Positions 1-64,000 of a stretch of DNA of 64,000 nucleotides are shown here, one piece after another; the stretch's first letter is position 1; each line of letters opens with the position of its first letter. Location: positions 419,123 through 483,122 of the forward strand of contig NZ_JSWG01000015.1 in assembly GCF_000797465.1 (NCBI RefSeq), given 5' to 3'. The notes under the pieces were generated by a model. It had not been told where the DNA came from and did no database searches. It saw nothing but the letters and a program-made list of their open reading frames with translations. Both the position numbers and the translations under genes were made by a program. Source of the stretch: Psychroserpens jangbogonensis (GTDB taxonomy: Bacteria; Bacteroidota; Bacteroidia; Flavobacteriales; Flavobacteriaceae).

Positions 1-3
1 ATC

Positions 4-2472
4 TTGCTACTGGTTCAGGCTTTGGAACAAGCGAATACACTGCTGGTAGACATGATAGAAAATGACAAAACGTCTTTGCTGTTGTGCTTTGTAGTCATTT
101 CTGTTTTTGCGTCTGTGTTGTCTCATTACCCAAGATATATCTACTATGCAGAAGATATTAATGACAGTCGCGATGATCATAAATGGTACGCGTATAAATG
201 GCTTGGCTATGCCATCTTTGTTTTTTCTAAAATTGATCAAAAATATAAACAAGATTTTAAAGCAAAATTCTTCAGACAATGTTTAGGCTTAGTGATATTT
301 ATTATTTGGCATTATTACATTTACCAAACGTTTTATCCAAAACTATACTTTAGCGGACTTGACGTATCAATGATTCAGTTTGGTACACTTGTGTTTTCTA
401 TAATTCCTCCTGCAATTCTTATACTATTGTTGGATAGTTTTGATAAGTATCAAGACAAATTATTAGCTATAAATAGTGATCAAGCCTTAGCAGACATTAA
501 AGCTCAAAAACTCAAGTTTGTCACAAAAGGCGTAAATGCACTTCTCGTTTGTATTGCCCTGGTTATAATATTTGGATGGGTGATTGCAGGTACTTTAGAA
601 TTTAGTTTATATGGCTATTGGTTGCTCCAAGGATTTACGTTTTTATTAGCGCTCTTGTATGTATTGTTTAGAGTATTTAGGGTATATGCTAAGACAGTGA
701 ATTTTGATCGTTACTATTTTCTAAGTAGTAGTGTAGGTTATCTCAGGTATTATTTTGTGTTTTTTGTAGTGGTTATTCTGTTTTTGATTTACAGTAATCT
801 TGCTGTGTTCTACAATTGGAAATTATCTAATGCGATGCTCATATTGCTTAGTTTCTTCTTTATTTCTTATTATTCAATTGCATGTTTAGTAAAGTACTTT
901 TTCATGTTAGTGATTTTTAAGACTCAAAAAGAAGATTTAGATAAGAACCCTTATGTCACCGAAAAAAATTATTTGTACAGTTCTGGTGTGCTTCCTGAAA
1001 ATCGAAAGAACTTTGTGTCCTTAGATAATCAAAAAGCATTTGCAATAAGACGACGTCTAATAGCTTCAATTACGACGCTTATTATAGTTGTAATCTGTAT
1101 CGTGAGTTATTCTTCGGAAACTCAAATACACGAACTAGAGGCATTTAAAACGGTAGAGAATGAAGCTGTTCTAAATATGGAAGATTTCAAAGACAGCTTA
1201 AGATACCGAACCGATAAACCCTTGTTTTTTGTTGCCGCTCATGGTGGAGGTTTAAAAGCGAATATATGGACCATGAAGGTCTTAAATGAAATTCAAAAGC
1301 AAACTGAAGGAGGTTTTTTAGATCAAACCATTTCATTTTCTGGTGCTTCAGGAGGTATGATGGGTTTATCATTATATTCGGTTTTAGGTGGTGAATACAA
1401 TGATGATTTTAATGCAATCGGATTGAAGATTGATACTGTTGCCAAAGAGAATTTCGCTTCTAAAGATTTAGCATTGACTTTTGGATATGATTTTGTTCGA
1501 AAAATGTATCCTTTTAGTGAAATAGGGAAGTTTAGAGATCGATCGTATTTTTCGATGGTAACTTATCGGAATATTTTAGAAGGAGAAACATCTATGACCT
1601 TAGATCCGTTATCCTTTAATTCCTATTGGAAAACAAATATCTTCGATAATAAAAGGGGTTATTTTCCATCGCTAATTGTTAATACAGCAAAAACCAATGG
1701 CAGACGCGGTGTGTTCTATTCTGTGAAATATCCAAAGGATTCAACAGTGTTTTATAATTCAGATAACTTATCGCAATTGGGCAACGGTCGTTCCATTGCT
1801 TACTATGAGGCTGTGTCTTCTACAAATCGTTTTCCAGCACTTAGTCCAGCGGCTAAGATAAAAGGATATGGACATTACATTGATGCAGGAGCTCTAGATA
1901 ATAGCGGACTCCTGAGCTCATTAGATTTACATAATTATTTACTGAAGGATTCGACCTTAAATAAAACTAAAAAAGTATTTGTTGAAATTATTAACGGTCG
2001 GAATAATTATATCTGGTATCTGGTCCAAAAATTTAAATCTGAAAATAAAATCACACATTTCAATATAGATGAGGTTGAGCAAGATAATATTGTAGCCGAT
2101 TTAAAAACAGGCTTTAATCTAGACAAAATCCCAAACTACTTGGGAGACCTTTTGAGAGATTGGAGCAAAGATCCTTTAATAGATTACGTTCCTATCTACT
2201 TGCCATTTCAAATTGAGTATGATGAGGTTCTAACCTTCTTAGGTGGGAATCTTATTGATAAAAGTCAAAAAGATGCACTTAAAGCTTTTCTGATACGAGA
2301 GAATGCTGAAGTGAAAAAGTATTTAAATGATAATGATTTTGAATGGAAAACTTATGAGCCAACACTGGCAAGGCATTTAAGTGAAAGTACCATTACATAT
2401 TATAATCGTGTTATTGAAAGCCAGTTAATGATAGATCAAATTGAACCCATTCGAACTTTATTAAAACGATAA
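4..2472 (+). CDS. membrane-anchored patatin-like phospholipase (possibly 5'-truncated)
   Basis: About 400 N-terminal residues hold roughly eight hydrophobic segments (near residues 24-43, 92-106, 126-145, 178-195, 206-226, 248-269, 277-305, 351-369). A soluble patatin-like domain follows. It has a glycine-rich oxyanion loop (AHGGGLKAN), the nucleophile elbow SGASGG with Ser449, and a catalytic-Asp motif DAG at Asp627. Patatins use a Ser-Asp dyad to hydrolyse acyl chains of phospholipids, so lipid or lipoprotein acyl hydrolysis at the inner membrane is inferred. DAG in place of the common DGG/DGA is a small deviation. The frame is open to base 1. The first codons are a TTG at 4 and an ATG at 52 (residue 17), so the true start may lie left of the window. 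The next gene follows after 12 bp. Confidence 0.75.
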   Translation: MLLVQALEQANTLLVDMIENDKTSLLLCFVVISVFASVLSHYPRYIYYAEDINDSRDDHKWYAYKWLGYAIFVFSKIDQKYKQDFKAKFFRQCLGLVIFIIWHYYIYQTFYPKLYFSGLDVSMIQFGTLVFSIIPPAILILLLDSFDKYQDKLLAINSDQALADIKAQKLKFVTKGVNALLVCIALVIIFGWVIAGTLEFSLYGYWLLQGFTFLLALLYVLFRVFRVYAKTVNFDRYYFLSSSVGYLRYYFVFFVVVILFLIYSNLAVFYNWKLSNAMLILLSFFFISYYSIACLVKYFFMLVIFKTQKEDLDKNPYVTEKNYLYSSGVLPENRKNFVSLDNQKAFAIRRRLIASITTLIIVVICIVSYSSETQIHELEAFKTVENEAVLNMEDFKDSLRYRTDKPLFFVAAHGGGLKANIWTMKVLNEIQKQTEGGFLDQTISFSGASGGMMGLSLYSVLGGEYNDDFNAIGLKIDTVAKENFASKDLALTFGYDFVRKMYPFSEIGKFRDRSYFSMVTYRNILEGETSMTLDPLSFNSYWKTNIFDNKRGYFPSLIVNTAKTNGRRGVFYSVKYPKDSTVFYNSDNLSQLGNGRSIAYYEAVSSTNRFPALSPAAKIKGYGHYIDAGALDNSGLLSSLDLHNYLLKDSTLNKTKKVFVEIINGRNNYIWYLVQKFKSENKITHFNIDEVEQDNIVADLKTGFNLDKIPNYLGDLLRDWSKDPLIDYVPIYLPFQIEYDEVLTFLGGNLIDKSQKDALKAFLIRENAEVKKYLNDNDFEWKTYEPTLARHLSESTITYYNRVIESQLMIDQIEPIRTLLKR

Positions 2473-2484
2473 AATCAAACCAAG

Positions 2485-3318
2485 ATGAAACAAATAAATT
2501 CAATTAACGGAATCCCATTACATTACGCTAGACTTACTAGTCATCCATACGGAACAAGAGGGAAACAACGTAATTTCTCAGTTGACACTAATTTTTTAAA
2601 GGTATTAAAAGCTGCTTTTGATGAAGTGTTTATGCATTGTCCTTTGGGTCAGCCTGAAGTTATAACAACAGCAGGAATCTTTGTCGATAAAGCTGGTCAG
2701 CATGGAAGCGGTCGAGCATTCGATTTAGATGCAATGTTTTGGAATGATATGTCTTTGGTGACTTTAAATTTTGTTCACCAAAAGGAGTTATATCTTGGTA
2801 TAGAATCATTTCTTAGAAAACATTTCGGAATAGTCTTAAATCACTTTTACCCTAATCATGAAGACCATTGGCATATTGACACCAGTGTCAATGTAGACTA
2901 TAACGAATCTTCTAAATCTGAAACCCTTTATGTTCAAATGGTTCTTAAATATATTTATGGAAAGGAGATTATCGTAGATGGTCTTTGGGGAGGACAAACT
3001 AGAGGCATGGTTAAAGCTATTTTTGAACGTTTAAATATTGCTACACCAATAACCACAAAAGTTAATTACTTAAAGTTTTTAGATGTCACGGGAAAAATTG
3101 CTTTTAAATTAAGTGAAGCTAAAAACTCTCCACTTCAGTTATTTGATAATTTAACAGATGTTGTTGAAACATTACCAATACGACATAAAACTGAAGTGAT
3201 GCAAGCACTTAATAGTTTTTCAGATCATTCAACTACCTCACAATGGTTAACAGCTTTTGAAATTAAGCATCATGATTTAGATGCTGTAATTACTGAAATC
3301 TTAAATACTAACCCTTAA
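2485..3318 (+). CDS. extensin-like / LAS-type zinc peptidase with peptidoglycan-binding-like tail
   Basis: 277 aa. The metal-site pattern is that of LAS/extensin-like C-terminal domains: HGSGRAFD (His73 and Asp80, seven residues apart) and later EDHWHID, with Glu126/Asp127 near zinc-ligand candidate His130. Residues about 148-185 (motif DGLWGGQTRG) resemble a peptidoglycan-binding type 1 domain, so cleavage of cell-wall peptides is a reasonable guess. I see no clear signal peptide, which is odd for a wall enzyme. It may be exported without one or act on another substrate. It lies 12 bp after the patatin-like gene and 12 bp before the next gene, so probably in one transcript. Confidence 0.6.
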   Translation: MKQINSINGIPLHYARLTSHPYGTRGKQRNFSVDTNFLKVLKAAFDEVFMHCPLGQPEVITTAGIFVDKAGQHGSGRAFDLDAMFWNDMSLVTLNFVHQKELYLGIESFLRKHFGIVLNHFYPNHEDHWHIDTSVNVDYNESSKSETLYVQMVLKYIYGKEIIVDGLWGGQTRGMVKAIFERLNIATPITTKVNYLKFLDVTGKIAFKLSEAKNSPLQLFDNLTDVVETLPIRHKTEVMQALNSFSDHSTTSQWLTAFEIKHHDLDAVITEILNTNP

Positions 3319-3330
3319 AACCAAAAAAGA

Positions 3331-3732
3331 ATGGATTCATATCAAGTTGGTACTAACAAACCTATTAAGTTAAAAGTCGGATTAGAAACAGAGGCAATTA
3401 CAATGACCTATGCGTTTCTGTATCATTCTGAAAATGATGATACACCTTATTCAATGATTCCTCCTTTTGATCCAGCTCTAAAGTCTGGATGGAAAAGTCT
3501 TGACAAAGGAAATACAGTAAACGGTAAGTTCTTTAGAGTGATGAGTTTTTTGAGGTTTTTTAATTCATTTCCAGATGAACAAACCTTCAATCTCGCTATT
3601 AAACAAGTTAAAGATACTTATGAAGCAAGCGTAAAAGGAGGTGATATTAGTCCGCATGTTATGACTTTCGAATTAAAATCCTTCTTTAAAGATAAAACCT
3701 GTGTCATTGAAAGTGAATTGCTATTAACTTAA
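3331..3732 (+). CDS. hypothetical protein, 133 aa
   Basis: I do not recognise the family. It is a small, mixed-charge, apparently soluble protein with no signal peptide, membrane segment or cysteine-rich motif. Residues 40-75 are rich in aromatics and Pro (segment around PPFDPALKSGW). It sits between the extensin-like peptidase (12-bp gap) and the predicted outer-membrane protein (9-bp gap), so it is almost certainly co-transcribed with them. Coding status rests on this tight spacing, continuous frame and typical codon use. Confidence 0.5.
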   Translation: MDSYQVGTNKPIKLKVGLETEAITMTYAFLYHSENDDTPYSMIPPFDPALKSGWKSLDKGNTVNGKFFRVMSFLRFFNSFPDEQTFNLAIKQVKDTYEASVKGGDISPHVMTFELKSFFKDKTCVIESELLLT

Positions 3733-3741
3733 ATCGAAATC

Positions 3742-4890
3742 ATGAAAAATATAGTATTATTAAGTATGTTGTGGTCATCAATTTTGTTTGCTCAAGGACC
3801 TGTGCCAACTGCAGCACTACAAAATATGGCACCTCCAAATTCGCCAGCCTTCATGTTGATGGATATTACGCCATCAAATATCATTGTGCCAGAAAATGTA
3901 CAAGCTTTTGCTTTACAAACCATAAGTGCCTTCGGTAGTGATAGCTCTAATGGATTATCTAATAATAATTATGCTGTCGAATTTCAGCCGTATTGGTATG
4001 TGAAAAGAGAAGATATGAATTTCTTTAAATACAATAATTTAACTACGGATAAATCTGATGATTCTGAAGTAACTGCAGATGATTATACAAGATATAACGT
4101 TTTTGGTGATGTCTGGAAAAGAGCATCTGTATCACTGGCCTTAATGAACGGAACATTTGATGTGCTTCCGCAAGCGCAATCCTATGTTTCAATTGGAGCG
4201 CGAACACGATTGTTATCGTTTAAAACGAAAAATCAAATTAACGATATTAAATCTCAATACACAGCATACACACAATTCATGTCGAGTCCAGAAGTGATTG
4301 CGATTTTTGCAAACCCTAATTTGAAACCTGCTGAAATTAATACAAAGATTACGAGTTTAGAAGGCTACAAAAAAGTTACAGATAATTTTGAAAAAACCGT
4401 AAACCGTAAACCTTTATTTGCTTTAGATGTGGCAGCAGCTTACAGTCATTTTATGGGAGATGAAAGTCAGGATATTGATGATGCCTTTGGGAGATTTGGT
4501 GTTTGGGCTTCAGGAGACTTAGCTTTTTATACACCAACAATTGGAGACAATAGTCATATACATGTTTATGCCGTTTTTAGATACCTAAGAGATGGCTTAA
4601 ATCTGGATGATAATGATGAGTTGTTCATTGAAACCAATACAGATTATGGTGTTAAAATGGAATTAGAATTAGATAGTCTGTCCTTTGCCTATGAATACAT
4701 TACTAGAGATTCTGATAATAATAATGAAGAACGCTCAATGGGCTCAATTCGATATAAAATTAATAAATCCTTTACATTAAATGGAGGCTTTGGTAAAAAT
4801 TTTAAGAGTGATGGCGATCAAGTAGCGCTCTTTGGAATACAATGGGGATTTGATTATGAGCCTAGTGTGGTTTTGAATCCCAATCAATAA
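3742..4890 (+). CDS. predicted secreted/outer-membrane protein, function unknown
   Basis: 382 aa with a clear Sec signal peptide (MKNIVLLSMLWSSILFAQ, cleavage after about residue 17-18). The C-terminal half alternates polar and aromatic residues in strands (segments around LSFAYEYITRD, SIRYKINKSF, VALFGIQWGFDYE), as expected for an outer-membrane beta-barrel. A helical, charged stretch lies near residues 165-215. I cannot name a family. It is the last gene of the four-gene cluster with the lipase and the peptidase and probably their envelope partner. The stop is followed directly by the comM promoter, with no evident terminator. Confidence 0.55.
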   Translation: MKNIVLLSMLWSSILFAQGPVPTAALQNMAPPNSPAFMLMDITPSNIIVPENVQAFALQTISAFGSDSSNGLSNNNYAVEFQPYWYVKREDMNFFKYNNLTTDKSDDSEVTADDYTRYNVFGDVWKRASVSLALMNGTFDVLPQAQSYVSIGARTRLLSFKTKNQINDIKSQYTAYTQFMSSPEVIAIFANPNLKPAEINTKITSLEGYKKVTDNFEKTVNRKPLFALDVAAAYSHFMGDESQDIDDAFGRFGVWASGDLAFYTPTIGDNSHIHVYAVFRYLRDGLNLDDNDELFIETNTDYGVKMELELDSLSFAYEYITRDSDNNNEERSMGSIRYKINKSFTLNGGFGKNFKSDGDQVALFGIQWGFDYEPSVVLNPNQ

Positions 4891-4918
4891 TTGAGTTTAC
4901 ATTCTTTGAATATCTTTA
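4891..4918 (+). promoter_or_regulatory. predicted Bacteroidetes promoter for comM
   Basis: TTG at 4891-4893, then 17 bp, then TATCTTTA at 4911-4918, a close match to the flavobacterial -33/-7 consensus. It directly follows the stop codon of the upstream gene and would give a leader of about 28 nt containing the inverted repeat at 4932-4953. Confidence 0.5.
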
Positions 4919-4931
4919 ATTTTACATTACA

Positions 4932-4953
4932 TTTATAGAAAATATTCTATAAA
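4932..4953 (+). promoter_or_regulatory. perfect inverted repeat ending on the comM start codon
   Basis: TTTATAGAA (4932-4940), spacer AATA, TTCTATAAA (4945-4953): a perfect 9-bp inverted repeat whose last base is the A of the ATG. As RNA it would form a weak A/U hairpin at the initiation site; as DNA it could be an operator. Which of these applies cannot be told from sequence. Confidence 0.45.
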
Positions 4954-6491
4954 TGCTTAAAAAAGTTTTTGGAAGTTCCGTATTTGGCGTGGAAGCCACA
5001 ACTATTACTGTTGAGGTTAATGTCGATTCTGGTATTGGTTATCATCTTGTCGGCCTTCCAGATAACGCCATCAAGGAAAGTAATTTCCGTATTGCTGCAG
5101 CACTTCAAAATAACGGTTATAAAATTCCTGGTAAGAAAATCATTATCAACATGTCTCCTGCAGATTTACGTAAGGAAGGTTCTGCTTACGATTTAACTTT
5201 AGCAGTTGGGATATTAGTCGCGACAAAACAAATAAAAGCAGAGCATCTTGAGCAATATCTTATAATGGGAGAATTGTCTTTAGATGGAAACCTACAACCT
5301 ATAAAAGGCGCATTACCTATTGCTGTAAAAGCGAAAGAAGAAGGGTTTAAAGGTTTTATTCTTCCGAAACAAAATGCTAAAGAAGCTGCTATTGTTGATG
5401 GGTTGGAAGTGTTTGGTGTTGAAAATATTAAAGAAGTAATTGATCATTTTGATAAGGACATTTCTATTGCTCAAACTATTATCAATACTAAAGAAGAATT
5501 TTATAAAAATTTAGAATTTCCTGAGTTTGATTTTTCTGATGTCAAAGGCCAGGAAAGCATCAAGCGTTGCATGGAAATCGCGGCAGCTGGTGGTCATAAT
5601 ATTATTCTTATTGGACCTCCTGGAGCAGGAAAAACAATGCTTGCAAAACGATTACCGAGCATTCTGCCTCCAATGACGTTATCTGAAGCTCTTGAAACTA
5701 CAAAGATTCATTCGGTTGTTGGTCGTGTTAAAGAGCACGCAGGAATCATGGCGCAACGACCGTTTAGAAGTCCGCATCATACAATCTCAAATGTTGCATT
5801 AGTTGGAGGTGGAAGTTATCCGCAACCTGGAGAAATTTCATTATCACATAACGGAGTGTTGTTTTTAGATGAGTTGCCAGAATTCAAGCGTGAAGTTTTA
5901 GAAGTCATGCGACAGCCGCTTGAGGATCGAGAGGTTACGATTTCTAGAGCAAAGTTTACTGTAACGTATCCTTCGTCTTTTATGTTGGTCGCTAGTATGA
6001 ATCCAAGTCCTAGTGGCTATTTTAATGATCCCAATGCGCCTGTAACATCTTCTCCTGCCGAAATGCAACGGTATTTAAGTAAGGTTTCAGGCCCTTTATT
6101 AGATAGAATTGATATTCATATCGAAGTCACTCCGGTTCCCTTTGAGAAATTGTCAGATGAGCGAAAAGGAGAGTCTTCAGTAGAGATAAGAAAACGTGTT
6201 ACAGCAGCTCGTGAATTGCAAACCATACGCTTTGAAGAGTCTAATAGTGTGCATTACAATGCACAAATGAATACCAAACAAATTCGAAAACATTGTAAAT
6301 TAGACGAGGCTTCCATGCAATTACTAAAAACTGCGATGGAGCGTTTAAATTTATCAGCTAGAGCTTATGATCGTATTTTAAAAGTTTCCAGAACAATTTC
6401 AGATTTAGAAAATTCTGAATCTATAAATGGTTCTCACATCAGTGAGGCCATTCAATATAGAAGTATGGATCGTGAAGGTTGGTTGGGCTAA
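4953..6491 (+). CDS. comM: ComM/YifB family Mg-chelatase-like AAA+ ATPase
   Basis: 512 aa, normal length for the family. The N-terminal ChlI/Lon-like domain (residues 1-160) precedes an AAA+ core with Walker A GPPGAGKT at about 221-228 and Walker [10 protein letters not shown] near 303, then the Mg_chelatase C-terminal domain. ComM is a hexameric helicase that promotes branch migration and integration of ssDNA in natural transformation of Vibrio and Acinetobacter. Homologues are widespread in non-competent bacteria, so a general recombination role is possible here. The gene appears monocistronic with its own promoter. The 9-bp inverted repeat touching the ATG suggests translational or operator control. 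Confidence 0.9.
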
Positions 6492-6533
6492 AAATCTTAA
6501 AAATGTTATAGATTAAAACCTTAAATTTATAAC

Positions 6534-7652
6534 ATGAAAAACTATTTCTTACTCTGTTTTGCGCTTTCAGTGTTGAGTTGCAACACCTCCGAAAACAAGA
6601 CAACCACAATTTCTAAACAAAAAATAGAGGTCAAACAAGCTATTATGCCAATTCTTAATTTGGAAGAAGCCAACCGATTAGCAAAATTACCAATAGATTG
6701 TATTCAAACGGAATATCCTAACAAACTCAATCAGGTGATTGGAAGTGACGAAGATTTGCAGTCGCCTCAAGATTTGCATCCAGCATTTTATGGTTGCTTT
6801 GATTGGCATTCTGCTGTTCATGGTCACTGGAGTTTGGTCAGTTTATTAAAACAATTTCCTGGCTTAAACAATCGAGAAAAAAGTATGGCCATGTTGCTCG
6901 AGAATATGTCTGAAGAGAACATGAAAATTGAAGTGTCTTATTTTTTTGGAAAACACAACGCATCATGGGAACGGACTTACGGTTGGGCTTGGTTATTAAA
7001 ATTAGCTGAAGAATTACATTCTTGGGATGATCCAGTAGCAAGAACATTAGAAGCTAATTTGCAACCGTTGACAGATTTGATTGTTGGTAAATATTTGGAA
7101 TTTTTACCGAAACTAAATTATCCAATTCGAGTTGGAGAACATCCAAATACGGCTTTCGGACTCTCATTTGCTTATGATTATGCAAAAACGGTTGGGAATA
7201 AGGAGTTGAAGTCGCTTATAGAGCTGAGGGCAAACGATTTCTATAATAATGACGCTGGTTGCCCTTTGTCGTGGGAGCCTAGCGGATTTGATTTCCTGTC
7301 GCCTTGTTTGGAAGAAGCTGCCTTAATGAAGCGTGTATTATCGACAGAAAATTATAAAACATGGATTAATGATTTTCTTCCGCAATTAAAAAGGAAAAAC
7401 TTTTCCATTGAAACAGGAAAAGTTAGTGATAGAACTGATGGAAAATTGGTGCATCTTGATGGTGTTAACTTTTCTAGAGCATGGAGTTTAAATGAAATTG
7501 CGAAAGACATACCAGAATACAACCACTTAAAAAACATAGCGAATCAACATATTAATTATTCATTACCAAGTATTGTTGGTGATAGTTATGAAGGTGGACA
7601 TTGGCTAGGTAGTTTTGCTATTTATGCCTTAAATTCTGTAGAACGTGATTAG
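6534..7652 (+). CDS. DUF2891 family lipoprotein
   Basis: 372 aa. The N-terminus is a lipoprotein signal with lipobox LSVLSC (Cys16), so the protein is predicted to be attached to a membrane facing the periplasm or surface. The body matches DUF2891 as I recall it: conserved HPAFYGCFDWHSAVHGHW near residue 85, helical repeats rich in Trp/His, and a C-terminal EGGHWLGSFAIYAL segment. The family resembles alpha/alpha-toroid glycan enzymes in composition, but no activity is established. Its stop overlaps the start of the Nramp-like gene by 8 bp, so it is translationally linked to the 5-oxoprolinase operon. That suggests a role in handling the same or a related substrate (inference). Confidence 0.75.
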   Translation: MKNYFLLCFALSVLSCNTSENKTTTISKQKIEVKQAIMPILNLEEANRLAKLPIDCIQTEYPNKLNQVIGSDEDLQSPQDLHPAFYGCFDWHSAVHGHWSLVSLLKQFPGLNNREKSMAMLLENMSEENMKIEVSYFFGKHNASWERTYGWAWLLKLAEELHSWDDPVARTLEANLQPLTDLIVGKYLEFLPKLNYPIRVGEHPNTAFGLSFAYDYAKTVGNKELKSLIELRANDFYNNDAGCPLSWEPSGFDFLSPCLEEAALMKRVLSTENYKTWINDFLPQLKRKNFSIETGKVSDRTDGKLVHLDGVNFSRAWSLNEIAKDIPEYNHLKNIANQHINYSLPSIVGDSYEGGHWLGSFAIYALNSVERD

Positions 7653-8871
7653 AAACTGGTTTAAAAATATTGGTCCAGGACCTCTCGTAGCAGCTGCATT
7701 TATTGGGCCAGGAACAGTTACGGTCTGCACACTTGCAGGAATTAATTTTGGATTTGCATTGCTATGGGCAATGGTTTTATCTATTGTGGCTACTGTTGTT
7801 CTGCAAGAAATGGCAGCTCGTTTAGGCATAATTTCTCAAAAGGGGTTGTCAGAAGTGATTCGTTCTCAAATCTCTAATCCTTTATTAAGAACTCTTGCTA
7901 TCATTTTGATTCTTGCGGCAATTGTTATTGGTAACGCTGCATACGAAGCTGGTAATATAAGCGGAAGTATTCTAGGTTTAGAGAACTTATTTGGTAGTCA
8001 AACCATTGCTATTGGTGATATGAATCTTAATTTGTTTAGCATTTTAATTGGTGCGATTGCTTTTGTATTACTCTATATTGGTAATTATAAAATTTTAGAA
8101 AAAACATTGATTTCTTTAGTGATATTAATGAGTTTGGCCTTTTTAATTACCGCTATTATGACAAAGCCAGATTGGTCAGAAGTGTTAAAAGGACTTTTTG
8201 TTCCAAAGTTTTCGAGTGACAATATATTGACAGTTATAGCTTTAGTTGGAACAACTGTAGTGCCGTATAATTTGTTTTTGCATGCGTCTTTAGTAAAGGA
8301 AAAATGGAAAAATGAATCAGATCTCAAATTTGCTAGAAAGGACACCATTATTGCAGTGGTTCTTGGTGGAATTGTCTCGATGTGTATTATGATTTCTGCT
8401 GCTGCGATTAAGTCTTTTGAAGTTAATAATGCTGCAGATTTGGCAAAAGGACTTGAGCCACTTTTTGGAAGCTATGCATCTGTATTTTTATCTGTTGGAT
8501 TATTTGCCGCAGGAATAACGAGTGCTATTACTGCGCCTCTTGCTGCTGCTTATGTTGCTTCTGGATGCTTAGGTTGGAGTTCCAATATGAAATCTAAGCG
8601 ATTTAGATTTGTTTGGATATTTATTCTGACATTAGGAGTCTTGTTCTCGTCTATAGGTTTTAAATCTATCGAAATCATCAAATTCGCTCAAGTTGCTAAT
8701 GGATTACTGTTACCTGTTATTGCTGGTTTCTTATTATGGATTATGAATAAAACGTCTATTCTAGGAAAATATAAAAACTCGTTGCTACAAAATATTTTTG
8801 GCTTTGCAATACTAGCAATAGCAGTGTTTTTAGGTGTAAAAAGTATTTTGAAAGTATTTAACTTTATTTAA
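7645..8871 (+). CDS. Nramp-fold transporter lacking canonical metal ligands (YcsG-like)
   Basis: 408 aa, about eleven hydrophobic helices, GTG start overlapping the previous stop by 8 bp. The fold signatures of Nramp are visible, but the metal site is changed. The TM1 motif DPGN reads GPGT (residues 21-24), and the TM6 motif MPH reads VPY (206-208) within VPYNLFLH. These residues bind divalent metal in true Nramps, so this is an Nramp-related carrier unlikely to move Mn2+/Fe2+. Bacillus subtilis has a similar gene (ycsG) inside the ycsF-kipI-kipA cluster. Context therefore suggests proton-coupled uptake of 5-oxoproline or another small substrate (inference). The pxpA start follows its stop after 1 bp. 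Confidence 0.8.
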   Translation: MIRNWFKNIGPGPLVAAAFIGPGTVTVCTLAGINFGFALLWAMVLSIVATVVLQEMAARLGIISQKGLSEVIRSQISNPLLRTLAIILILAAIVIGNAAYEAGNISGSILGLENLFGSQTIAIGDMNLNLFSILIGAIAFVLLYIGNYKILEKTLISLVILMSLAFLITAIMTKPDWSEVLKGLFVPKFSSDNILTVIALVGTTVVPYNLFLHASLVKEKWKNESDLKFARKDTIIAVVLGGIVSMCIMISAAAIKSFEVNNAADLAKGLEPLFGSYASVFLSVGLFAAGITSAITAPLAAAYVASGCLGWSSNMKSKRFRFVWIFILTLGVLFSSIGFKSIEIIKFAQVANGLLLPVIAGFLLWIMNKTSILGKYKNSLLQNIFGFAILAIAVFLGVKSILKVFNFI

Positions 8872-8872
8872 A

Positions 8873-9607
8873 ATGAAGCAAATAGATATCAATTGTGATT
8901 TAGGTGAAGGCTTAGGTAATGAAGCCTTTTTAATGCCTTATTTGTCTTCATGCAATATTGCTTGTGGTGGACATGCTGGTGATTTTGAAACAATGAAACA
9001 TGTTGTGAGACTAGCAAAAATGCATCATGTTAAAATTGGTGCTCATCCATCATTTCCTGATAAAGAAAATTTTGGACGAAAAATAATGCAAATGTCGCCT
9101 TCAGAATTATATAATACACTTGAAGATCAGATTAATGCTCTAATGGAAGTTTTGAATTCTATGGATTTAAAGTTGCATCACGTTAAACCTCATGGCGCAT
9201 TATACAATTTAGCATCTATTGATGAGGCAACAGCCCAAATTATAGTCAATGTTATTAAAGGGATCGATAAGAATCTAATACTTTATGCGCCTTATCAATC
9301 TGTGATTTCTAAAATAGCTATTGCCGAAGGAATGAAAGTTTTATATGAAGGTTTTGCTGATAGAAATTACAATGCCGATCTAACTTTGGTTTCAAGACAA
9401 AATAATGATGCCATAATTCATGACTCAGAGTTGATTTTCGAGCATGTTTTTGGGATGATTTCTAAAGAAAAAGTTAAGACAATAAGTGGAGTGGAAGTAG
9501 AACTGAAAGTTGATACATTTTGCGTTCATGGAGATCATAAATATGTGATTAAAAATTTAGAATTTTTAACTCGTAAACTAGAACAGAATTCTATAAATAT
9601 TTTGTAA
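8873..9607 (+). CDS. pxpA: 5-oxoprolinase subunit A (LamB/YcsF family)
   Basis: 244 aa, full length. The family signature is at the start (IDINCDLGEGLGNE), followed by CNIACGGHAGD, KIGAHPSFPD, HVKPHGALYN and CVHGD, the conserved His/Asp residues of LamB/YcsF proteins. Together with PxpB and PxpC it forms the ATP-dependent prokaryotic 5-oxoprolinase, which opens the ring of the damage product 5-oxoproline (pyroglutamate) to glutamate. It is cytoplasmic. The next start (pxpB) is 3 bp downstream, so the subunits are translated from one message. Confidence 0.93.
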   Translation: MKQIDINCDLGEGLGNEAFLMPYLSSCNIACGGHAGDFETMKHVVRLAKMHHVKIGAHPSFPDKENFGRKIMQMSPSELYNTLEDQINALMEVLNSMDLKLHHVKPHGALYNLASIDEATAQIIVNVIKGIDKNLILYAPYQSVISKIAIAEGMKVLYEGFADRNYNADLTLVSRQNNDAIIHDSELIFEHVFGMISKEKVKTISGVEVELKVDTFCVHGDHKYVIKNLEFLTRKLEQNSINIL

Positions 9608-9610
9608 ATT

Positions 9611-10345
9611 TTGAAAGATTTCAAACTCACATACCATCGCTTTTCTGAACGTTCAATTTTAGTTCAATGGCCTCAAGAAATTGATGAAAATATACTGAAA
9701 GATGTGCTAATCTTCAAAAATCACCTTACAAATTTAAATATTGAATCTATACTTCATGTAAACACTGCATATAACTCGATATTAATAACTTATATATTAA
9801 CTATTGATAATGCCTATAGTGAGTTTTCGGCCTTAAAAGAGGCGTATTTTACTAGAATTAGTAATAAAAAGTCGGTCTTGAAGCACTGGAATATTCCTGT
9901 GTGTTATGATGATGAATTTAGTATTGATCTAAATGAAATTTCTAAAGAAACACAATTTTCAAAATCAGAAATTATTAGGATACATTCCGAGGTAATTTAT
10001 ACTGTTTTTTTTATCGGTTTCTTACCTGGTTTTTTATACTTAGGCGGACTTGATAAACGATTGTTTTTTCCACGTAAAAACATTCCTAGATTGGAGGTTA
10101 AAAAAGGAGCAGTTGCAATTGGAAATCAGCAAACAGGAATTTACCCAAATAAGAGTCCAGCAGGTTGGAATATTATCGGGAATTCACCACTAGAATTTTT
10201 TAATAGTAAAGAAATTAGTCCATGTTTTGCAAAAGCAGGAGATACAATTCAATTTGTTCCTATTACAATTGAAGAGCATAATCGTGTTTTGAAAGCAGTT
10301 GAAAATGGAACGTATAACTTAGAAAGCGAGATAATAGATGGTTGA
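9611..10345 (+). CDS. pxpB: 5-oxoprolinase subunit B (KipI family)
   Basis: 244 aa beginning at a TTG; no ATG gives a full-length KipI domain. The C-terminal half carries the diagnostic FFIGFLPGFLYLGGLD and PRKNIPRLEVKKGAVAIG segments and the QTGIYPNKSPAGWNIIG loop typical of the family. In B. subtilis the homologue KipI also inhibits sporulation kinase KinA, but in non-sporulating bacteria the role is catalysis as part of 5-oxoprolinase. The 3' end overlaps pxpC by 8 bp, consistent with stoichiometric co-translation. Confidence 0.92.
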   Translation: MKDFKLTYHRFSERSILVQWPQEIDENILKDVLIFKNHLTNLNIESILHVNTAYNSILITYILTIDNAYSEFSALKEAYFTRISNKKSVLKHWNIPVCYDDEFSIDLNEISKETQFSKSEIIRIHSEVIYTVFFIGFLPGFLYLGGLDKRLFFPRKNIPRLEVKKGAVAIGNQQTGIYPNKSPAGWNIIGNSPLEFFNSKEISPCFAKAGDTIQFVPITIEEHNRVLKAVENGTYNLESEIIDG

Positions 10346-11186
10346 AGTACTCAAAACTGGTTTTTATGATACAGTTCAGGACATAGGTCGCTTTGGTGTT
10401 CAAGAATATGGTGTTCCATGTTCTGGCGCAATGGATTTGTATTCTGCTAAAGTTGCTAATACTGCTTTGGGAAACTCTATAACTGAAGCGGTTTTAGAAA
10501 TAATGATTATAGGACCTAAACTAAAATTTCAGTGTACTACTGAAATTGTGCTATCTGGAGCAGATTTAAGCCCAAAACTAAATTCCAAACCTATAAAGAT
10601 GAATACGCGTATTCGTGTTCTTAAAAATGACGAACTGTCTTTTGGCCTTAGAAACTACGGCTGTAGAGCTTATTTGGCTGTTAAAGGAGGTTTTCAAACA
10701 GAATTTGTAATGAATAGTTATAGTATGTATAAGACGATAACTAAAAATTCGAAACTAAAAAAGGGCGATCAACTATCAATCTTTGAGAATAATGATTCAA
10801 TTGGTAATGCATTTGCTTCTCTTAGAATTGATAATAAGCATTTCAATGTCAATGTATTGGATGTTTTTAAAGGCATCGAGTTTGGAAGATTATCTTGTTT
10901 AGAACAACAAGTCCTTTTTTCTACTGAATTTACGATTTCAAAGGATAGTAATAGAATGGCATATCAGGTTAACGAAACCGTAGATAATAAAATTGAACCT
11001 ATTATTACATCACTAGTGTTGCCCGGAACAGTACAATTGACGCCTTCTGGAAAACTATTGATTTTAATGCGTGACTGCCAAACTACAGGAGGTTATCCAA
11101 GAATTTTGCAGGTTTCAGAAGAATCGATTAATCGGTTGTCTCAGAGTGTTTTTGGTGAAAAATTTAGGTTTAAATGCATTGATTAG
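10338..11186 (+). CDS. pxpC: 5-oxoprolinase subunit C (KipA family, biotin-dependent-carboxyltransferase-like fold)
   Basis: 282 aa. Family motifs: TVQDIGRFGVQEYGVPCSGAMD at the N-terminus (residues 10-31), AYLAVKGGF in the middle and GGYPRILQV near the C-terminus. It corresponds to the KipA/allophanate hydrolase-subunit-2-like component. With PxpA and PxpB it hydrolyses 5-oxoproline to glutamate using ATP. It ends the operon; about 90 bp without an obvious strong terminator separates it from the next gene. Confidence 0.92.
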   Translation: MVEVLKTGFYDTVQDIGRFGVQEYGVPCSGAMDLYSAKVANTALGNSITEAVLEIMIIGPKLKFQCTTEIVLSGADLSPKLNSKPIKMNTRIRVLKNDELSFGLRNYGCRAYLAVKGGFQTEFVMNSYSMYKTITKNSKLKKGDQLSIFENNDSIGNAFASLRIDNKHFNVNVLDVFKGIEFGRLSCLEQQVLFSTEFTISKDSNRMAYQVNETVDNKIEPIITSLVLPGTVQLTPSGKLLILMRDCQTTGGYPRILQVSEESINRLSQSVFGEKFRFKCID

Positions 11187-11277
11187 TAAGAAAAAACCTA
11201 GAATTTAGAATATTTTTTGGTTTTATGTTAAGATTTTCAATACATTAGACTAACAATTAATTTAAACTAACTAAATT

Positions 11278-11790
11278 ATGAAAAAATTAATATTACTTAT
11301 TTTAGGATTTGTTTTAGGTGCTTTAGCAATGTATTTTTATTTTCATAATGATAAAAACCAAAATGACATGGATGAAACACCAATTCCAAAAGGTATTATT
11401 AGCCCTTCTGAAATCACAAAATTAACTGAAGCTTACGATCCAAGGTATCAAGCAATTAATGATTCAGTGTTTAAGGGAGTTGAGGGAGGAGATAACAGAT
11501 CTTCTTGGTACTCTTTAGAAGACATACAAAACTTTATTACACTAGCTGAGAAACAAGCTGGAGAATTGGGATACACAATGGATGGAATTAGGATTTATCC
11601 TGGAGCACATGAGGCAGTAGATGGCACACCTGGTTATTCTACTTTTTTACTGGTGCCAACAGGTTCTTTAAATTCATCTGAAGGAAATATGTTGTCGTTG
11701 CAAAAAGGTGGTGGTGATGATATTTCTGGAGGAAATGGTTTAGATAAAGGTGAAAGTGGTGATCCTCCAGGAGCAAATTATCCTCAATAA
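11278..11790 (+). CDS. small membrane-anchored hypothetical protein
   Basis: 170 aa: one N-terminal transmembrane helix (residues 3-21), then a soluble domain of about 110 residues (motifs YSLEDIQNFI, GIRIYPGAH) and a flexible Gly/Asp/Ser-rich tail (GGGDDISGGNGLDKGESGD). No lipobox or cleavage site is evident, so a signal anchor is likely. I cannot name the family. It is 11 bp upstream of the GTG start of a polytopic membrane protein and then a histidine kinase, so the three are likely co-transcribed. It may belong to that signalling unit. Confidence 0.6.
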   Translation: MKKLILLILGFVLGALAMYFYFHNDKNQNDMDETPIPKGIISPSEITKLTEAYDPRYQAINDSVFKGVEGGDNRSSWYSLEDIQNFITLAEKQAGELGYTMDGIRIYPGAHEAVDGTPGYSTFLLVPTGSLNSSEGNMLSLQKGGGDDISGGNGLDKGESGDPPGANYPQ

Positions 11791-11801
11791 TTTTATACAC
11801 T

Positions 11802-12512
11802 GTGAGTGAATTTCTTTATGAAAACAGATCATACATAGGAAAATTTTTTGAAATCTCTGCTGCGATTTTAGGAACTATTTATTTAAAACAAACAAACAAC
11901 CAAAAGCTAAAAGTTTTTGTAGTCTTTTTGTGGATTACTGTAATTGTTGAAATATTAGGAATGTATAAGTCCTTTCTACAAAACAATTATGATTATAGTT
12001 GGTTCATTGTTTGGAAGAATAGTATTTTTTGTCAGAACATTTGGTTGTATAATATTTATAATTTCTTGACCATTGGTTTTTTGGGAGTTTTTTATACTGA
12101 ATTAATCAGTAATAAATCATCCAAATTATTCATTCGATCTATAGTTGTTCTATACAGTGTTTTTTCTATTTTTTATTACACATTTACTGATGCTTTTTTC
12201 AATCTGGGTTTACCTTATGATGCGATTTTAGCATCAGTAATAGTTTCTATTTATGTTATTTTATATTTTAAAGAATTGATGAGTAGTGATTATATACTTC
12301 AGTATTATAAATTACCTTCGTTTTATATAAGTGTTGCTTTGTTGTTATGGAATTTATGTGCAACACCATTATTTATTTACAGTGGTTATTTTCTTCCCTT
12401 TAACACGGAATTTGTAAATTTCAGAACATTACTTTTGTTATACATTAATATTTTTACTTATTCATGCATAGGTTTCGGTTTTTGGTATTCGCTCAAAATG
12501 AGCAAACAATAA
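11802..12512 (+). CDS. polytopic membrane protein, about seven helices, unknown function
   Basis: 236 aa starting at GTG; a nearby ATG at 11818 is out of frame. Hydropathy suggests seven membrane helices with short loops rich in Tyr/Phe and Asn. No enzymatic motif is seen. Its last 49 nt overlap the start of the histidine kinase gene in another frame, which implies translational coupling. Such multi-helix proteins encoded next to kinases are often sensory membrane modules, but that role is inference only. Confidence 0.6.
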   Translation: MSEFLYENRSYIGKFFEISAAILGTIYLKQTNNQKLKVFVVFLWITVIVEILGMYKSFLQNNYDYSWFIVWKNSIFCQNIWLYNIYNFLTIGFLGVFYTELISNKSSKLFIRSIVVLYSVFSIFYYTFTDAFFNLGLPYDAILASVIVSIYVILYFKELMSSDYILQYYKLPSFYISVALLLWNLCATPLFIYSGYFLPFNTEFVNFRTLLLLYINIFTYSCIGFGFWYSLKMSKQ

Positions 12513-13279
12513 ACAAAGAGGAGGTTGCTTTAATTGGCTACGTAATTTTTGCATTATTGTTAGTATTGGTAATGATTATACTTTTTTTTGTGACCTTTCA
12601 GAAAAGAAAGAACAAACTTTTGTTAGATCAGATAGAAAAGCAAAAGGCTTTTGACGAAGAAATTTCTAGAACACAATCAGAAATACAAGAACAAACCTTA
12701 AAACATATTGGTTGGGAGTTACACGACAATGTTGGTCAATTATTAGCTTATGCAAGCATGCAACTTAATATGCTCATATCAAAAGCTCCAGATGACTTGA
12801 AAGTTAAGGTGAGTGAAACTTCAGATATTGTAAAGGAAAGTCTTAAAGAAGTTCGTTCATTATCCAAATCGTTGAATAATGATGTCATTTTAAATATGGG
12901 TTTTGAAGACTCTATATCTAATGAGTTGGACCGTTTAAAACGAATGAAATTCTCTTCTACAGAATTAGTTATAGTAGGTTTTCAAAAGCCTATTGAAGAT
13001 AAAAAGCACGAAATTGTTTTGTTCAGAATTCTTCAAGAGTTTTTCTCAAATTCTGTAAAATATTCTGAAGCAGAAAGCCTTAAGGTTACTTTAGATTATC
13101 AAGACACTCAGTTAATAATAACAGCTGCTGACAACGGAAAAGGTTTTGATATTGATTCTGCTAAGAAAGGATCTGGATTGATTAATATGAAGAGTAGAGC
13201 AGAACTAATACATGCCACTTTTAGTTTAGAGTCTCAACCAAACGAGGGTGTAATTTTAACAATCAATTATCAATTTTAA
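12464..13279 (+). CDS. sensor histidine kinase, NarL/DesK (HisKA_3) type
   Basis: 271 aa: short N-terminus, one transmembrane helix (about residues 21-45), coiled-coil linker, HisKA_3 dimerisation domain with phospho-acceptor His87 in ELHDNVGQ, then a HATPase domain with N box NSVKYSEA, G1 box DNGKGFD and G2 box GSGLINM. There is almost no sensory domain, so sensing probably depends on the membrane helix or on the adjacent membrane protein. No response-regulator gene follows, because the next gene is on the other strand. The stop shares the four bases TTAA with the stop of that convergent gene. The start is uncertain because it overlaps the upstream gene. Confidence 0.82.
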   Translation: MHRFRFLVFAQNEQTINKEEVALIGYVIFALLLVLVMIILFFVTFQKRKNKLLLDQIEKQKAFDEEISRTQSEIQEQTLKHIGWELHDNVGQLLAYASMQLNMLISKAPDDLKVKVSETSDIVKESLKEVRSLSKSLNNDVILNMGFEDSISNELDRLKRMKFSSTELVIVGFQKPIEDKKHEIVLFRILQEFFSNSVKYSEAESLKVTLDYQDTQLIITAADNGKGFDIDSAKKGSGLINMKSRAELIHATFSLESQPNEGVILTINYQF

Positions 13280-13980
13280 TTTTCGCAAGCATTCCAAATA
13301 GGATCATTTGGTAAAGGAGCCGAAACATCAATAGGTTCTTTAGAAACTGGATGTGTAAATTGCAAACGCCTTGCATGTAAGCTGATACTTGCATCTTTAT
13401 TACTACGATCAAACCCGTATTTTAAATCACCTTTTATTGGAGATCCAATACTTGCCAACTGAGTTCTAATTTGGTGATGCCTTCCTGTTTCTAATTCTAT
13501 TTCGAGCAATATATAATTATCTAAAACCTTTAGTGTCTTGTAATGTAAAATTGCTTTTTTGCTATCCTTAATTTCCTTACTGTAAGCTGTAGATTTATTG
13601 TTTTTCGGGTTTTTCTTAAGCCAATTAATTAAGGTGTCCTGAGGAGACTCTGGAACCTGTTTCACTATTGCCCAGTATGTTTTATAAGCTTTCTTTTCAG
13701 CAAAAAGTTTATTGAGTCTTGGTAAGGCTTTACTCGTTTTAGAAAACATCACAATGCCAGTAGTTGGTCTGTCTAAGCGATGTACAACACCTAAGTATAC
13801 ATTTCCAGGCTTATTGTGCTTTATTTTAATATAGTCCTTAACAACATCGCTTAAAGGCTTATCACCAGTTTTGTCACCTTGAACAATATCACCAGCACGT
13901 TTATTAACGATGATGATGTGATTGTCTTCGTAAATAACTTGAAGATTATGCTTATTGGATAGAATTTTATCTTTGGCCAA
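13276..13980 (-). CDS. RluA-family pseudouridine synthase
   Basis: 234 aa with a TTG start; no upstream in-frame ATG is usable. The catalytic motif HRLDRPTTG places the nucleophilic aspartate at residue 70. GRHHQIRTQLASIG is the second conserved RluA signature and LHARRL the third. It isomerises uridine to pseudouridine in rRNA or tRNA. No S4 domain is present, so the target cannot be deduced. It is 15 bp downstream of panB on the same strand and likely in the same transcript. Confidence 0.88.
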   Translation of the reverse strand: MAKDKILSNKHNLQVIYEDNHIIIVNKRAGDIVQGDKTGDKPLSDVVKDYIKIKHNKPGNVYLGVVHRLDRPTTGIVMFSKTSKALPRLNKLFAEKKAYKTYWAIVKQVPESPQDTLINWLKKNPKNNKSTAYSKEIKDSKKAILHYKTLKVLDNYILLEIELETGRHHQIRTQLASIGSPIKGDLKYGFDRSNKDASISLHARRLQFTHPVSKEPIDVSAPLPNDPIWNACEN

Positions 13981-13995
13981 ATCTAGAGATCTATA

Positions 13996-14814
13996 TTAAT
14001 ATTGCTCTTTATCATTTGGAAAATCTTCAGCCTTGACATCTGCTACATATTGTCCGATTGCAACTGTCATTTCTTCATACAAATTCATATAACGTCGCAG
14101 AAAACGAGGATTGAACTCATGTGTCATACCTAGCATATCATGTAATACTAATACTTGACCGTCAACCCTAGCACCAGCACCAATGCCGATTACAGGAATA
14201 GAAACACTTTCGGCAACTTCTTGTGCTAATTTTGCTGGGATTTTCTCTAATACAATTCCGAAGCAACCTGCTTTTTCAAGCATTAAAGCATCTTCTTTTA
14301 ATTGTTGAGCTTCTTGTTCTTCTTTAGCACGAACAGTGTAAGTACCAAATTTATATATTGACTGAGGTGTTAAACCTAAATGTCCCATAACAGGGATTCC
14401 TGCATTAAGAATACGCTTTATTGATTCTTTAACTTCTTTACCACCTTCCATTTTAACGGCATGACCACCAGATTCTTTCATGATTCTTATAGCAGATCGT
14501 AATGCTTCTTTAGGGTCGCTTTGGTAGCTTCCGAAAGGTAAATCAACAACGATTAAAGCTCTGTCAATAGCTCTCACTACAGAAGATGCATGATAAATCA
14601 TTTGATCTAAAGTTATAGGAAGTGTCGTTTCATGTCCTGCCATAACGTTACTTGCTGAGTCACCTACTAAAATAACATCAATTCCTGCTTCATCCACTAT
14701 TTTCGCCATAGTATAATCATAAGCAGTTAACATTGATATTTTTTCGCCTTTTGACTTCATGTCTACTAAGGTCTTTACGGTAATTCGTTTGTATTCTTTT
14801 TTTGCGGTTGACAT
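13996..14814 (-). CDS. panB: 3-methyl-2-oxobutanoate hydroxymethyltransferase
   Basis: 272 aa, full length for PanB. It transfers a hydroxymethyl group from 5,10-methylene-THF to 2-oxoisovalerate, giving ketopantoate, the first committed step of pantothenate/CoA synthesis. Metal-binding residues are visible by comparison with the E. coli enzyme: Asp52 in GDS (51-53), Asp91 in VVDLPFG, and Glu123 in KMEGG; the catalytic Glu is probably Glu190 in VLEKIP. The rest of the pan pathway is not in this window. Confidence 0.95.
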
Positions 14815-14890
14815 ATCTGCTGTGGATTTATATTTGTAAAAATAAAGATATTAAATGAAAATGGTTTGATTTGTGTTTTAAATTGAAAGG

Positions 14891-16312
14891 CTAGCAGTCA
14901 CTAACATTAACTCCAACGGCTAAGCCGCCTTCTGAGGTTTCTTTGTATTTGTTGTTCATGTCTTTAGCTGTTTCCCACATAGTATTCACGACTGTATCTA
15001 ATGGTACTTTCACATTATTTGGATCTGTATCTAAGGCTAATTCACATGCATTGATAGCTTTAATTGCTCCCATGGCATTGCGCTCTATACACGGAATTTG
15101 TACCAAACCACCTATTGGGTCGCAAGTCAGTCCTAAATGATGCTCCATTGCAATTTCTGCTGCAACCAAAACTTGTTCTGGACTACCACCAGAGAGTTCA
15201 CATAAGGCTCCAGCTGCCATTGCTGAAGAGACACCAATTTCAGCTTGGCATCCTCCCATTGCCGCACTAATAGTAGCTCCTTTTTTGAAAATACTTCCGA
15301 TTTCTCCAGCTACCAATAAAAAGCGTTTTATATCTTCAAAATTACCATCGTGATTTTCAATTACTAAATAATACATCAATACAGATGGAATAACTCCAGC
15401 GCTTCCATTTGTTGGAGCAGTAACAACACGTCCTAAAGATGCATTAACTTCATTTACAGCAAGAGCAAAACAACTAACCCACTTTAGAATTTGACGAAAC
15501 TTAACTTCAGTATTTCTTATAGAATTTAGCCATCCAACATGAGTTGTATATGGTGTATCACCTTTCAAGCTTTGATGCATGTCATAAGCGCGACGTCTGA
15601 CGTTTAAACCTCCAGGAAGAGTCCCTTCAGAATGACATCCAATATACATGCATTCTAACATGGTATCCCAAATACGTTGTAATTCTGAATCTATAACAGC
15701 TTCATTGCGAATGGATTTTTCATTCTCTAAAATAACTCCCGAAATTGGTAATTTCAAGTCACTACAGAACTTTAGCAATTCATTTCCCTTATCTATAGGA
15801 TACGGAAACGAACACTTTATTTCAAAGTTTTTCTTGTGATTTGTGCGTTCCTCTTTAACAACAAATCCTCCTCCAATAGAATAGAAGGTTGATTTTTTAT
15901 TCCTACCATCAATATTAGCAGTAAAGATTATTCCATTAGAATGATATGGTAAAAATTTCTTATTAAATACAATAGCAGTCTCTGGATTAAAATTTACTAG
16001 TTTCTCGCTATTGAAGTTTAGTGTTTTAGTAGTTTTAATGTCATTAATGTAGTTTGTAATGTTTTCTGTCGGAATAGTTTCTGGATCACATCCTAATAAA
16101 CCTAACATCACAGCATAATCTGTTGCATGCCCTTTTCCTGTGAGAGATAAGGAGCCATAAAGATCAACTGTTATTTTTTCAACCTTTTCAAATTTGTTGG
16201 CATCTTTTAATTCTTTAATCCAACGTTCTGCAGCTCTCCAAGGTCCCAATGTATGGGAACTCGAAGGACCAACTCCAATTTTGAGCATGTCAAAAACAGA
16301 AATACACTCCAT
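14891..16312 (-). CDS. sdaA: L-serine ammonia-lyase (iron-sulfur dependent, single-chain)
   Basis: 473 aa, matching single-polypeptide bacterial L-serine dehydratases with an N-terminal beta domain ([13 protein letters not shown], residues about 12-24) and a C-terminal alpha domain. Conserved catalytic and cluster segments include [45 protein letters not shown]. These cysteines hold the [4Fe-4S] cluster. It converts L-serine to pyruvate and ammonia. It stands alone, 76 bp upstream of panB on the same strand. Confidence 0.94.
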
Positions 16313-16389
16313 TCACTAAATCGTATTAATTGCTGAGCAAATATACGTTTTGTTGCATAGGTGTGACAAGACGTGCAAAAGTTTTTATA

Positions 16390-16887
16390 TTATCTGACAT
16401 TAAAGTTATCAATGCTAGTTGCTTGCATGACGACATTGAGATTAGACACATCAAGTCCATCAATATTATCTGCAGGTACAACAACAACTCTGAACACTTG
16501 ATTCTGAGTCCATTCAGACCCAAGGGTATCTAGGTCAGTCGTGCCTTCTAAAAAGAAACTCACGTCAGCTTGGGTAAAATCGTAATTATAGACTAAAGTT
16601 CCATTTTCAAATTCTACAGTTTGTGGTAATAAACGCCAAATATCTTGTCCGTTTACAGTATCCCATAAAATGTAAACCAAGGTAACATCAGAAGGAAACA
16701 CATCAAATCCGTAATCTTCAATAAAAGAGTAATCATTTTCAGTATTAAAATCGATTTCAATTTCAAAAGCTGACGAGACTAATAAGCCTCCATCTGCGCC
16801 AGTAGGACCTTGTGGTCCAGGATCTCCATCGCAAGACATCATAAAAAAAGAAGCAAAAGCTAAAATAAGGTAAGATATATGTTTCAT
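16390..16887 (-). CDS. small lipoprotein with a short collagen-like segment
   Basis: 165 aa. Lipoprotein signal with lipobox FFMMSC (Cys19), directly followed by a mini collagen-like run GDPGPQGPTGADG (four Gly-X-Y triplets), then a beta-rich domain (EIEIDFN, VTLVYILWDT, VFRVVVVP). Such lipoproteins are common in Flavobacteriaceae and have no assigned function. The Gly-X-Y stretch probably serves as a short spacer or trimer seed above the membrane. It is on the minus strand between sdaA and dnaK and is probably transcribed alone. Confidence 0.7.
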   Translation of the reverse strand: MKHISYLILAFASFFMMSCDGDPGPQGPTGADGGLLVSSAFEIEIDFNTENDYSFIEDYGFDVFPSDVTLVYILWDTVNGQDIWRLLPQTVEFENGTLVYNYDFTQADVSFFLEGTTDLDTLGSEWTQNQVFRVVVVPADNIDGLDVSNLNVVMQATSIDNFNVR

Positions 16888-16964
16888 AAGTATAAGTTTT
16901 GTTTTTATGTATCAAATCATGTACCAAAACTACAATATAACTAGACAATTTTCAGAAAGTATTC

Positions 16965-16977
16965 TGACATCATGTCA
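16965..16977. promoter_or_regulatory. small palindrome upstream of dnaK
   Basis: TGACAT-C-ATGTCA, a perfect 6-bp inverted repeat with a 1-bp spacer, in the 191-bp divergent region between the collagen-like lipoprotein and dnaK. Related half-sites (GGCATAATG, TGTCATAATC) follow within 40 bp. This could be a regulator binding site; no CIRCE/HrcA element was recognised. The assignment is tentative. Confidence 0.3.
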
Positions 16978-17078
16978 TATTTATTGTAATGGCATAATGA
17001 TTGTCATAATCAAATCGTAATTAAAATGAACATAACGTTTCCGTGATAAGCGGAAATCTTTAAAACAAATATAATATT

Positions 17079-18986
17079 ATGAGTAAAATTATTGGAATCG
17101 ATTTAGGTACAACAAACTCTTGCGTTTCTGTAATGGAAGGTAACGAACCGGTTGTCATCCCAAACGCTGAAGGTAAAAGAACAACACCTTCGGTTATCGC
17201 CTTTGTAGAAGGAGGAGAAATTAAAGTTGGTGATCCAGCAAAAAGACAAGCAGTAACTAACCCAACAAAAACGGTTTATTCAATTAAACGTTTTATGGGT
17301 AACAAATATTCTGAATCTAAAAAAGAAGCAGAACGTGTACCGTATACAGTCGTTAAAGGTGACAACGATACTCCAAGAGTAGATATCGATGGTCGTTTAT
17401 ATACACCACAAGAATTATCAGCTATGATTCTTCAAAAAATGAAGAAAACTGCTGAAGACTATTTAGGTCAAGATGTAAGTGAAGCAGTAATTACTGTACC
17501 AGCTTACTTTAATGATTCGCAACGTCAAGCTACTAAAGAAGCAGGTGAGATTGCAGGTTTAAAAGTTCGTAGAATTATCAACGAACCTACTGCAGCAGCA
17601 TTAGCTTATGGTATGGACAAAAAAGGTATTGACCAAAAAATCGTTGTTTTCGATTTTGGTGGAGGAACACATGATGTATCTATCTTAGAATTAGGAGATG
17701 GTGTATTTGAAGTGTTATCTACAGATGGAGACACACACTTAGGTGGTGATGATGTAGATCAAAAAATCATCAACTGGTTGGCAGATGAATTCAATGCAGA
17801 AGAAAGTATTGATTTACGTAAAGACCCAATGGCATTACAACGTTTAAAGGAAGCTTCAGAAAAAGCGAAGATTGAATTATCATCTTCAGCACAAACTGAA
17901 ATTAACTTACCATACGTGACTGCTACAGCTTCAGGACCAAAACACTTAGTTCGTACATTAACACGTTCAAAATTTGAGCAGTTAATTGACGATTTAGTAA
18001 AACGTACAATAGAGCCATGTGCTTCTGCTTTAAAAGCAGCAGGATTATCTAAGAGTGATATTGACGAAGTAATATTAGTAGGAGGATCTACTCGTATTCC
18101 TATAGTTCAAGCTGAAGTAGAGAAGTTCTTCGGAAAAGCACCAAGTAAAGGTGTAAATCCAGATGAAGTTGTTTCTTTAGGAGCAGGAATCCAAGGTGGT
18201 GTATTATCAGGTGATGTAAAAGATGTTCTTTTATTAGACGTAACACCATTATCTCTTGGTATCGAAACTATGGGTAATGTCTTGACAAAATTGATTGAAG
18301 CGAATACAACGATTCCAACTAAGAAATCACAAGTATTCTCAACAGCAGCAGATAATCAACCATCGGTAGAAATCCATGTATTACAAGGAGAGCGTCCAAT
18401 GGCAGCAGATAACAAAACAATTGGTCGTTTCCATTTAGATGGTATTCCACCAGCACAAAGAGGAACACCTCAAATTGAAGTTACCTTTGATATTGATGCC
18501 AATGGTATCATCAAAGTATCTGCAACAGATAAAGCGACAAACAAAACACAAGATATTAGAATTGAAGCATCTTCAGGATTAACAGATGAGGAAATTCAAA
18601 AGATGAAGCAAGACGCTGAGGCAAATGCAGAAGCAGATGCAAAAGCAGTAGAAAATGCTACAAAACTAAATGAAGCAGATGCTATGATTTTTCAAACGGA
18701 AAGTCAACTTAAAGAATTTGGTGAAAAATTATCTGATGATAAGAAGCAACCAATTGAAGAAGCACTTGCAGAATTGAAGACAGCTTACGAAACTAAAGAT
18801 ATTGAGGTTATTACACCAGCTTTAGAAAAAATCAACGAAGCTTGGAAAGTAGCATCTGAAGAAATGTACAAAGCGCAAGCTGAAGGACAAGAAGCAGGTC
18901 AAGAAGCACCAGGACCAGATGCAAGTCAAAATGGCGAAGCAGAAGGAAGTGATGTAGAGGACGTAGACTTTGAAGAAGTAAAATAA
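17079..18986 (+). CDS. dnaK: molecular chaperone DnaK (Hsp70)
   Basis: 635 aa, full length. Nucleotide-binding domain with phosphate loops GIDLGTTNS (residues 5-13) and [10 protein letters not shown], hinge and adenosine motif GGSTRIP, substrate-binding beta domain, helical lid and the C-terminal acidic tail ending VDFEEVK. It binds unfolded polypeptides in an ATP-driven cycle with DnaJ and GrpE, which are not in this window. A strong hairpin terminator lies about 30 bp after the stop, so it appears monocistronic. No CIRCE operator was found upstream. Confidence 0.98.
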
Positions 18987-19012
18987 GCATACAAAATTAT
19001 CTTAACATTTGA

Positions 19013-19040
19013 AAAAACGCAACCTGAAAGGGCTGCGTTT
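19013..19040 (+). terminator. rho-independent terminator of dnaK
   Basis: Stem AAACGCA / TGCGTTT with an inner CC/GG pair around the loop TGAAA, followed by a run of T. It matches in layout the elements at 19692 and 20400. Confidence 0.8.
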
Positions 19041-19140
19041 TTTTTTGCATATAGTCATCAAATCAATAAATTACGATGATTTACAGATGAGTTTTGATTT
19101 TAATTTTTAAATTAGCGGCTTATAAAAACTCAAATAAATT

Positions 19141-19671
19141 ATGAAAAAATTTAACTTTTTATTTATTGCTCTTACTTTAGTATTAACTGCTTGTTCTAGT
19201 GATGACAACGATAATAGTAATGATCCAGGAGATGTTAATGGTGAATTGATTGGAATTTGGGATGCCGTTGATGTATTATATTCCGGAGATACAGTTATAG
19301 AGGTTGCAGGACAAACCATCGTAACTGATTTTGTTGGAGAATCTTATGATGTGGATTTTACATTAGAATTTTCTGAAAACCCAAATGAATTTGTTTCTGA
19401 AGGTCAATATAGCGTAGAACTAACTTCAACGACTTTAGGACAAGAACAAGTGTTTGATGTTCCAAACCTTGAATTTGTAGGAGATGGTACATGGACCAGA
19501 GATGGAAGCCAATTAACTACAGTGTCTAATGGAGATGAAGGAACAATGACGATTTTAGAATTAACAAATACAACATTAAGATTAAGATATCAAACGGTTG
19601 AAGTAATTAATAACCAAGGTACTTTAAATACAACAACTATAGATTTAGAAACAATTTATTCTAGAATGTAA
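19141..19671 (+). CDS. lipocalin-like lipoprotein (paralogue 1)
   Basis: 176 aa. Lipobox VLTACS (Cys19) and a Ser/Asp/Asn-rich linker, then a beta-rich domain beginning ELIGIWDAVDV, as in lipocalin-like lipoproteins of Bacteroidota. No catalytic residues are seen. The neighbouring gene at 19849 is a clear paralogue (shared LxGxWxAVDV start, VxDxxGxxYDxxFTxxFxxNPNE, STTLGQ and GxWxxDGxxL motifs). It is bounded by terminators on both sides, so it is probably an independent unit. Confidence 0.7.
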   Translation: MKKFNFLFIALTLVLTACSSDDNDNSNDPGDVNGELIGIWDAVDVLYSGDTVIEVAGQTIVTDFVGESYDVDFTLEFSENPNEFVSEGQYSVELTSTTLGQEQVFDVPNLEFVGDGTWTRDGSQLTTVSNGDEGTMTILELTNTTLRLRYQTVEVINNQGTLNTTTIDLETIYSRM

Positions 19672-19691
19672 ATTCAAAGAATATTAGTTTG

Positions 19692-19724
19692 AAAAACGCA
19701 ATCAGTAATGATTGCGTTTTTTTT
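19692..19724 (+). terminator. rho-independent terminator of lipoprotein paralogue 1
   Basis: A perfect 12-bp stem AAAACGCAATCA / TGATTGCGTTTT with a four-base loop, followed by a long T run. Confidence 0.9.
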
Positions 19725-19848
19725 TTTTTGGTCTAACCTTCAGCGCTTTAACTTATAAAAACAACCTTACATCTAATTTAATCTTATTAATTAAAACTCA
19801 GTGTTATTAGTTGTATTTTAGATTTACTTATAACCAATTCCTCTAAAA

Positions 19849-20394
19849 ATGAAATTAGCCCATAAATTATGTCTCGTTTTGGCTTTAATCCTAACAGCCT
19901 GTTCTGGGAATGACGATAGCTTTGATCCTGAAGATTCTGACTTTAATAGAGATTTATTAGGGACATGGATAGCAGTAGATGTGCAATTTACTTATGATGT
20001 GGTGACCAACTTTTCGGGTCAAGATATAACGTCACAAGCAGTAGGACAAGGTTACGATATTAACTTCACAATTATCTTTGATGATAATCCAAATGAAACT
20101 ATTTCTGACGGTTCTTATAGTTTAGAAGTGACCACAACAACTCTGGGACAATCTGAAGTTGAAAATATTGAGAATATAATGTTTTTAGAAAGTGGAGCAT
20201 GGGCTCTAGATGGTGATGAACTAATTTTTGCAGACTCATCAGAAACAGGAACAGTCGAAATTTTTGAACTAACTGCTGAAAGCTTAATTATTGGAATTAC
20301 AGAATCTATCAATTCTTCAGAAGCAGGTTTTAATTTCTCATCAACTTCTATCTCTAAAGTGACATTTGTTAAGGAAATAGAAGAAGAAGATTAG
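19849..20394 (+). CDS. lipocalin-like lipoprotein (paralogue 2)
   Basis: 181 aa. Lipobox LTACS (Cys18) followed by an Asp/Ser-rich linker and the same beta domain as the gene at 19141 (DLLGTWIAVDV, QGYDINFTIIF, NPNETISDGSYS, TTTLGQ). The two differ most at the C-terminus, where this copy has an acidic end (EIEEED). This is a local gene duplication that has diverged strongly at the protein level, so it is not recent. Function is unknown; a surface- or periplasm-facing lipoprotein is expected. Confidence 0.68.
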   Translation: MKLAHKLCLVLALILTACSGNDDSFDPEDSDFNRDLLGTWIAVDVQFTYDVVTNFSGQDITSQAVGQGYDINFTIIFDDNPNETISDGSYSLEVTTTTLGQSEVENIENIMFLESGAWALDGDELIFADSSETGTVEIFELTAESLIIGITESINSSEAGFNFSSTSISKVTFVKEIEEED

Positions 20395-20399
20395 GACTA

Positions 20400-20432
20400 A
20401 AAAAAACAGAACTTGAAAGGGTTGCGTTTTTT
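20400..20432 (+). terminator. degenerate terminator of lipoprotein paralogue 2
   Basis: AAAAAAC / GTTTTTT outer pairing with an inner AAC/GTT pair and one AG/GC mismatch. The loop TTGAAAGG resembles the dnaK terminator (CCTGAAAGGG), as if derived from it with mutations in the stem. Confidence 0.5.
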
Positions 20433-20488
20433 ATTTCTATTCAATAAAGATTATTGTTTCTTTGTGATACGATTATATAGCTCACTAA

Positions 20489-21718
20489 ATGCCTTTTTCA
20501 AAACAAATTGTAACCAATCTTCAACCAAAACGTCTAGCCGTAAAATTAACAGCTAAAGGCGAGAACTATGTGCAAGATGGTCATCCTTGGGTGTTTTCAG
20601 ATAGTATTGTAAAAATTAATAACACTGCTCAAACTGGTGATATGTCAATTATCTTTGGCAAACGAGCCAATAAGATGATTGGGATTGGTTTGTATGATGC
20701 TAATTCACCAATACGTATCAAAATGATTTATAGTGATACCGCTTCGGTGAATATTGATAATGCCTTTTTTTATAATAAAATTCAGCAAGCCTATCAAAAA
20801 CGATTACCACTTTTAAAAACGAAGACCAATAGTTATCGATTGTTATTTGGTGAGAATGATGGTTTTCCGTCGCTTATTGCAGATGTCTATGCGAAAGTAT
20901 TGGTAGTAAAACTCTATTCAGAAATATGGTTGCCTTTTTTAGAAACTATTCTTGAAAGTTTATTACAAATCTCAAAATGTAAAACACTTGTGATTCGTTT
21001 AAGTCGAGGCTTACAAAATTCTAAATCGCACCAACTTAAAGATGGTGATGTGGTTTTTGGAACCTTAGACAACGAAGAGGTTCAGTTTATAGAACATGGT
21101 GTTCAGTTTTCGGCAAACGTAATCAAAGGCCATAAAACGGGTTACTTTTTAGATCATAGAGAGAATCGACGACAAGTTGGGCTGCTAAGTAAAAACAAAA
21201 CTGTTTTAGATGTGTTTTCCTATGCTGGCGGATTTTCAGTTCATGCCTTAGCAAATGGAGCAAAGGAAGTCACTAGTTTAGATATTAGCGAACAAGCCTT
21301 AGAAATTGCACTTCAAAACGGAAAACTAAATCCATATTCTGGAACACATAATACCTTAGCAGGCGATGCCTTTAAAATATTGGAAGAGCTCGTTTCAGAA
21401 AACATACAATTTGATGTTGTGGTGATTGATCCACCTAGTTTTGCCAAACAACAAACGGAAGTCGCTTTAGCAAAGAAAAAATATGCACAACTAGCGCAGT
21501 TGGGAGTGCAACTCACAGCAAAAAGCGGAATTTTAGTCTTGGCTTCTTGTTCATCAAGAGTGACAGCAACAGCATTTTATGACATAAATGCACAAACCTT
21601 ACAAAAGTATCAACGTTCATTTTCTATCGAACAGAAAACACAGCACGATATCGATCATCCAGTTGGCTTTCCAGAAGGCGCTTATCTCAAATGTGCGTAC
21701 TACCGATTTTTAGACTAA
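20489..21718 (+). CDS. class I SAM-dependent rRNA (cytosine-C5) methyltransferase, RlmI-like
   Basis: 409 aa. N-terminal PUA domain (motif HPWVFSDSI near residue 32), then an EEHEE-type linker and a Rossmann SAM domain with GYFLDHRENR, VLDVFSYAGGFSVHA and the catalytic-type motif DPPSFAK at 314-320. E. coli RlmI methylates C1962 of 23S rRNA; this homologue probably modifies 23S rRNA similarly. It is transcribed alone, about 90 bp after the lipoprotein terminator region. Confidence 0.88.
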   Translation: MPFSKQIVTNLQPKRLAVKLTAKGENYVQDGHPWVFSDSIVKINNTAQTGDMSIIFGKRANKMIGIGLYDANSPIRIKMIYSDTASVNIDNAFFYNKIQQAYQKRLPLLKTKTNSYRLLFGENDGFPSLIADVYAKVLVVKLYSEIWLPFLETILESLLQISKCKTLVIRLSRGLQNSKSHQLKDGDVVFGTLDNEEVQFIEHGVQFSANVIKGHKTGYFLDHRENRRQVGLLSKNKTVLDVFSYAGGFSVHALANGAKEVTSLDISEQALEIALQNGKLNPYSGTHNTLAGDAFKILEELVSENIQFDVVVIDPPSFAKQQTEVALAKKKYAQLAQLGVQLTAKSGILVLASCSSRVTATAFYDINAQTLQKYQRSFSIEQKTQHDIDHPVGFPEGAYLKCAYYRFLD

Positions 21719-21785
21719 TTCAAAGCTTAACAAACATACCAATAATCCCAACTAGTCTTTAATTAATTTCTATAGGGAATCTTCG

Positions 21786-21793
21786 TATCTTTA
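21786..21793 (+). promoter_or_regulatory. possible -7 element upstream of the alcohol dehydrogenase
   Basis: TATCTTTA located 38 bp before the start codon resembles the flavobacterial -7 box TAnnTTTG. No clear -33 TTG at the right distance was found. Confidence 0.3.
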
Positions 21794-21831
21794 AAAAAAA
21801 GAAAAACAACACTAAAACATATATTACAATT

Positions 21832-22836
21832 ATGATAATTAATGCATACGCAGCAAAAGAAGCTGGAGCAAAACTAGAAACCTTTCAATACAATTTACCA
21901 GAATTAGGCAAGGAACAAGTCGATATCAAGGTCCATTATTGCGGACTCTGTCATAGTGACTTGAGCATGATTAACAACGATTGGGGAAATGCGGAATTTC
22001 CACTCGTTCCAGGTCACGAAATTGTGGGAGAAGTCATTAGTTTAGGCTCAGAAGTAAAAGGACTTAAAATAGGCGACAAAGTAGGTTTGGGTTGGTATTC
22101 AGAATCGTGTTTACATTGTAATCAATGTATGGATGGGAAACAGCACCTTTGCGCAACTGCTGAAGGTACAATTGTTGGACGTCATGGAGGCTTTGCAGAT
22201 CATGTTCGCGGACATTGGTCTTGGGTTACCAAGTTGCCATCTGGAATAGATATGGCTAAAGCAGGTCCTTTATTTTGTGGCGGAATTACGGTATTCAATC
22301 CTATAGTATTGTCTGGTGTTCAACCAACAGATAAAGTTGGTGTGATTGGAATTGGAGGATTAGGTCATATGGCACTTAAATTCTTAAAAGCATGGGGTTG
22401 TGAAGTAACTGCCTTTACGTCTAACAAATCTAAAACTGAAGCGTTGAAAGCAATGGGAGCACACAATGTGGTCGACTCAACAGATCCTTCCGATTTAGAA
22501 AGTATTGCTGGCAGTCTAGATTTTATTTTAAACACGACTAATGTTAAACTAGATTGGAGTTCCTATTTAAATACACTTGCACCTCAAGGTAAATTACATA
22601 CTGTTGGAGCAGTTTTAGAACCTATGGAAATTCCTGCATTCAGTTTGATCGCTGGCGAAAAGTCGGTAGGAGGAAGTCCTTTAGGTAGTATTGCTTTAAC
22701 TCGTAAAATGCTGGAATTTTGTGTACGACACGATATCTATCCAACGGTAGAAGAATTTGATATGACTAATGTCAACGAAGCTATAGATCACTTGCATGAT
22801 GGTAAAGCTCGATTTAGAGTGGTATTAAAAGCTTAG
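21832..22836 (+). CDS. zinc-dependent NAD(P) alcohol dehydrogenase (CAD/YahK-like)
   Basis: 334 aa MDR-family enzyme. Catalytic zinc ligands are probably Cys40 (CGLCHSD), His62 (GHE) and a Cys in GPLFCGG. The structural zinc lobe is CLHCNQCMDGKQHLC (Cys93, 96, 99, 107). Cofactor loop: GIGGLGHMA, where the following sequence TSNKSKTE with Ser/Lys favours NADP(H). It reduces aldehydes to alcohols reversibly; the substrate is unknown. Immediately after the stop come a folded repeat-like element and a terminator. Confidence 0.9.
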   Translation: MIINAYAAKEAGAKLETFQYNLPELGKEQVDIKVHYCGLCHSDLSMINNDWGNAEFPLVPGHEIVGEVISLGSEVKGLKIGDKVGLGWYSESCLHCNQCMDGKQHLCATAEGTIVGRHGGFADHVRGHWSWVTKLPSGIDMAKAGPLFCGGITVFNPIVLSGVQPTDKVGVIGIGGLGHMALKFLKAWGCEVTAFTSNKSKTEALKAMGAHNVVDSTDPSDLESIAGSLDFILNTTNVKLDWSSYLNTLAPQGKLHTVGAVLEPMEIPAFSLIAGEKSVGGSPLGSIALTRKMLEFCVRHDIYPTVEEFDMTNVNEAIDHLHDGKARFRVVLKA

Positions 22837-22837
22837 C

Positions 22838-22931
22838 TTTTGGGCATTCCCTTTTCCTAGCTCAAAAGGTCGTGCTTTCCGTTATATCTTTTGCTTTACA
22901 AAAGGATGGCACATCAATCACTAATGCAAAA
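22838..22931 (+). ncRNA. three-way-junction structured element (flavobacterial intergenic repeat candidate)
   Basis: Two nt after the adh stop. The outer stem pairs 22838-22848 (TTTTGGGCATT, with a GG bulge) with 22923-22931 (AATGCAAAA). Hairpin 1 pairs CCTTTT (22850-22855) with AAAAGG (22864-22869). Hairpin 2 pairs CTTTTG (22888-22893) with CAAAAG (22899-22904). Between them is the unpaired block GTCGTGCTTTCCGTTATAT. From memory, sequences of the form GGGCGTTCCC...GGTCGGGCTTTCCG...TATATCTTTT...AATCCCTAACGC recur between genes in many Flavobacteriaceae; this looks like one copy. It could be a repeat, an RNA element or both. Confidence 0.5.
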
Positions 22932-22935
22932 CAAA

Positions 22936-22963
22936 AAGAGCAACCTAATTAGGTTGTTTTTTT
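22936..22963 (+). terminator. rho-independent terminator downstream of adh
   Basis: CAACCT-AATT-AGGTTG perfect stem (22941-22956) preceded by A residues and followed by a T run. It ends the structured element's transcript. Confidence 0.85.
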
Positions 22964-23008
22964 GTTTTATTATCTTTAATTTGTTAAAATAGTAATCATC
23001 AATTAGCT

Positions 23009-23155
23009 ATGTCAAAAAAAGGATCAGAGAAAAACACAAGGGCAAAAGCCAAGCATTCTAAGCTAATGGCGCAAAAAAAGAACAAACTCAAGTCAGAAGC
23101 TGCCACCAGAAAAGAGCGTCTTAAAGCGATTATTAAAAAAGCTAAAGAGGAGTAA
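23009..23155 (+). CDS. very basic 48-aa small protein
   Basis: ATG at 23009, TAA at 23153. The 48-residue product is about one-third Lys/Arg (starts MSKKGSEKNTRAKAK, ends KAIIKKAKEE), with no aromatic residue and no Cys, and is predicted to be one charged helix. The composition suggests nucleic-acid or ribosome binding (inference). It ends 4 bp before the start of the DUF2188 gene, so the two form a small operon. Support for coding comes from this spacing and the uninterrupted frame; it could still be spurious. Confidence 0.6.
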   Translation: MSKKGSEKNTRAKAKHSKLMAQKKNKLKSEAATRKERLKAIIKKAKEE

Positions 23156-23159
23156 AAGT

Positions 23160-23450
23160 ATGTCCAACAAAACAGCCTTAGTAAAAGCTATACAACAACT
23201 CATAGAAGCCATTCTCAAAGCTCTAGGAAAAGACAGTACTAAAAAAAGAACTTGGCATCAACATGTTGTGCCTTATCAAGACGATTGGGCTGTGAGACGA
23301 GAAGGGAATAAGCGAATCACCTCAAAACATCGAAAACAAAGCACAGCCATTCGTAAAGCGAAGACCTTAGCTAAACGCTATAATGCAGATGTGATTATTC
23401 ATCGTGAAACTGGTGGCATTCGCGACCGTATAAGCTATAAAGATGACTAG
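23160..23450 (+). CDS. DUF2188 domain protein
   Basis: 96 aa. The C-terminal two-thirds fit DUF2188: WHQHVVPYQDDWAVRREGNKRI, then AIRKAKTLAKRYNADVIIHRETGGIRDRISY. A short hydrophobic N-terminal helix (VKAIQQLIEAILKAL) is additional and could mediate oligomerisation. The family is small, basic and without known function; members often occur near stress or plasmid genes. It follows the 48-aa basic protein by 4 bp. Confidence 0.75.
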   Translation: MSNKTALVKAIQQLIEAILKALGKDSTKKRTWHQHVVPYQDDWAVRREGNKRITSKHRKQSTAIRKAKTLAKRYNADVIIHRETGGIRDRISYKDD

Positions 23451-23534
23451 TGTCTTATTATATTTAAAAAAGACTTAAGAATTCATAGTCTAACTTCTTA
23501 ATGCAATACGTTAGCATTTCAATAACTGAGGCTT

Positions 23535-24347
23535 CTATTCCTTTATAACCCTAAAACTATGCTGACCTTCTTCAGTAAAGAGTTTCACTATGTAGATTCC
23601 TGAAGTAAAAGACGACAGGTCTAATTTTAATTGAGATGCTTCTGTGTTTTTAGCATACACTTCTTGGCCTAAAATATTATATATTTTTACAGCATTTAAT
23701 ACTGATTTGGATGTTATATTTAAAACATCTTTTGTAGGGATAGGATATACAGAAAAGGCATTAAACTCATATGTATCTATACCTAAAGGCGCTTCTACAT
23801 CTAAACTAAAATCTAATGCTTGTCCAAAGCCTGAAAAAACACCTTGACCAAATGGATTAAACTGTATGCCACATGGGTTTATTTCCGCAGGAGAATCAGG
23901 ATCTTGATATGTTTTTGTAAGTCGAATTCGTGTGGTTCCTAAAACAGCGTCTGTTGGGATAATAATATCCAAAGTAACTGAATTGCCATCGCTTCCATTT
24001 GTATTGGTAAGTGTTCCTATTTGATAGATTTCGCCAGTATCATCTAATAGATCGTTCTGATTCCAATCTATAAAAGCAACAATATCTGTGTCAAAGTTGC
24101 CATATGTATTCCCAGCAACTTCAATTGTATAAGTTTCATCTTGAGGAACATTGACAATAGTAGTCGTTTCATCAACTAATACGGAAGCAGCATCAGAATT
24201 AGAAATACTGATTCCAGCAAAATCAACTGAGGTGATTTCTTCAACAGTAACGCCATTAGCATCTGTAATCTCGCAATATGGAAGTGGAAAAGTTTGGGCT
24301 TGTGCTCCAAAAGTTAATAAGGTAAGTAACAAAGTAATTTTTTTCAT
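23535..24347 (-). CDS. secreted GEVED-like protein with T9SS type A sorting domain
   Basis: About 270 aa from the ATG at 24347, which gives a proper signal peptide (MKKITLLLTLLTFGAQAQ); an upstream in-frame ATG at 24374 is less likely. The middle part fits the GEVED repeat seen in Bacteroidota secreted proteins: VAFIDWNQNDLLDDTGE, TRIRLTKTY, ending LDFSLDVEAPLGI. The last ~80 residues are a type A T9SS sorting domain (FSVYPIPTKDVLNI, KIYNILGQEV, GIYIVKLFTEEGQ). It is exported across the outer membrane and probably attached to the surface or released. Function is unknown. Confidence 0.85.
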   Translation of the reverse strand: MKKITLLLTLLTFGAQAQTFPLPYCEITDANGVTVEEITSVDFAGISISNSDAASVLVDETTTIVNVPQDETYTIEVAGNTYGNFDTDIVAFIDWNQNDLLDDTGEIYQIGTLTNTNGSDGNSVTLDIIIPTDAVLGTTRIRLTKTYQDPDSPAEINPCGIQFNPFGQGVFSGFGQALDFSLDVEAPLGIDTYEFNAFSVYPIPTKDVLNITSKSVLNAVKIYNILGQEVYAKNTEASQLKLDLSSFTSGIYIVKLFTEEGQHSFRVIKE

Positions 24348-24479
24348 GAATTTTATAATTTGATTGACTAACAAGTTATAAAATTTAAAACGAAAACCTT
24401 TAGGATATTGATTTTTAACAGATTACTGTAGTTTTAATCTAAAACCATCACTAAAGAAGATTTGAGTTTTATAAAAAAG

Positions 24480-25685
24480 CTAAGCCCTAATACGAACACG
24501 TCTCCGTTTCAACCACAAGAACACCAATAACGAAAGTATTCCAAAAATAGAAAATCCAATAAAGAGAGGAAGTACAGAAGTTTTCACAAAACTTCCAATA
24601 TAGTTGGCAATAGGTACAGCCATAACCGTAGATATAAATCCATTAATGGCAGAACCAATACCAGCAATATGACCTAAAGGTTCCATCGCAAGTGAACGTA
24701 AATTTCCGAAGAGAAAACCTATAGCAAAAAACTGTAATAAAAAGAAGGTAATTAAAATGCCAATACTTGGATTATTACCTGTGTAATATAACATCACGTA
24801 TAATAATGAAATTGCAGCATAAGCTATCGTGCCATAATAGGCAATATTAAAGGAGCCAAATCTAATAACGAGTCTACTATTAGTAAATGTTGCAAATCCT
24901 ACTGAAAAGGCTGTACTTGCAAATATATAAGGGAATAATTCACCTAATTGGTATTGTTCTTGAAAGATCTGTTGTGAGGTGCTTAAATACACCATAAACG
25001 AACCAGTAATAAATCCTGATACAAATGTAAATGCAACTGCTTCTTTATGTCGTAAAAACTCTTTAGTTCCAGTAATGAAAATTGATGGCGAGAATTTAAT
25101 CCGGTTTTCGTCTTTAAGTGTTTCTGGTTGTCGTTTCCAAAACCATAAAACAATAAGTAATCCTATGATGAGGTTGGCATTAAATATAGCTTGCCAATTA
25201 AAAATGTCTAGTAACCATTGTCCAAGCGTTGGAGCTACAATTGGAACCAAAATAAAGAACATGACAATAATAGATAAGACTTTTGCCATAAAATCACCAC
25301 TATAAGTGTCACGTGTCATGGCAATAGCAATTGTTCGTGGAGAAGATAAACCAATGCCTTGAAGTATACGACCAACAATCATCACTTCAAAGTTGTTGGT
25401 AGTGACGCAAATAATACTTGCAATAACGAACACAGCAAACCCAAAATAAACCATAGGTTTACGCCCAAAACTGTCAGATAAAGGTCCAAAGATCAACTGT
25501 CCAAAGCCTAAACCTAAAAAGATCATGGTGATCAATAACTGATTGTCACTTGGGTTCGTTACTCCAAGTGCACTTCCAATCTCTGGTAAAGCTGGTAATA
25601 ATGCATCAATAGATAAAGCAACTATTGACATCAACGATGCCATAAGTGCAATAAATTCGATTTTAAACGTAGGTTTGTTTTGCAT
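24480..25685 (-). CDS. Bcr/CflA-type MFS drug exporter
   Basis: About 401 aa from the ATG at 25685 (the upstream ATG at 25700 adds five unlikely residues). Twelve predicted membrane helices. Motif A of drug:H+ antiporters is visible as GPLSDSFGRKPM, and motif C-like Gly/Pro-rich residues occur in helix 5 (ILVPIVAPTLGQ). These proteins expel small drugs or sulfonamide/bicyclomycin-like compounds from the cytoplasm using the proton gradient. The C-terminus is strongly basic (KRRRVRIRA). It is divergent from the ABC exporter at 25806. Confidence 0.88.
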   Translation of the reverse strand: MQNKPTFKIEFIALMASLMSIVALSIDALLPALPEIGSALGVTNPSDNQLLITMIFLGLGFGQLIFGPLSDSFGRKPMVYFGFAVFVIASIICVTTNNFEVMIVGRILQGIGLSSPRTIAIAMTRDTYSGDFMAKVLSIIVMFFILVPIVAPTLGQWLLDIFNWQAIFNANLIIGLLIVLWFWKRQPETLKDENRIKFSPSIFITGTKEFLRHKEAVAFTFVSGFITGSFMVYLSTSQQIFQEQYQLGELFPYIFASTAFSVGFATFTNSRLVIRFGSFNIAYYGTIAYAAISLLYVMLYYTGNNPSIGILITFFLLQFFAIGFLFGNLRSLAMEPLGHIAGIGSAINGFISTVMAVPIANYIGSFVKTSVLPLFIGFSIFGILSLLVFLWLKRRRVRIRA

Positions 25686-25780
25686 GGCGCAAAAGTACAA
25701 GAAAACAAAGAGTATTTAACCTCAAAAAATGAATTAACAAAACATTGACTTTTCAAAAAACGGAGTACGAATTTCAAGTG

Positions 25781-25788
25781 TATCTTTG
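25781..25788 (+). promoter_or_regulatory. possible -7 element of the ABC exporter gene
   Basis: TATCTTTG, an exact TAnnTTTG match, 17 bp before the ATG. That predicts a very short leader. No -33 TTTG at standard spacing was found. Confidence 0.35.
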
Positions 25789-25805
25789 TAAACTAAATTT
25801 CAATC

Positions 25806-27575
25806 ATGCAGCATTTAAAATCGTCTGATAAAAAAGATAATAAAAAACCAAAAGTCACCCTAAAACAAGCATTTAAAACGATTATTTGGCCACGTAGAAA
25901 ATTAGTTTTTATAGGCTTAGTACTTATTGTTTTAAGAAGCTTGTCTGGATTGGTGCTCCCATGGCAAAGTAAAGTTTTGTTGGATGAAGTTGTTCCAAAT
26001 GCAGATACAAGTGGATTATGGACACTTATTTCGATTGTTATAACTGCCATTACAGTGCAAGCAGCTACGTCATTTTTACTCACTAAAATATTAAGTGTTC
26101 AGGCGCAATATTTAATTAGTGAGTTACGTGCACAAGTACAAAAAAAGGTCTTGTCCTTACCGATAAGCTTTTTTGATAATACCAAGTCAGGTGCTTTAGT
26201 ATCCAGAATTATGAATGATGTAGAAGGTGTTCGAAACCTTATAGGAACAGGCTTAGTTCAGTTGGTAGGAGGAAGTTTCACAGCTATTGTCTCATTAATT
26301 ATTTTAATAAAACTCAATGCATGGATGACACTTTTTGTATTTGTGCCTTTGTCTATATTCGGAATTATTGCTTTAAAAGCATTCAAATACATTCGCCCTA
26401 TTTTTAGATCTCGCGGAAAAATTAATGCTGAGGTTACCGGTCGTTTAACCGAAACTTTAGCTGGTGTTCGTGTGATAAAAGCATTTAATGCTGAAGATCA
26501 AGAAAACAAGATTTTTGAAAAAGGCGTTGATAGATTATTCCAAAACGTAAAGAAAAGCTTAACAGCTACCGCCTTAATGACAAGTTCTTCAACTTTTTTG
26601 ATTGGCGTTGCAACTACTGGAATTATGGGTATTGGTGGTTATTACATGATTCTTGGAGAAATGACTACTGGTGACTTTCTATTTTTCACCTTACTATTAG
26701 GATTTATGATTGCGCCAATTGTTCAAATGAGTAATATTGGAAGTCAATTAACAGAAGCTTTAGCAGGTTTAGATAGAACGGAAGAATTAATGAATATGGC
26801 TGCCGAAGAAGATGATGCCAATAGAAGTATAGAACTTAAAGAGTTTAAGGGAGAACTAGAATTTAATGATGTGTCTTTTGCATACGAAGAAGGAAAAGCT
26901 GTATTATATAACATAAATTTTAAAGCAGAATCAGGTTCCGTGATTGCACTCGTAGGAAGTTCAGGTTCAGGAAAATCTACAATTGCCGGATTATCAGCAA
27001 CATTTTTAAATCCTAAGTCAGGACAAATTACAATTGATGGTAAAGATTTGTCAAAGGTGAATCTGAAAAGTTTCAGAAAACATTTAGGTGTTGTGTTACA
27101 GGATGAGTTTTTGTTTGAAGGAACCATTCGTGAGAATATTATGTTTCCAAGACCTAATGCTTCGGAAGAACAATTGCTTGCAGCGGTAAAAGCCGCTTAT
27201 GTAAATGAATTCACAGACCGTTTTGATGATGGTTTAGAAACGATGATTGGAGAACGAGGCGTGAAATTATCTGGTGGACAACGACAACGTATTGCAATTG
27301 CTAGAGCTATTTTAGCTGATCCAAAAATTATTATTTTAGATGAAGCGACTTCTAATTTAGATACTGAAAGCGAAGCTCTGATTCAAAAGAGTTTGGGAGA
27401 ACTTACTAAAAATAGAACCACAATCGTGATTGCTCACCGATTGAGTACGATTCGTAAAGCTGATCAAATTTTGGTTATAGAAAACGGAAAAATTGCCGAA
27501 CGAGGAAATCATGATGAGCTCATTGCGGCAGAAGGCAGGTACTATGATTTGTATACCTATCAAGCTAAGATTTAA
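25806..27575 (+). CDS. ABC exporter, fused transmembrane and ATPase domains
   Basis: 589 aa half-transporter of the MsbA/LmrA class. Six membrane helices occupy about residues 30-310, followed by a nucleotide-binding domain with Walker A GSSGSGKST, signature LSGGQRQR, Walker B IIILDEATS and switch IAHRLST. It would work as a homodimer moving lipid or drug-like substrates outward. The substrate cannot be read from sequence. It shares a 120-bp intergenic region with the divergent MFS exporter, so the two may respond to similar compounds. Confidence 0.9.
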   Translation: MQHLKSSDKKDNKKPKVTLKQAFKTIIWPRRKLVFIGLVLIVLRSLSGLVLPWQSKVLLDEVVPNADTSGLWTLISIVITAITVQAATSFLLTKILSVQAQYLISELRAQVQKKVLSLPISFFDNTKSGALVSRIMNDVEGVRNLIGTGLVQLVGGSFTAIVSLIILIKLNAWMTLFVFVPLSIFGIIALKAFKYIRPIFRSRGKINAEVTGRLTETLAGVRVIKAFNAEDQENKIFEKGVDRLFQNVKKSLTATALMTSSSTFLIGVATTGIMGIGGYYMILGEMTTGDFLFFTLLLGFMIAPIVQMSNIGSQLTEALAGLDRTEELMNMAAEEDDANRSIELKEFKGELEFNDVSFAYEEGKAVLYNINFKAESGSVIALVGSSGSGKSTIAGLSATFLNPKSGQITIDGKDLSKVNLKSFRKHLGVVLQDEFLFEGTIRENIMFPRPNASEEQLLAAVKAAYVNEFTDRFDDGLETMIGERGVKLSGGQRQRIAIARAILADPKIIILDEATSNLDTESEALIQKSLGELTKNRTTIVIAHRLSTIRKADQILVIENGKIAERGNHDELIAAEGRYYDLYTYQAKI

Positions 27576-27615
27576 TTTATTTTAAATAATTTTATGGGAT
27601 TATAAAACCGAACAC

Positions 27616-28062
27616 ATGATTATAGATACATTAATTAAATTATTCAATAGAGACTTAAACGCCTTAAAAAAGGAAATTGAAATCTATAAAGAAGAAAAAA
27701 CCTTGTGGATAGTTCCTGAGGATATTTCAAATTCTGCAGGTAATCTATGTTTGCATCTCGTTGGAAATTTGAATCATTTTATTGGAGCAACTATGGGTGA
27801 TTCCGGATATGTAAGACAACGCGAGTTAGAGTTTTCTCTTAAAGATGTTCCTAGAGCAGAATTAATACAACAAGTGGAAGATACGATAGATGTTGTTTCT
27901 TCAGTTCTAGAAAAAATATCTGAAGATGATTTACAAAAAGAATATACACATCGTGTGTTTAAGGAACCTATGACTACCGAATATTTCTTAGTACACCTGA
28001 CTATGCACTTGGCGTATCATCTTGGACAAATAAATTATCACAGACGATTATTAGACAATTAA
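27616..28062 (+). CDS. DinB-like (DUF1572) four-helix protein
   Basis: 148 aa. The His pattern HLVGNLNHFIG near residue 48 and HLTMHLAYHLGQINYHRR near the C-terminus is that of DinB/YfiT-like metal-binding four-helix bundles, here of the DUF1572 type. Some relatives are thiol-dependent transferases (bacillithiol/mycothiol S-transferases), but most are unassigned. It is 40 bp after the ABC exporter and 3 bp before an acetyltransferase gene. This context fits a small detoxification cluster (inference). Confidence 0.8.
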   Translation: MIIDTLIKLFNRDLNALKKEIEIYKEEKTLWIVPEDISNSAGNLCLHLVGNLNHFIGATMGDSGYVRQRELEFSLKDVPRAELIQQVEDTIDVVSSVLEKISEDDLQKEYTHRVFKEPMTTEYFLVHLTMHLAYHLGQINYHRRLLDN

Positions 28063-28065
28063 TGT

Positions 28066-28593
28066 ATGACATTTGATCACTATAAAGTCAATCTCCTACA
28101 AGCGAATGAAAGCGAAGTGTTTTTCAATTTAATTGATAACAACAGACCGCGTTTAGAAGATTTCTTTGCAGGAACAGTTTCAAAAACATTAACCCTTGAT
28201 GCTACTGAGAAATACTGTGTTGAAATTCAACAACGCATCCAAAATATAAGCTATTTACCGTTCATGATTACAGATAATCATACCAATGCTTTTGTGGGAT
28301 TGGTAGATGTAAAGAACATAGATTTGAATGTACCAAAGGCAGAATTAGGTTCTTTTATCGATCTTAAATACGAAGGCAAAGGCATTGTGACTGAAGCTAC
28401 TAAATTAGTAGTTGATCATATTGTAGAACACTATAAATTCATCAAACTATTATGCCGAGCTAGTAGCAGGAATAAAGGCAGTATTGCTGTTATTCTAAAA
28501 AATGGATTTGAGTTGGAAGGCACGATTCGAAAAGATTATAGAACCACTAAGGGTGAAATCGTTGATTTAAATTATTATGGTCGTTTGTTTTAA
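28066..28593 (+). CDS. GNAT acetyltransferase, RimJ/RimL type
   Basis: 175 aa. The GNAT fold is indicated by FMITDNHTNAFVGLVDVKNID, the acetyl-CoA binding region DLKYEGKGIVTEATKLVV (R/Q-x-x-G-x-G/A variant) and the C-terminal RNKGSIAVILKNGFELEGTIRKDY typical of RimJ/RimL N-acetyltransferases. The substrate could be a protein N-terminus or a small molecule. The start lies 3 bp after the DinB-like stop, so the two are co-transcribed. Confidence 0.85.
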   Translation: MTFDHYKVNLLQANESEVFFNLIDNNRPRLEDFFAGTVSKTLTLDATEKYCVEIQQRIQNISYLPFMITDNHTNAFVGLVDVKNIDLNVPKAELGSFIDLKYEGKGIVTEATKLVVDHIVEHYKFIKLLCRASSRNKGSIAVILKNGFELEGTIRKDYRTTKGEIVDLNYYGRLF

Positions 28594-28596
28594 TAA

Positions 28597-28658
28597 CTAG
28601 ATGTTAAACCCTTCCTAATTCTATTTTTGAATTCGCTTTGATGCTTAACTTTATCTAG
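28597..28658 (+). promoter_or_regulatory. long-range inverted repeat between acetyltransferase and amidohydrolase
   Basis: CTAGATGTTAA (28597-28607) pairs with TTAAC-ttt-ATCTAG (28645-28658), an 11-bp stem with a 3-nt bulge, enclosing a -7-like TATTTTTG at 28622-28629. It may be a weak terminator-type structure or a regulatory fold. Confidence 0.3.
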
Positions 28659-28671
28659 TAAATCACAACTT

Positions 28672-29760
28672 ATGACATCTAAATTTTATATTCTATTAGC
28701 AGTATTAATAAGTGCTACGTTTTTATCCTTCGGACAAGACATATCTTTTGAAGATTATAATCCAACATCAACATTGGTGGTTCCTGGAAAAGTAATTAAA
28801 AAAGCTAAATTTCCTTTTATAGATGTGCATGGTCATCAATACCAAATGCCAACTCAAGATTTAGCACCTGTGGTAGCAGCTATGGATACTCTTAATATGG
28901 GAATCATGGTAAATCTAAGTGGTAGAACTGGAGACGATCTTATAAAATCTGTAGCCAATATTGACAAGAATTTCCCAAACCGCTTTGTGGTATTTTGTAA
29001 TATTAATTTTGATGGAGCAGGAGCAAAGGGATGGATAGAAAAGAAAGTAGCTCAATTGAAGGAAGATGTGAAAAATGGAGCTCGAGGATTAAAGGTCTAT
29101 AAAAGTTTGGGATTAAGAAATACAGATGTTGATGGTAAACGATTGGCAATTGATGATTCTAGATTAAATCCAATATGGAGAACGTGTGGAGAACTTGGAA
29201 TTCCAGTATTAATTCATGCAGCAGATCCAAAACTGTTTTGGGATGAGTTTGATGGTGATAATGAAAGATGGTTAGAACTAAAAACACATCCACGTCGTAA
29301 GCGTGATGCAAATAACCCTGCACCTTGGGAACAGATTATTCAGGAGCAGCATAATATGTTTAAGGCACATCCAAATACAACATTCATCAATGCACATATG
29401 GGTTGGTTTGCTAACGATCTAGGTAAGCTTGGCCAGCTGTTGGATGATATGCCTAACATGAATGTTGGCATAGGTGCTATTATTGCTGAATTAGGACGAC
29501 AGCCTCGTTTCGCAAAAGCATTCTTTATTAAGTATCAAGATCGTATTCTCTTTGGTAAAGACAGCTGGAAACCAAAGGAGTTCCCAACGTATTTTAGAGT
29601 TTTAGAAAGTGCAGATGAGTATTTTCCTTACCACAAAAAGTACCATGCTTTTTGGCCAATGTATGGTTTAGATTTACCTGACGATGTTCTTAAAAAAGTA
29701 TACTATAAAAATGCGTTACGTATCGTTCCTGGTTTAGATAAAAGTAAGTTTCCTAATTAA
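28672..29760 (+). CDS. secreted amidohydrolase-2 family metal-dependent hydrolase
   Basis: 362 aa with a signal peptide (LLAVLISATFLSFGQ). The TIM-barrel metal-site motifs of Amidohydro_2 (PF04909) are present: DVHGHQY (HxH), VLIHAAD, FINAHMGW and GKDSW. Relatives include decarboxylases such as ACMSD and many environmental hydrolases. Periplasmic location and substrate remain unknown. Its stop codon directly abuts the last base of the convergent carboxylase gene, leaving no room for a terminator. Confidence 0.82.
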   Translation: MTSKFYILLAVLISATFLSFGQDISFEDYNPTSTLVVPGKVIKKAKFPFIDVHGHQYQMPTQDLAPVVAAMDTLNMGIMVNLSGRTGDDLIKSVANIDKNFPNRFVVFCNINFDGAGAKGWIEKKVAQLKEDVKNGARGLKVYKSLGLRNTDVDGKRLAIDDSRLNPIWRTCGELGIPVLIHAADPKLFWDEFDGDNERWLELKTHPRRKRDANNPAPWEQIIQEQHNMFKAHPNTTFINAHMGWFANDLGKLGQLLDDMPNMNVGIGAIIAELGRQPRFAKAFFIKYQDRILFGKDSWKPKEFPTYFRVLESADEYFPYHKKYHAFWPMYGLDLPDDVLKKVYYKNALRIVPGLDKSKFPN

Positions 29761-31302
29761 CTACAACGGAATATTTCCGTGTTTACGATTAGGTCTGTTT
29801 ACTTCTTTGTTTTCTAACATTGAGAAGGCTTTAATAAGCTTTCTTCTTGTGTTCTTCGGAAGAATAACCTCGTCAATAAAGCCACGTTCAGACGCACTGT
29901 AAGGATTCGCAAACAATTCAGCATATTCAGCTTCTTTTTCTTTCCATTTAGCTTCAGGATCATCAGCAGAAACAATTTCACGTTTGAATATGATTTCGGC
30001 AGCACCTTTTGCTCCCATAACTGCAATCTCAGCATTGGGCCAAGCAAAATTCATGTCTGCTCCAATATGTTTAGAATTCATAACATCATAGGCTCCACCA
30101 TACGCTTTTCTGGTAATCACAGTTACTCTTGGCACTGTAGCTTCACTAAAAGCATAAAGTAGTTTCGCACCATGAACAATAATACCATTCCATTCTTGAT
30201 CTGTTCCTGGTAAAAATCCAGGAACATCTTCAAGTACTAACAACGGAATATTAAAGCAATCACAAAAACGCACAAAACGTGCTGCTTTTTTAGCGCTGTT
30301 AACATCTAATACTCCTGCTAAAAACATAGGCTGATTAGCTATAATTCCAATTGACTTTCCGCCTAAACGTGCAAAACCAACAATGATGTTTTCGGCATGA
30401 TCTTTATGAATTTCATAAAAAGAATCTTCGTCAATAATTCCTTCAATGACATTATGCATATCGTAAGGCTTATTTGGGTTTTCAGGAACAATTTCAGATA
30501 AACTACTTCTTATTTCTTCTTGAAATTCAAACTCTAAATCTTTTGGTGTTTCTTTATTACTTTGTGGTAAATAACTCAGTAACTTTTTGACATCCTCTAA
30601 ACATTCTATATCATTTGCTGATGTTTTATGTGCTACACCAGATTTTGTAGAATGCACGCTAGCACCACCTAATTCTTCACTTGTTACTTCTTCATTAGTA
30701 ACTGTTTTTACAACATTAGGTCCAGTCACAAACATATAACTTGTGTCTTGCACCATAATTGTAAAATCGGTTATTGCAGGAGAATAAACTGCACCACCAG
30801 CACAAGGTCCCATTATAGCAGAAATCTGAGGAATTACCCCAGAAGCTTGTACGTTTCGATAAAAAATATCGGCATAACCACCTAAAGAACGAACACCTTC
30901 CTGAATACGAGCTCCACCTGAATCATTCAATCCAATAATTGGTGCTCCTACATTAACGGCCATGTCCATGATTTTACAAATCTTTTCGGCATGTGTTTCA
31001 GATAATGAACCACCAAAAACCGTGAAGTCTTGAGCAAAAACATAAATCAATCGTCCGTTAACTGTTCCATAACCAGTTACTACACCATCACCATAAAACT
31101 TTTGGTTTTCCATACCAAAGTCTTTTGTTCTGTGTGTAACCAAAGCTCCAATTTCTTCAAAAGAACCTTCATCTAAAAGATATAACACGCGTTCTCTTGC
31201 TGTGAGTTTTTTCTTTTGATGTTGTTTATCAATTCGTGCTTGTCCGCCACCTAATTTGGATAGCTCTAGTTTTTCGTTAAGCATTTTTATCTTAGAATTC
31301 AT
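29761..31302 (-). CDS. pccB: acyl-CoA carboxylase carboxyltransferase subunit (propionyl-CoA carboxylase beta)
   Basis: 513 aa crotonase-fold carboxyltransferase with the CoA and biotin binding halves: [38 protein letters not shown], and in the C half [26 protein letters not shown] and [14 protein letters not shown]. The last motif is typical of propionyl-CoA carboxylases. It moves carboxyl from carboxybiotin to propionyl-CoA to give methylmalonyl-CoA. It is third in the operon after the biotin carrier and biotin carboxylase genes (6-bp gap). An internal start at Met7 is possible. Confidence 0.9.
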
Positions 31303-31308
31303 AGTGTC

Positions 31309-32748
31309 TTAATTAGGTAATCGTAATAATTTTTGATCTTCTAAATAGCGTTTTAAGGCAATTTTAGCTGCTAATTCAGCTTCCTTACGATGTCGTTCTT
31401 CCAAAAGGCTAGGCGAGTAGTAGTTTTTCACAAAGTGAGTATCAAAGTTCCCACTTTTAAACGCATCATGTTCACAAACAAATCGTCCGAAAGGTAATGT
31501 TGTTTGCACACCTTTAATATGGTAATTATCAATCGCTTTTATCATTAGCTGTATCGCTTCAGAACGTGTCTTTCCGTAGGTAATCAATTTTGAAAGCATT
31601 GGATCATAATAAATTGGAATATCCATCCCTTCTTCAAAACCGTTATCGACTCGAATGTTTTCACCTTCCGGTAATTTGTAAACTTCAAGGTTTCCAACAC
31701 TAGGTAAGAAGTTATTCATTGGATCTTCGGCATATACACGAAGTTCTAAAGCGTGACCACTGATCTTCAAGTCTTCTTGTTTGATTTCTAAAGCTTCTCC
31801 TCGAGCTACTTTAATTTGGAGTTCCACTAAGTCCACACCTGTAATCCATTCGGAAACAGGATGCTCCACTTGTAATCGTGTATTCATCTCCAAGAAATAG
31901 AAATTATGATCAGCGTCCATTAAAAATTCAACTGTTCCTGCACCTAAATAATCACAAGAACGCGCTACATTAATAGCTGCTTGCCCCATTTCTTCTCGGA
32001 GTTCAGGTGTTAAAATAGCTGAAGGCGCTTCTTCAACAACCTTTTGATGTCGACGCTGGACAGAACACTCACGTTCAAAAAAGTGAATGATATTGCCATG
32101 GCTATCTGCCATAACTTGAATTTCAATATGACGAGGAGAACTCACATATTTTTCTACAAAAACAGAACCATCACCAAAAGCTGAAGTCGCTTCACTAATG
32201 GCACGTTTCATTTGTTCTTCTACATCTTTTTCTTTTTCTACAACACGCATCCCTTTTCCGCCACCACCAGCAGCAGCTTTAATCAAAATTGGAAAGCCAA
32301 TGTCTTTAGCTATTTCAACAGCTTCTTTAGGATCTGTAATAGCGTGATCAACACCAGGAACCATTGGAATGTTGTAATTCTTAACCGCATCTTTAGCAGC
32401 TAATTTATCTCCCATCATTTTGATGGCTTTAGAACGAGGTCCAATGAAAATGATATTATTGGCTTCACATAATTTCGCGAAACCTGCATTTTCACTTAAG
32501 AATCCGTAACCTGGATGAATACCATCCACGTCTAAAGATTTGGCAACTTCTATGATTTTATCACCTCTTAAATAGGATTGATTTGATGGAGCTGGACCTA
32601 TACATACGGCTTCGTCTGCGTATTTTACGTGAGGTGCATTTCTATCTGCCTCTGAAAATACAGCTACAGTTTTAATACCCATTTTTTTTGCTGTTCGCAT
32701 TACACGAATTGCAATTTCTCCACGATTGGCAACTAATATTTTTTTCAT
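31309..32748 (-). CDS. accC: biotin carboxylase subunit
   Basis: 479 aa ATP-grasp enzyme. N-terminal KILVANRGEIAIRVMRTAKKMG, glycine-rich ATP loop KAAAGGGGKGMRVV, then FVEKYVSSPRHIEIQVM, EMNTRLQVEHPVSEW with the catalytic Arg/Glu, and LRVYAEDP. It carboxylates the biotin of the carrier protein using ATP and bicarbonate. In this operon it serves the acyl-CoA carboxylase encoded by its neighbours, although sharing with fatty-acid synthesis is possible. Confidence 0.93.
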   Translation of the reverse strand: MKKILVANRGEIAIRVMRTAKKMGIKTVAVFSEADRNAPHVKYADEAVCIGPAPSNQSYLRGDKIIEVAKSLDVDGIHPGYGFLSENAGFAKLCEANNIIFIGPRSKAIKMMGDKLAAKDAVKNYNIPMVPGVDHAITDPKEAVEIAKDIGFPILIKAAAGGGGKGMRVVEKEKDVEEQMKRAISEATSAFGDGSVFVEKYVSSPRHIEIQVMADSHGNIIHFFERECSVQRRHQKVVEEAPSAILTPELREEMGQAAINVARSCDYLGAGTVEFLMDADHNFYFLEMNTRLQVEHPVSEWITGVDLVELQIKVARGEALEIKQEDLKISGHALELRVYAEDPMNNFLPSVGNLEVYKLPEGENIRVDNGFEEGMDIPIYYDPMLSKLITYGKTRSEAIQLMIKAIDNYHIKGVQTTLPFGRFVCEHDAFKSGNFDTHFVKNYYSPSLLEERHRKEAELAAKIALKRYLEDQKLLRLPN

Positions 32749-32805
32749 AAATATCTTTTTAGAAGATTATATATGTTTAGATAATTATAATTTTAAGTGT
32801 ATAGA

Positions 32806-33282
32806 TTATTCAAACTCGATTAAAAGCGAATTTTTATCTACTGTTTCAGCTTGTTTAACCTTAATAGATTTAATAATCCCTTCTCTAGGAGAGGTAATCA
32901 CGTTTTCCATTTTCATTGCTTCAAGAATTAAAAGCGCATCGTCTTCTTTGACTTCCTGACCTTCACTGACATTAATTTCGAGGATAAGACCAGGCATTGG
33001 TGCTTTAATATCATTTACTTGTTTGGTTGCGCCAACTTCAAATCCTAAATCAGCAATTAGTTGATCTAAATCATCATTTATATCAACGTCATACGTATTG
33101 TTATTGACTTTTACTGTATAGTGTTTTTTGTTGAAATCTGACTGTAATACTGAAGCTTTAGTTGAACTATTATTCTGTAAAACATGGAAGTGATTTGTTG
33201 TGGTTTCAATAGCGTCTAGTTTTTCTAAATCCTCTTTCGAAATGTCAAAACTGTGCGAATTGTTTACTTTTATTTTATACAT
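32806..33282 (-). CDS. biotin carboxyl carrier protein of the acyl-CoA carboxylase
   Basis: 158 aa from the ATG at 33282; an upstream in-frame ATG at 33327 adds 15 residues not expected in the family. The C-terminal biotinyl domain (residues 92-158) has APMPGL and the biotinylation motif EAMKME with target Lys124. The N-terminal 90 residues are a small beta domain that likely docks to the carboxylase. It is first in the three-gene operon carrier - biotin carboxylase - carboxyltransferase. Confidence 0.9.
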   Translation of the reverse strand: MYKIKVNNSHSFDISKEDLEKLDAIETTTNHFHVLQNNSSTKASVLQSDFNKKHYTVKVNNNTYDVDINDDLDQLIADLGFEVGATKQVNDIKAPMPGLILEINVSEGQEVKEDDALLILEAMKMENVITSPREGIIKSIKVKQAETVDKNSLLIEFE

Positions 33283-33365
33283 GAATTTGAAGTTTAAAAG
33301 ATATGATAAAGTTAAGATTATAACCACTCCTAAAATATGAAAAATATCATATTCTAATACTATTT

Positions 33366-34043
33366 TTATAAAGATTTAAATTGAGAACCCTCTTGATGTT
33401 TCTTGATGGCTTTTCGAGATAATACGATACCAATAATTAGTGAAATAAATGCACCAATCCAGATGCCTGGAATGAAATCAATAAACAAAAAGAAGTCGTA
33501 AGCACCGTGAAATAATACAGCTAAAGCAAGTCCGTAAAAATTTAATTTAATTCTACTTTTAGAAAACTTAGCCTTTCCCATAAAATAACCCATTAAAATC
33601 CCAAAAGTTGCATGAGCAGGAACTGCAGTAAAAGCTCTTAATACAGCAACTTCAGCTCCACCTTCTAATACGTAGAATACATTTTCTGTAGCAGCAAAAC
33701 CCATAGAGACCATAACAGCATACATTATTCCATCAAAAGGTTCATTAAATTCAAATTTCGGTTGTGCAAAATAACGTACAATAACATACTTGCTGAATTC
33801 TTCTACTAAAGCCACTACAAAAAAGGCTTTGATAAATTGTTGCAGAATGCTAGACTCATCTTTTAAGGGTAAAATAATATCGAAACCTAGATAGAGAATT
33901 GTGGTTATGATTATACTAACAATAGCGCCAAAAACAAAACTTATAAGGAGTAGACCTTTTGGTTCTTTTTCATATTTATCCTTACAATAGATATAGATAA
34001 TTATGATCAGAATTGGAGCAACTGCTAGTAATACATTATTCAT
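33366..34043 (-). CDS. PrsW-like intramembrane metalloprotease
   Basis: 225 aa, about seven helices. The PrsW/CAAX-type motif EEFSK is at residues 81-85 (EExxK). It is followed by FDGIMYAVMVSMGFAATEN and conserved His residues in HATFGILMGYFMG and HGAYDFFLF, which complete the metal site. PrsW cleaves an anti-sigma factor in Bacillus; the substrate here is unknown. It is the last of four closely spaced minus-strand genes. Confidence 0.85.
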   Translation of the reverse strand: MNNVLLAVAPILIIIIYIYCKDKYEKEPKGLLLISFVFGAIVSIIITTILYLGFDIILPLKDESSILQQFIKAFFVVALVEEFSKYVIVRYFAQPKFEFNEPFDGIMYAVMVSMGFAATENVFYVLEGGAEVAVLRAFTAVPAHATFGILMGYFMGKAKFSKSRIKLNFYGLALAVLFHGAYDFFLFIDFIPGIWIGAFISLIIGIVLSRKAIKKHQEGSQFKSL

Positions 34044-34062
34044 TCATGAAAATTAGTGAAAA

Positions 34063-34617
34063 TTATTGAGTCAATTTGGCTTTTATTGCTTCAACTACAA
34101 ATTCATAGTACTTGCGATTACTAGGAACAAAGTGATTGTTAATTTCGCTGTTAGCTAAAAGGGTTTTAAATTCTGAAATACTTACAAATTTTAAAGCTTC
34201 TACTTCCTCTTTCTGAGGAGTCAAGTCTTCTATTTTTACAGCAATTTCAGCAATAAACGTATTATGGAATTCATTATCTATTATTCCATTAAGATAGGTT
34301 TGAAGACATTCAAATACGCCAATTTTATTTAGTTGGTCTTCGGAAAGGAGGATTCCAATTTCTTCTTTTGCTTCTCTTACAGCAGCTTGTTCAATCGATT
34401 CTCCAGCATCAATATGTCCTGCTACAGAAACATCCCATAATAATGGGCAAATAGTTTTTGAAGCTGCTCGTTGTTGGAGTAGAATATGACCTTCTGAAGT
34501 AAACAACCAAACATGAGCAGTATTGTGCAAATGACCTTTAGTATGAATCTCAGATTTTGGAACGGAAACTCCTGTAGGTATTCCGTTTTGATCTACGATA
34601 TCAATATATTCTTCCAA
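34063..34617 (-). CDS. Nudix hydrolase, IPP-isomerase-like subgroup
   Basis: 184 aa. A complete Nudix box GX5EX7REUXEEXGU is present at residues 67-89 (GHIDAGE...REAKEEIG). The N-terminal IDIVDQNGIPTGVSVPKSEIH and HNTAHVWLF sequences are those of the YfcD/IPP-isomerase-like Nudix group. The catalytic Cys/Glu set of true isomerases is not evident, so pyrophosphohydrolase activity on a nucleotide-like substrate is more likely. It is 9 bp from the PLP enzyme gene upstream and 19 bp from prsW downstream. Confidence 0.85.
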   Translation of the reverse strand: MEEYIDIVDQNGIPTGVSVPKSEIHTKGHLHNTAHVWLFTSEGHILLQQRAASKTICPLLWDVSVAGHIDAGESIEQAAVREAKEEIGILLSEDQLNKIGVFECLQTYLNGIIDNEFHNTFIAEIAVKIEDLTPQKEEVEALKFVSISEFKTLLANSEINNHFVPSNRKYYEFVVEAIKAKLTQ

Positions 34618-34626
34618 AATGATAGT

Positions 34627-35763
34627 TTAAAGTACCGATTTTATGCAATTCACTAAAGTGTCAAAATCCTTTTTTGTGTTATATAAATGACATGAAACTC
34701 GAATGTATTCTCCTCTAAAAGACACAAAAATATTTTGATCAAGCAAATTAGCTTTCAGTTTTATAATATCTAATCCTTCAGGTAGTTTCACACCAAATAA
34801 ATGATGAGTCCTATAATTATGGTCTTCAATTATACAGCCTAATTCGGAAAGTTCCTTAGAAGCTTCAAATGAAATTGATTTGCAATAGTCTTGTATAGCC
34901 TTTGGTGTCCATTTTATAACCTGTTTTAAAGCTTCAATTTGCATTTGCACATAAATGAAATTCCCGCTTTCTCCAACTGTGTAACGATTTGCTAATGGTT
35001 TGTATTTTGGTTGGTAATTGGTTAAGCTAGCAAAATTCTCACTATCCAACCTATTTGACCAATTCTCTTCAATAGGTTCTCCGTTATCAAAATATTCTCC
35101 AAAATAAGCATAAGCGGAACCATAAGGACCAAACAACCATTTATATCCAGCGCATATTAATGCATCTGGTTGAATGTCTTTAACCGAAAAAGGTAAAGAT
35201 CCAATACTTTGACTTCCATCGATAATTAATAAGGCGTTAAGTTGTTTAGTCTTCTTTCTAATGGCTTTTAAATCAAATAAGCTTCCATTAGACCAATGTA
35301 TATTTCCCATAGCAACAATAGCAGTTTTATCTGTTATTGCTTCTAAAATAGTAGTATCCCATCGTTCGCCTTTTACTGGACAAACCGTTTTAATAATGGC
35401 ATTATATGTATTTGCTAATTTTTTCCACGAATAGTAATTACTAGGAAACTGCTCATCAATTACTAAAATCTCGTCACCTTTATTTAAAGTAATATTGTTT
35501 GCAACTGTAGCCATTCCATAGGAAACCGATGGAATGGTTGCAATTCTATTGTAATCTTCAACATCAATTAATTCAGCAAACAGTTTTTTGAGCTCTACAA
35601 CAGGTTCAAAATAATCTGAACCAAGTATTGTGTATGGTCTGGATTTTTGCTTTAAACCTCTTAATCCTGCTTCATAAATAGCTTTGAAAGCTGGTGATTG
35701 TGATGCAATGTTTAAATAGGTGATATCATCTGGAATATCAAAAAGATGTTTTTGATTTTGCAT
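34627..35763 (-). CDS. class V aminotransferase / cysteine desulfurase-like PLP enzyme
   Basis: 378 aa fold-type I PLP enzyme. Schiff-base Lys208 lies in CAGYKWLFGPYG, cofactor-ring Asp182 in IDGSQSIG, and a stacking His156 in NIHWSNG. The C-terminal half has VGESGNFIYVQMQIEAL. The family spans isopenicillin epimerase-like enzymes and kynureninase/desulfurase relatives. No catalytic cysteine loop typical of NifS/SufS is apparent, so an aminotransferase or epimerase role is more likely. The substrate is unknown. Confidence 0.8.
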   Translation of the reverse strand: MQNQKHLFDIPDDITYLNIASQSPAFKAIYEAGLRGLKQKSRPYTILGSDYFEPVVELKKLFAELIDVEDYNRIATIPSVSYGMATVANNITLNKGDEILVIDEQFPSNYYSWKKLANTYNAIIKTVCPVKGERWDTTILEAITDKTAIVAMGNIHWSNGSLFDLKAIRKKTKQLNALLIIDGSQSIGSLPFSVKDIQPDALICAGYKWLFGPYGSAYAYFGEYFDNGEPIEENWSNRLDSENFASLTNYQPKYKPLANRYTVGESGNFIYVQMQIEALKQVIKWTPKAIQDYCKSISFEASKELSELGCIIEDHNYRTHHLFGVKLPEGLDIIKLKANLLDQNIFVSFRGEYIRVSCHLYNTKKDFDTLVNCIKSVL

Positions 35764-35775
35764 GTTCAGTTTTTG

Positions 35776-36864
35776 CTACTCAAAATAAGAAAACGTTTCG
35801 CCATCTTTTATATTGAGCAATGTTTCATAAATCATTTTGATCACGTTTTCTACATCATCACGATGAACCATTTCTACAGTAGTATGCATATAACGTAACG
35901 GCAATGATATTAATGCAGATGCAACACCTCCATTACTGTAGGCAAAGGCATCTGTATCTGTACCAGTTGCTCTCGATAAGGCAGAACGTTGAAAAGGAAT
36001 CTTTTTCGACTCAGCTGTATCTGTTATCAAATCACGTAATTTTTGTTGTACTGCTGGAGCATAAGCTATAACAGGACCTTTACCCATTTCTAAATGACCT
36101 TCTTTTTTCTTATCGATCATTGGAGTAGTAGTATCATGAGTCACATCTGTTACAATCGCAACATTAGGTTTGATTGTTTCCGTTATCATTTGTGCGCCAC
36201 GTAATCCAATTTCTTCTTGAACTGAATTTGTTACATATAATCCAAAAGGAAGTTTCTTTTTGTTTTCTTTCAGTAATCGTGCTACTTCAGCAATCATAAA
36301 TCCACCCATTCTGTTGTCTAATGCACGACATACAAATTTGTTTTTATTAAGAATATGGAATTCATCTGGATATGTAATCACACAACCAACATGTACGCCA
36401 AGTTTTTCTACTTCTTCTTTTGTTGTGCAGCCACAATCGATAAATATGTTCTCTGGTTTAGGCGCTTCTTCTTTTGCTCTATTTCTAGTATGAATTGCTG
36501 GCCATCCAAAAACACCTTTTACAATCCCATTTTTAGTATGGATATTTACAATTTTACTTGGTGCTATTTGATGGTCACTTCCACCATTTCTAATCACATA
36601 GATTAATCCATTATCTGAAATATAATTCACATACCATGAAATTTCGTCTGCATGCCCTTCAATAACAACCTTGTATTTTGCCTTAGGGTTAATAACACCA
36701 ACTGCAGTTCCGTAGGTATCAGTTATGAATTCATCTACATAAGGTTTTAAGTAGTCCATCCAAATTTTTTGCCCTTCCCACTCATATCCTGTTGGAGCAG
36801 CATTGTTTAAATATTTTTCAAGAAAGTCAATTGATTTTTTGTTGAGTATGCTTTTTGAAGCCAT
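35776..36864 (-). CDS. M42 family metallo-aminopeptidase (FrvX-like)
   Basis: About 362 aa from the ATG at 36864, which fits the family; an upstream in-frame ATG at 36966 would add 34 unmatched residues. Two-metal ligands are visible in EGHADEISW, ALDNRMGG, VQEEIGLRGA (with the catalytic Glu pair), VTDVTHDT and YMHTTVEMVH. These dodecameric cytosolic enzymes trim short peptides or act as glucanases. It heads the four-gene minus-strand cluster with the PLP enzyme (12 bp away). Confidence 0.9.
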   Translation of the reverse strand: MASKSILNKKSIDFLEKYLNNAAPTGYEWEGQKIWMDYLKPYVDEFITDTYGTAVGVINPKAKYKVVIEGHADEISWYVNYISDNGLIYVIRNGGSDHQIAPSKIVNIHTKNGIVKGVFGWPAIHTRNRAKEEAPKPENIFIDCGCTTKEEVEKLGVHVGCVITYPDEFHILNKNKFVCRALDNRMGGFMIAEVARLLKENKKKLPFGLYVTNSVQEEIGLRGAQMITETIKPNVAIVTDVTHDTTTPMIDKKKEGHLEMGKGPVIAYAPAVQQKLRDLITDTAESKKIPFQRSALSRATGTDTDAFAYSNGGVASALISLPLRYMHTTVEMVHRDDVENVIKMIYETLLNIKDGETFSYFE

Positions 36865-37004
36865 GTAAGTTTGTTTTATTTGTATGTCTGTAAAAATAAA
36901 AGGATTTATTTGGTTTTTAATAGCTAAGGAAATTTTTTTGTAACAAAATGAAGTATTTTTATACAAATTACCAACAATAACTAAATCATCTAAAATTTAA
37001 TATA

Positions 37005-37892
37005 ATGAAGCTAGTCATTAAAGATTTAACTAAAACATACAAAAACGGCGTTAAGGCTATTGATAATCTTAATCTTGAAATTGGAACAGGAATGTTTGGA
37101 CTCCTCGGACCAAATGGAGCAGGAAAATCGTCTTTAATGCGTACCATAGCGACTTTGCAAAGCCCTGACTCTGGTTCTATTATGTTTGGTGATATTAATG
37201 TGCTTGAAGACAATATGTCTTTACGAAAAATTTTAGGTTACTTACCACAAGCGTTTGGCGTATATCCAAAAATGTCTGCTGAAGCTTTGTTAGACTATTT
37301 TGCTACACTAAAAGGTGTAAGTTCAAAATCTGACAGACAAGCTTTGGTAAAAGAAGTTTTAGAAATCACAAATTTATACGATGTAAGAAAGAAATATGTG
37401 GCTGGATATTCTGGAGGAATGAAACAACGTTTCGGAATTGCCCAATTGCTTTTAAATAATCCAAAATTAATTATTGTAGATGAACCAACTGCTGGTCTAG
37501 ATCCAGCTGAACGTCATCGGTTTTTAAATGTTTTAAGAGAAGTAGGTACCAATTGTACGGTTATTTTTTCGACACATATTGTTGAAGATGTAAAAGAATT
37601 GTGTAATGAAATGGCGATTTTAAATGGTGGGCGAATTTTAAAACAAATAACTCCAATTGCAGCTACTGAAGAGATAAAAGGACAAATTTGGACGAAAATA
37701 GTAGAACGAGATGATTTAGAAGCTATGGAAAGTTCATTCAATATTTTATCTTCAAACTATAACCAAGACAATACTTTAAATATTAGAGTACATGCCTTAG
37801 AAAAGCCTGCTGACGATTTTAGGTTAGCAGAACCACAATTAGACGATGTGTATTTTATTGCTTTAAAGCAAGACGAATCTATACTTGCTTAA
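37005..37892 (+). CDS. ABC transporter ATP-binding protein
   Basis: 295 aa. Walker A GPNGAGKSS, Q-loop LPQAFGVYP, signature YSGGMKQR, Walker B LIIVDEPTAGLD, and switch His in FSTHIVEDV. It has the CcmA/NatA-like architecture with an extra C-terminal ~80 residues. It is 31 bp upstream of the giant permease-peptidase gene and is surely its partner. Confidence 0.92.
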   Translation: MKLVIKDLTKTYKNGVKAIDNLNLEIGTGMFGLLGPNGAGKSSLMRTIATLQSPDSGSIMFGDINVLEDNMSLRKILGYLPQAFGVYPKMSAEALLDYFATLKGVSSKSDRQALVKEVLEITNLYDVRKKYVAGYSGGMKQRFGIAQLLLNNPKLIIVDEPTAGLDPAERHRFLNVLREVGTNCTVIFSTHIVEDVKELCNEMAILNGGRILKQITPIAATEEIKGQIWTKIVERDDLEAMESSFNILSSNYNQDNTLNIRVHALEKPADDFRLAEPQLDDVYFIALKQDESILA

Positions 37893-37923
37893 TAGGCTTT
37901 AATTAATCTCTAAGACACAAAAC

Positions 37924-40900
37924 ATGTTTACTACAATATTTAAACACGAATTAAAATACTGGTTCAATAAATCATCCTTTTATATCTACTTGGCAATATT
38001 CTTCATATTGGGCTTGCTTTTTTCTGCAATTAATGCGGGATTTTTCGATTTCCTTACCAGCACTACTGGTTCATCGCAAATTGTTAATTCACCAATTGGC
38101 GTTATAGGTCTCTTTAATGGACTAACAACTCTAATTTTCTTTTTATTTCCATCTATAATTGGGGTTTCCGTTTATAGAGATTATAAAAGTGAAATGCATA
38201 CCATTTTGTATTCATATCCTTTTACAAAAGCCAATTATTTATTTGCAAAATTTTTTAGCAGTGTAACCATTGTAACTCTTATTGTTTTAGTTATTGGGAT
38301 TGCAATGTTTATTGGATTCAGATTACCAGGAACCAATGAGGATATTGTTGGTGCTTTTCGTTTTACGGCATATTTACAAGCCTATTTTATTTATATAATA
38401 CCTAATATATTATTATTCGGAGCCATTGTTTTTGCCATTGTAACCTATACAAGAAACATAGCGGCTGGTTTTATTGCCATTATATTATTGATGTTAATTC
38501 AAGGTTTGGTGTCTAGTATACTTTCAGATCCAGACAATAGATTTTTGTCTGCGCTTTTAGATCCTTATGGAGCTGAAGCAGCAAATTATTATACGCGTTA
38601 TTGGACAGTTGCAGAACAGAATGAAGACATGCTGCCAATTAAAGAGCTCATTATTTATAATAGATTATTATGGCTTGGTATTGGAACATTAATTTTTGGG
38701 TTCGTTTATAAATTTTTCAAATTTAGTCAAAATGCCATCTCATTTTCATTTAGAAAACAAAAGGGTCAGCGTATGACTAAAACTAATTTTGGAGGAATTA
38801 CAAGAATTAATTTACCGAAAGTTGATTATGATTTTTCTTTTGTTCAGAATTTAAAAACAACATGGAAATTATCTAATATAGATTTTAAATACATTGTTAA
38901 AAGCTGGCCTTTTATAAGTATTGTTTTAGTTGGATTGATTTTTATTCTTATTGGTTTATCTGGAGTTGGAAATTTATTTGGAACTGATACACTTCCTGCA
39001 ACATGGAAAACGTTAATGGGTGGTGCTGGATTTTTCTTATCTATTAATGTTTGTACGTTTTTATATGCTGGAATGTTAGTACAAAGAGCACGAACAGCAA
39101 ATACCGATCAAATACTTGATACAACACCAATACCAAATTGGACATTGTTATTATCAAAATTTATTGCATTGCTTAAAATGCAATTACTATTATTAGTAGT
39201 TATTATGGTATCCGGAATGATATTTCAAATTTATAAAGGCTATTATAATTTCGAAATTGGACATTATATAAAGGAGTTATTTGGATTAAGGATTATTCAC
39301 TTTGCAATTTGGGCGTTACTATCTTTATTCGTCCAAACATTGTTCAAGAATCAGTATTTAGGCTTATTTGTTTTATTAATAATTGCTATTGGTATGCCGT
39401 TTTTAAGTTTTGCTGGCATTGAGCAATCTATATTTAAATACAATCAAGCGCCAGGATTTTCGTATTCAGATATGAATGGTTACGGTACGTCTGCGTCACG
39501 ACATCTTATTTATAAAACCTATTGGTTATTAGGAGGATTGGTGTTATTAGTTCTTGCAAGCTTATTTTGGGTAAGAGGTTTGCCTCATTCATTTAAAGAA
39601 CGTTTATCTATTGCGAAATTTCGCTTTAAAGGAATGGCTATAATGGGTTTATTAGTATTCTTGATCGGTTTTTTAGCTCTTGGTTTTAAAATTTATCACG
39701 AAAACAATATTGCTAATGTTAATACATCAAGTAAAGAATCGGAAAAGCAATCTGTTGAATGGGAGAAGACCTATAAAAAATACGAAAAATCAATCCAGCC
39801 AAGAATTGTTTCAGTTAAAGCAGATGTAAATATTTTTCCAAATGATTTAAACTTTGATGCTAAAGCTAATTACTTGATGGTTAATAAATCTAATCAAGCT
39901 ATTGATAGTATTTTACTTAACCATAATGATTATCCAAGCACGTTCAAATTCAACAAGGAAAACACGTTAGTTTCAGAAGACACGTTGTATAACTTCGATA
40001 TTTATAAATTAAAACAATCGTTACTTCCAGGCGATAGTTTAGAATTAGATATTACAGTACATAATACACCAAATACACTATTGCGACCTTTTTCTCCTGT
40101 AAGAGGAAATGGAACGTTTATAAATAACCTTCAAATCTTTCCTTCATTAGGTTACAATGGTGGCGAATTGAGAGATAATGAGACTCGTAAAAAATATGAT
40201 TTACCTCCAAACGAGTTAAAACCACATCCTTCAGATTCTACAGCTTTAGGGAATACGTATATTTCTAAAGATGCAGATTGGATAGATTTTGAAGCAACAG
40301 TAAGTACATCTGAAGATCAAATTGCTATTGCTCCTGGGTATTTACAAAAAGAATGGACAGAAGATGGTCGTCGTTATTTTCATTATAAAATGGATAGTAA
40401 GATTTTAAATTTCTATGCATTTAATTCTGGTAAATACGAGGTTAAAAAAGAAGAGTGGAAAGGCATCAATTTAGAAATATATTACCATAAAGGACACGAA
40501 TATAACTTGGATAGAATGATGAAAGGTATGAAAGCCTCATTAGATTATAACTCTAAAAATTTCAGTCCTTATCAACATAAACAAACTCGTATTATTGAGT
40601 TTCCTAGAACAGGCGGAAGTTTTGCACAATCGTTTCCTAATACGATTCCATTTTCAGAAGGCGTAGGATTTATTGCAGATGTGGATGATACAAAAGAAGG
40701 CGGTGTCGATTATCCTTTTGCTATTACAGTTCACGAAGTTGCACACCAATGGTGGGCGCATCAAGTTATTGGAGCAGACGTATTAGGCGCAACGATGCTT
40801 TCTGAAAGTTTGTCTGAATATGTCTCTTTAAAAGTATTAGAGCATCAACAAGGAAAAAGTGAAATGCGTAAGTTTTTAAAGAAAGCTTTAGACGATTATT

Positions 40901-41577
40901 TAATACAACGTACGTTAGAACAAAAGCGTGAAAATGCATTAATGTATAATGATGGTCAAGGATATATTCATTATCAAAAAGGCTCTATGGTGTTTTATGC
41001 ACTGAGTGATTATATTGGAGAAGACGTACTTAACAATGCGCTTAAAACCTATGTGGAAAAGGTAAAATTCCAAGAAGCTCCTTATACAACGTCGATAGAT
41101 ATGGTAAATCATATTAGGGCAGTCACACCAGATTCGTTGCAATATGTGATCAAGGATATGTTCGAAACGATTACACTTTATAAAAACAGAATTATTGATT
41201 CTGAAGTTACCGAATTAGACAACGGTAAATTTCAAGTGGATATAGAGTTTAATGTTAGTAAGTATAGAAACGATGAAAAAGGAAAACGTTTTTATGGTGA
41301 GAAAGTAGGAGATTCATTATCCTATAAAGCTGAAGGAAAGAAAAGACTAGAGTATTCTGTTGTTTTAGAAGATTATATTGATATTGGGATTTTTACAGAA
41401 GATGAAAACGAAGATGGAGAAAAGAAGGAAGTAGAATTGTATTTGAAAAAACATAAAATCACAAAAATCAATAATAAAATCACAATTATTGTGGATAGAA
41501 AACCTACTGAAGTAGGAGTAGATCCTTATAATAAACTTATAGATACGAGCTCAGAAGATAATCGGAAGAAGTTATAA
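37924..41577 (+). CDS. ABC-type permease fused to M1 family aminopeptidase
   Basis: 1,217 aa. The N-terminal ~600 residues contain two blocks of about six membrane helices each, as in ABC-2 type permeases. The C-terminal ~600 residues are an extracytoplasmic M1 gluzincin domain. The zinc motif HEVAH is at 937-941, followed by HQ, and the third ligand Glu961 lies in LSESLSEY (19 rather than the usual 18 intervening residues). The GAMEN-like substrate motif is replaced by QSFPNTIPFSE. Such fusions are found in Bacteroidota. They suggest export or import of peptides coupled to trimming on the outer face of the inner membrane (inference). It ends with a strong terminator. Confidence 0.88.
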   Translation: MFTTIFKHELKYWFNKSSFYIYLAIFFILGLLFSAINAGFFDFLTSTTGSSQIVNSPIGVIGLFNGLTTLIFFLFPSIIGVSVYRDYKSEMHTILYSYPFTKANYLFAKFFSSVTIVTLIVLVIGIAMFIGFRLPGTNEDIVGAFRFTAYLQAYFIYIIPNILLFGAIVFAIVTYTRNIAAGFIAIILLMLIQGLVSSILSDPDNRFLSALLDPYGAEAANYYTRYWTVAEQNEDMLPIKELIIYNRLLWLGIGTLIFGFVYKFFKFSQNAISFSFRKQKGQRMTKTNFGGITRINLPKVDYDFSFVQNLKTTWKLSNIDFKYIVKSWPFISIVLVGLIFILIGLSGVGNLFGTDTLPATWKTLMGGAGFFLSINVCTFLYAGMLVQRARTANTDQILDTTPIPNWTLLLSKFIALLKMQLLLLVVIMVSGMIFQIYKGYYNFEIGHYIKELFGLRIIHFAIWALLSLFVQTLFKNQYLGLFVLLIIAIGMPFLSFAGIEQSIFKYNQAPGFSYSDMNGYGTSASRHLIYKTYWLLGGLVLLVLASLFWVRGLPHSFKERLSIAKFRFKGMAIMGLLVFLIGFLALGFKIYHENNIANVNTSSKESEKQSVEWEKTYKKYEKSIQPRIVSVKADVNIFPNDLNFDAKANYLMVNKSNQAIDSILLNHNDYPSTFKFNKENTLVSEDTLYNFDIYKLKQSLLPGDSLELDITVHNTPNTLLRPFSPVRGNGTFINNLQIFPSLGYNGGELRDNETRKKYDLPPNELKPHPSDSTALGNTYISKDADWIDFEATVSTSEDQIAIAPGYLQKEWTEDGRRYFHYKMDSKILNFYAFNSGKYEVKKEEWKGINLEIYYHKGHEYNLDRMMKGMKASLDYNSKNFSPYQHKQTRIIEFPRTGGSFAQSFPNTIPFSEGVGFIADVDDTKEGGVDYPFAITVHEVAHQWWAHQVIGADVLGATMLSESLSEYVSLKVLEHQQGKSEMRKFLKKALDDYLIQRTLEQKRENALMYNDGQGYIHYQKGSMVFYALSDYIGEDVLNNALKTYVEKVKFQEAPYTTSIDMVNHIRAVTPDSLQYVIKDMFETITLYKNRIIDSEVTELDNGKFQVDIEFNVSKYRNDEKGKRFYGEKVGDSLSYKAEGKKRLEYSVVLEDYIDIGIFTEDENEDGEKKEVELYLKKHKITKINNKITIIVDRKPTEVGVDPYNKLIDTSSEDNRKKL

Positions 41578-41599
41578 ATTCGATTAATAGAAGACTATT

Positions 41600-41637
41600 A
41601 AAAAACTCATAGGTTTAATAACTTATGAGTTTTTTAT
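41600..41637 (+). terminator. terminator after the permease-peptidase gene
   Basis: A perfect 12-bp stem AAAAAACTCATA / TATGAGTTTTTT with a 12-nt loop. The flanking A and T runs make it usable in either direction. Confidence 0.85.
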
Positions 41638-41748
41638 TTACCCTAATAATAATATTAACACGAATTAAAGGTTTTAAAAGCAGTAAATTTTTAATTTTGA
41701 CCAAAGTTTAAAACCACGTTTGGAATGGTTTTAGCTCAACAATCAATA

Positions 41749-42435
41749 ATGAAGTTGATAAAGTATATATTATTTATGTTTCCAGTTTTTGTAATGGCCC
41801 AAAAAGAGCCAATACAGCAAGACTCAACTGCTATTGAATATATTTTGATCGAAGGCGATTCAATTCCTGTAACAGCCATTAATCTTAATGAGGTTATGTT
41901 ATTAAGAAAGTTGAAATTTGATTCTAAAGAAGATCGAATTAAATATTTAATTTTAAAACGGAAAACCATAAAGGTATATCCATATGCAAAGTTAGCAGCC
42001 GAACGTTTAACAACGTTAAATGAACGACTCGAAACCTTAGAGACGAAGCGAGCAAAGAGACGTTATGCTAAGCTTATTCAAAAATATATTGAAGAAGAAT
42101 TTTCAGCAGAACTCAAAAAATTAACGCGAACAGAAGGTCAAATTTTAATCAAATTAATTCATAGGCAAACAGGTAATACAACTTTTGATCTCATTAAAAA
42201 ATTAAGAAATGGATGGCGAGCTTTTTGGTTCAATACCACTGCTAATTTGTTCGATATTTCATTGAAACGAGAATTTGATCCTCTTAATGAAAAAGAAGAC
42301 TTCCTGATTGAAGATATTCTTGAACGTGCCTTTCAGGACGGAAAGTTAGATCGACAAGATCCAGCTATGGATTTTGATTATTACGATCTTTCTGATAAAT
42401 GGCTTAAAAATAATACTCCAGAAACAAAACAATAA
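41749..42435 (+). CDS. DUF4294 domain protein, secreted
   Basis: 228 aa from the ATG at 41749, which begins a signal peptide (MKLIKYILFMFPVFVMAQ); an upstream in-frame ATG at 41725 is less likely. The body fits DUF4294, a Bacteroidota-specific family: VYPYAKLAAERL, a basic helical middle (KRAKRRYAKLIQKYIEEEF), KLTRTEGQILIKLIHRQTG and NGWRAFWFNTTANLFDISLK. Function is unknown; a periplasmic location is predicted. Its stop overlaps the next start (TAATG). Confidence 0.82.
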   Translation: MKLIKYILFMFPVFVMAQKEPIQQDSTAIEYILIEGDSIPVTAINLNEVMLLRKLKFDSKEDRIKYLILKRKTIKVYPYAKLAAERLTTLNERLETLETKRAKRRYAKLIQKYIEEEFSAELKKLTRTEGQILIKLIHRQTGNTTFDLIKKLRNGWRAFWFNTTANLFDISLKREFDPLNEKEDFLIEDILERAFQDGKLDRQDPAMDFDYYDLSDKWLKNNTPETKQ

Positions 42436-43061
42436 TGCGAATACAAACGCCTTTTGAAGAACGATTAAATGCTTGGAGTCATGGTTTAGGAGCTGCTTTA
42501 GGTATTGCTGGACTTGTCCTATTAATCATTTTTTTAAAACAAGAAACACCTTATGCCTTATTTAGTGTTGTTGTTTATGGCATTTCAATTATCATTCTTT
42601 TTATGGCTTCAACCTTTTATCATGCGGTACATGGTGAACGACGAAAGCACTATTTTAGAATTGTCGATCATATAAGTATTTATCTACTAATTGCAGGAAC
42701 CTACACACCAGTCTTACTTATTACATTACCAGATAGTTTGGGATGGGAACTGTTTTGGACAGTTTGGGGAATTGCTGCTTTTGGAGTTATCTTAAAAATC
42801 TTTTTTACAGGTAAATTTGAAACATTTTCAACCTTATTATATTTAGTAATGGGATGGTTGGTTGTTTTTGATTTTTCAACCTTAGCAGATCGAATAGCTA
42901 ATAACGGATTACTATTACTATTTGCTGGTGGATTGTTTTATACTGTTGGAATTGTTTTCTATGCGATAGAAAAAATCCCCTACAACCATGTGATTTGGCA
43001 CTTTTTCGTTTTAGGAGGTGCTATTTGTCACTTTTTTATGGTGTACTTCTTTGTTATTTAA
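42435..43061 (+). CDS. hemolysin III / TrhA family membrane protein
   Basis: 208 aa with seven helices. Conserved metal-site residues of the PAQR/hemolysin III superfamily are present: STFYHAVHGERRKHYFRIVDH and the C-terminal HVIWHFFVLGGAICHFF. E. coli TrhA contributes to membrane energetics and lipid homeostasis; the hemolysin name is historical. The start overlaps the DUF4294 stop by one base. The stop shares TTAA (43058-43061) with the convergent thrC stop. Confidence 0.9.
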   Translation: MRIQTPFEERLNAWSHGLGAALGIAGLVLLIIFLKQETPYALFSVVVYGISIIILFMASTFYHAVHGERRKHYFRIVDHISIYLLIAGTYTPVLLITLPDSLGWELFWTVWGIAAFGVILKIFFTGKFETFSTLLYLVMGWLVVFDFSTLADRIANNGLLLLFAGGLFYTVGIVFYAIEKIPYNHVIWHFFVLGGAICHFFMVYFFVI

Positions 43062-44368
43062 GCCTTGTTTTTTTGAATTAGAAACGCTTTTAAATCTGCG
43101 TAAGTAGAAATAGATGTTGCTACTTTTACTTTATCCATTACAGCTTCAATTTGTGGTGGTAAACTAACTTTAGTTTCAATCACTTCTTCAACGACATCTA
43201 AAAACTTTGTAGGATGTGCAGTTTCTAAAAAGACACAATGCGAATTTGGGTGATTTTTTAAATGTGATTTACAACCTAAATAACCTACAGCACCATGAGG
43301 ATCTGCAATGTAATTGTAAGTCTTGTAAATATCTTTAAGAGCAGCTCTTGTCTGTTGATCAGTAAAACTGTAAGACGATAAATTTTCTTTTAGTGTACTA
43401 AAGTTGTTTTTATATATTTCCTGAATACGAATGAAATTACTCGGATTGCCAACATCCATAGCATTACTAATTGTTTGCACTGAAGGTTTTGGATTATAAG
43501 TTTCAGTGTTCAAGTATTCTGTTACTACATTATTTGCATTGTTTGCAGCTACAAAATGTTTTATCGGTAATCCTAATTGTTGTGCCATCATTCCAGCACA
43601 AATATTTCCGAAGTTTCCACTAGGAATAGAAAACACAATATCATCGTACTTTTTATGGAGTTGTCTATAGGCGAACATAAAATAGAATAGTTGTGGTAAC
43701 CAGCGAGCAACATTAATTGAGTTTGCAGAGGTTAACTGCATTTTGCTCGTCAAATCATCATCTAAGAATGCTCGTTTAACCATATCTTGACAATCGTCAA
43801 AAACGCCATCAATTTCAAGCGCTGTAATGTTTTGACCAAGTGTCGTCAATTGTTTTTCTTGAATTTCACTCACCTTACCAGAAGGATATAAAATCACAAC
43901 GTTTACACCTTTAATACCTAAAAAACCATTGGCAACTGCGCCACCTGTATCACCAGATGTAGCCACTAAAACAGTAACTTCATTCGTGTTATTAGTGTTA
44001 AAATGAGCTAAGCATCTCGCCATGAATCGTGCTCCAACATCTTTAAACGCCATTGTAGGTCCATGAAATAATTCTAATGTAGATATATTTTTGTCCAACT
44101 CAACAATTGGAAAATCAAAACACAAGGTATCTTCAATGATGTCTTTTAAAACATCTTCCGAAATATCAGGAATTACAAATTGCTTAATGGCTTGAAAAGC
44201 GATTTCAGTGTGAGAGAGGTGATCTATGTTTTCAAAAAAAGACTTAGGTAAAGCTTCAATGTGTTCAGGAAAATATAAGCCTTTATCAGGAGCTAAACCT
44301 CTAATGACAGCATCTTTAAAAGATGTATTTGGTGCTTTTTTATTTAAACTGAAATAATCCATATTCAA
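43058..44368 (-). CDS. thrC: threonine synthase
   Basis: 436 aa PLP enzyme of fold type II. Schiff-base lysine lies in MAFKDVGARFMAR. Other motifs are VATSGDTGGAVANGF, VILYPSGKVSEIQEKQLTTLG and SIPSGNFGNICAGMMA. It converts O-phospho-L-homoserine to L-threonine. It directly abuts thrB (no gap) in the thrA-thrB-thrC operon. Confidence 0.95.
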   Translation of the reverse strand: MNMDYFSLNKKAPNTSFKDAVIRGLAPDKGLYFPEHIEALPKSFFENIDHLSHTEIAFQAIKQFVIPDISEDVLKDIIEDTLCFDFPIVELDKNISTLELFHGPTMAFKDVGARFMARCLAHFNTNNTNEVTVLVATSGDTGGAVANGFLGIKGVNVVILYPSGKVSEIQEKQLTTLGQNITALEIDGVFDDCQDMVKRAFLDDDLTSKMQLTSANSINVARWLPQLFYFMFAYRQLHKKYDDIVFSIPSGNFGNICAGMMAQQLGLPIKHFVAANNANNVVTEYLNTETYNPKPSVQTISNAMDVGNPSNFIRIQEIYKNNFSTLKENLSSYSFTDQQTRAALKDIYKTYNYIADPHGAVGYLGCKSHLKNHPNSHCVFLETAHPTKFLDVVEEVIETKVSLPPQIEAVMDKVKVATSISTYADLKAFLIQKNKA

Positions 44369-45289
44369 TTACAATATTTTTATGCCTTCCGTATTAATTT
44401 TCGAAAGATGGAGTTCAAAGTCTATTGTTGTTTGAGAATAGACATTATGAATAGCTTCTCTTACCTTATTTGCAGTGTCTTCCCCTTTACACAAACTAAA
44501 AATTGAAGGTCCAGAACCTGAAATACCACAACCTAAGGCACCCTGTTTCAAAGCAGTTTGTTTTACATCCTCAAAATGCGGAATTAATTGACTCCTATAT
44601 GGTTCAACAATGACGTCTTTAAGACTATCACTTAGTAATTTGTAATCTTCAGTATGTAAGGCATGTACAAAGCTACCAACATTTGACCATTGTGTAATGG
44701 CGTTTTTTAATGAGACGTCTTGAGGTAAAATTGCTCTAGACTCAGACGTTTTAATTTCTATTTGTGGATGAATTACAACTGCAAAAAGATCTTTAGGAGT
44801 TGGTAATTGTAAAACGTGTAATGGCGACAAACTTTTCACTAAAGTAAAACCACCAAATATAGCAGGAGCAAGGTTGTCTGCATGTTCACACTTACTTGCT
44901 AAAGCTTCGCCTTTCATAGCGAAGTTTATAAGTTGTGTTTTGTTATAAGGTTTTCCTAATAATTCGTTCATAGCAAAAACACTTCCAACTGCACTTGCAG
45001 AACTGCTTCCAATGCCACTTCCAGGTTTAACTTTTTTATAGATTTCTATATCGAATCCAAAGTCAGGATTTGCATCATTATATAATGCAAGTGCAGACAC
45101 ACCAGCCACATTGTTTTCGGCTTCAAATGGTAAATCGTAACCTTCAATTTTTGAAATAGTGATTCCTTTTTGAGACGTTTTTTTAATAATCATTTCATCT
45201 CCAATAGTATCTAAGCAAAAGCCAAGCACATCAAAGCCACAGGATACATTTGCAACAGTTGCAGGAGAGAAAATCTTTATTTGGTTCAT
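44369..45289 (-). CDS. thrB: homoserine kinase (GHMP family)
   Basis: About 306 aa from the ATG at 45289; an upstream GTG at 45301 would add four residues. GHMP motifs: SPATVANVSCGFDVLGF at the start, ATP-binding PGSGIGSSSASAVGS, and C-terminal GCGISGSGPSIFSL. It phosphorylates L-homoserine for threonine synthase. It lies between thrA and thrC with near-zero spacing. Confidence 0.95.
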   Translation of the reverse strand: MNQIKIFSPATVANVSCGFDVLGFCLDTIGDEMIIKKTSQKGITISKIEGYDLPFEAENNVAGVSALALYNDANPDFGFDIEIYKKVKPGSGIGSSSASAVGSVFAMNELLGKPYNKTQLINFAMKGEALASKCEHADNLAPAIFGGFTLVKSLSPLHVLQLPTPKDLFAVVIHPQIEIKTSESRAILPQDVSLKNAITQWSNVGSFVHALHTEDYKLLSDSLKDVIVEPYRSQLIPHFEDVKQTALKQGALGCGISGSGPSIFSLCKGEDTANKVREAIHNVYSQTTIDFELHLSKINTEGIKIL

Positions 45290-45313
45290 GTCTTTTTCCA
45301 CAAAAAGGAGTCT

Positions 45314-47761
45314 TTATATATTACCTATTTTGATGATATCAGCAAATAATCCTGATGCAGTTACATCAGCACCAGCACCAGCACCTTTAACAATTAAAGG
45401 TTGTTCAGGATAGCGTTCTGTATAGAACATGACAATATTATCTTTGCCTTCTAAATTATAAAAAGGATGGCCTTCAGGGATTTCCCTTAAACCAACTTTT
45501 GCTTTGCCCTTTTTGTATTCTGCAACATACTTAAGCTGACAATTTTTAGCTTTTGCAGAAGCATATAGCTTTTGAAAATGTGCTTCGTCAGTTTTAAGTG
45601 TTTTGTAGAAATCATCAACTGAGTCGCTATCCAAATTTGCTTTAGTCAAAAATGATTTATTATCAATATCTTCAATTTCCATTAATCCACCATTTTCTCT
45701 AGCTAGGATTAATATTTTTCTTGCAACGTCAATTCCACTTAAATCAATTCTTGGATCTGGTTCAGTGTAGCCTTCAAATTGAGCTCGCTTAACAGTATCA
45801 TGAAAGTTAGTTCGATCACTAAAATGATTAAATACAAAATTTAAACTTCCAGATAATACTGCCTGAATACTTGTTACTTTATCACCAGAAGCGACTAAGT
45901 TATTTAGGGTATTAAGGATTGGTAATCCAGCACCAACATTGGTTTCGTATAGAAAAGGAGTATTATAACTTAAAGAAAGATCTTGGAGTTTTTTATAGGT
46001 TTCATAAGTTCCAGAACATGCAATTTTATTACAAGCGACTACAGCAATACTTTGCCTTAAATAATCATCATACCAGTTAGATACGCCTTCGTCTGCAGTA
46101 ATATCGACGAAAATACTATTTCGTAAATTCATTTCTACTACCTTATTAAAAAAGCCTTGCAAACTTGACTTTTCTGCATAATGAAACTGTGATGCCCAGT
46201 CGTTAAGTTTGATCCCTTCTTGATCAAATATCATCTTTCTTGAGTTAGCCATTCCAGCTATCCGAACATCTATTTTAAGTTTATTTTTAAGGAAACTGTG
46301 TTGTTGTGTAATTTGATCAATAAGCTTTTCACCAACATTCCCAATTCCAACAATAAACACATTTAGTTGTTTCGTTTTAACTTCAAAAAAACGTTCATGT
46401 AAAACATTAAGAGCTTTTTTAATGTCATTTTTATTGATAACTGCTGAAATGTTTCTTTCTGAAGCACCTTGAGCAATAGCTCTAATGTTAATGTTGTTTT
46501 TGCCTAAAGTACTGAACATTTTTCCACTTATTCCTTGAAAACTTCTCATGTTATCGCCTATAAGCGCAATAATAGATAAGCCATCTTCAACAAGTATTGG
46601 ATCTATTTTATGTAAAGAGATTTCATTTTCAAAAGCAGTATCAATAGCCGCTTTTGCTGTTTCAGTATCGCTAACATCAATTCCAAAACAAATAGAATGT
46701 TCAGAAGAAGCTTGCGTTATAAAAATGATATTTATTTTTTCATGAGCGAGAGTTTCAAATAATCGTTTTGAAAATCCAGGAATACCAACCATACCACTAC
46801 CTTGTAAGGTGAGTAAAGCAATGTCATTTATGTTTGTAAGACCTTTTACTGGAGATGTATTTGATACTTCTGTTTCTGTAGAAATTATAGTACCAACTTC
46901 CGCAGGTTTTAAGGTATTCTTAATATGGATTGGAATATTTAAATCTAAAGCTGGTTGAACTGTTGGAGGATATAACACTTTTGCTCCAAAATGAGATAAT
47001 TCCATGGCTTCCTGATAAGACAATCTTTTTATAGGATAGGCATGTTTTACTAGTTTCGGATTTGCTGTGTACATTCCACTAACGTCTGTCCAAATTTCCA
47101 ATTGTTTTACCTTTAAAGCAGCAGCAACTATGGCAGCTGTAAAATCTGATCCTCCACGCCCTAAAGTTGTTATTTCTTCAAGACTAGATTTTGAGACAAA
47201 TCCAGGTAATATGGTAATATCTTGATTGGCAGATTTAAAATAAGCTCTAATTTTTGAATTAGTATCTTTATAGATAACGTCTGCTTTAGTGAAGTTTGAA
47301 TTGGTGACTACCAATTCTTGAGAATTCTTTCTTTCGGCATGCATGCCTCTAGACTTCATTGTTTCTGCAATGATGTAAGAAGACAATAATTCACCAAAAC
47401 TCACTAATTTATCACTTGTTTTAGGAGATAATTCATTAATTAAAGATAAGCCATCTAGAAGATCTTTAAGTTCTTGCAGTTTGGCTTCAACATACTTTAT
47501 AACTTCCTTATTTTTTTTAGGAATAAGAGTGTCAATCAATTTTAAATGAATGCGCTGTATTGCTATAAAAGCATCGTTGTGGTCGCTACTTTTTGATTGA
47601 GCTAAGCGCCCAGCATCAAGTAATTTATCTGTAATTCCTCCAAAAGCAGAAACAACACAAATAACTTTATCAGTATTAGATTTTTCTTCTAATATTGATA
47701 TGACCTGATTTATATTATTTGCCGAGCCAACAGACGTGCCTCCAAATTTTAAAACTTTCAT
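45314..47761 (-). CDS. thrA: bifunctional aspartokinase I / homoserine dehydrogenase I
   Basis: 815 aa, the usual length of the fused enzyme. The N-terminal aspartokinase starts KVLKFGGTSVGSANN, with TTLGRGGSDFTAA. Central ACT domains (residues about 310-455) probably mediate threonine feedback. The C-terminal homoserine dehydrogenase has the NAD(P) loop VFIVGIGNVGEKL and ETNVGAGLPILNTL, and ends with the GAGAGADVTASGLFADII motif. It catalyses the first and third steps from aspartate to threonine and methionine. No leader-peptide attenuator is visible in the short upstream region. Confidence 0.96.
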   Translation of the reverse strand: MKVLKFGGTSVGSANNINQVISILEEKSNTDKVICVVSAFGGITDKLLDAGRLAQSKSSDHNDAFIAIQRIHLKLIDTLIPKKNKEVIKYVEAKLQELKDLLDGLSLINELSPKTSDKLVSFGELLSSYIIAETMKSRGMHAERKNSQELVVTNSNFTKADVIYKDTNSKIRAYFKSANQDITILPGFVSKSSLEEITTLGRGGSDFTAAIVAAALKVKQLEIWTDVSGMYTANPKLVKHAYPIKRLSYQEAMELSHFGAKVLYPPTVQPALDLNIPIHIKNTLKPAEVGTIISTETEVSNTSPVKGLTNINDIALLTLQGSGMVGIPGFSKRLFETLAHEKINIIFITQASSEHSICFGIDVSDTETAKAAIDTAFENEISLHKIDPILVEDGLSIIALIGDNMRSFQGISGKMFSTLGKNNINIRAIAQGASERNISAVINKNDIKKALNVLHERFFEVKTKQLNVFIVGIGNVGEKLIDQITQQHSFLKNKLKIDVRIAGMANSRKMIFDQEGIKLNDWASQFHYAEKSSLQGFFNKVVEMNLRNSIFVDITADEGVSNWYDDYLRQSIAVVACNKIACSGTYETYKKLQDLSLSYNTPFLYETNVGAGLPILNTLNNLVASGDKVTSIQAVLSGSLNFVFNHFSDRTNFHDTVKRAQFEGYTEPDPRIDLSGIDVARKILILARENGGLMEIEDIDNKSFLTKANLDSDSVDDFYKTLKTDEAHFQKLYASAKAKNCQLKYVAEYKKGKAKVGLREIPEGHPFYNLEGKDNIVMFYTERYPEQPLIVKGAGAGADVTASGLFADIIKIGNI

Positions 47762-47807
47762 TATTCTTGATTTTCAACTTAGTTTGTGATGTCTTTAAAC
47801 TATGTTC

Positions 47808-47815
47808 CAAAAGTA
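47808..47815 (-). promoter_or_regulatory. possible -7 element of the thrABC operon
   Basis: On the minus strand this reads TACTTTTG, an exact TAnnTTTG match, 46 bp upstream of the thrA start. The divergent NAD(P)HX repair gene leaves only about 85 bp for both promoters. No perfect -33 TTTG is present. Confidence 0.4.
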
Positions 47816-47845
47816 TTACTTTTACTTTTAAATAAAACAGTACAC

Positions 47846-49411
47846 GTGAAAATTTTCTCTAAAGAACAAATATATGAAGGTGATAGATTAACCTCTGAAA
47901 AACAGAATATTACCTCTACAGAATTAATGGAGCGCGCAGGAGTCCAAATTTTCAATTGGCTGCACATTAGAATGCAAGGCGCTCCAGTACCTATTCATGT
48001 ATTTTGTGGAATCGGTAATAATGGAGGAGATGGTCTGGTTGTTGCTCGCCACTTATTTACACATGGTTATAATGTAAAAACCTACATTGTTAATTGTAGT
48101 GATAAACGTTCAAAAGATTTTTTAGTGAATTATGATCGTATAAAAGAAGCTACGAAAGAATGGCCTACGATGTTGACTTGTAGAGAAGAATTTCCTCAAA
48201 TCCATAAAGATGATGTTCTTATTGATGCGGTTTTCGGAATTGGTTTAAATCGTCCCGTAGATGAATGGGTTACTCAGTTATTTATGCATTTTAGAGCTAG
48301 TGAAGCTTATACGCTTTCTGTTGATATTGCATCTGGAGCATTTACTGATAAAGTTGTAGACAATGAAGACAGCGTTGTTTGGTCTAATCATACGTTAAGT
48401 TTCCAATCTCCAAAAATCATTTTCTTTTTACCTGAAACTGCTAAATACGCAGTTCAATGGGAAGTTTTGGATATTGGTATTGATAAAGAATTTTTATTCA
48501 ACACAGAAACAGAGGCGATACTTATTGGTAAACATGAAGTTTTGCCCATGTACCAGCCAAGAGAAAAGTTTTCTCATAAAGGCACTTATGGACACGCCTT
48601 AATTATAGGAGGTAGTTATGGCAAAATTGGAGCGACGCTTTTAGCTTGTAGAGCCGCATTGTCATCAGGTGCTGGCTTGGTAACGGCATTTATACCAAAA
48701 TGTGGGTATTCGATTTTACAAACGGCTTTTCCAGAAACTATGGTTATTACGGATACTAATGAGAATATAATTACAGATATTAATTTTGATATAAAACCAA
48801 ATGTAATTGGTTTAGGAATTGGTATGGGAACTGATCCTAAAACTGTGGTTGCTTTAGAGAAATTTCTCAAATCAAATAAAGTACCGTTGGTTATTGATGC
48901 TGATGGATTAAATATAATTTCTAAGAAAAAAAGCTTATTAAAATTATTACCTAAGGAGTCTATTTTAACGCCACATCCAAATGAATTAGAACGCTTGGTT
49001 GGTAAATGGAAAGATGATTTTGATAAACTAGGAAAAGTCAAAACATTTTCAAAAAAACATGACGTCATTGTTGTAATCAAAGGCGCAAATACAATAACTG
49101 TTTATGATTCAAAATATTATATCAATACCACAGGAAATCCGGGTCTTGCAACCGCAGGCACTGGAGATGTTCTAACTGGTATTATAACAGGTATTATAGC
49201 ACAAGGTTATGATCCATTACAAGCTACTTTATTTGGTGTTTACCTTCATGGTCGTTCAGCAGATATTGCTATCGAAGATTTAGGGTATCAAAGTTTAATA
49301 GCAAGTCATGTTATTGAAGCTTTAGGAAAAGCTTTTATAGATTTGTTCAAACAACCCGATCAACCTCAAGTTGAACAAGAACCAGAGCCAGAGCAAGAAC
49401 AACTAAAATAA
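47846..49411 (+). CDS. nnr: bifunctional NAD(P)H-hydrate epimerase / dehydratase
   Basis: 521 aa from the GTG at 47846, whose product MKIFSKEQIYEGDRLT matches family N-termini; an in-frame ATG 60 bp upstream adds an implausible leader. N-terminal YjeF_N epimerase domain (GIGNNGGDGLVVARHL). C-terminal ribokinase-like ADP-dependent dehydratase domain (GGSYGKIGATLLA, and the catalytic GNPGLATAGTGDVLTG). It repairs hydrated NADH/NADPH. The C-terminus has an unusual Pro/Glu/Gln-rich tail (QPQVEQEPEPEQEQLK). Confidence 0.93.
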   Translation: MKIFSKEQIYEGDRLTSEKQNITSTELMERAGVQIFNWLHIRMQGAPVPIHVFCGIGNNGGDGLVVARHLFTHGYNVKTYIVNCSDKRSKDFLVNYDRIKEATKEWPTMLTCREEFPQIHKDDVLIDAVFGIGLNRPVDEWVTQLFMHFRASEAYTLSVDIASGAFTDKVVDNEDSVVWSNHTLSFQSPKIIFFLPETAKYAVQWEVLDIGIDKEFLFNTETEAILIGKHEVLPMYQPREKFSHKGTYGHALIIGGSYGKIGATLLACRAALSSGAGLVTAFIPKCGYSILQTAFPETMVITDTNENIITDINFDIKPNVIGLGIGMGTDPKTVVALEKFLKSNKVPLVIDADGLNIISKKKSLLKLLPKESILTPHPNELERLVGKWKDDFDKLGKVKTFSKKHDVIVVIKGANTITVYDSKYYINTTGNPGLATAGTGDVLTGIITGIIAQGYDPLQATLFGVYLHGRSADIAIEDLGYQSLIASHVIEALGKAFIDLFKQPDQPQVEQEPEPEQEQLK

Positions 49412-49451
49412 TAATAACAATAGTACAAATAGTTAATTAGATATATAAACA

Positions 49452-49483
49452 AAAAAAACCACTCATTACAGAGTGGTTTTTTT
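49452..49483. terminator. bidirectional terminator between nnr and the TlpA-like gene
   Basis: A perfect stem AAAAAAACCACTC / GAGTGGTTTTTTT with a 6-nt loop, between two convergent genes and functional in both directions. Confidence 0.92.
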
Positions 49484-49500
49484 ATCTATTAAATTAGTGT

Positions 49501-50538
49501 TTATATGCTAAGTTTCTCTTCTAAGAGTTCAACCAATTTCGGATTTGATGGTCTTGGAGCATCAGGACTAACAATATTTCCGTTTGGATCAATAAGAATA
49601 AAACGAGGAATACCATTAACCTTGTAGTTTTTCACAAAATCAGATTGCCAAGCATTATCAGAAAATAACTGAATGCCTCCTAATTCCTTATCCTTAACCA
49701 TTGTTTTCCATGATTCAAAAGCTTTCTCTTTTGTACCACTTCGTCTTTCATCATCAACAGAGATACTTACAAACTCAATGTTTTTCCCATGGAATTGTTC
49801 TTCCACTTTTTTAAGTGAAGGAATTTCACGTTTACATGGTCCACACCAAGTAGCCCAAATATCTACATAAACATACTTACCTTTTAAGTCAGAAAGCGAT
49901 GTCGTTCCTCCATTGAAATTAATATAATTTTCAAAAGTTGGAGAAGCAGCTCCTTCAGGAAGTGATTCACGTAAAGCTATTTTCCCAGCTAAATATTTTT
50001 TTAATGAAGTAATAGTGCCTTCCATATTAGTGGCACCATTTGCTTTATGTAATGAATCTAACCCTTTGTAATTAGATTCTAATTTTTGATAACCGGTTTT
50101 GTATTCTGAGACAGCCTTATCTAAACTTTCAGCGTTAGGATTTGCAAATAAATCATCAGTAAAATAAGTGTCCGACAATAAATAAGATTGTATAACATAA
50201 TTATTAATATCTGATCCATCTCCTTTATATGTTAAGGTCTTATCAAAATCACTATAATCAACTTCAAAAGAAGAGTCAAATCCATTTTTTAAATATATAG
50301 ATCCAAATTCATCACCATGTTTTATAGAGTAATCGCCATCAGCTACTTTTAAAGTATCACTAAAAGTACCATCTTCATTAACAGTAATCACCTTTTCAAA
50401 TTCTTTGTCAATGTATACTTTTAAAGTTTTACTTTCATGAGAATTTAATATTTTACCGCTAAGGGTTACATAATCTTTAGGCTCTTCTTGGCATCCTATA
50501 ATGGATAAAGCACATAATATTACAAGTATTCTTTTCAT
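49501..50538 (-). CDS. TlpA/ResA-like thioredoxin-fold lipoprotein with DUF4369-like N-domain
   Basis: About 345 aa from the ATG at 50538 (an upstream ATG at 50562 is less likely). Lipobox LSIIGC (Cys16) anchors it to a membrane. Residues 25-110 form a beta domain like DUF4369, with a helical linker to about 200. A redoxin domain follows with active site WCGPC (Cys232 and Cys235) in YVDIWATWCGPCKREIP. It is probably a periplasmic thiol reductase for cytochrome or protein disulfides. In this window the giant cysteine-rich proteins 2 kb away are plausible but unproven clients. Confidence 0.85.
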   Translation of the reverse strand: MKRILVILCALSIIGCQEEPKDYVTLSGKILNSHESKTLKVYIDKEFEKVITVNEDGTFSDTLKVADGDYSIKHGDEFGSIYLKNGFDSSFEVDYSDFDKTLTYKGDGSDINNYVIQSYLLSDTYFTDDLFANPNAESLDKAVSEYKTGYQKLESNYKGLDSLHKANGATNMEGTITSLKKYLAGKIALRESLPEGAASPTFENYINFNGGTTSLSDLKGKYVYVDIWATWCGPCKREIPSLKKVEEQFHGKNIEFVSISVDDERRSGTKEKAFESWKTMVKDKELGGIQLFSDNAWQSDFVKNYKVNGIPRFILIDPNGNIVSPDAPRPSNPKLVELLEEKLSI

Positions 50539-50663
50539 TTGAAATTGTTTTAGTTTCATCAAAAATAAAAGATTAAAAGTATTTATTTACATTTTATTAA
50601 TTATTAACATTTGTTGCATACTATATATGTATTGTTGATTTTTGAAAAACCAAACAAATTAGA

Positions 50664-52175
50664 ATGAATACTGTGCATAAAATATCTTCTGAAACTTTAG
50701 ATCTTTCCACGATAAATGACATTATTTTTCAGCAGAAGAAAATAGAACTATCTACAGAGGCAATTAGTAAAATCTCAAAATGTAGAGAATATCTTAATTC
50801 AAAGATGCAAGAACAAGGTGATCCAATTTATGGTATAAATACTGGCTTCGGATCCTTATGTAATGTGAAGATTTCAAAAGATAAACTAACACAGTTACAA
50901 GAAAACCTTGTGATGTCTCATGCATGTGGTATAGGAGATCAGGTTCCTAAAGGAATTGTTAAACTAATGTTGTTTTTAAAGATACAATCTCTTAGTTATG
51001 GTCATAGTGGAGTGCAAGTGGAAACTGTAGAGCGTTTAATTTATTTTTATAACAACGATATTTTACCTTTAGTTTATACACAGGGCTCTCTTGGAGCTTC
51101 TGGAGATTTAGCACCATTAGCACATTTAGCCTTACCATTAATAGGAAAAGGTGAGGTATATTATAATGGTGAAGTTTGTAATGCTGAATCTGTACTAAAA
51201 GAATTACAACTAAATCCTATCAAATTACAATCTAAAGAAGGATTGGCATTACTCAATGGAACTCAGTTTATGAGTGCATATGGTATTCATCTAATTCTGA
51301 AATCTTATAAACTGTCTTATATGGCAGATTTAATATCTAGCATTTCAATAGATGCTTTTGATGGAAGAATTGAACCATTTAATGAACTAGTGCATTTAGT
51401 TAGACCTCATAATGGGCAAATTAAAACTGCAGAACGTATAAGAGGGTTCCTTGAAGGAAGTGAATTAATCGACCAAGAAAAAACAGATGTTCAAGACCCT
51501 TATTCGTTTAGATGTATTCCTCAAGTTCATGGCGCAACAAAAGATACTTTAGCATTTGTTGAAAGGACATTTAAAACTGAAATTAATTCAGTTACTGATA
51601 ATCCAAATGTATTTATTGCGGAAGATAAAATAATCTCTGGAGGAAATTTTCACGGACAGCCCTTAGCTTTAGCTTTAGATTATTTAAAAATAGCAATGGC
51701 TGAATTAGGGAACATTTCTGAACGAAGAATTTATCAGTTAGTTTCAGGCCTTAGAGGCTTACCGACTTTTTTAGTAGACAATCCTGGTTTAAACTCAGGA
51801 TTTATGATACCACAATACACAGCAGCTAGTATTGTAAGCGCAAATAAGCAACTTGCAACTCCAGCAAGTATTGATAGTATTGTGTCTAGTAATGGTCAAG
51901 AAGATCATGTAAGCATGGGAGCAAATGCTGCTACACAAGCGTATACATTAATTCAGAATGTTGAGCGTATTTTGGCAATAGAATTACTCAATGCTTCTCA
52001 AGCACTAAATTTCAGAAAACCTAAGCTGTCTTCTCCGTTAATTAATTCTTTATTAAATAGTTATAGAAATCAAGTTCCATTTGTAAAAGAAGACCGTATT
52101 TTTCATGATATGATAAAATCTTCAATACTTTTCATCGAAGATTTTCGCATAGATAATGATTTGCTTTTCGATTAA
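50664..52175 (+). CDS. hutH: histidine ammonia-lyase
   Basis: 503 aa. The MIO prosthetic group forms from Ala145-Ser146-Gly147 in GSLGASGDLAPL. Other aromatic ammonia-lyase signatures are YGINTGFGSL, SHACGIGD (the His supports histidine as substrate), QVHGATKD, SVTDNPNVF and GNFHGQPLAL. It deaminates L-histidine to urocanate. No other hut gene is adjacent, which is common in this group. A -7-like GATTTTTG lies at 50637-50644. The last 27 codons have a decayed homologue at 61488-61568. Confidence 0.92.
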   Translation: MNTVHKISSETLDLSTINDIIFQQKKIELSTEAISKISKCREYLNSKMQEQGDPIYGINTGFGSLCNVKISKDKLTQLQENLVMSHACGIGDQVPKGIVKLMLFLKIQSLSYGHSGVQVETVERLIYFYNNDILPLVYTQGSLGASGDLAPLAHLALPLIGKGEVYYNGEVCNAESVLKELQLNPIKLQSKEGLALLNGTQFMSAYGIHLILKSYKLSYMADLISSISIDAFDGRIEPFNELVHLVRPHNGQIKTAERIRGFLEGSELIDQEKTDVQDPYSFRCIPQVHGATKDTLAFVERTFKTEINSVTDNPNVFIAEDKIISGGNFHGQPLALALDYLKIAMAELGNISERRIYQLVSGLRGLPTFLVDNPGLNSGFMIPQYTAASIVSANKQLATPASIDSIVSSNGQEDHVSMGANAATQAYTLIQNVERILAIELLNASQALNFRKPKLSSPLINSLLNSYRNQVPFVKEDRIFHDMIKSSILFIEDFRIDNDLLFD

Positions 52176-52226
52176 ATGCAAATAAAATTGTTCAACTGTT
52201 TATTATCATAAAAATCGTCGAATTTA
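52176..52226. other. gene-free stretch after hutH, start of a 388-bp intergenic region
   Basis: No gene or clear terminator was seen. From about 52190 (GTTCAACTG) it is recognisably homologous to the region at 61584 upstream of the second giant gene. The rest of the 52176-52563 interval is the promoter and leader described separately. Confidence 0.5.
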
Positions 52227-52258
52227 TTTGGCAATCAATATTTTATCTTCTATTTTTG
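52227..52258 (+). promoter_or_regulatory. canonical promoter of giant gene 1
   Basis: TTTG (52227-52230), 20 bp, TATTTTTG (52251-52258): an exact Bacteroidetes TTTG-N20-TAnnTTTG promoter. The second giant gene has the same elements with identical spacing at 61621-61652. The predicted transcript starts near 52265, giving a leader of about 300 nt. Confidence 0.65.
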
Positions 52259-52264
52259 AAAGTA

Positions 52265-52563
52265 AGTTAAGGTGAGTTCAATTCACTTTGGCCACACGAA
52301 AAATAATAACACACTTTTATTTTTTCGTGTTCCTACCCAAAATTGTTTGATAGCACAACAATTGATTATTAGCACATTTATTGATTTTTGAATACGTGAT
52401 GTATTCAATCCCAGAGTGATTTTATTTTACATGTTTATGTAAAATAAGATACCTCAATTTGGTCCCAAACCTATCACTTTAGCGATATCCGCTTTAGTTA
52501 TGTCGATTGCAGAGATGTAATCAAAATAAATGTTAAGATAATTTTAATTTAAAACCAAATGTT
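52265..52563 (+). promoter_or_regulatory. long structured 5' leader of giant gene 1
   Basis: Contains three inverted repeats shared with the second copy. Hairpin B: ACACGAAAAA / TTTTTCGTGT (52294-52330). Hairpin C: TTGAATAC-GTGAT-GTATTCAA (52388-52408). Hairpin D: TTATTTTACAT-GTTT-ATGTAAAATAA (52422-52447). A 67-nt core (52342-52408) has only one difference from its counterpart (61741-61807) and holds two TAGCACA direct repeats. In hairpins B and D the copies differ by paired compensatory substitutions, which supports selection on the folded form. An alternative promoter inside the core (TTG-N18-GATTTTTG) cannot be excluded. Confidence 0.6.
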
Positions 52564-55500
52564 ATGTTTATGAGCAATTTTACCCGAAGTGGTAGTCGCG
52601 CCAAAATCTGGCAGTCTATCACGAATTTATCGTGTTGTAGCATTGATCTTATTACTAAACAAACTAGAAGCATGAAGGCATTTGCCTTTATCATGCTTTT
52701 TGCGTTTAGTGTAGGAACAGTAGAAGCACAAGAAGAAAGAAGTACTTTCTTCGATCGTTGTCAAGAGGATGCACCTCCTGGACCAAGTGAAGCAGATGTT
52801 GCTAACTTGTATTTAAACCAATGTGGAGACACTCCAGCAACAGTTACTAAGACAGCTATTATGTCAGGTGACGATTGTGATTGGGAAGTAGAATACACTT
52901 ACTTTATTAAGTGTGGTGCTTTCGAAGAAGAAATCAAAGTTGGTTATGTTGGAGGAGACAGAACACCACCATCACTTAATGATGGCGCGCAAGTTCCAAC
53001 AGGAGAGTTGGGAATGAACTTATGTTTTAGTCAAGCACCAGCAGGACCAAAAGTAACAAGCATCGCAGCTCTGTATTCAGATAACTGTGGAGAAGTTCTT
53101 GTTACTAAGTCAGGATCACCTCAAGGAGATGATTGTTCATGGACAGCTTTTTACAAGTATTCAATAATGGATTCTTGTGGTAACATGATTGCAGACTTAG
53201 ACGTTAATTATACTGGAGGCGATACAGAAGCTCCTCAATTATTAAAAGACGCAGAAGTTCCAGTAGGCTCAAATACATTAAACTTATGTTTTGATAACAA
53301 ACCATTAGGACCAACAGAATTAGAAATAGCTGCATTATTTTCAGATAATTGCGGAACTGTTTTAGTTACAAAATCATTAGGAACAGAAAAAGGTAATGAT
53401 GATTGTAAATGGTTATCAGCATTTGAATATACAATTCAAGATAGCTGTGGAAACTTTGCAGACCCAATCTATGTGGAATACATGGGTGGTGATACAGAAG
53501 ACCCAGTTTTAAGTGGAGTTCCAATAGATACAGAAGTAACTTGTATTGATTTAATTCCAGCACCAGCAAATGTAACAGCTACAGATAACTGTACAGATAA
53601 CATTCAAGCAGTGCTTACAGAGAATTATGATAATTTAGGATTAGCATGTGAAGGTGGAGAATTAGTAAGAACATGGACAGCTACCGATCTTTGTGGAAAC
53701 TCAATTAGCGCTAGTCAAACAATTGTTGTTTTACCAGCACCTATGGCATCTTTTGAGCCAGTGTCACCAGAAACAATTTCATGTGAAGAAGCTTTTAGCT
53801 TCCAAGCAGATGATTTAATATATAATAATGGTGTATCAAAAAGTGCTTGTGCAATTGTAGGATCAGTTCCAGGATTAGTAACATCAAACTTTACATTATG
53901 TGGAGGAACTATTACTGTAAATTGGACATATACAGATGATTGTTTACGTACAATAAATGCAGAGAAAGTTTATACAGTAACACCAGCACCAGCAGCAACA
54001 TTAGATGTAGTTGAGAACTTTACATTAAGTTGTGAAGCAGCAGCAGCATATGTAGCACCTTCATTAAACTATAGTAATGGATTACAAGGTGATTGTAGCT
54101 TAGATGGTTCAATTCCACCAGTTCAAAAGGATCAATTTGATGCTTGTGGTGGTAAAATTATTGTAGAATATATCGGAGAAGATGCTTGTGGTAATCCATT
54201 AAGCACAATTTTAGATATTACAGTGTCACCAGCACCAGCAGCAGTATTTGACGCTATCGAAGTAGAGTCAGAATTATCTTGTGCAGATGCAGATACATAT
54301 ACAGCAACTGCCTTAAACTATTCAAACGGATTAGAAGGGATTTGTAATATTAGTGGTTCAATAGAGCCAGTACAAACAAATGAGTTTGATTCATGTGGAG
54401 GAAAAATCACAATTACTTGGACAGGTCAAGACGAATGTGAAAACCCTTTAACAGCAACAGTAGATATTAATGTGTTACCAGCTCCAGAAGCAGATGTAAC
54501 AACACCAGAATTTCCATCTAATGTTTCATGTGCAGATGCAGCCGGATTTACAGCAGCAGATGCTACTTATACAAATGGCTTAGAAGGAACTTGTAATATT
54601 TCAGGATCATTAGAAGCAACGGTTGTTAAATTATATGATTCATGTGGTGGTAAAATTACTATTACATATAATGGAGAAGATGCTTGTGGACGTCCACTAA
54701 GTGCAGGTCCATTTGATGTTGATGTTGATCCAGCACCAGAAGCTACTGTTTCTGCACCTGAGTTTCCATCAGATATTATGTGTTCAGATGCAGCAGGATT
54801 TAGTGCAGCAAATGCTACATATAGTAATGGATTAACAGGAGACTGTGAAATTTCAGGATCTTTAGAAGCAAATATTGTAAGAGCATACGATTTATGTGGT
54901 GGTAAAATTACTATTACATATAATGGAGAAGATGCTTGTGGTCGCTTATTAAGCGCAGGACCATTTGATGTAAACGTTAACCCAGCACCAGAAGCTAGTT
55001 TTGATACAGCTGCGCATGAAGAGATTTCTTGTGAGCAAGCTGATGGTTATTCTGCACCTTCATTAAACTATTCTAATGGTTTAGAAGGAGAATGTGGAAT
55101 TAATGGAACTGTAGATGGTGTATTAAGCGGAGAATTTACTTCTTGTGGAGGTTTATTATACGTTGATTGGACTTACACAGATGAATGTGGACGTTTAATT
55201 ACAGCTAGAAAACAATTAAAAGTATCACCAGCACCAGCTCCAACACTTGACGAAGTAGAAAACTTCACATTAAGTTGTTCTGATGCAGATGGATACCAAG
55301 CACTACCATTATATTATTCAAATGGATTAGAAGGAACTTGTAATATTTCAGGTGATTTATTACCAGTACAAACAAACAACTTTAATGAGTGTGGTGGAAC
55401 AATCACAGTTACATGGGACGGTACAGATATTTGTGGAACTCCACTAAGTGCTACTCAAACTATAACTGTATCACCAGCACCAGAAGCTATGTTTATCAAT

Positions 55501-58500
55501 CCTTTACCAAGTATTGAAGTTGCATGTGATTTAGCTGACGATTATATCGTTACTAACTTAGCATATAGCAATGGACTTGAAGGAACTTGTGGTATCAATG
55601 GAGATGTTCCAGGGGCATTAAGTGGAAGCTATGATGCATGTGGAGGAACTTTATATGTAGACTGGAAATTTGTAGATAACTGTGGTCGCGAGATTGATTA
55701 CAGAAAAACAATTACAGTTTTACCAGCACCAGAAGCTGAAGTAACAGCTCCAGAGTTTTCTGATAAGATAGCTTGTGCAGATGCAGCAGGATTTGCAGCA
55801 GATGACGCTACTTATACAAACGGATTAACTGGTTTATGTGAAATCTCAGGAAGTATCGAAGCAACTGTAGTAAAAAATTACACAGCTTGTGGAGGAACAA
55901 TTACTATTACTTATGATGGAGTTGACGCATGTCAAAACCCATTAAGTGCAGGACCATTCGTAATTGACGTTGATCCAGCACCAGAAGCAACAGTAACAGC
56001 TCCTGAATTCCCAGCTAACATTATGTGTGCAGATGCAGCAGGTTTTGCAGCAGGAAATGCTACATATAGTAACGGCTTAGAAGGAACTGCTTGTGATATC
56101 TCAGGAGATATCGAAGCTACAGTAGTTAAAAATTACACAGCTTGTGGAGGAACAATCACTATTACTTACACTGGTAAGGATTTATGTGAGCGTGACTTAG
56201 CAGCAGGACCATACGTAATAAACGTTGATCCAGCACCAGAAGCTACAGTAACAACACCAGAATTCCCAGCTAACATCATGTGTGCAGATGCAGCAGGTTT
56301 TGCAGCAGGAAATGCTACATATAGCAATGGCTTAGAAGGAACAGCGTGTGATATTTCAGGAGAAATAGAAGCAACTGTTGTTAAAAACTACACAGCATGT
56401 GGAGGAACAATTACAATCTCTTACGCAGGTAAGGATATTTGTGATCGTGATTTAGCAGCTGGACCGTTTGTGATCGAAGTTGATCCAGCACCAGAAGCTA
56501 CAGTAACAACACCAGAATTTTCAGATAAGATTGCTTGTTCAGATGCAGCAGGTTTTGCAGCAGATGACGCTACTTATAGCAATGGCTTAGAAGAAACTGC
56601 TTGTGAGATTTCAGGAAGTATTGAAGCAACTGTTGTTAAGAACTACACAGCATGTGGAGGAACAATCACAATCTCTTACGCAGGTAAGGATATTTGTGAT
56701 CGTGATTTAGCAGCTGGACCGTTTGTGATCGAAGTAGATCCAGCACCAGAAGCTGAAGTAACAACACCAGAATTCCCAACTAACATTATGTGTGCAGATG
56801 CAGCAGGTTTTGCAGCAGGAAATGCTACATATAGTAATGGTTTAGAACAAACAGCATGTGATATTTCAGGAGAAATTGAAGCAACTGTTGTTAAAAACTA
56901 CACGGCTTGTGGAGGAACAATCACTATTACTTACGCAGGTAAGGATATTTGTGAACGTGACTTAGCAGCAGGGCCATTCGTAATAAACGTTGATCCAGCT
57001 CCAGAAGCAGAAGTAACAACACCAGAATTTTCAGATAAGATTGCTTGTGCAGATGCAGCAGGTTTTGCAGCAGGAAATGCTACTTATAGCAATGGCTTAG
57101 AAGGAACAGCGTGTGAGATTTCAGGAAGTATTGAAGCAACTGTTGTTAAGAACTACACAGCATGTGGAGGAACAATCACTATTACTTACGCAGGTAAGGA
57201 TATTTGTGATCGTGATTTAGCAGCTGGACCGTTTGTGATCGAAGTAGATCCAGCACCAGAAGCTGAAGTAACAACACCAGAATTCCCAACTAATATTATG
57301 TGTGCAGATGCAGCAGGTTTTGCAGCAGGAAATGCAACATATAGTAATGGATTAGAAGGAACTGCGTGTGATATCTCAGGAGAAATTGAAGCAACAGTAG
57401 TTAAAAATTACACAGCTTGTGGAGGAACAATCACTATTACTTACGTAGGTAAGGATATTTGTGAGCGTGACTTAGCAGCAGGACCATTTGTAATTACAGT
57501 TGATCCAGCTCCAGAAGCTACAGTAACAGCTCCAGAATTTCCAGCTAATATTATGTGTGCAGATGCAGCAGGTTTTGCAGCAGGAAATGCAACATATAGT
57601 AATGGATTAGAAGGAACTGCTTGTGATATCTCAGGAGATATCGAAGCAACAGTAGTTAAAAATTACACAGCTTGTGGAGGAACAATCACTATTACTTACG
57701 CAGGTAAGGATATTTGTGAGCGTGACTTAGCAGCAGGACCATTCGTAATAAACGTTGATCCAGCTCCAGAAGCAGATGTAACTACACCAGAATTTTCAGA
57801 TAAGATTGCTTGTGCAGATGCAGCAGGTTTTGCAGCAGGAAATGCTACTTATAGCAATGGCTTAGAAGGAACAGCGTGTGAGATTTCAGGAAGTATTGAA
57901 GCAACTGTTGTTAAGAACTACACAGCATGTGGAGGAACAATCACTATTACTTACGCAGGTAAGGATATTTGTGATCGTGATTTAGCAGCTGGACCGTTTG
58001 TGATCGAAGTATCACCAGCACCAGAAGCTACAGTATATGCACCTCAATTCCCATTAGATATAGAATGTGTTGATGCAGCAGGTTTTGCAGCAGGAAATGC
58101 TACTTATAGCAATGGATTAGAAGAGACTGCATGTGATATTTCAGGTAGTATTGAAGCTACAGTTGTAAAAGCGTATGACGCTTGTGGAGGAACAATCACT
58201 ATTACTTACGCAGGTAAGGATATTTGTGAGCGTGACTTAGCGGCAGGTCCATTTGTGATCGAAGTTAAGCCTGCACCAGCACCTATATTCTATCCAATTG
58301 AGCCAGCTAACCTTGCTTGTGAGGATTTAGCAACTTATGTTCCTGAATTTTTAGGATACAGTAATGGTATTGAAGGTCCTTGTGGCATCAATGGAAGTGT
58401 TCAAGGTGTTGCAGATCCATTTACTGGAAGCTGTGGTACGTTTGATGTACATTTCTCTTATGTGTCTTGTGGAGTAGAAATTACTTCTAAGCAAACCATA

Positions 58501-61191
58501 ACAGTAATTGATGAAACAGCTCCAATGTTAGAAGGAGAGTTACCTCAAGGTTTATCAGATGTTGACGCATGTTTAGCTAATGTTCCAGCTGCTCCAACTG
58601 AGGAGTATATTGAATCATTATTCTCTGATAACTGTGGAAATGTAAATGCAACTTTAACAATCACATCTCCAGAGGAGAACACAGATTGTTTATGGGCTGT
58701 ATTATACAGATATACGATTGAAGATGACTGTGGAAACTTTGCAGCACCAGTTAAAATCTACCATAATGGTGGAGATACGTCAGCACCTGAATTAACAGGT
58801 GACTTACCAACAGGTGTTACTGGTTTACAATGTTTAAGTGAAAACCCAGGAGCTCCAGAATTAGCAGCAATTATTGCAGCGTATTCAGATAACTGTGGAG
58901 ATGTAATAGTTACACCATTTGAGCCTAATATTTCAGGTACTGATTGTGGATGGACTGCTACTTATGAGTATGAAATTAAAGATACTTGTGGTAACAAATT
59001 ACCAAACATCGAAATCGTAAACAGTGGAGCAGATACAATGGCTCCAGAATTAGACGGAGAAATTCCATTAGGAGAGAATACCGTTAATGCATGTAAAGAT
59101 TCTGATTTAGGTGAACCAACAGAAGAAGAAATAGCTGAGCTATTCTCTGATAACTGTGCAGACATCACAGCTGATAATGTAACTAAAGTTGAAAAATTAG
59201 CTATAGGTTCAGATTGTGAGTGGATTAGAGTATTTGAATACATAGTTAGAGATGACTGTGGAAATGCTTATCCAACATTCAAAGTGAACTACCAAGGTGG
59301 TGATACTGAAGGCCCAATGGCGACAGGTGAATGTACTGCTGAAGTGATGACTCTTAATACTAGTGACTGGGATGGCTTAGCTTGTCCTGAAGATGCAAGT
59401 ATTTCTCTTGTTTATCAACAAGAAATCACAGTTGATTCAGAATGGACTGTTGGAGGAATTCCAGCATCAGAAATTGGATCTATATACGAATGCTATACAG
59501 ATAACTGTACTGCAGTTGAAGATTTAACGTTCAGAGTTTATGAATTAAGTGAAGTTAAAGGACCTTGTTCTACAACACTTACGGTTACTTTTGAAGTTGA
59601 AGACAGCTGTTTGAACAAATCAGCAGATCTATTAGTATGTACATTTATTATAAATGATACGACTGCACCAGTAGTAACTTGCCCAGAAGGTGAAGACTTT
59701 GGTACTGTTACTGAAACACCAACTGAATTTGGTGATAAAGCAACTTGGATAGATAACTGTCAAGGTTCAGGTGATACTGCAACATTTACTGATGTGCTTA
59801 CTGAATCAGTAAGTGGAAGTGGAGGAAGTGGTAATGGTGTATTCACAATTGAGTGCTATGATTCTAATGGAGGTCTTTTTGATCATATAGATTATGTAGT
59901 TACAGGAACTGATGGTAATGGATTGCCGACATATTCTGGAACATTACGTGATAATGGAGCAGGACCATACACATTATACTATAATGATACTACAACTCGT
60001 TGGGAAGGTTATTTACTTAATAGTACTACATTGATTTGGTATGCAGATACACTTTCATGTGATATCAATGATTGGACTAGTACAGGTGGAGCAACTACTT
60101 GTGTTGCAATAGGAGTTGATTGTAGTGACTTTAATTCAAATGCTGTAGACTACACTTTAGTGCGTACGTTTACTGCTGATGATGGTTGTGGTAATGTTGG
60201 TTCATGTGAAGTAACATATACTTGGTCAATTGGTCAAGCATGTGATGACGTTGCTCCAGTATTAGACTGCCCTGAAGGTACATTCTTCGGAGAAGTTTTT
60301 GTAGCACCAACAGCATTTGTAACTTCTGCACCATATAGTGACGAAGGTAATGCAGGTGGAACAACTACTGATTATTCAGATGATTTACAAGATGAACAAT
60401 TCTTCGGAGAATCAACTAATATTAGTATTGGTTGTATCACTGGAGGCCAAGTGTTCGCAGTTGTTGATTTTGTAAGAACAGGATTTGATGCTGCCGGATA
60501 TGCAGTGTATGCTGTTGGATCTAGTACAGAATTGCCTAATCATGGTTATACATTAGAATATGATGCAGCGAATGCAAGATGGTCTACTAAAGAGTACCCA
60601 AATGATACTAGTGCTTCTGGTTCTGGAATTGAAGTATTCTATTCTCCATCTGTAGGTAATGCACCAGATTGTGATCCTTCTACTTGGACAATTGATGCTA
60701 GTGTATGTGATTCAATTTGGGTTGATTGTGGATTTGTTGGACTAGATTATACAGAGTACACATTAACAAGAACATTTACAGCTACAGATGACTGTGATAA
60801 TGTAGATACTTGTGATGTAGTTTACTCATGGATAATCAATAACCAACCAATTACAAGAAGTGCTGACTATAATGTTGTTCCTAATAGTGATATTAAGGCA
60901 TTAGCATTAGGTGCTTCTGAAGAAAGCAAGGTTGATTTCAAAGCGTTCCCAGTACCATTTGATAATGAGGTAACACTTACATATGAGTTTGATTACAGAA
61001 CAGACGTAACTATTGAGTTCTTTGATACTAAAGGTTTATTAATCTTATCAGAGACTAACACTAGATACGTTGCAGGTTCAACAGGTAGAACTACATTAGA
61101 TCTATCAAGAACTTCTAGTCAAGTATTCTATGTGAAGTTAACGACTAGTCAAGGTACGATTACTAAGAAGATTGTATCTTCTGGTAAGTAG
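52564..61191 (+). CDS. giant cysteine-rich repeat surface protein with T9SS type A sorting domain (copy 1)
   Basis: 2,875 aa. A long N-terminal leader (36 residues before a normal signal sequence MKAFAFIMLFAFSVGTVEAQ) may mean the true start is Met37 at 52672. After cleavage come three ~85-aa modules (A type, each with SDNCG, DDC.W and DSCGN motifs). One HYR-like segment follows, then 19 B modules (53731-58506) each opening with a PAP motif and carrying four spaced cysteines. Next are three more A modules (58507-59310) and two related ~190-aa domains (59660-60240 and 60260-60840). A T9SS sorting domain ends the protein (FPVPFDNEVTLTYEF ... VFYVKLTTSQG). It is predicted to be exported and attached to the cell surface, as a filamentous adhesin-like or matrix protein (inference). 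I cannot assign a receptor or function. Confidence 0.85.
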   Translation: MFMSNFTRSGSRAKIWQSITNLSCCSIDLITKQTRSMKAFAFIMLFAFSVGTVEAQEERSTFFDRCQEDAPPGPSEADVANLYLNQCGDTPATVTKTAIMSGDDCDWEVEYTYFIKCGAFEEEIKVGYVGGDRTPPSLNDGAQVPTGELGMNLCFSQAPAGPKVTSIAALYSDNCGEVLVTKSGSPQGDDCSWTAFYKYSIMDSCGNMIADLDVNYTGGDTEAPQLLKDAEVPVGSNTLNLCFDNKPLGPTELEIAALFSDNCGTVLVTKSLGTEKGNDDCKWLSAFEYTIQDSCGNFADPIYVEYMGGDTEDPVLSGVPIDTEVTCIDLIPAPANVTATDNCTDNIQAVLTENYDNLGLACEGGELVRTWTATDLCGNSISASQTIVVLPAPMASFEPVSPETISCEEAFSFQADDLIYNNGVSKSACAIVGSVPGLVTSNFTLCGGTITVNWTYTDDCLRTINAEKVYTVTPAPAATLDVVENFTLSCEAAAAYVAPSLNYSNGLQGDCSLDGSIPPVQKDQFDACGGKIIVEYIGEDACGNPLSTILDITVSPAPAAVFDAIEVESELSCADADTYTATALNYSNGLEGICNISGSIEPVQTNEFDSCGGKITITWTGQDECENPLTATVDINVLPAPEADVTTPEFPSNVSCADAAGFTAADATYTNGLEGTCNISGSLEATVVKLYDSCGGKITITYNGEDACGRPLSAGPFDVDVDPAPEATVSAPEFPSDIMCSDAAGFSAANATYSNGLTGDCEISGSLEANIVRAYDLCGGKITITYNGEDACGRLLSAGPFDVNVNPAPEASFDTAAHEEISCEQADGYSAPSLNYSNGLEGECGINGTVDGVLSGEFTSCGGLLYVDWTYTDECGRLITARKQLKVSPAPAPTLDEVENFTLSCSDADGYQALPLYYSNGLEGTCNISGDLLPVQTNNFNECGGTITVTWDGTDICGTPLSATQTITVSPAPEAMFINPLPSIEVACDLADDYIVTNLAYSNGLEGTCGINGDVPGALSGSYDACGGTLYVDWKFVDNCGREIDYRKTITVLPAPEAEVTAPEFSDKIACADAAGFAADDATYTNGLTGLCEISGSIEATVVKNYTACGGTITITYDGVDACQNPLSAGPFVIDVDPAPEATVTAPEFPANIMCADAAGFAAGNATYSNGLEGTACDISGDIEATVVKNYTACGGTITITYTGKDLCERDLAAGPYVINVDPAPEATVTTPEFPANIMCADAAGFAAGNATYSNGLEGTACDISGEIEATVVKNYTACGGTITISYAGKDICDRDLAAGPFVIEVDPAPEATVTTPEFSDKIACSDAAGFAADDATYSNGLEETACEISGSIEATVVKNYTACGGTITISYAGKDICDRDLAAGPFVIEVDPAPEAEVTTPEFPTNIMCADAAGFAAGNATYSNGLEQTACDISGEIEATVVKNYTACGGTITITYAGKDICERDLAAGPFVINVDPAPEAEVTTPEFSDKIACADAAGFAAGNATYSNGLEGTACEISGSIEATVVKNYTACGGTITITYAGKDICDRDLAAGPFVIEVDPAPEAEVTTPEFPTNIMCADAAGFAAGNATYSNGLEGTACDISGEIEATVVKNYTACGGTITITYVGKDICERDLAAGPFVITVDPAPEATVTAPEFPANIMCADAAGFAAGNATYSNGLEGTACDISGDIEATVVKNYTACGGTITITYAGKDICERDLAAGPFVINVDPAPEADVTTPEFSDKIACADAAGFAAGNATYSNGLEGTACEISGSIEATVVKNYTACGGTITITYAGKDICDRDLAAGPFVIEVSPAPEATVYAPQFPLDIECVDAAGFAAGNATYSNGLEETACDISGSIEATVVKAYDACGGTITITYAGKDICERDLAAGPFVIEVKPAPAPIFYPIEPANLACEDLATYVPEFLGYSNGIEGPCGINGSVQGVADPFTGSCGTFDVHFSYVSCGVEITSKQTITVIDETAPMLEGELPQGLSDVDACLANVPAAPTEEYIESLFSDNCGNVNATLTITSPEENTDCLWAVLYRYTIEDDCGNFAAPVKIYHNGGDTSAPELTGDLPTGVTGLQCLSENPGAPELAAIIAAYSDNCGDVIVTPFEPNISGTDCGWTATYEYEIKDTCGNKLPNIEIVNSGADTMAPELDGEIPLGENTVNACKDSDLGEPTEEEIAELFSDNCADITADNVTKVEKLAIGSDCEWIRVFEYIVRDDCGNAYPTFKVNYQGGDTEGPMATGECTAEVMTLNTSDWDGLACPEDASISLVYQQEITVDSEWTVGGIPASEIGSIYECYTDNCTAVEDLTFRVYELSEVKGPCSTTLTVTFEVEDSCLNKSADLLVCTFIINDTTAPVVTCPEGEDFGTVTETPTEFGDKATWIDNCQGSGDTATFTDVLTESVSGSGGSGNGVFTIECYDSNGGLFDHIDYVVTGTDGNGLPTYSGTLRDNGAGPYTLYYNDTTTRWEGYLLNSTTLIWYADTLSCDINDWTSTGGATTCVAIGVDCSDFNSNAVDYTLVRTFTADDGCGNVGSCEVTYTWSIGQACDDVAPVLDCPEGTFFGEVFVAPTAFVTSAPYSDEGNAGGTTTDYSDDLQDEQFFGESTNISIGCITGGQVFAVVDFVRTGFDAAGYAVYAVGSSTELPNHGYTLEYDAANARWSTKEYPNDTSASGSGIEVFYSPSVGNAPDCDPSTWTIDASVCDSIWVDCGFVGLDYTEYTLTRTFTATDDCDNVDTCDVVYSWIINNQPITRSADYNVVPNSDIKALALGASEESKVDFKAFPVPFDNEVTLTYEFDYRTDVTIEFFDTKGLLILSETNTRYVAGSTGRTTLDLSRTSSQVFYVKLTTSQGTITKKIVSSGK
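53731..58506 (+). repeat. array of 19 coding tandem modules (about 240-255 nt each)
   Basis: Each module encodes 80-85 aa starting xPAP and has four Cys at fixed places: near residue 19, then in the ...C.I.G region, in the xxCGG motif and in the DxC motif. Modules 1-8 and 19 are divergent; modules 9-18 are nearly uniform. The first four are also readable in the partial second gene. Confidence 0.9.
55720..58266 (+). repeat. homogenised core of ten tandem modules
   Basis: Module 9 is 252 nt (55720-55971); modules 10-18 are exactly 255 nt each (boundaries at 55972, 56227, 56482, 56737, 56992, 57247, 57502, 57757, 58012). Modules 14 (56992-57246) and 17 (57757-58011) differ at only 2 of 255 positions. 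That indicates a 765-nt higher-order unit and recent unequal exchange. Confidence 0.92.
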
Positions 61192-61208
61192 TAATTAGAT
61201 TTAAATAA

Positions 61209-61224
61209 TTAGGGATTTCCCTAA
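61209..61224 (+). other. short perfect inverted repeat before the terminator
   Basis: TTAGGG-ATTT-CCCTAA, a 6-bp stem with a 4-nt loop, between the stop of giant gene 1 and its terminator. Role unknown; it may protect the mRNA 3' end. Confidence 0.35.
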
Positions 61225-61234
61225 GGGTATATAT

Positions 61235-61266
61235 AAAAGGCAGCTAGAAATAGTTGCCTTTTTTTT
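61235..61266 (+). terminator. terminator of giant gene 1
   Basis: AAAAGGCAGCTA / TAGTTGCCTTTT (one G-U pair) around a GAAA tetraloop, followed by a T run. Confidence 0.92.
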
Positions 61267-61487
61267 ATGCCATAATTTGAACGATATGGTTTTGATGGAT
61301 GTTGTTTATTTTGAAAAATAAAAAAGATATGATGTTGTAATAATCGTAAGTACAATTGGTACTATTTTAATCAGTTATAAAGAGGATTAAATACAGTGAA
61401 ATTGAGTACTAAATTTATGAGTATTGTTCTAGTTAAATTTAGAACAGATATTGTGTTTTATTTTAACAAATTAAACCTTCATTGGGT
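61267..61487. other. gene-free AT-rich stretch between the giant genes
   Basis: Part of the 772-bp region between the two giant genes (61192-61963). No convincing coding sequence, RNA gene or repeat was seen here. The remainder of the interval holds the hutH remnant, the promoter and the leader of the second gene. Confidence 0.5.
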
Positions 61488-61568
61488 AGCATTTTTTATA
61501 AAAACAGAAAAACCTTGGTGTATTTTATCGAAGGTTTTTGCATTAACACCGAATCGCTTTTCGACCAA
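61488..61568 (+). pseudogene. decayed remnant of the hutH 3' end
   Basis: Aligns without gaps to the last 27 codons of hutH (52095-52175). Over about 83 nt I count roughly two-thirds identical bases. The read-out SIFYKNRK...FIEGFCINTESLFDQ parallels RIFHDMIK...FIEDFRIDNDLLFD, with the stop changed to CAA. It is directly followed by sequence homologous to the hutH-giant intergenic region at a near-constant offset (9,393 then 9,394 bp). It therefore marks the left end of a tandem duplication. Confidence 0.65.
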
Positions 61569-61620
61569 ATGTTTAAAAGAAAAGTTCAACTGTAAAATAC
61601 GGTAAAAAACGTAATTTTTC

Positions 61621-61652
61621 TTTGGAAGCAAGTGTTCTATAATATACTTTTG
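61621..61652 (+). promoter_or_regulatory. canonical promoter of giant gene 2
   Basis: TTTG (61621-61624), 20 bp, TACTTTTG (61645-61652). Same elements and spacing as the promoter at 52227-52258, although the surrounding bases have diverged. Confidence 0.65.
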
Positions 61653-61658
61653 GATTCA

Positions 61659-61963
61659 AGTTAAGGTAAATTTTGTTTGTTTTAACTACATGAAAAAGTA
61701 TAATAAAAACGATTATTTTTTTCATTCCCTCACCACAAAAATTGTTTGATAGCACAGCAATTGATTATTAGCACATTTATTGATTTTTGAATACGTGATG
61801 TATTCAAGATTTAGAGTCATTTTATCTTACGGTATTTCGTGAGCTAATTTATCTCATTTAACACAAACCTAATGACTAAAGTATTAGTTGCTTTAGTTAT
61901 GTCGATTACAGAGATGTAATCAAATATAAATGTTAAGATAATTTAAATTTTAAACCAAATTCT
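61659..61963 (+). promoter_or_regulatory. long structured 5' leader of giant gene 2
   Basis: Counterpart of 52265-52563. Hairpin B' pairs CATGAAAAA-type sequence at 61690-61697 with TTTTTCAT (61718-61725). Hairpin C' (61787-61807) is identical to copy 1. Hairpin D' pairs 61822-61831 with 61838-61847, with one mismatch and one G-U pair. Compensatory changes relative to copy 1: one C-G to T-A in B; T-A to C-G and A-T to G-C in D. Confidence 0.6.
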
Positions 61964-64000
61964 ATGTTTATGAGCAATTTTACTCGAATTGGTAGTCGCG
62001 CCAAAATGTGGCAGTCTATCACTAATCTATCGTGTTGTAGCATTGATTTTATTACTAAACAAACTAGAAGCATGAAGGCATTTGCCTTTATCATGCTTTT
62101 TGCGTTTAGTGTAGGAACAGTAGAAGCACAAGAAGAAAGAAGTACTTTCTTCGATCGTTGTCAAGAGGATGCACCTCCTGGACCAAGTGAAGCAGATGTT
62201 GCTAACTTGTATTTAAACCAATGTGGAGATATTCCAGCAGCAGTTACTAAGACGATTACTATGTCAGGTAATGATTGTGATTGGGAAGTAGAATACACTT
62301 ACTTTATTAAGTGTGGTGCTTTTGAAGAAGAAATCAAAATTGGTTATGTTGGAGGAGACAGAACACCACCATCACTTAATGATGGCGCACAAGTACCAAC
62401 AGGAGAGTTGGGAATGAACTTATGTTTTAGTCAAGCACCAGCAGGACCAAAAGTAACAAGCATCGCAGCTCTGTATTCAGATAACTGTGGAGAAGTTCTT
62501 GTTACTAAGTCAGGATCACCTCAAGGAGATGATTGTTCATGGACAGCATCTTACAAGTATTCAATAATGGATTCTTGTGGTAACATGATTGCAGACTTAG
62601 ACGTTAATTATAGTGGAGGCGATACAGAAGCTCCTCAATTATTAAAAGACGCAGAAATTCCAGTAGGCTCAAATACATTAAACTTATGTTTTGATAACAA
62701 ACCATTAGGACCAACAGAATTAGAAATAGCTGCATTATTTTCAGATAATTGCGGAACTGTTTTAGTTACAAAATCATTAGGAACAGAAAAAGGTAATGAT
62801 GATTGTAAATGGTTATCTTCATTTGAATATACAATTCAAGATAGCTGTGGAAACTTTGCAGACCCAATCTATGTGGAATACATGGGTGGTGATACAGAAG
62901 ACCCAGTTTTAAGTGGAGTTCCAATAGATACAGAAGTAACTTGTATTGATTTAATTCCAACACCAGCAAATGTAACAGCTACAGATAACTGTACAGATAA
63001 CATTCAAGCAGTGCTTACAGAGAATTATGATAATTTAGGATTAGCATGTGAAGGTGGAGAATTAGTAAGAACATGGACAGCTACCGATCTTTGTGGAAAC
63101 TCAATTAGCGCTAGTCAAACAATTGTTGTTTTACCAGCACCTATGGCAGAGTTTGAGCCAGTGTCACCAGAAACAATTTCATGTGAAGAAGCTTTTAGTT
63201 TCCAAGCAGATGATTTAAATTATAGTAATGGTGTATCAAAAAGTGCTTGTGCAATTGTAGGATCAGTTCCAGGTACAGTAACAACAAACTTTACATTATG
63301 TGGAGGAACTATTACTGTAAATTGGACGTATGCAGATGATTGTTTACGTACAATAAATGCAGAGAAAGTTTATACAGTAACACCAGCACCAGCAGCAACA
63401 TTAGATGTAGTTGAGAACTTTACATTAAGTTGTGAAGCAGCAGCAGCATATGTAGCACCTTCATTAAACTATAGTAATGGATTAGAAGGTGATTGTAGCT
63501 TAGATGGTTCAGTTCAACCACTTCAAAAGAATCAATTTGATGCTTGTGGAGGAAAAATTCTTGTAATCTATACAGGAGAAGATGCTTGTGGTAATCCATT
63601 AAGCACAATTTTAGATATTACAGTATCACCAGCACCAGCAGCAGTGTTTGACGCTATCGAAGTAGAGTCAGAATTATCTTGTGCAGATGCAGGTACATAT
63701 ACAGCAACTGCCTTAAACTATTCAAACGGATTAGAAGGAATTTGTAATATTAGTGGTTCAATAGAGCCAGTACAAACAAATGAGTTTGATTCATGTGGAG
63801 GAAAAATCACAATTACTTGGACAGGTCAAGATGACTGTGAAAACCCTTTAACAGCAACAGTAGATATTAATGTGTTACCAGCTCCAGAAGCAGATGTAAC
63901 AACACCAGAATTTCCATCTAATGTTTCATGTGCAGATGCAGCCGGATTTACAGCAGCAGATGCTACTTATACAAATGGCTTAGAAGGTACAGACTGTGAG
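61964..64000 (+). CDS. giant cysteine-rich repeat surface protein (copy 2), truncated by window end
   Basis: Starts at ATG 61964, exactly 9,400 bp after the start of copy 1, and stays open for 679 codons to the window edge. By manual comparison about 58 bases differ from copy 1 over the first ~2,020 nt, with no indel. Differences cluster between identical runs of 130-185 nt, a gene-conversion-like mosaic. It encodes the same long leader, signal sequence, three A modules, HYR-like segment and B modules 1-4. In the last codons it departs from copy 1 (GTDCE versus GTCNI). T9SS export is inferred by homology because the C-terminus is outside the window. Confidence 0.85.
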   Translation, partial: MFMSNFTRIGSRAKMWQSITNLSCCSIDFITKQTRSMKAFAFIMLFAFSVGTVEAQEERSTFFDRCQEDAPPGPSEADVANLYLNQCGDIPAAVTKTITMSGNDCDWEVEYTYFIKCGAFEEEIKIGYVGGDRTPPSLNDGAQVPTGELGMNLCFSQAPAGPKVTSIAALYSDNCGEVLVTKSGSPQGDDCSWTASYKYSIMDSCGNMIADLDVNYSGGDTEAPQLLKDAEIPVGSNTLNLCFDNKPLGPTELEIAALFSDNCGTVLVTKSLGTEKGNDDCKWLSSFEYTIQDSCGNFADPIYVEYMGGDTEDPVLSGVPIDTEVTCIDLIPTPANVTATDNCTDNIQAVLTENYDNLGLACEGGELVRTWTATDLCGNSISASQTIVVLPAPMAEFEPVSPETISCEEAFSFQADDLNYSNGVSKSACAIVGSVPGTVTTNFTLCGGTITVNWTYADDCLRTINAEKVYTVTPAPAATLDVVENFTLSCEAAAAYVAPSLNYSNGLEGDCSLDGSVQPLQKNQFDACGGKILVIYTGEDACGNPLSTILDITVSPAPAAVFDAIEVESELSCADAGTYTATALNYSNGLEGICNISGSIEPVQTNEFDSCGGKITITWTGQDDCENPLTATVDINVLPAPEADVTTPEFPSNVSCADAAGFTAADATYTNGLEGTDCE

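Follow-up and report, generated by a model that had tools for sequence, protein, structure and literature searches.

The closest described systems are the leader of the MS2 maturation gene and hok, in which, according to the account given in PMC6733600, transient folds time translation: a short-lived local hairpin is replaced by long-distance pairing, and the translation start is thereby hidden. The leader described here may resemble these systems in that order of events, its timing being the part that we infer, and differs from them in its setting: in MS2 and hok the sites controlled are Shine-Dalgarno sequences, of a phage gene or a toxin gene, whereas our leader is chromosomal and genus-wide, precedes surface-protein genes that have no Shine-Dalgarno sequence, and would have its capturing strand within codons 4-6. 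RNA thermometers and translational riboswitches likewise hide the start region by upstream pairing; in contrast to these, no melting between 10 and 37 °C is predicted for our leader and no known aptamer was matched in it by Rfam. To our knowledge, flavobacteria lack Shine-Dalgarno sequences and little is known about translation switching of single genes in this group.

In Flavobacterium johnsoniae, structure near the start lowers translation while A-rich unstructured starts favour it, and leaders have a mean length of 33 nt, as stated in PMC6847099; for F. psychrophilum, PMC9723704 gives a mean of 65 nt and a median of 24. The latter source describes 64 structured 5' elements in this member of the Flavobacteriaceae, some shared across genera and some without Rfam hits, the examples named there belonging to other genes (pheA, hisG, ftsY, acsA, alaS, rimP); a homologue of our leader may be among these 64 regions. 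In the open-licence PubMed Central literature we found no description of the leader.

Two leaders preceding two giant genes

The window, i.e. the whole stretch of DNA analysed, comprises 64,000 nucleotides of Psychroserpens jangbogonensis (contig NZ_JSWG01000015.1, positions 419,123 to 483,122; part of G000:C7), and its features are collected in Table 1. Rfam 15 returned no match at gathering score at either leader of the window and none up to E=2 in four loci, own and of relatives (L001, L005, L014, L016). The first-pass annotation of the sequence had noted no described leader family matching it. Flavo-1 RNA (RF01705), also a flavobacterial motif, has a copy elsewhere in the window (22864-22932, minus strand, barely over the gathering score) and no match at the leader.

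Table 1. Positions of the leader elements and genes in the window
Feature	Positions	Strand	Basis or remark
Promoter of gene 1, TTTG-N20-TATTTTTG	52227..52258	+	pattern match
Hairpin P1 (predicted)	52266..52292	+	copy-1 leader fold
Hairpin P2 (hairpin B of the first-pass annotation)	52294..52330	+	fold; region mean z -2.27 (25 leaders)
Conserved core, 5' strand of the long-range helix	52339..52382	+	alignment, consensus fold, duplex and swap tests
Hairpin P4	52388..52408	+	fold; region mean z -2.18
Hairpin P5 (hairpin D of the first-pass annotation)	52414..52455	+	fold; paired differences
GGTCCCAAACC, (T/C)CCC...CTA motif	52461..52471	+	motif match
Hairpin P7 (GATTGCA-GAGA-TGTAATC)	52505..52522	+	fold; region mean z -1.57
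3' strand of the long-range helix (initiation region, start codon, codons 2-6)	52525..52581	+	consensus and copy-1 folds
Giant gene 1	52564..61191	+	2875 aa; HYR_4C domain; start codon 52564-52566
Promoter of gene 2, TTTG-N20-TACTTTTG	61621..61652	+	pattern match
Copy 2 core and P4	61738..61807	+	70 nt, differing from copy 1 at one base
Copy 2 P7 (GATTACA-GAGA-TGTAATC)	61904..61921	+	sequence
Copy 2 start region	61925..61981	+	AAATTCTATG replaces AAATGTTATG
Giant gene 2	61964..64000	+	HYR_4C domain; runs off the contig end, 679 aa visible

The pattern TTTG-N17-23-TAHHTTTG matches the plus strand of the window only twice, once before each giant gene, which bears out the promoter proposed earlier about 300 nt upstream of both; element and spacing are as in PMC6847099. 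As the -7 element lies 4-5 nt from the start in F. johnsoniae according to the same source, the transcript of gene 1 is expected to begin near 52263-52264, giving a leader of about 300 nt. The complete promoter pattern is present in 42 of the 55 leaders that we collected from genomes of the Psychroserpens type and of other Flavobacteriaceae, with the end of the -7 element 276-332 nt before the ATG in 41 of these 42 and 200 nt before it in L086. An internal promoter, GATTTTTG at 52383-52390, had been offered as an alternative that would place the transcript start downstream of the hairpins; we rejected it, the element being unconserved among relatives in a 23-leader alignment and the upstream pattern being complete in so many leaders.

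The two copies of the leader differ in pairs that keep pairing, and all bases are as first reported, i.e. C-G at 52297/52327 versus T-A at 61691/61724 in hairpin B, and T-A at 52426/52443 versus C-G at 61826/61843 and A-T at 52431/52438 versus G-C at 61831/61838 in hairpin D. The nearly identical block, formerly given as 67 nt with one difference, does contain a single mismatch (A52358/G61757) and extends over 70 nt (52339-52408 versus 61738-61807). Hairpins B and D are predicted as described; the leader is not limited to three hairpins, more being predicted together with a previously unseen long-range helix that reaches the start codon. In the copy-1 fold this helix encloses P4, P5, a small GGT-CCCAA-ACC hairpin, P6 and P7.

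For the statistics, dropping sequences more than 90% alike from the 47 leaders that have the core left a non-redundant set of 25. Compared with dinucleotide shuffles, whole leaders of this set fold with a mean z of -4.48, upstream control stretches reaching -0.39, and the P4-P7 domain is likewise stable beyond its shuffles (mean z -3.56). Arm-swap tests of P2, P4 and P7 are circular, the arms having been picked by folding, and shuffle tests were used instead. Throughout the 23-leader alignment the hairpin sequences vary with pairing retained, while the core and the start region are nearly unchanging. At the P4 position a hairpin of at least 4 pairs is found in 46/47 leaders, and P7 varies in sequence yet stays paired in most relatives. 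The P2 loop carries AATAGC in 6/25 non-redundant leaders and is without it in the gene 1 copy.

Directly upstream of the gene 1 leader lies a histidine ammonia-lyase gene (50664-52175), and a similar hutH-like gene end is located upstream of many relatives' leaders (by alignment; a crude motif is found in 31/52). A decayed hutH 3' end, alignable with the genuine one, precedes the second leader at 61520-61575, so that the tandem copy seems to have brought along the hutH tail, the promoter, the leader and the gene start. Paired nearby leader-bearing genes, as in the window, also occur in G394, G056, G006 and G014.

Distribution among the Flavobacteriaceae

Leader and gene start together have a DNA match in 22/23 genomes of the genus, the match in G005 being a fragment at a contig end. 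A protein search of genome contigs with the N-terminus yielded 26 loci, including Arcticiflavibacter, Aquaticitalea, Subsaxibacter and Meridianimaribacter, and the N-terminus was matched in 24/397 genomes of the family (20/237 genera). The start block ATGTTATGTTWATGNRCAATTTTAC occurs in 29/397 family genomes and 22/237 sampled genera and the TAATAGC-form core pattern in 10/397 family genomes, the reversed-pattern control giving 0 in both searches. At the level of the order, the start block was detected in 1/148 genomes, the window's own, and in none of the 127 among these that belong to other families; an exact 63-base core search of genome contigs gave no match.

The genes had been called giant surface-protein genes, a size that not every carrier reaches. 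For 14 stretches with the start block fetched for length, eight reading frames end inside (704, beside an unread stretch, 1130, 1259, 1341, 1492, 1939, 2618 and 3470 aa) and six run off, so that the complete proteins range from 1130 to 3470 aa if the frame beside the unread stretch is set aside. The four complete proteins scanned, out of these eight, all pass the Por_Secre_tail cut-off. Searching residues 1-60 of gene 1 against 5.8 billion proteins retrieved 21 proteins of 2072-4380 aa, under a length filter favouring giants, all with precomputed HYR_4C and Por_Secre_tail domains; in gene 1 itself the type IX sorting tail scores under the cut-off in both Pfam and NCBIfam. In L057, a metagenome-assembled genome, the frame after the start block is closed by a stop after 47 codons.

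The core is present in 47/55 leaders, the remaining eight (L078, L079, L080, L085, L086, L087, L088, L113) forming a core-less branch. Here the start block reads ATGTTATGTT(A/T)ATGTAC, and its predicted partner is a strand immediately upstream, so that a local hairpin would conceal the same start block. These hairpins are of no unusual stability (z -0.7 to -2.2); in L087, an altered start block (GTTTA for GTTAA) is matched by an altered partner (TAAAC for TTAAC).

Predicted pairing of the core with the translation start

In all 47 leaders with a core, this strand is complementary to the region from -39 to +18 around the start codon, and RNAalifold, run on 17 and on 33 leaders, pairs the core block with the start-region block. 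Duplexes of core and start are more stable than those of dinucleotide-shuffled cores, with z from -1.8 to -5.9 in 33 leaders and from -1.4 to -7.2 in the 25 non-redundant ones, the weakest being L075, L064 and L070; the helix comprises 31-49 predicted pairs in the latter set. It is the predicted dominant fold in 31/33 leaders, full-leader ensembles at 37 °C having at least 26.9 expected core:start pairs. The exceptions are L002, which is the second copy of the window (11.5 pairs), and L004, one of the G006 copies (16.0 pairs), both with a start hardly paired to the core; in copy 2 AAATTCTATG stands where copy 1 has AAATGTTATG, so that the predicted helix is reduced to its lower half. Folds with the helix are favoured over folds without it by 1.4 to 18.7 kcal/mol in 24/25 leaders, L126 being left out. 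By visual inspection we also considered a short upstream frame that overlaps the start, and discarded it as it is missing in L002, L004 and L087.

The duplex between the copy-1 core and its native start has an energy of -21.1 kcal/mol, and of 36 other ORF starts of the window the strongest partner reaches -18.2. An equally good duplex with the core is, however, formed by 233 of 9747 arbitrary 78-nt window stretches, many of them overlapping, so that complementarity in a single genome is weak evidence, and the case rests on conservation and co-divergence.

We show the core and start strands to be conserved, complementary and co-diverging between relatives. In a swap test on 25 leaders, native partners have a mean of -24.28 kcal/mol and permuted partners of -22.32, with 0/20000 permutations as good, a figure that is not an exact probability, nor are the others of this kind, the sequences being related by descent. 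Reciprocal swaps favour the native combination in 233 of 300 cases and the swapped one in 60, with 7 ties. Permuting within two clades gave 6/20000 for the whole helix and 154/20000 for the lower helix, and within-clade reciprocal swaps were 101 for native and 48 against, with 7 ties. The lower helix alone reached 44/20000 across the 25 leaders; the upper helix, lying on the start codon, is nearly invariant and the test is uninformative there (10925/20000). An initial test on 16 leaders had been weak, with 522/20000 permutations attaining the native mean. Compensated changes are seen as core GCACT with start strand AGTGTT in L062 and L069, and as core CACAAATATTG with start strand CAGTATTTGTTG in L074.

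The covariation expected from a wider alignment thus appears at the level of the whole helix and not of single pairs: a home-made R-scape-like test had a best E of 0.35 with 18 leaders, and with 47 leaders no pair at E<0.05 (best E=1.7). An enrichment of predicted pairs among the top-scoring pairs of the 47 leaders was discarded because the structure was derived from that alignment. Pairing between a leader strand and the initiation region, conserved as in a cis-acting start-hiding translational leader, is found here by prediction and by co-divergence.

The coding side of the helix begins a conserved N-terminal peptide, MFMxNFT, which is followed by a normal signal-peptide-like stretch. The start block could therefore have been kept for this peptide, e.g. 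as an extended signal peptide, the pairing being a chance product of A+U-rich sequence such as the 233 equally good stretches of the window would illustrate. We regard this as very improbable: codons 2, 4, 5 and 6 show zero synonymous change in 40 distinct sequences (50 protein-search loci; L081, L083 and L084, set aside in advance, were excluded), residue 4 is variable (AGC, AAC or TAC, i.e. Ser, Asn or Tyr), conservation extends upstream of the start, and the swap tests favour native partners. Further downstream, codons 22-28 (52627-52650, TTATCGTGTTGTAGCATTGAT, peptide LSCCSID) show little synonymous change and contain a further TAGCA, and are possibly a second RNA signal.

Imperfect direct repeats in the core (ATTGTTTRATAGCA / ATTGATTATTAGCA) would suit a DNA operator of tandem TAGCA-type repeats, to which the start complementarity would be a by-product; the core, however, is expected some 75-120 nt into the transcript, and changes in it are mirrored in the start strand, leaving little credit for this reading. 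Similarly little can be given to an RNA thermometer whose helix melts on warming, as the A+U-rich composition over the start codon might suggest: the mean number of core:start pairs in 33 leaders is 32.6, 33.7 and 33.6 at 37, 20 and 10 °C, and we rejected this candidate as no melting is predicted in this range, on prediction only.

A proposed switch of translation and its rivals

With some confidence, going slightly beyond an even balance, we propose a conserved RNA leader whose core likely pairs with the region from -39 to +18, which would hide the start and hold back translation; the helix would block ribosomes, which in flavobacteria depend on a start region free of structure and not on a Shine-Dalgarno sequence. 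A need for this pairing would account for the first codons being frozen at the nucleotide level in otherwise differing proteins. The earlier claim of a functional cis-acting structured RNA is well supported by its presence in the genus, its stable folds and its co-diverging strands. Of the two roles then suggested, message stability or translation, the main feature, a helix between core and start codon, points to the latter.

The first part of the core can alternatively fold into a hairpin, P3 (AATTGTT ... AACAATT, about 52340-52362), sharing bases with the long helix so that the two overlap. P3 is weak (-0.7 to -4.6 kcal/mol in 25 leaders), forms in 16/25 leaders if the helix is forbidden, and carries AATAGCA in its 7-nt loop in 7/25. 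In folds of growing transcripts, computed for 3/25 leaders as equilibrium folds and not kinetics, P3 persists to +10, and 35-37 core:start pairs are present from +20. This suggests a succession in which P3 would sequester the beginning of the core as long as RNA polymerase remains upstream; once about 20 coding nucleotides have emerged, (G/A)(G/A)CAATTTT of codons 4-6 would capture the core, P3 would open and the start would close. The outcome would be brief access of ribosomes to every newly made transcript, or else an open state that might be maintained by a bound factor.

A factor-responsive switch, in which a small molecule or an RNA-binding protein acting on P4-P7, the CCC...CTA motif or the AATAGCA loops opens or closes the start helix, seems unlikely on balance, with several observations in its favour. 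Besides the stability of P4-P7 beyond shuffles and the P3 loop sequence, many other genera have the (T/C)CCC...CTA motif about 92-104 nt ahead of the start (20/33 leaders given), and AATAGCA is found in an upstream hairpin of 4/8 core-less leaders, once as AGTAGCA. Against it stand the lack of an Rfam match, the absence of the CCC motif from the Psychroserpens main group and the sequence of P4-P7, which changes freely, unlike a ligand pocket.

That the helix mainly protects the message from nucleases such as RNase III or exposes it to them, thereby setting the life of a very long mRNA, would fit the long imperfect helix and the very long coding regions; the reading is nonetheless quite improbable, as the 3' strand has the start codon at its centre and extends into codon 6 and the core-less branch locally hides the same start block, both pointing to initiation.

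Returning to the start-hiding leader, we tentatively extend it to a possible family-wide flavobacterial switch, for which our confidence is clearly lower: transcribing codons 4-6 would capture the core from P3 and close the start, granting one short loading window per message, and the RNA, not the protein, would write the MFMxNFT of many unrelated surface proteins.

As flavobacterial leaders are short, this conserved one of about 300 nt, with its predicted closure of the translation start in genes for large secreted surface proteins, offers a ready, testable case. It also carries the warning that an RNA signal can underlie the conservation of a protein's first residues.
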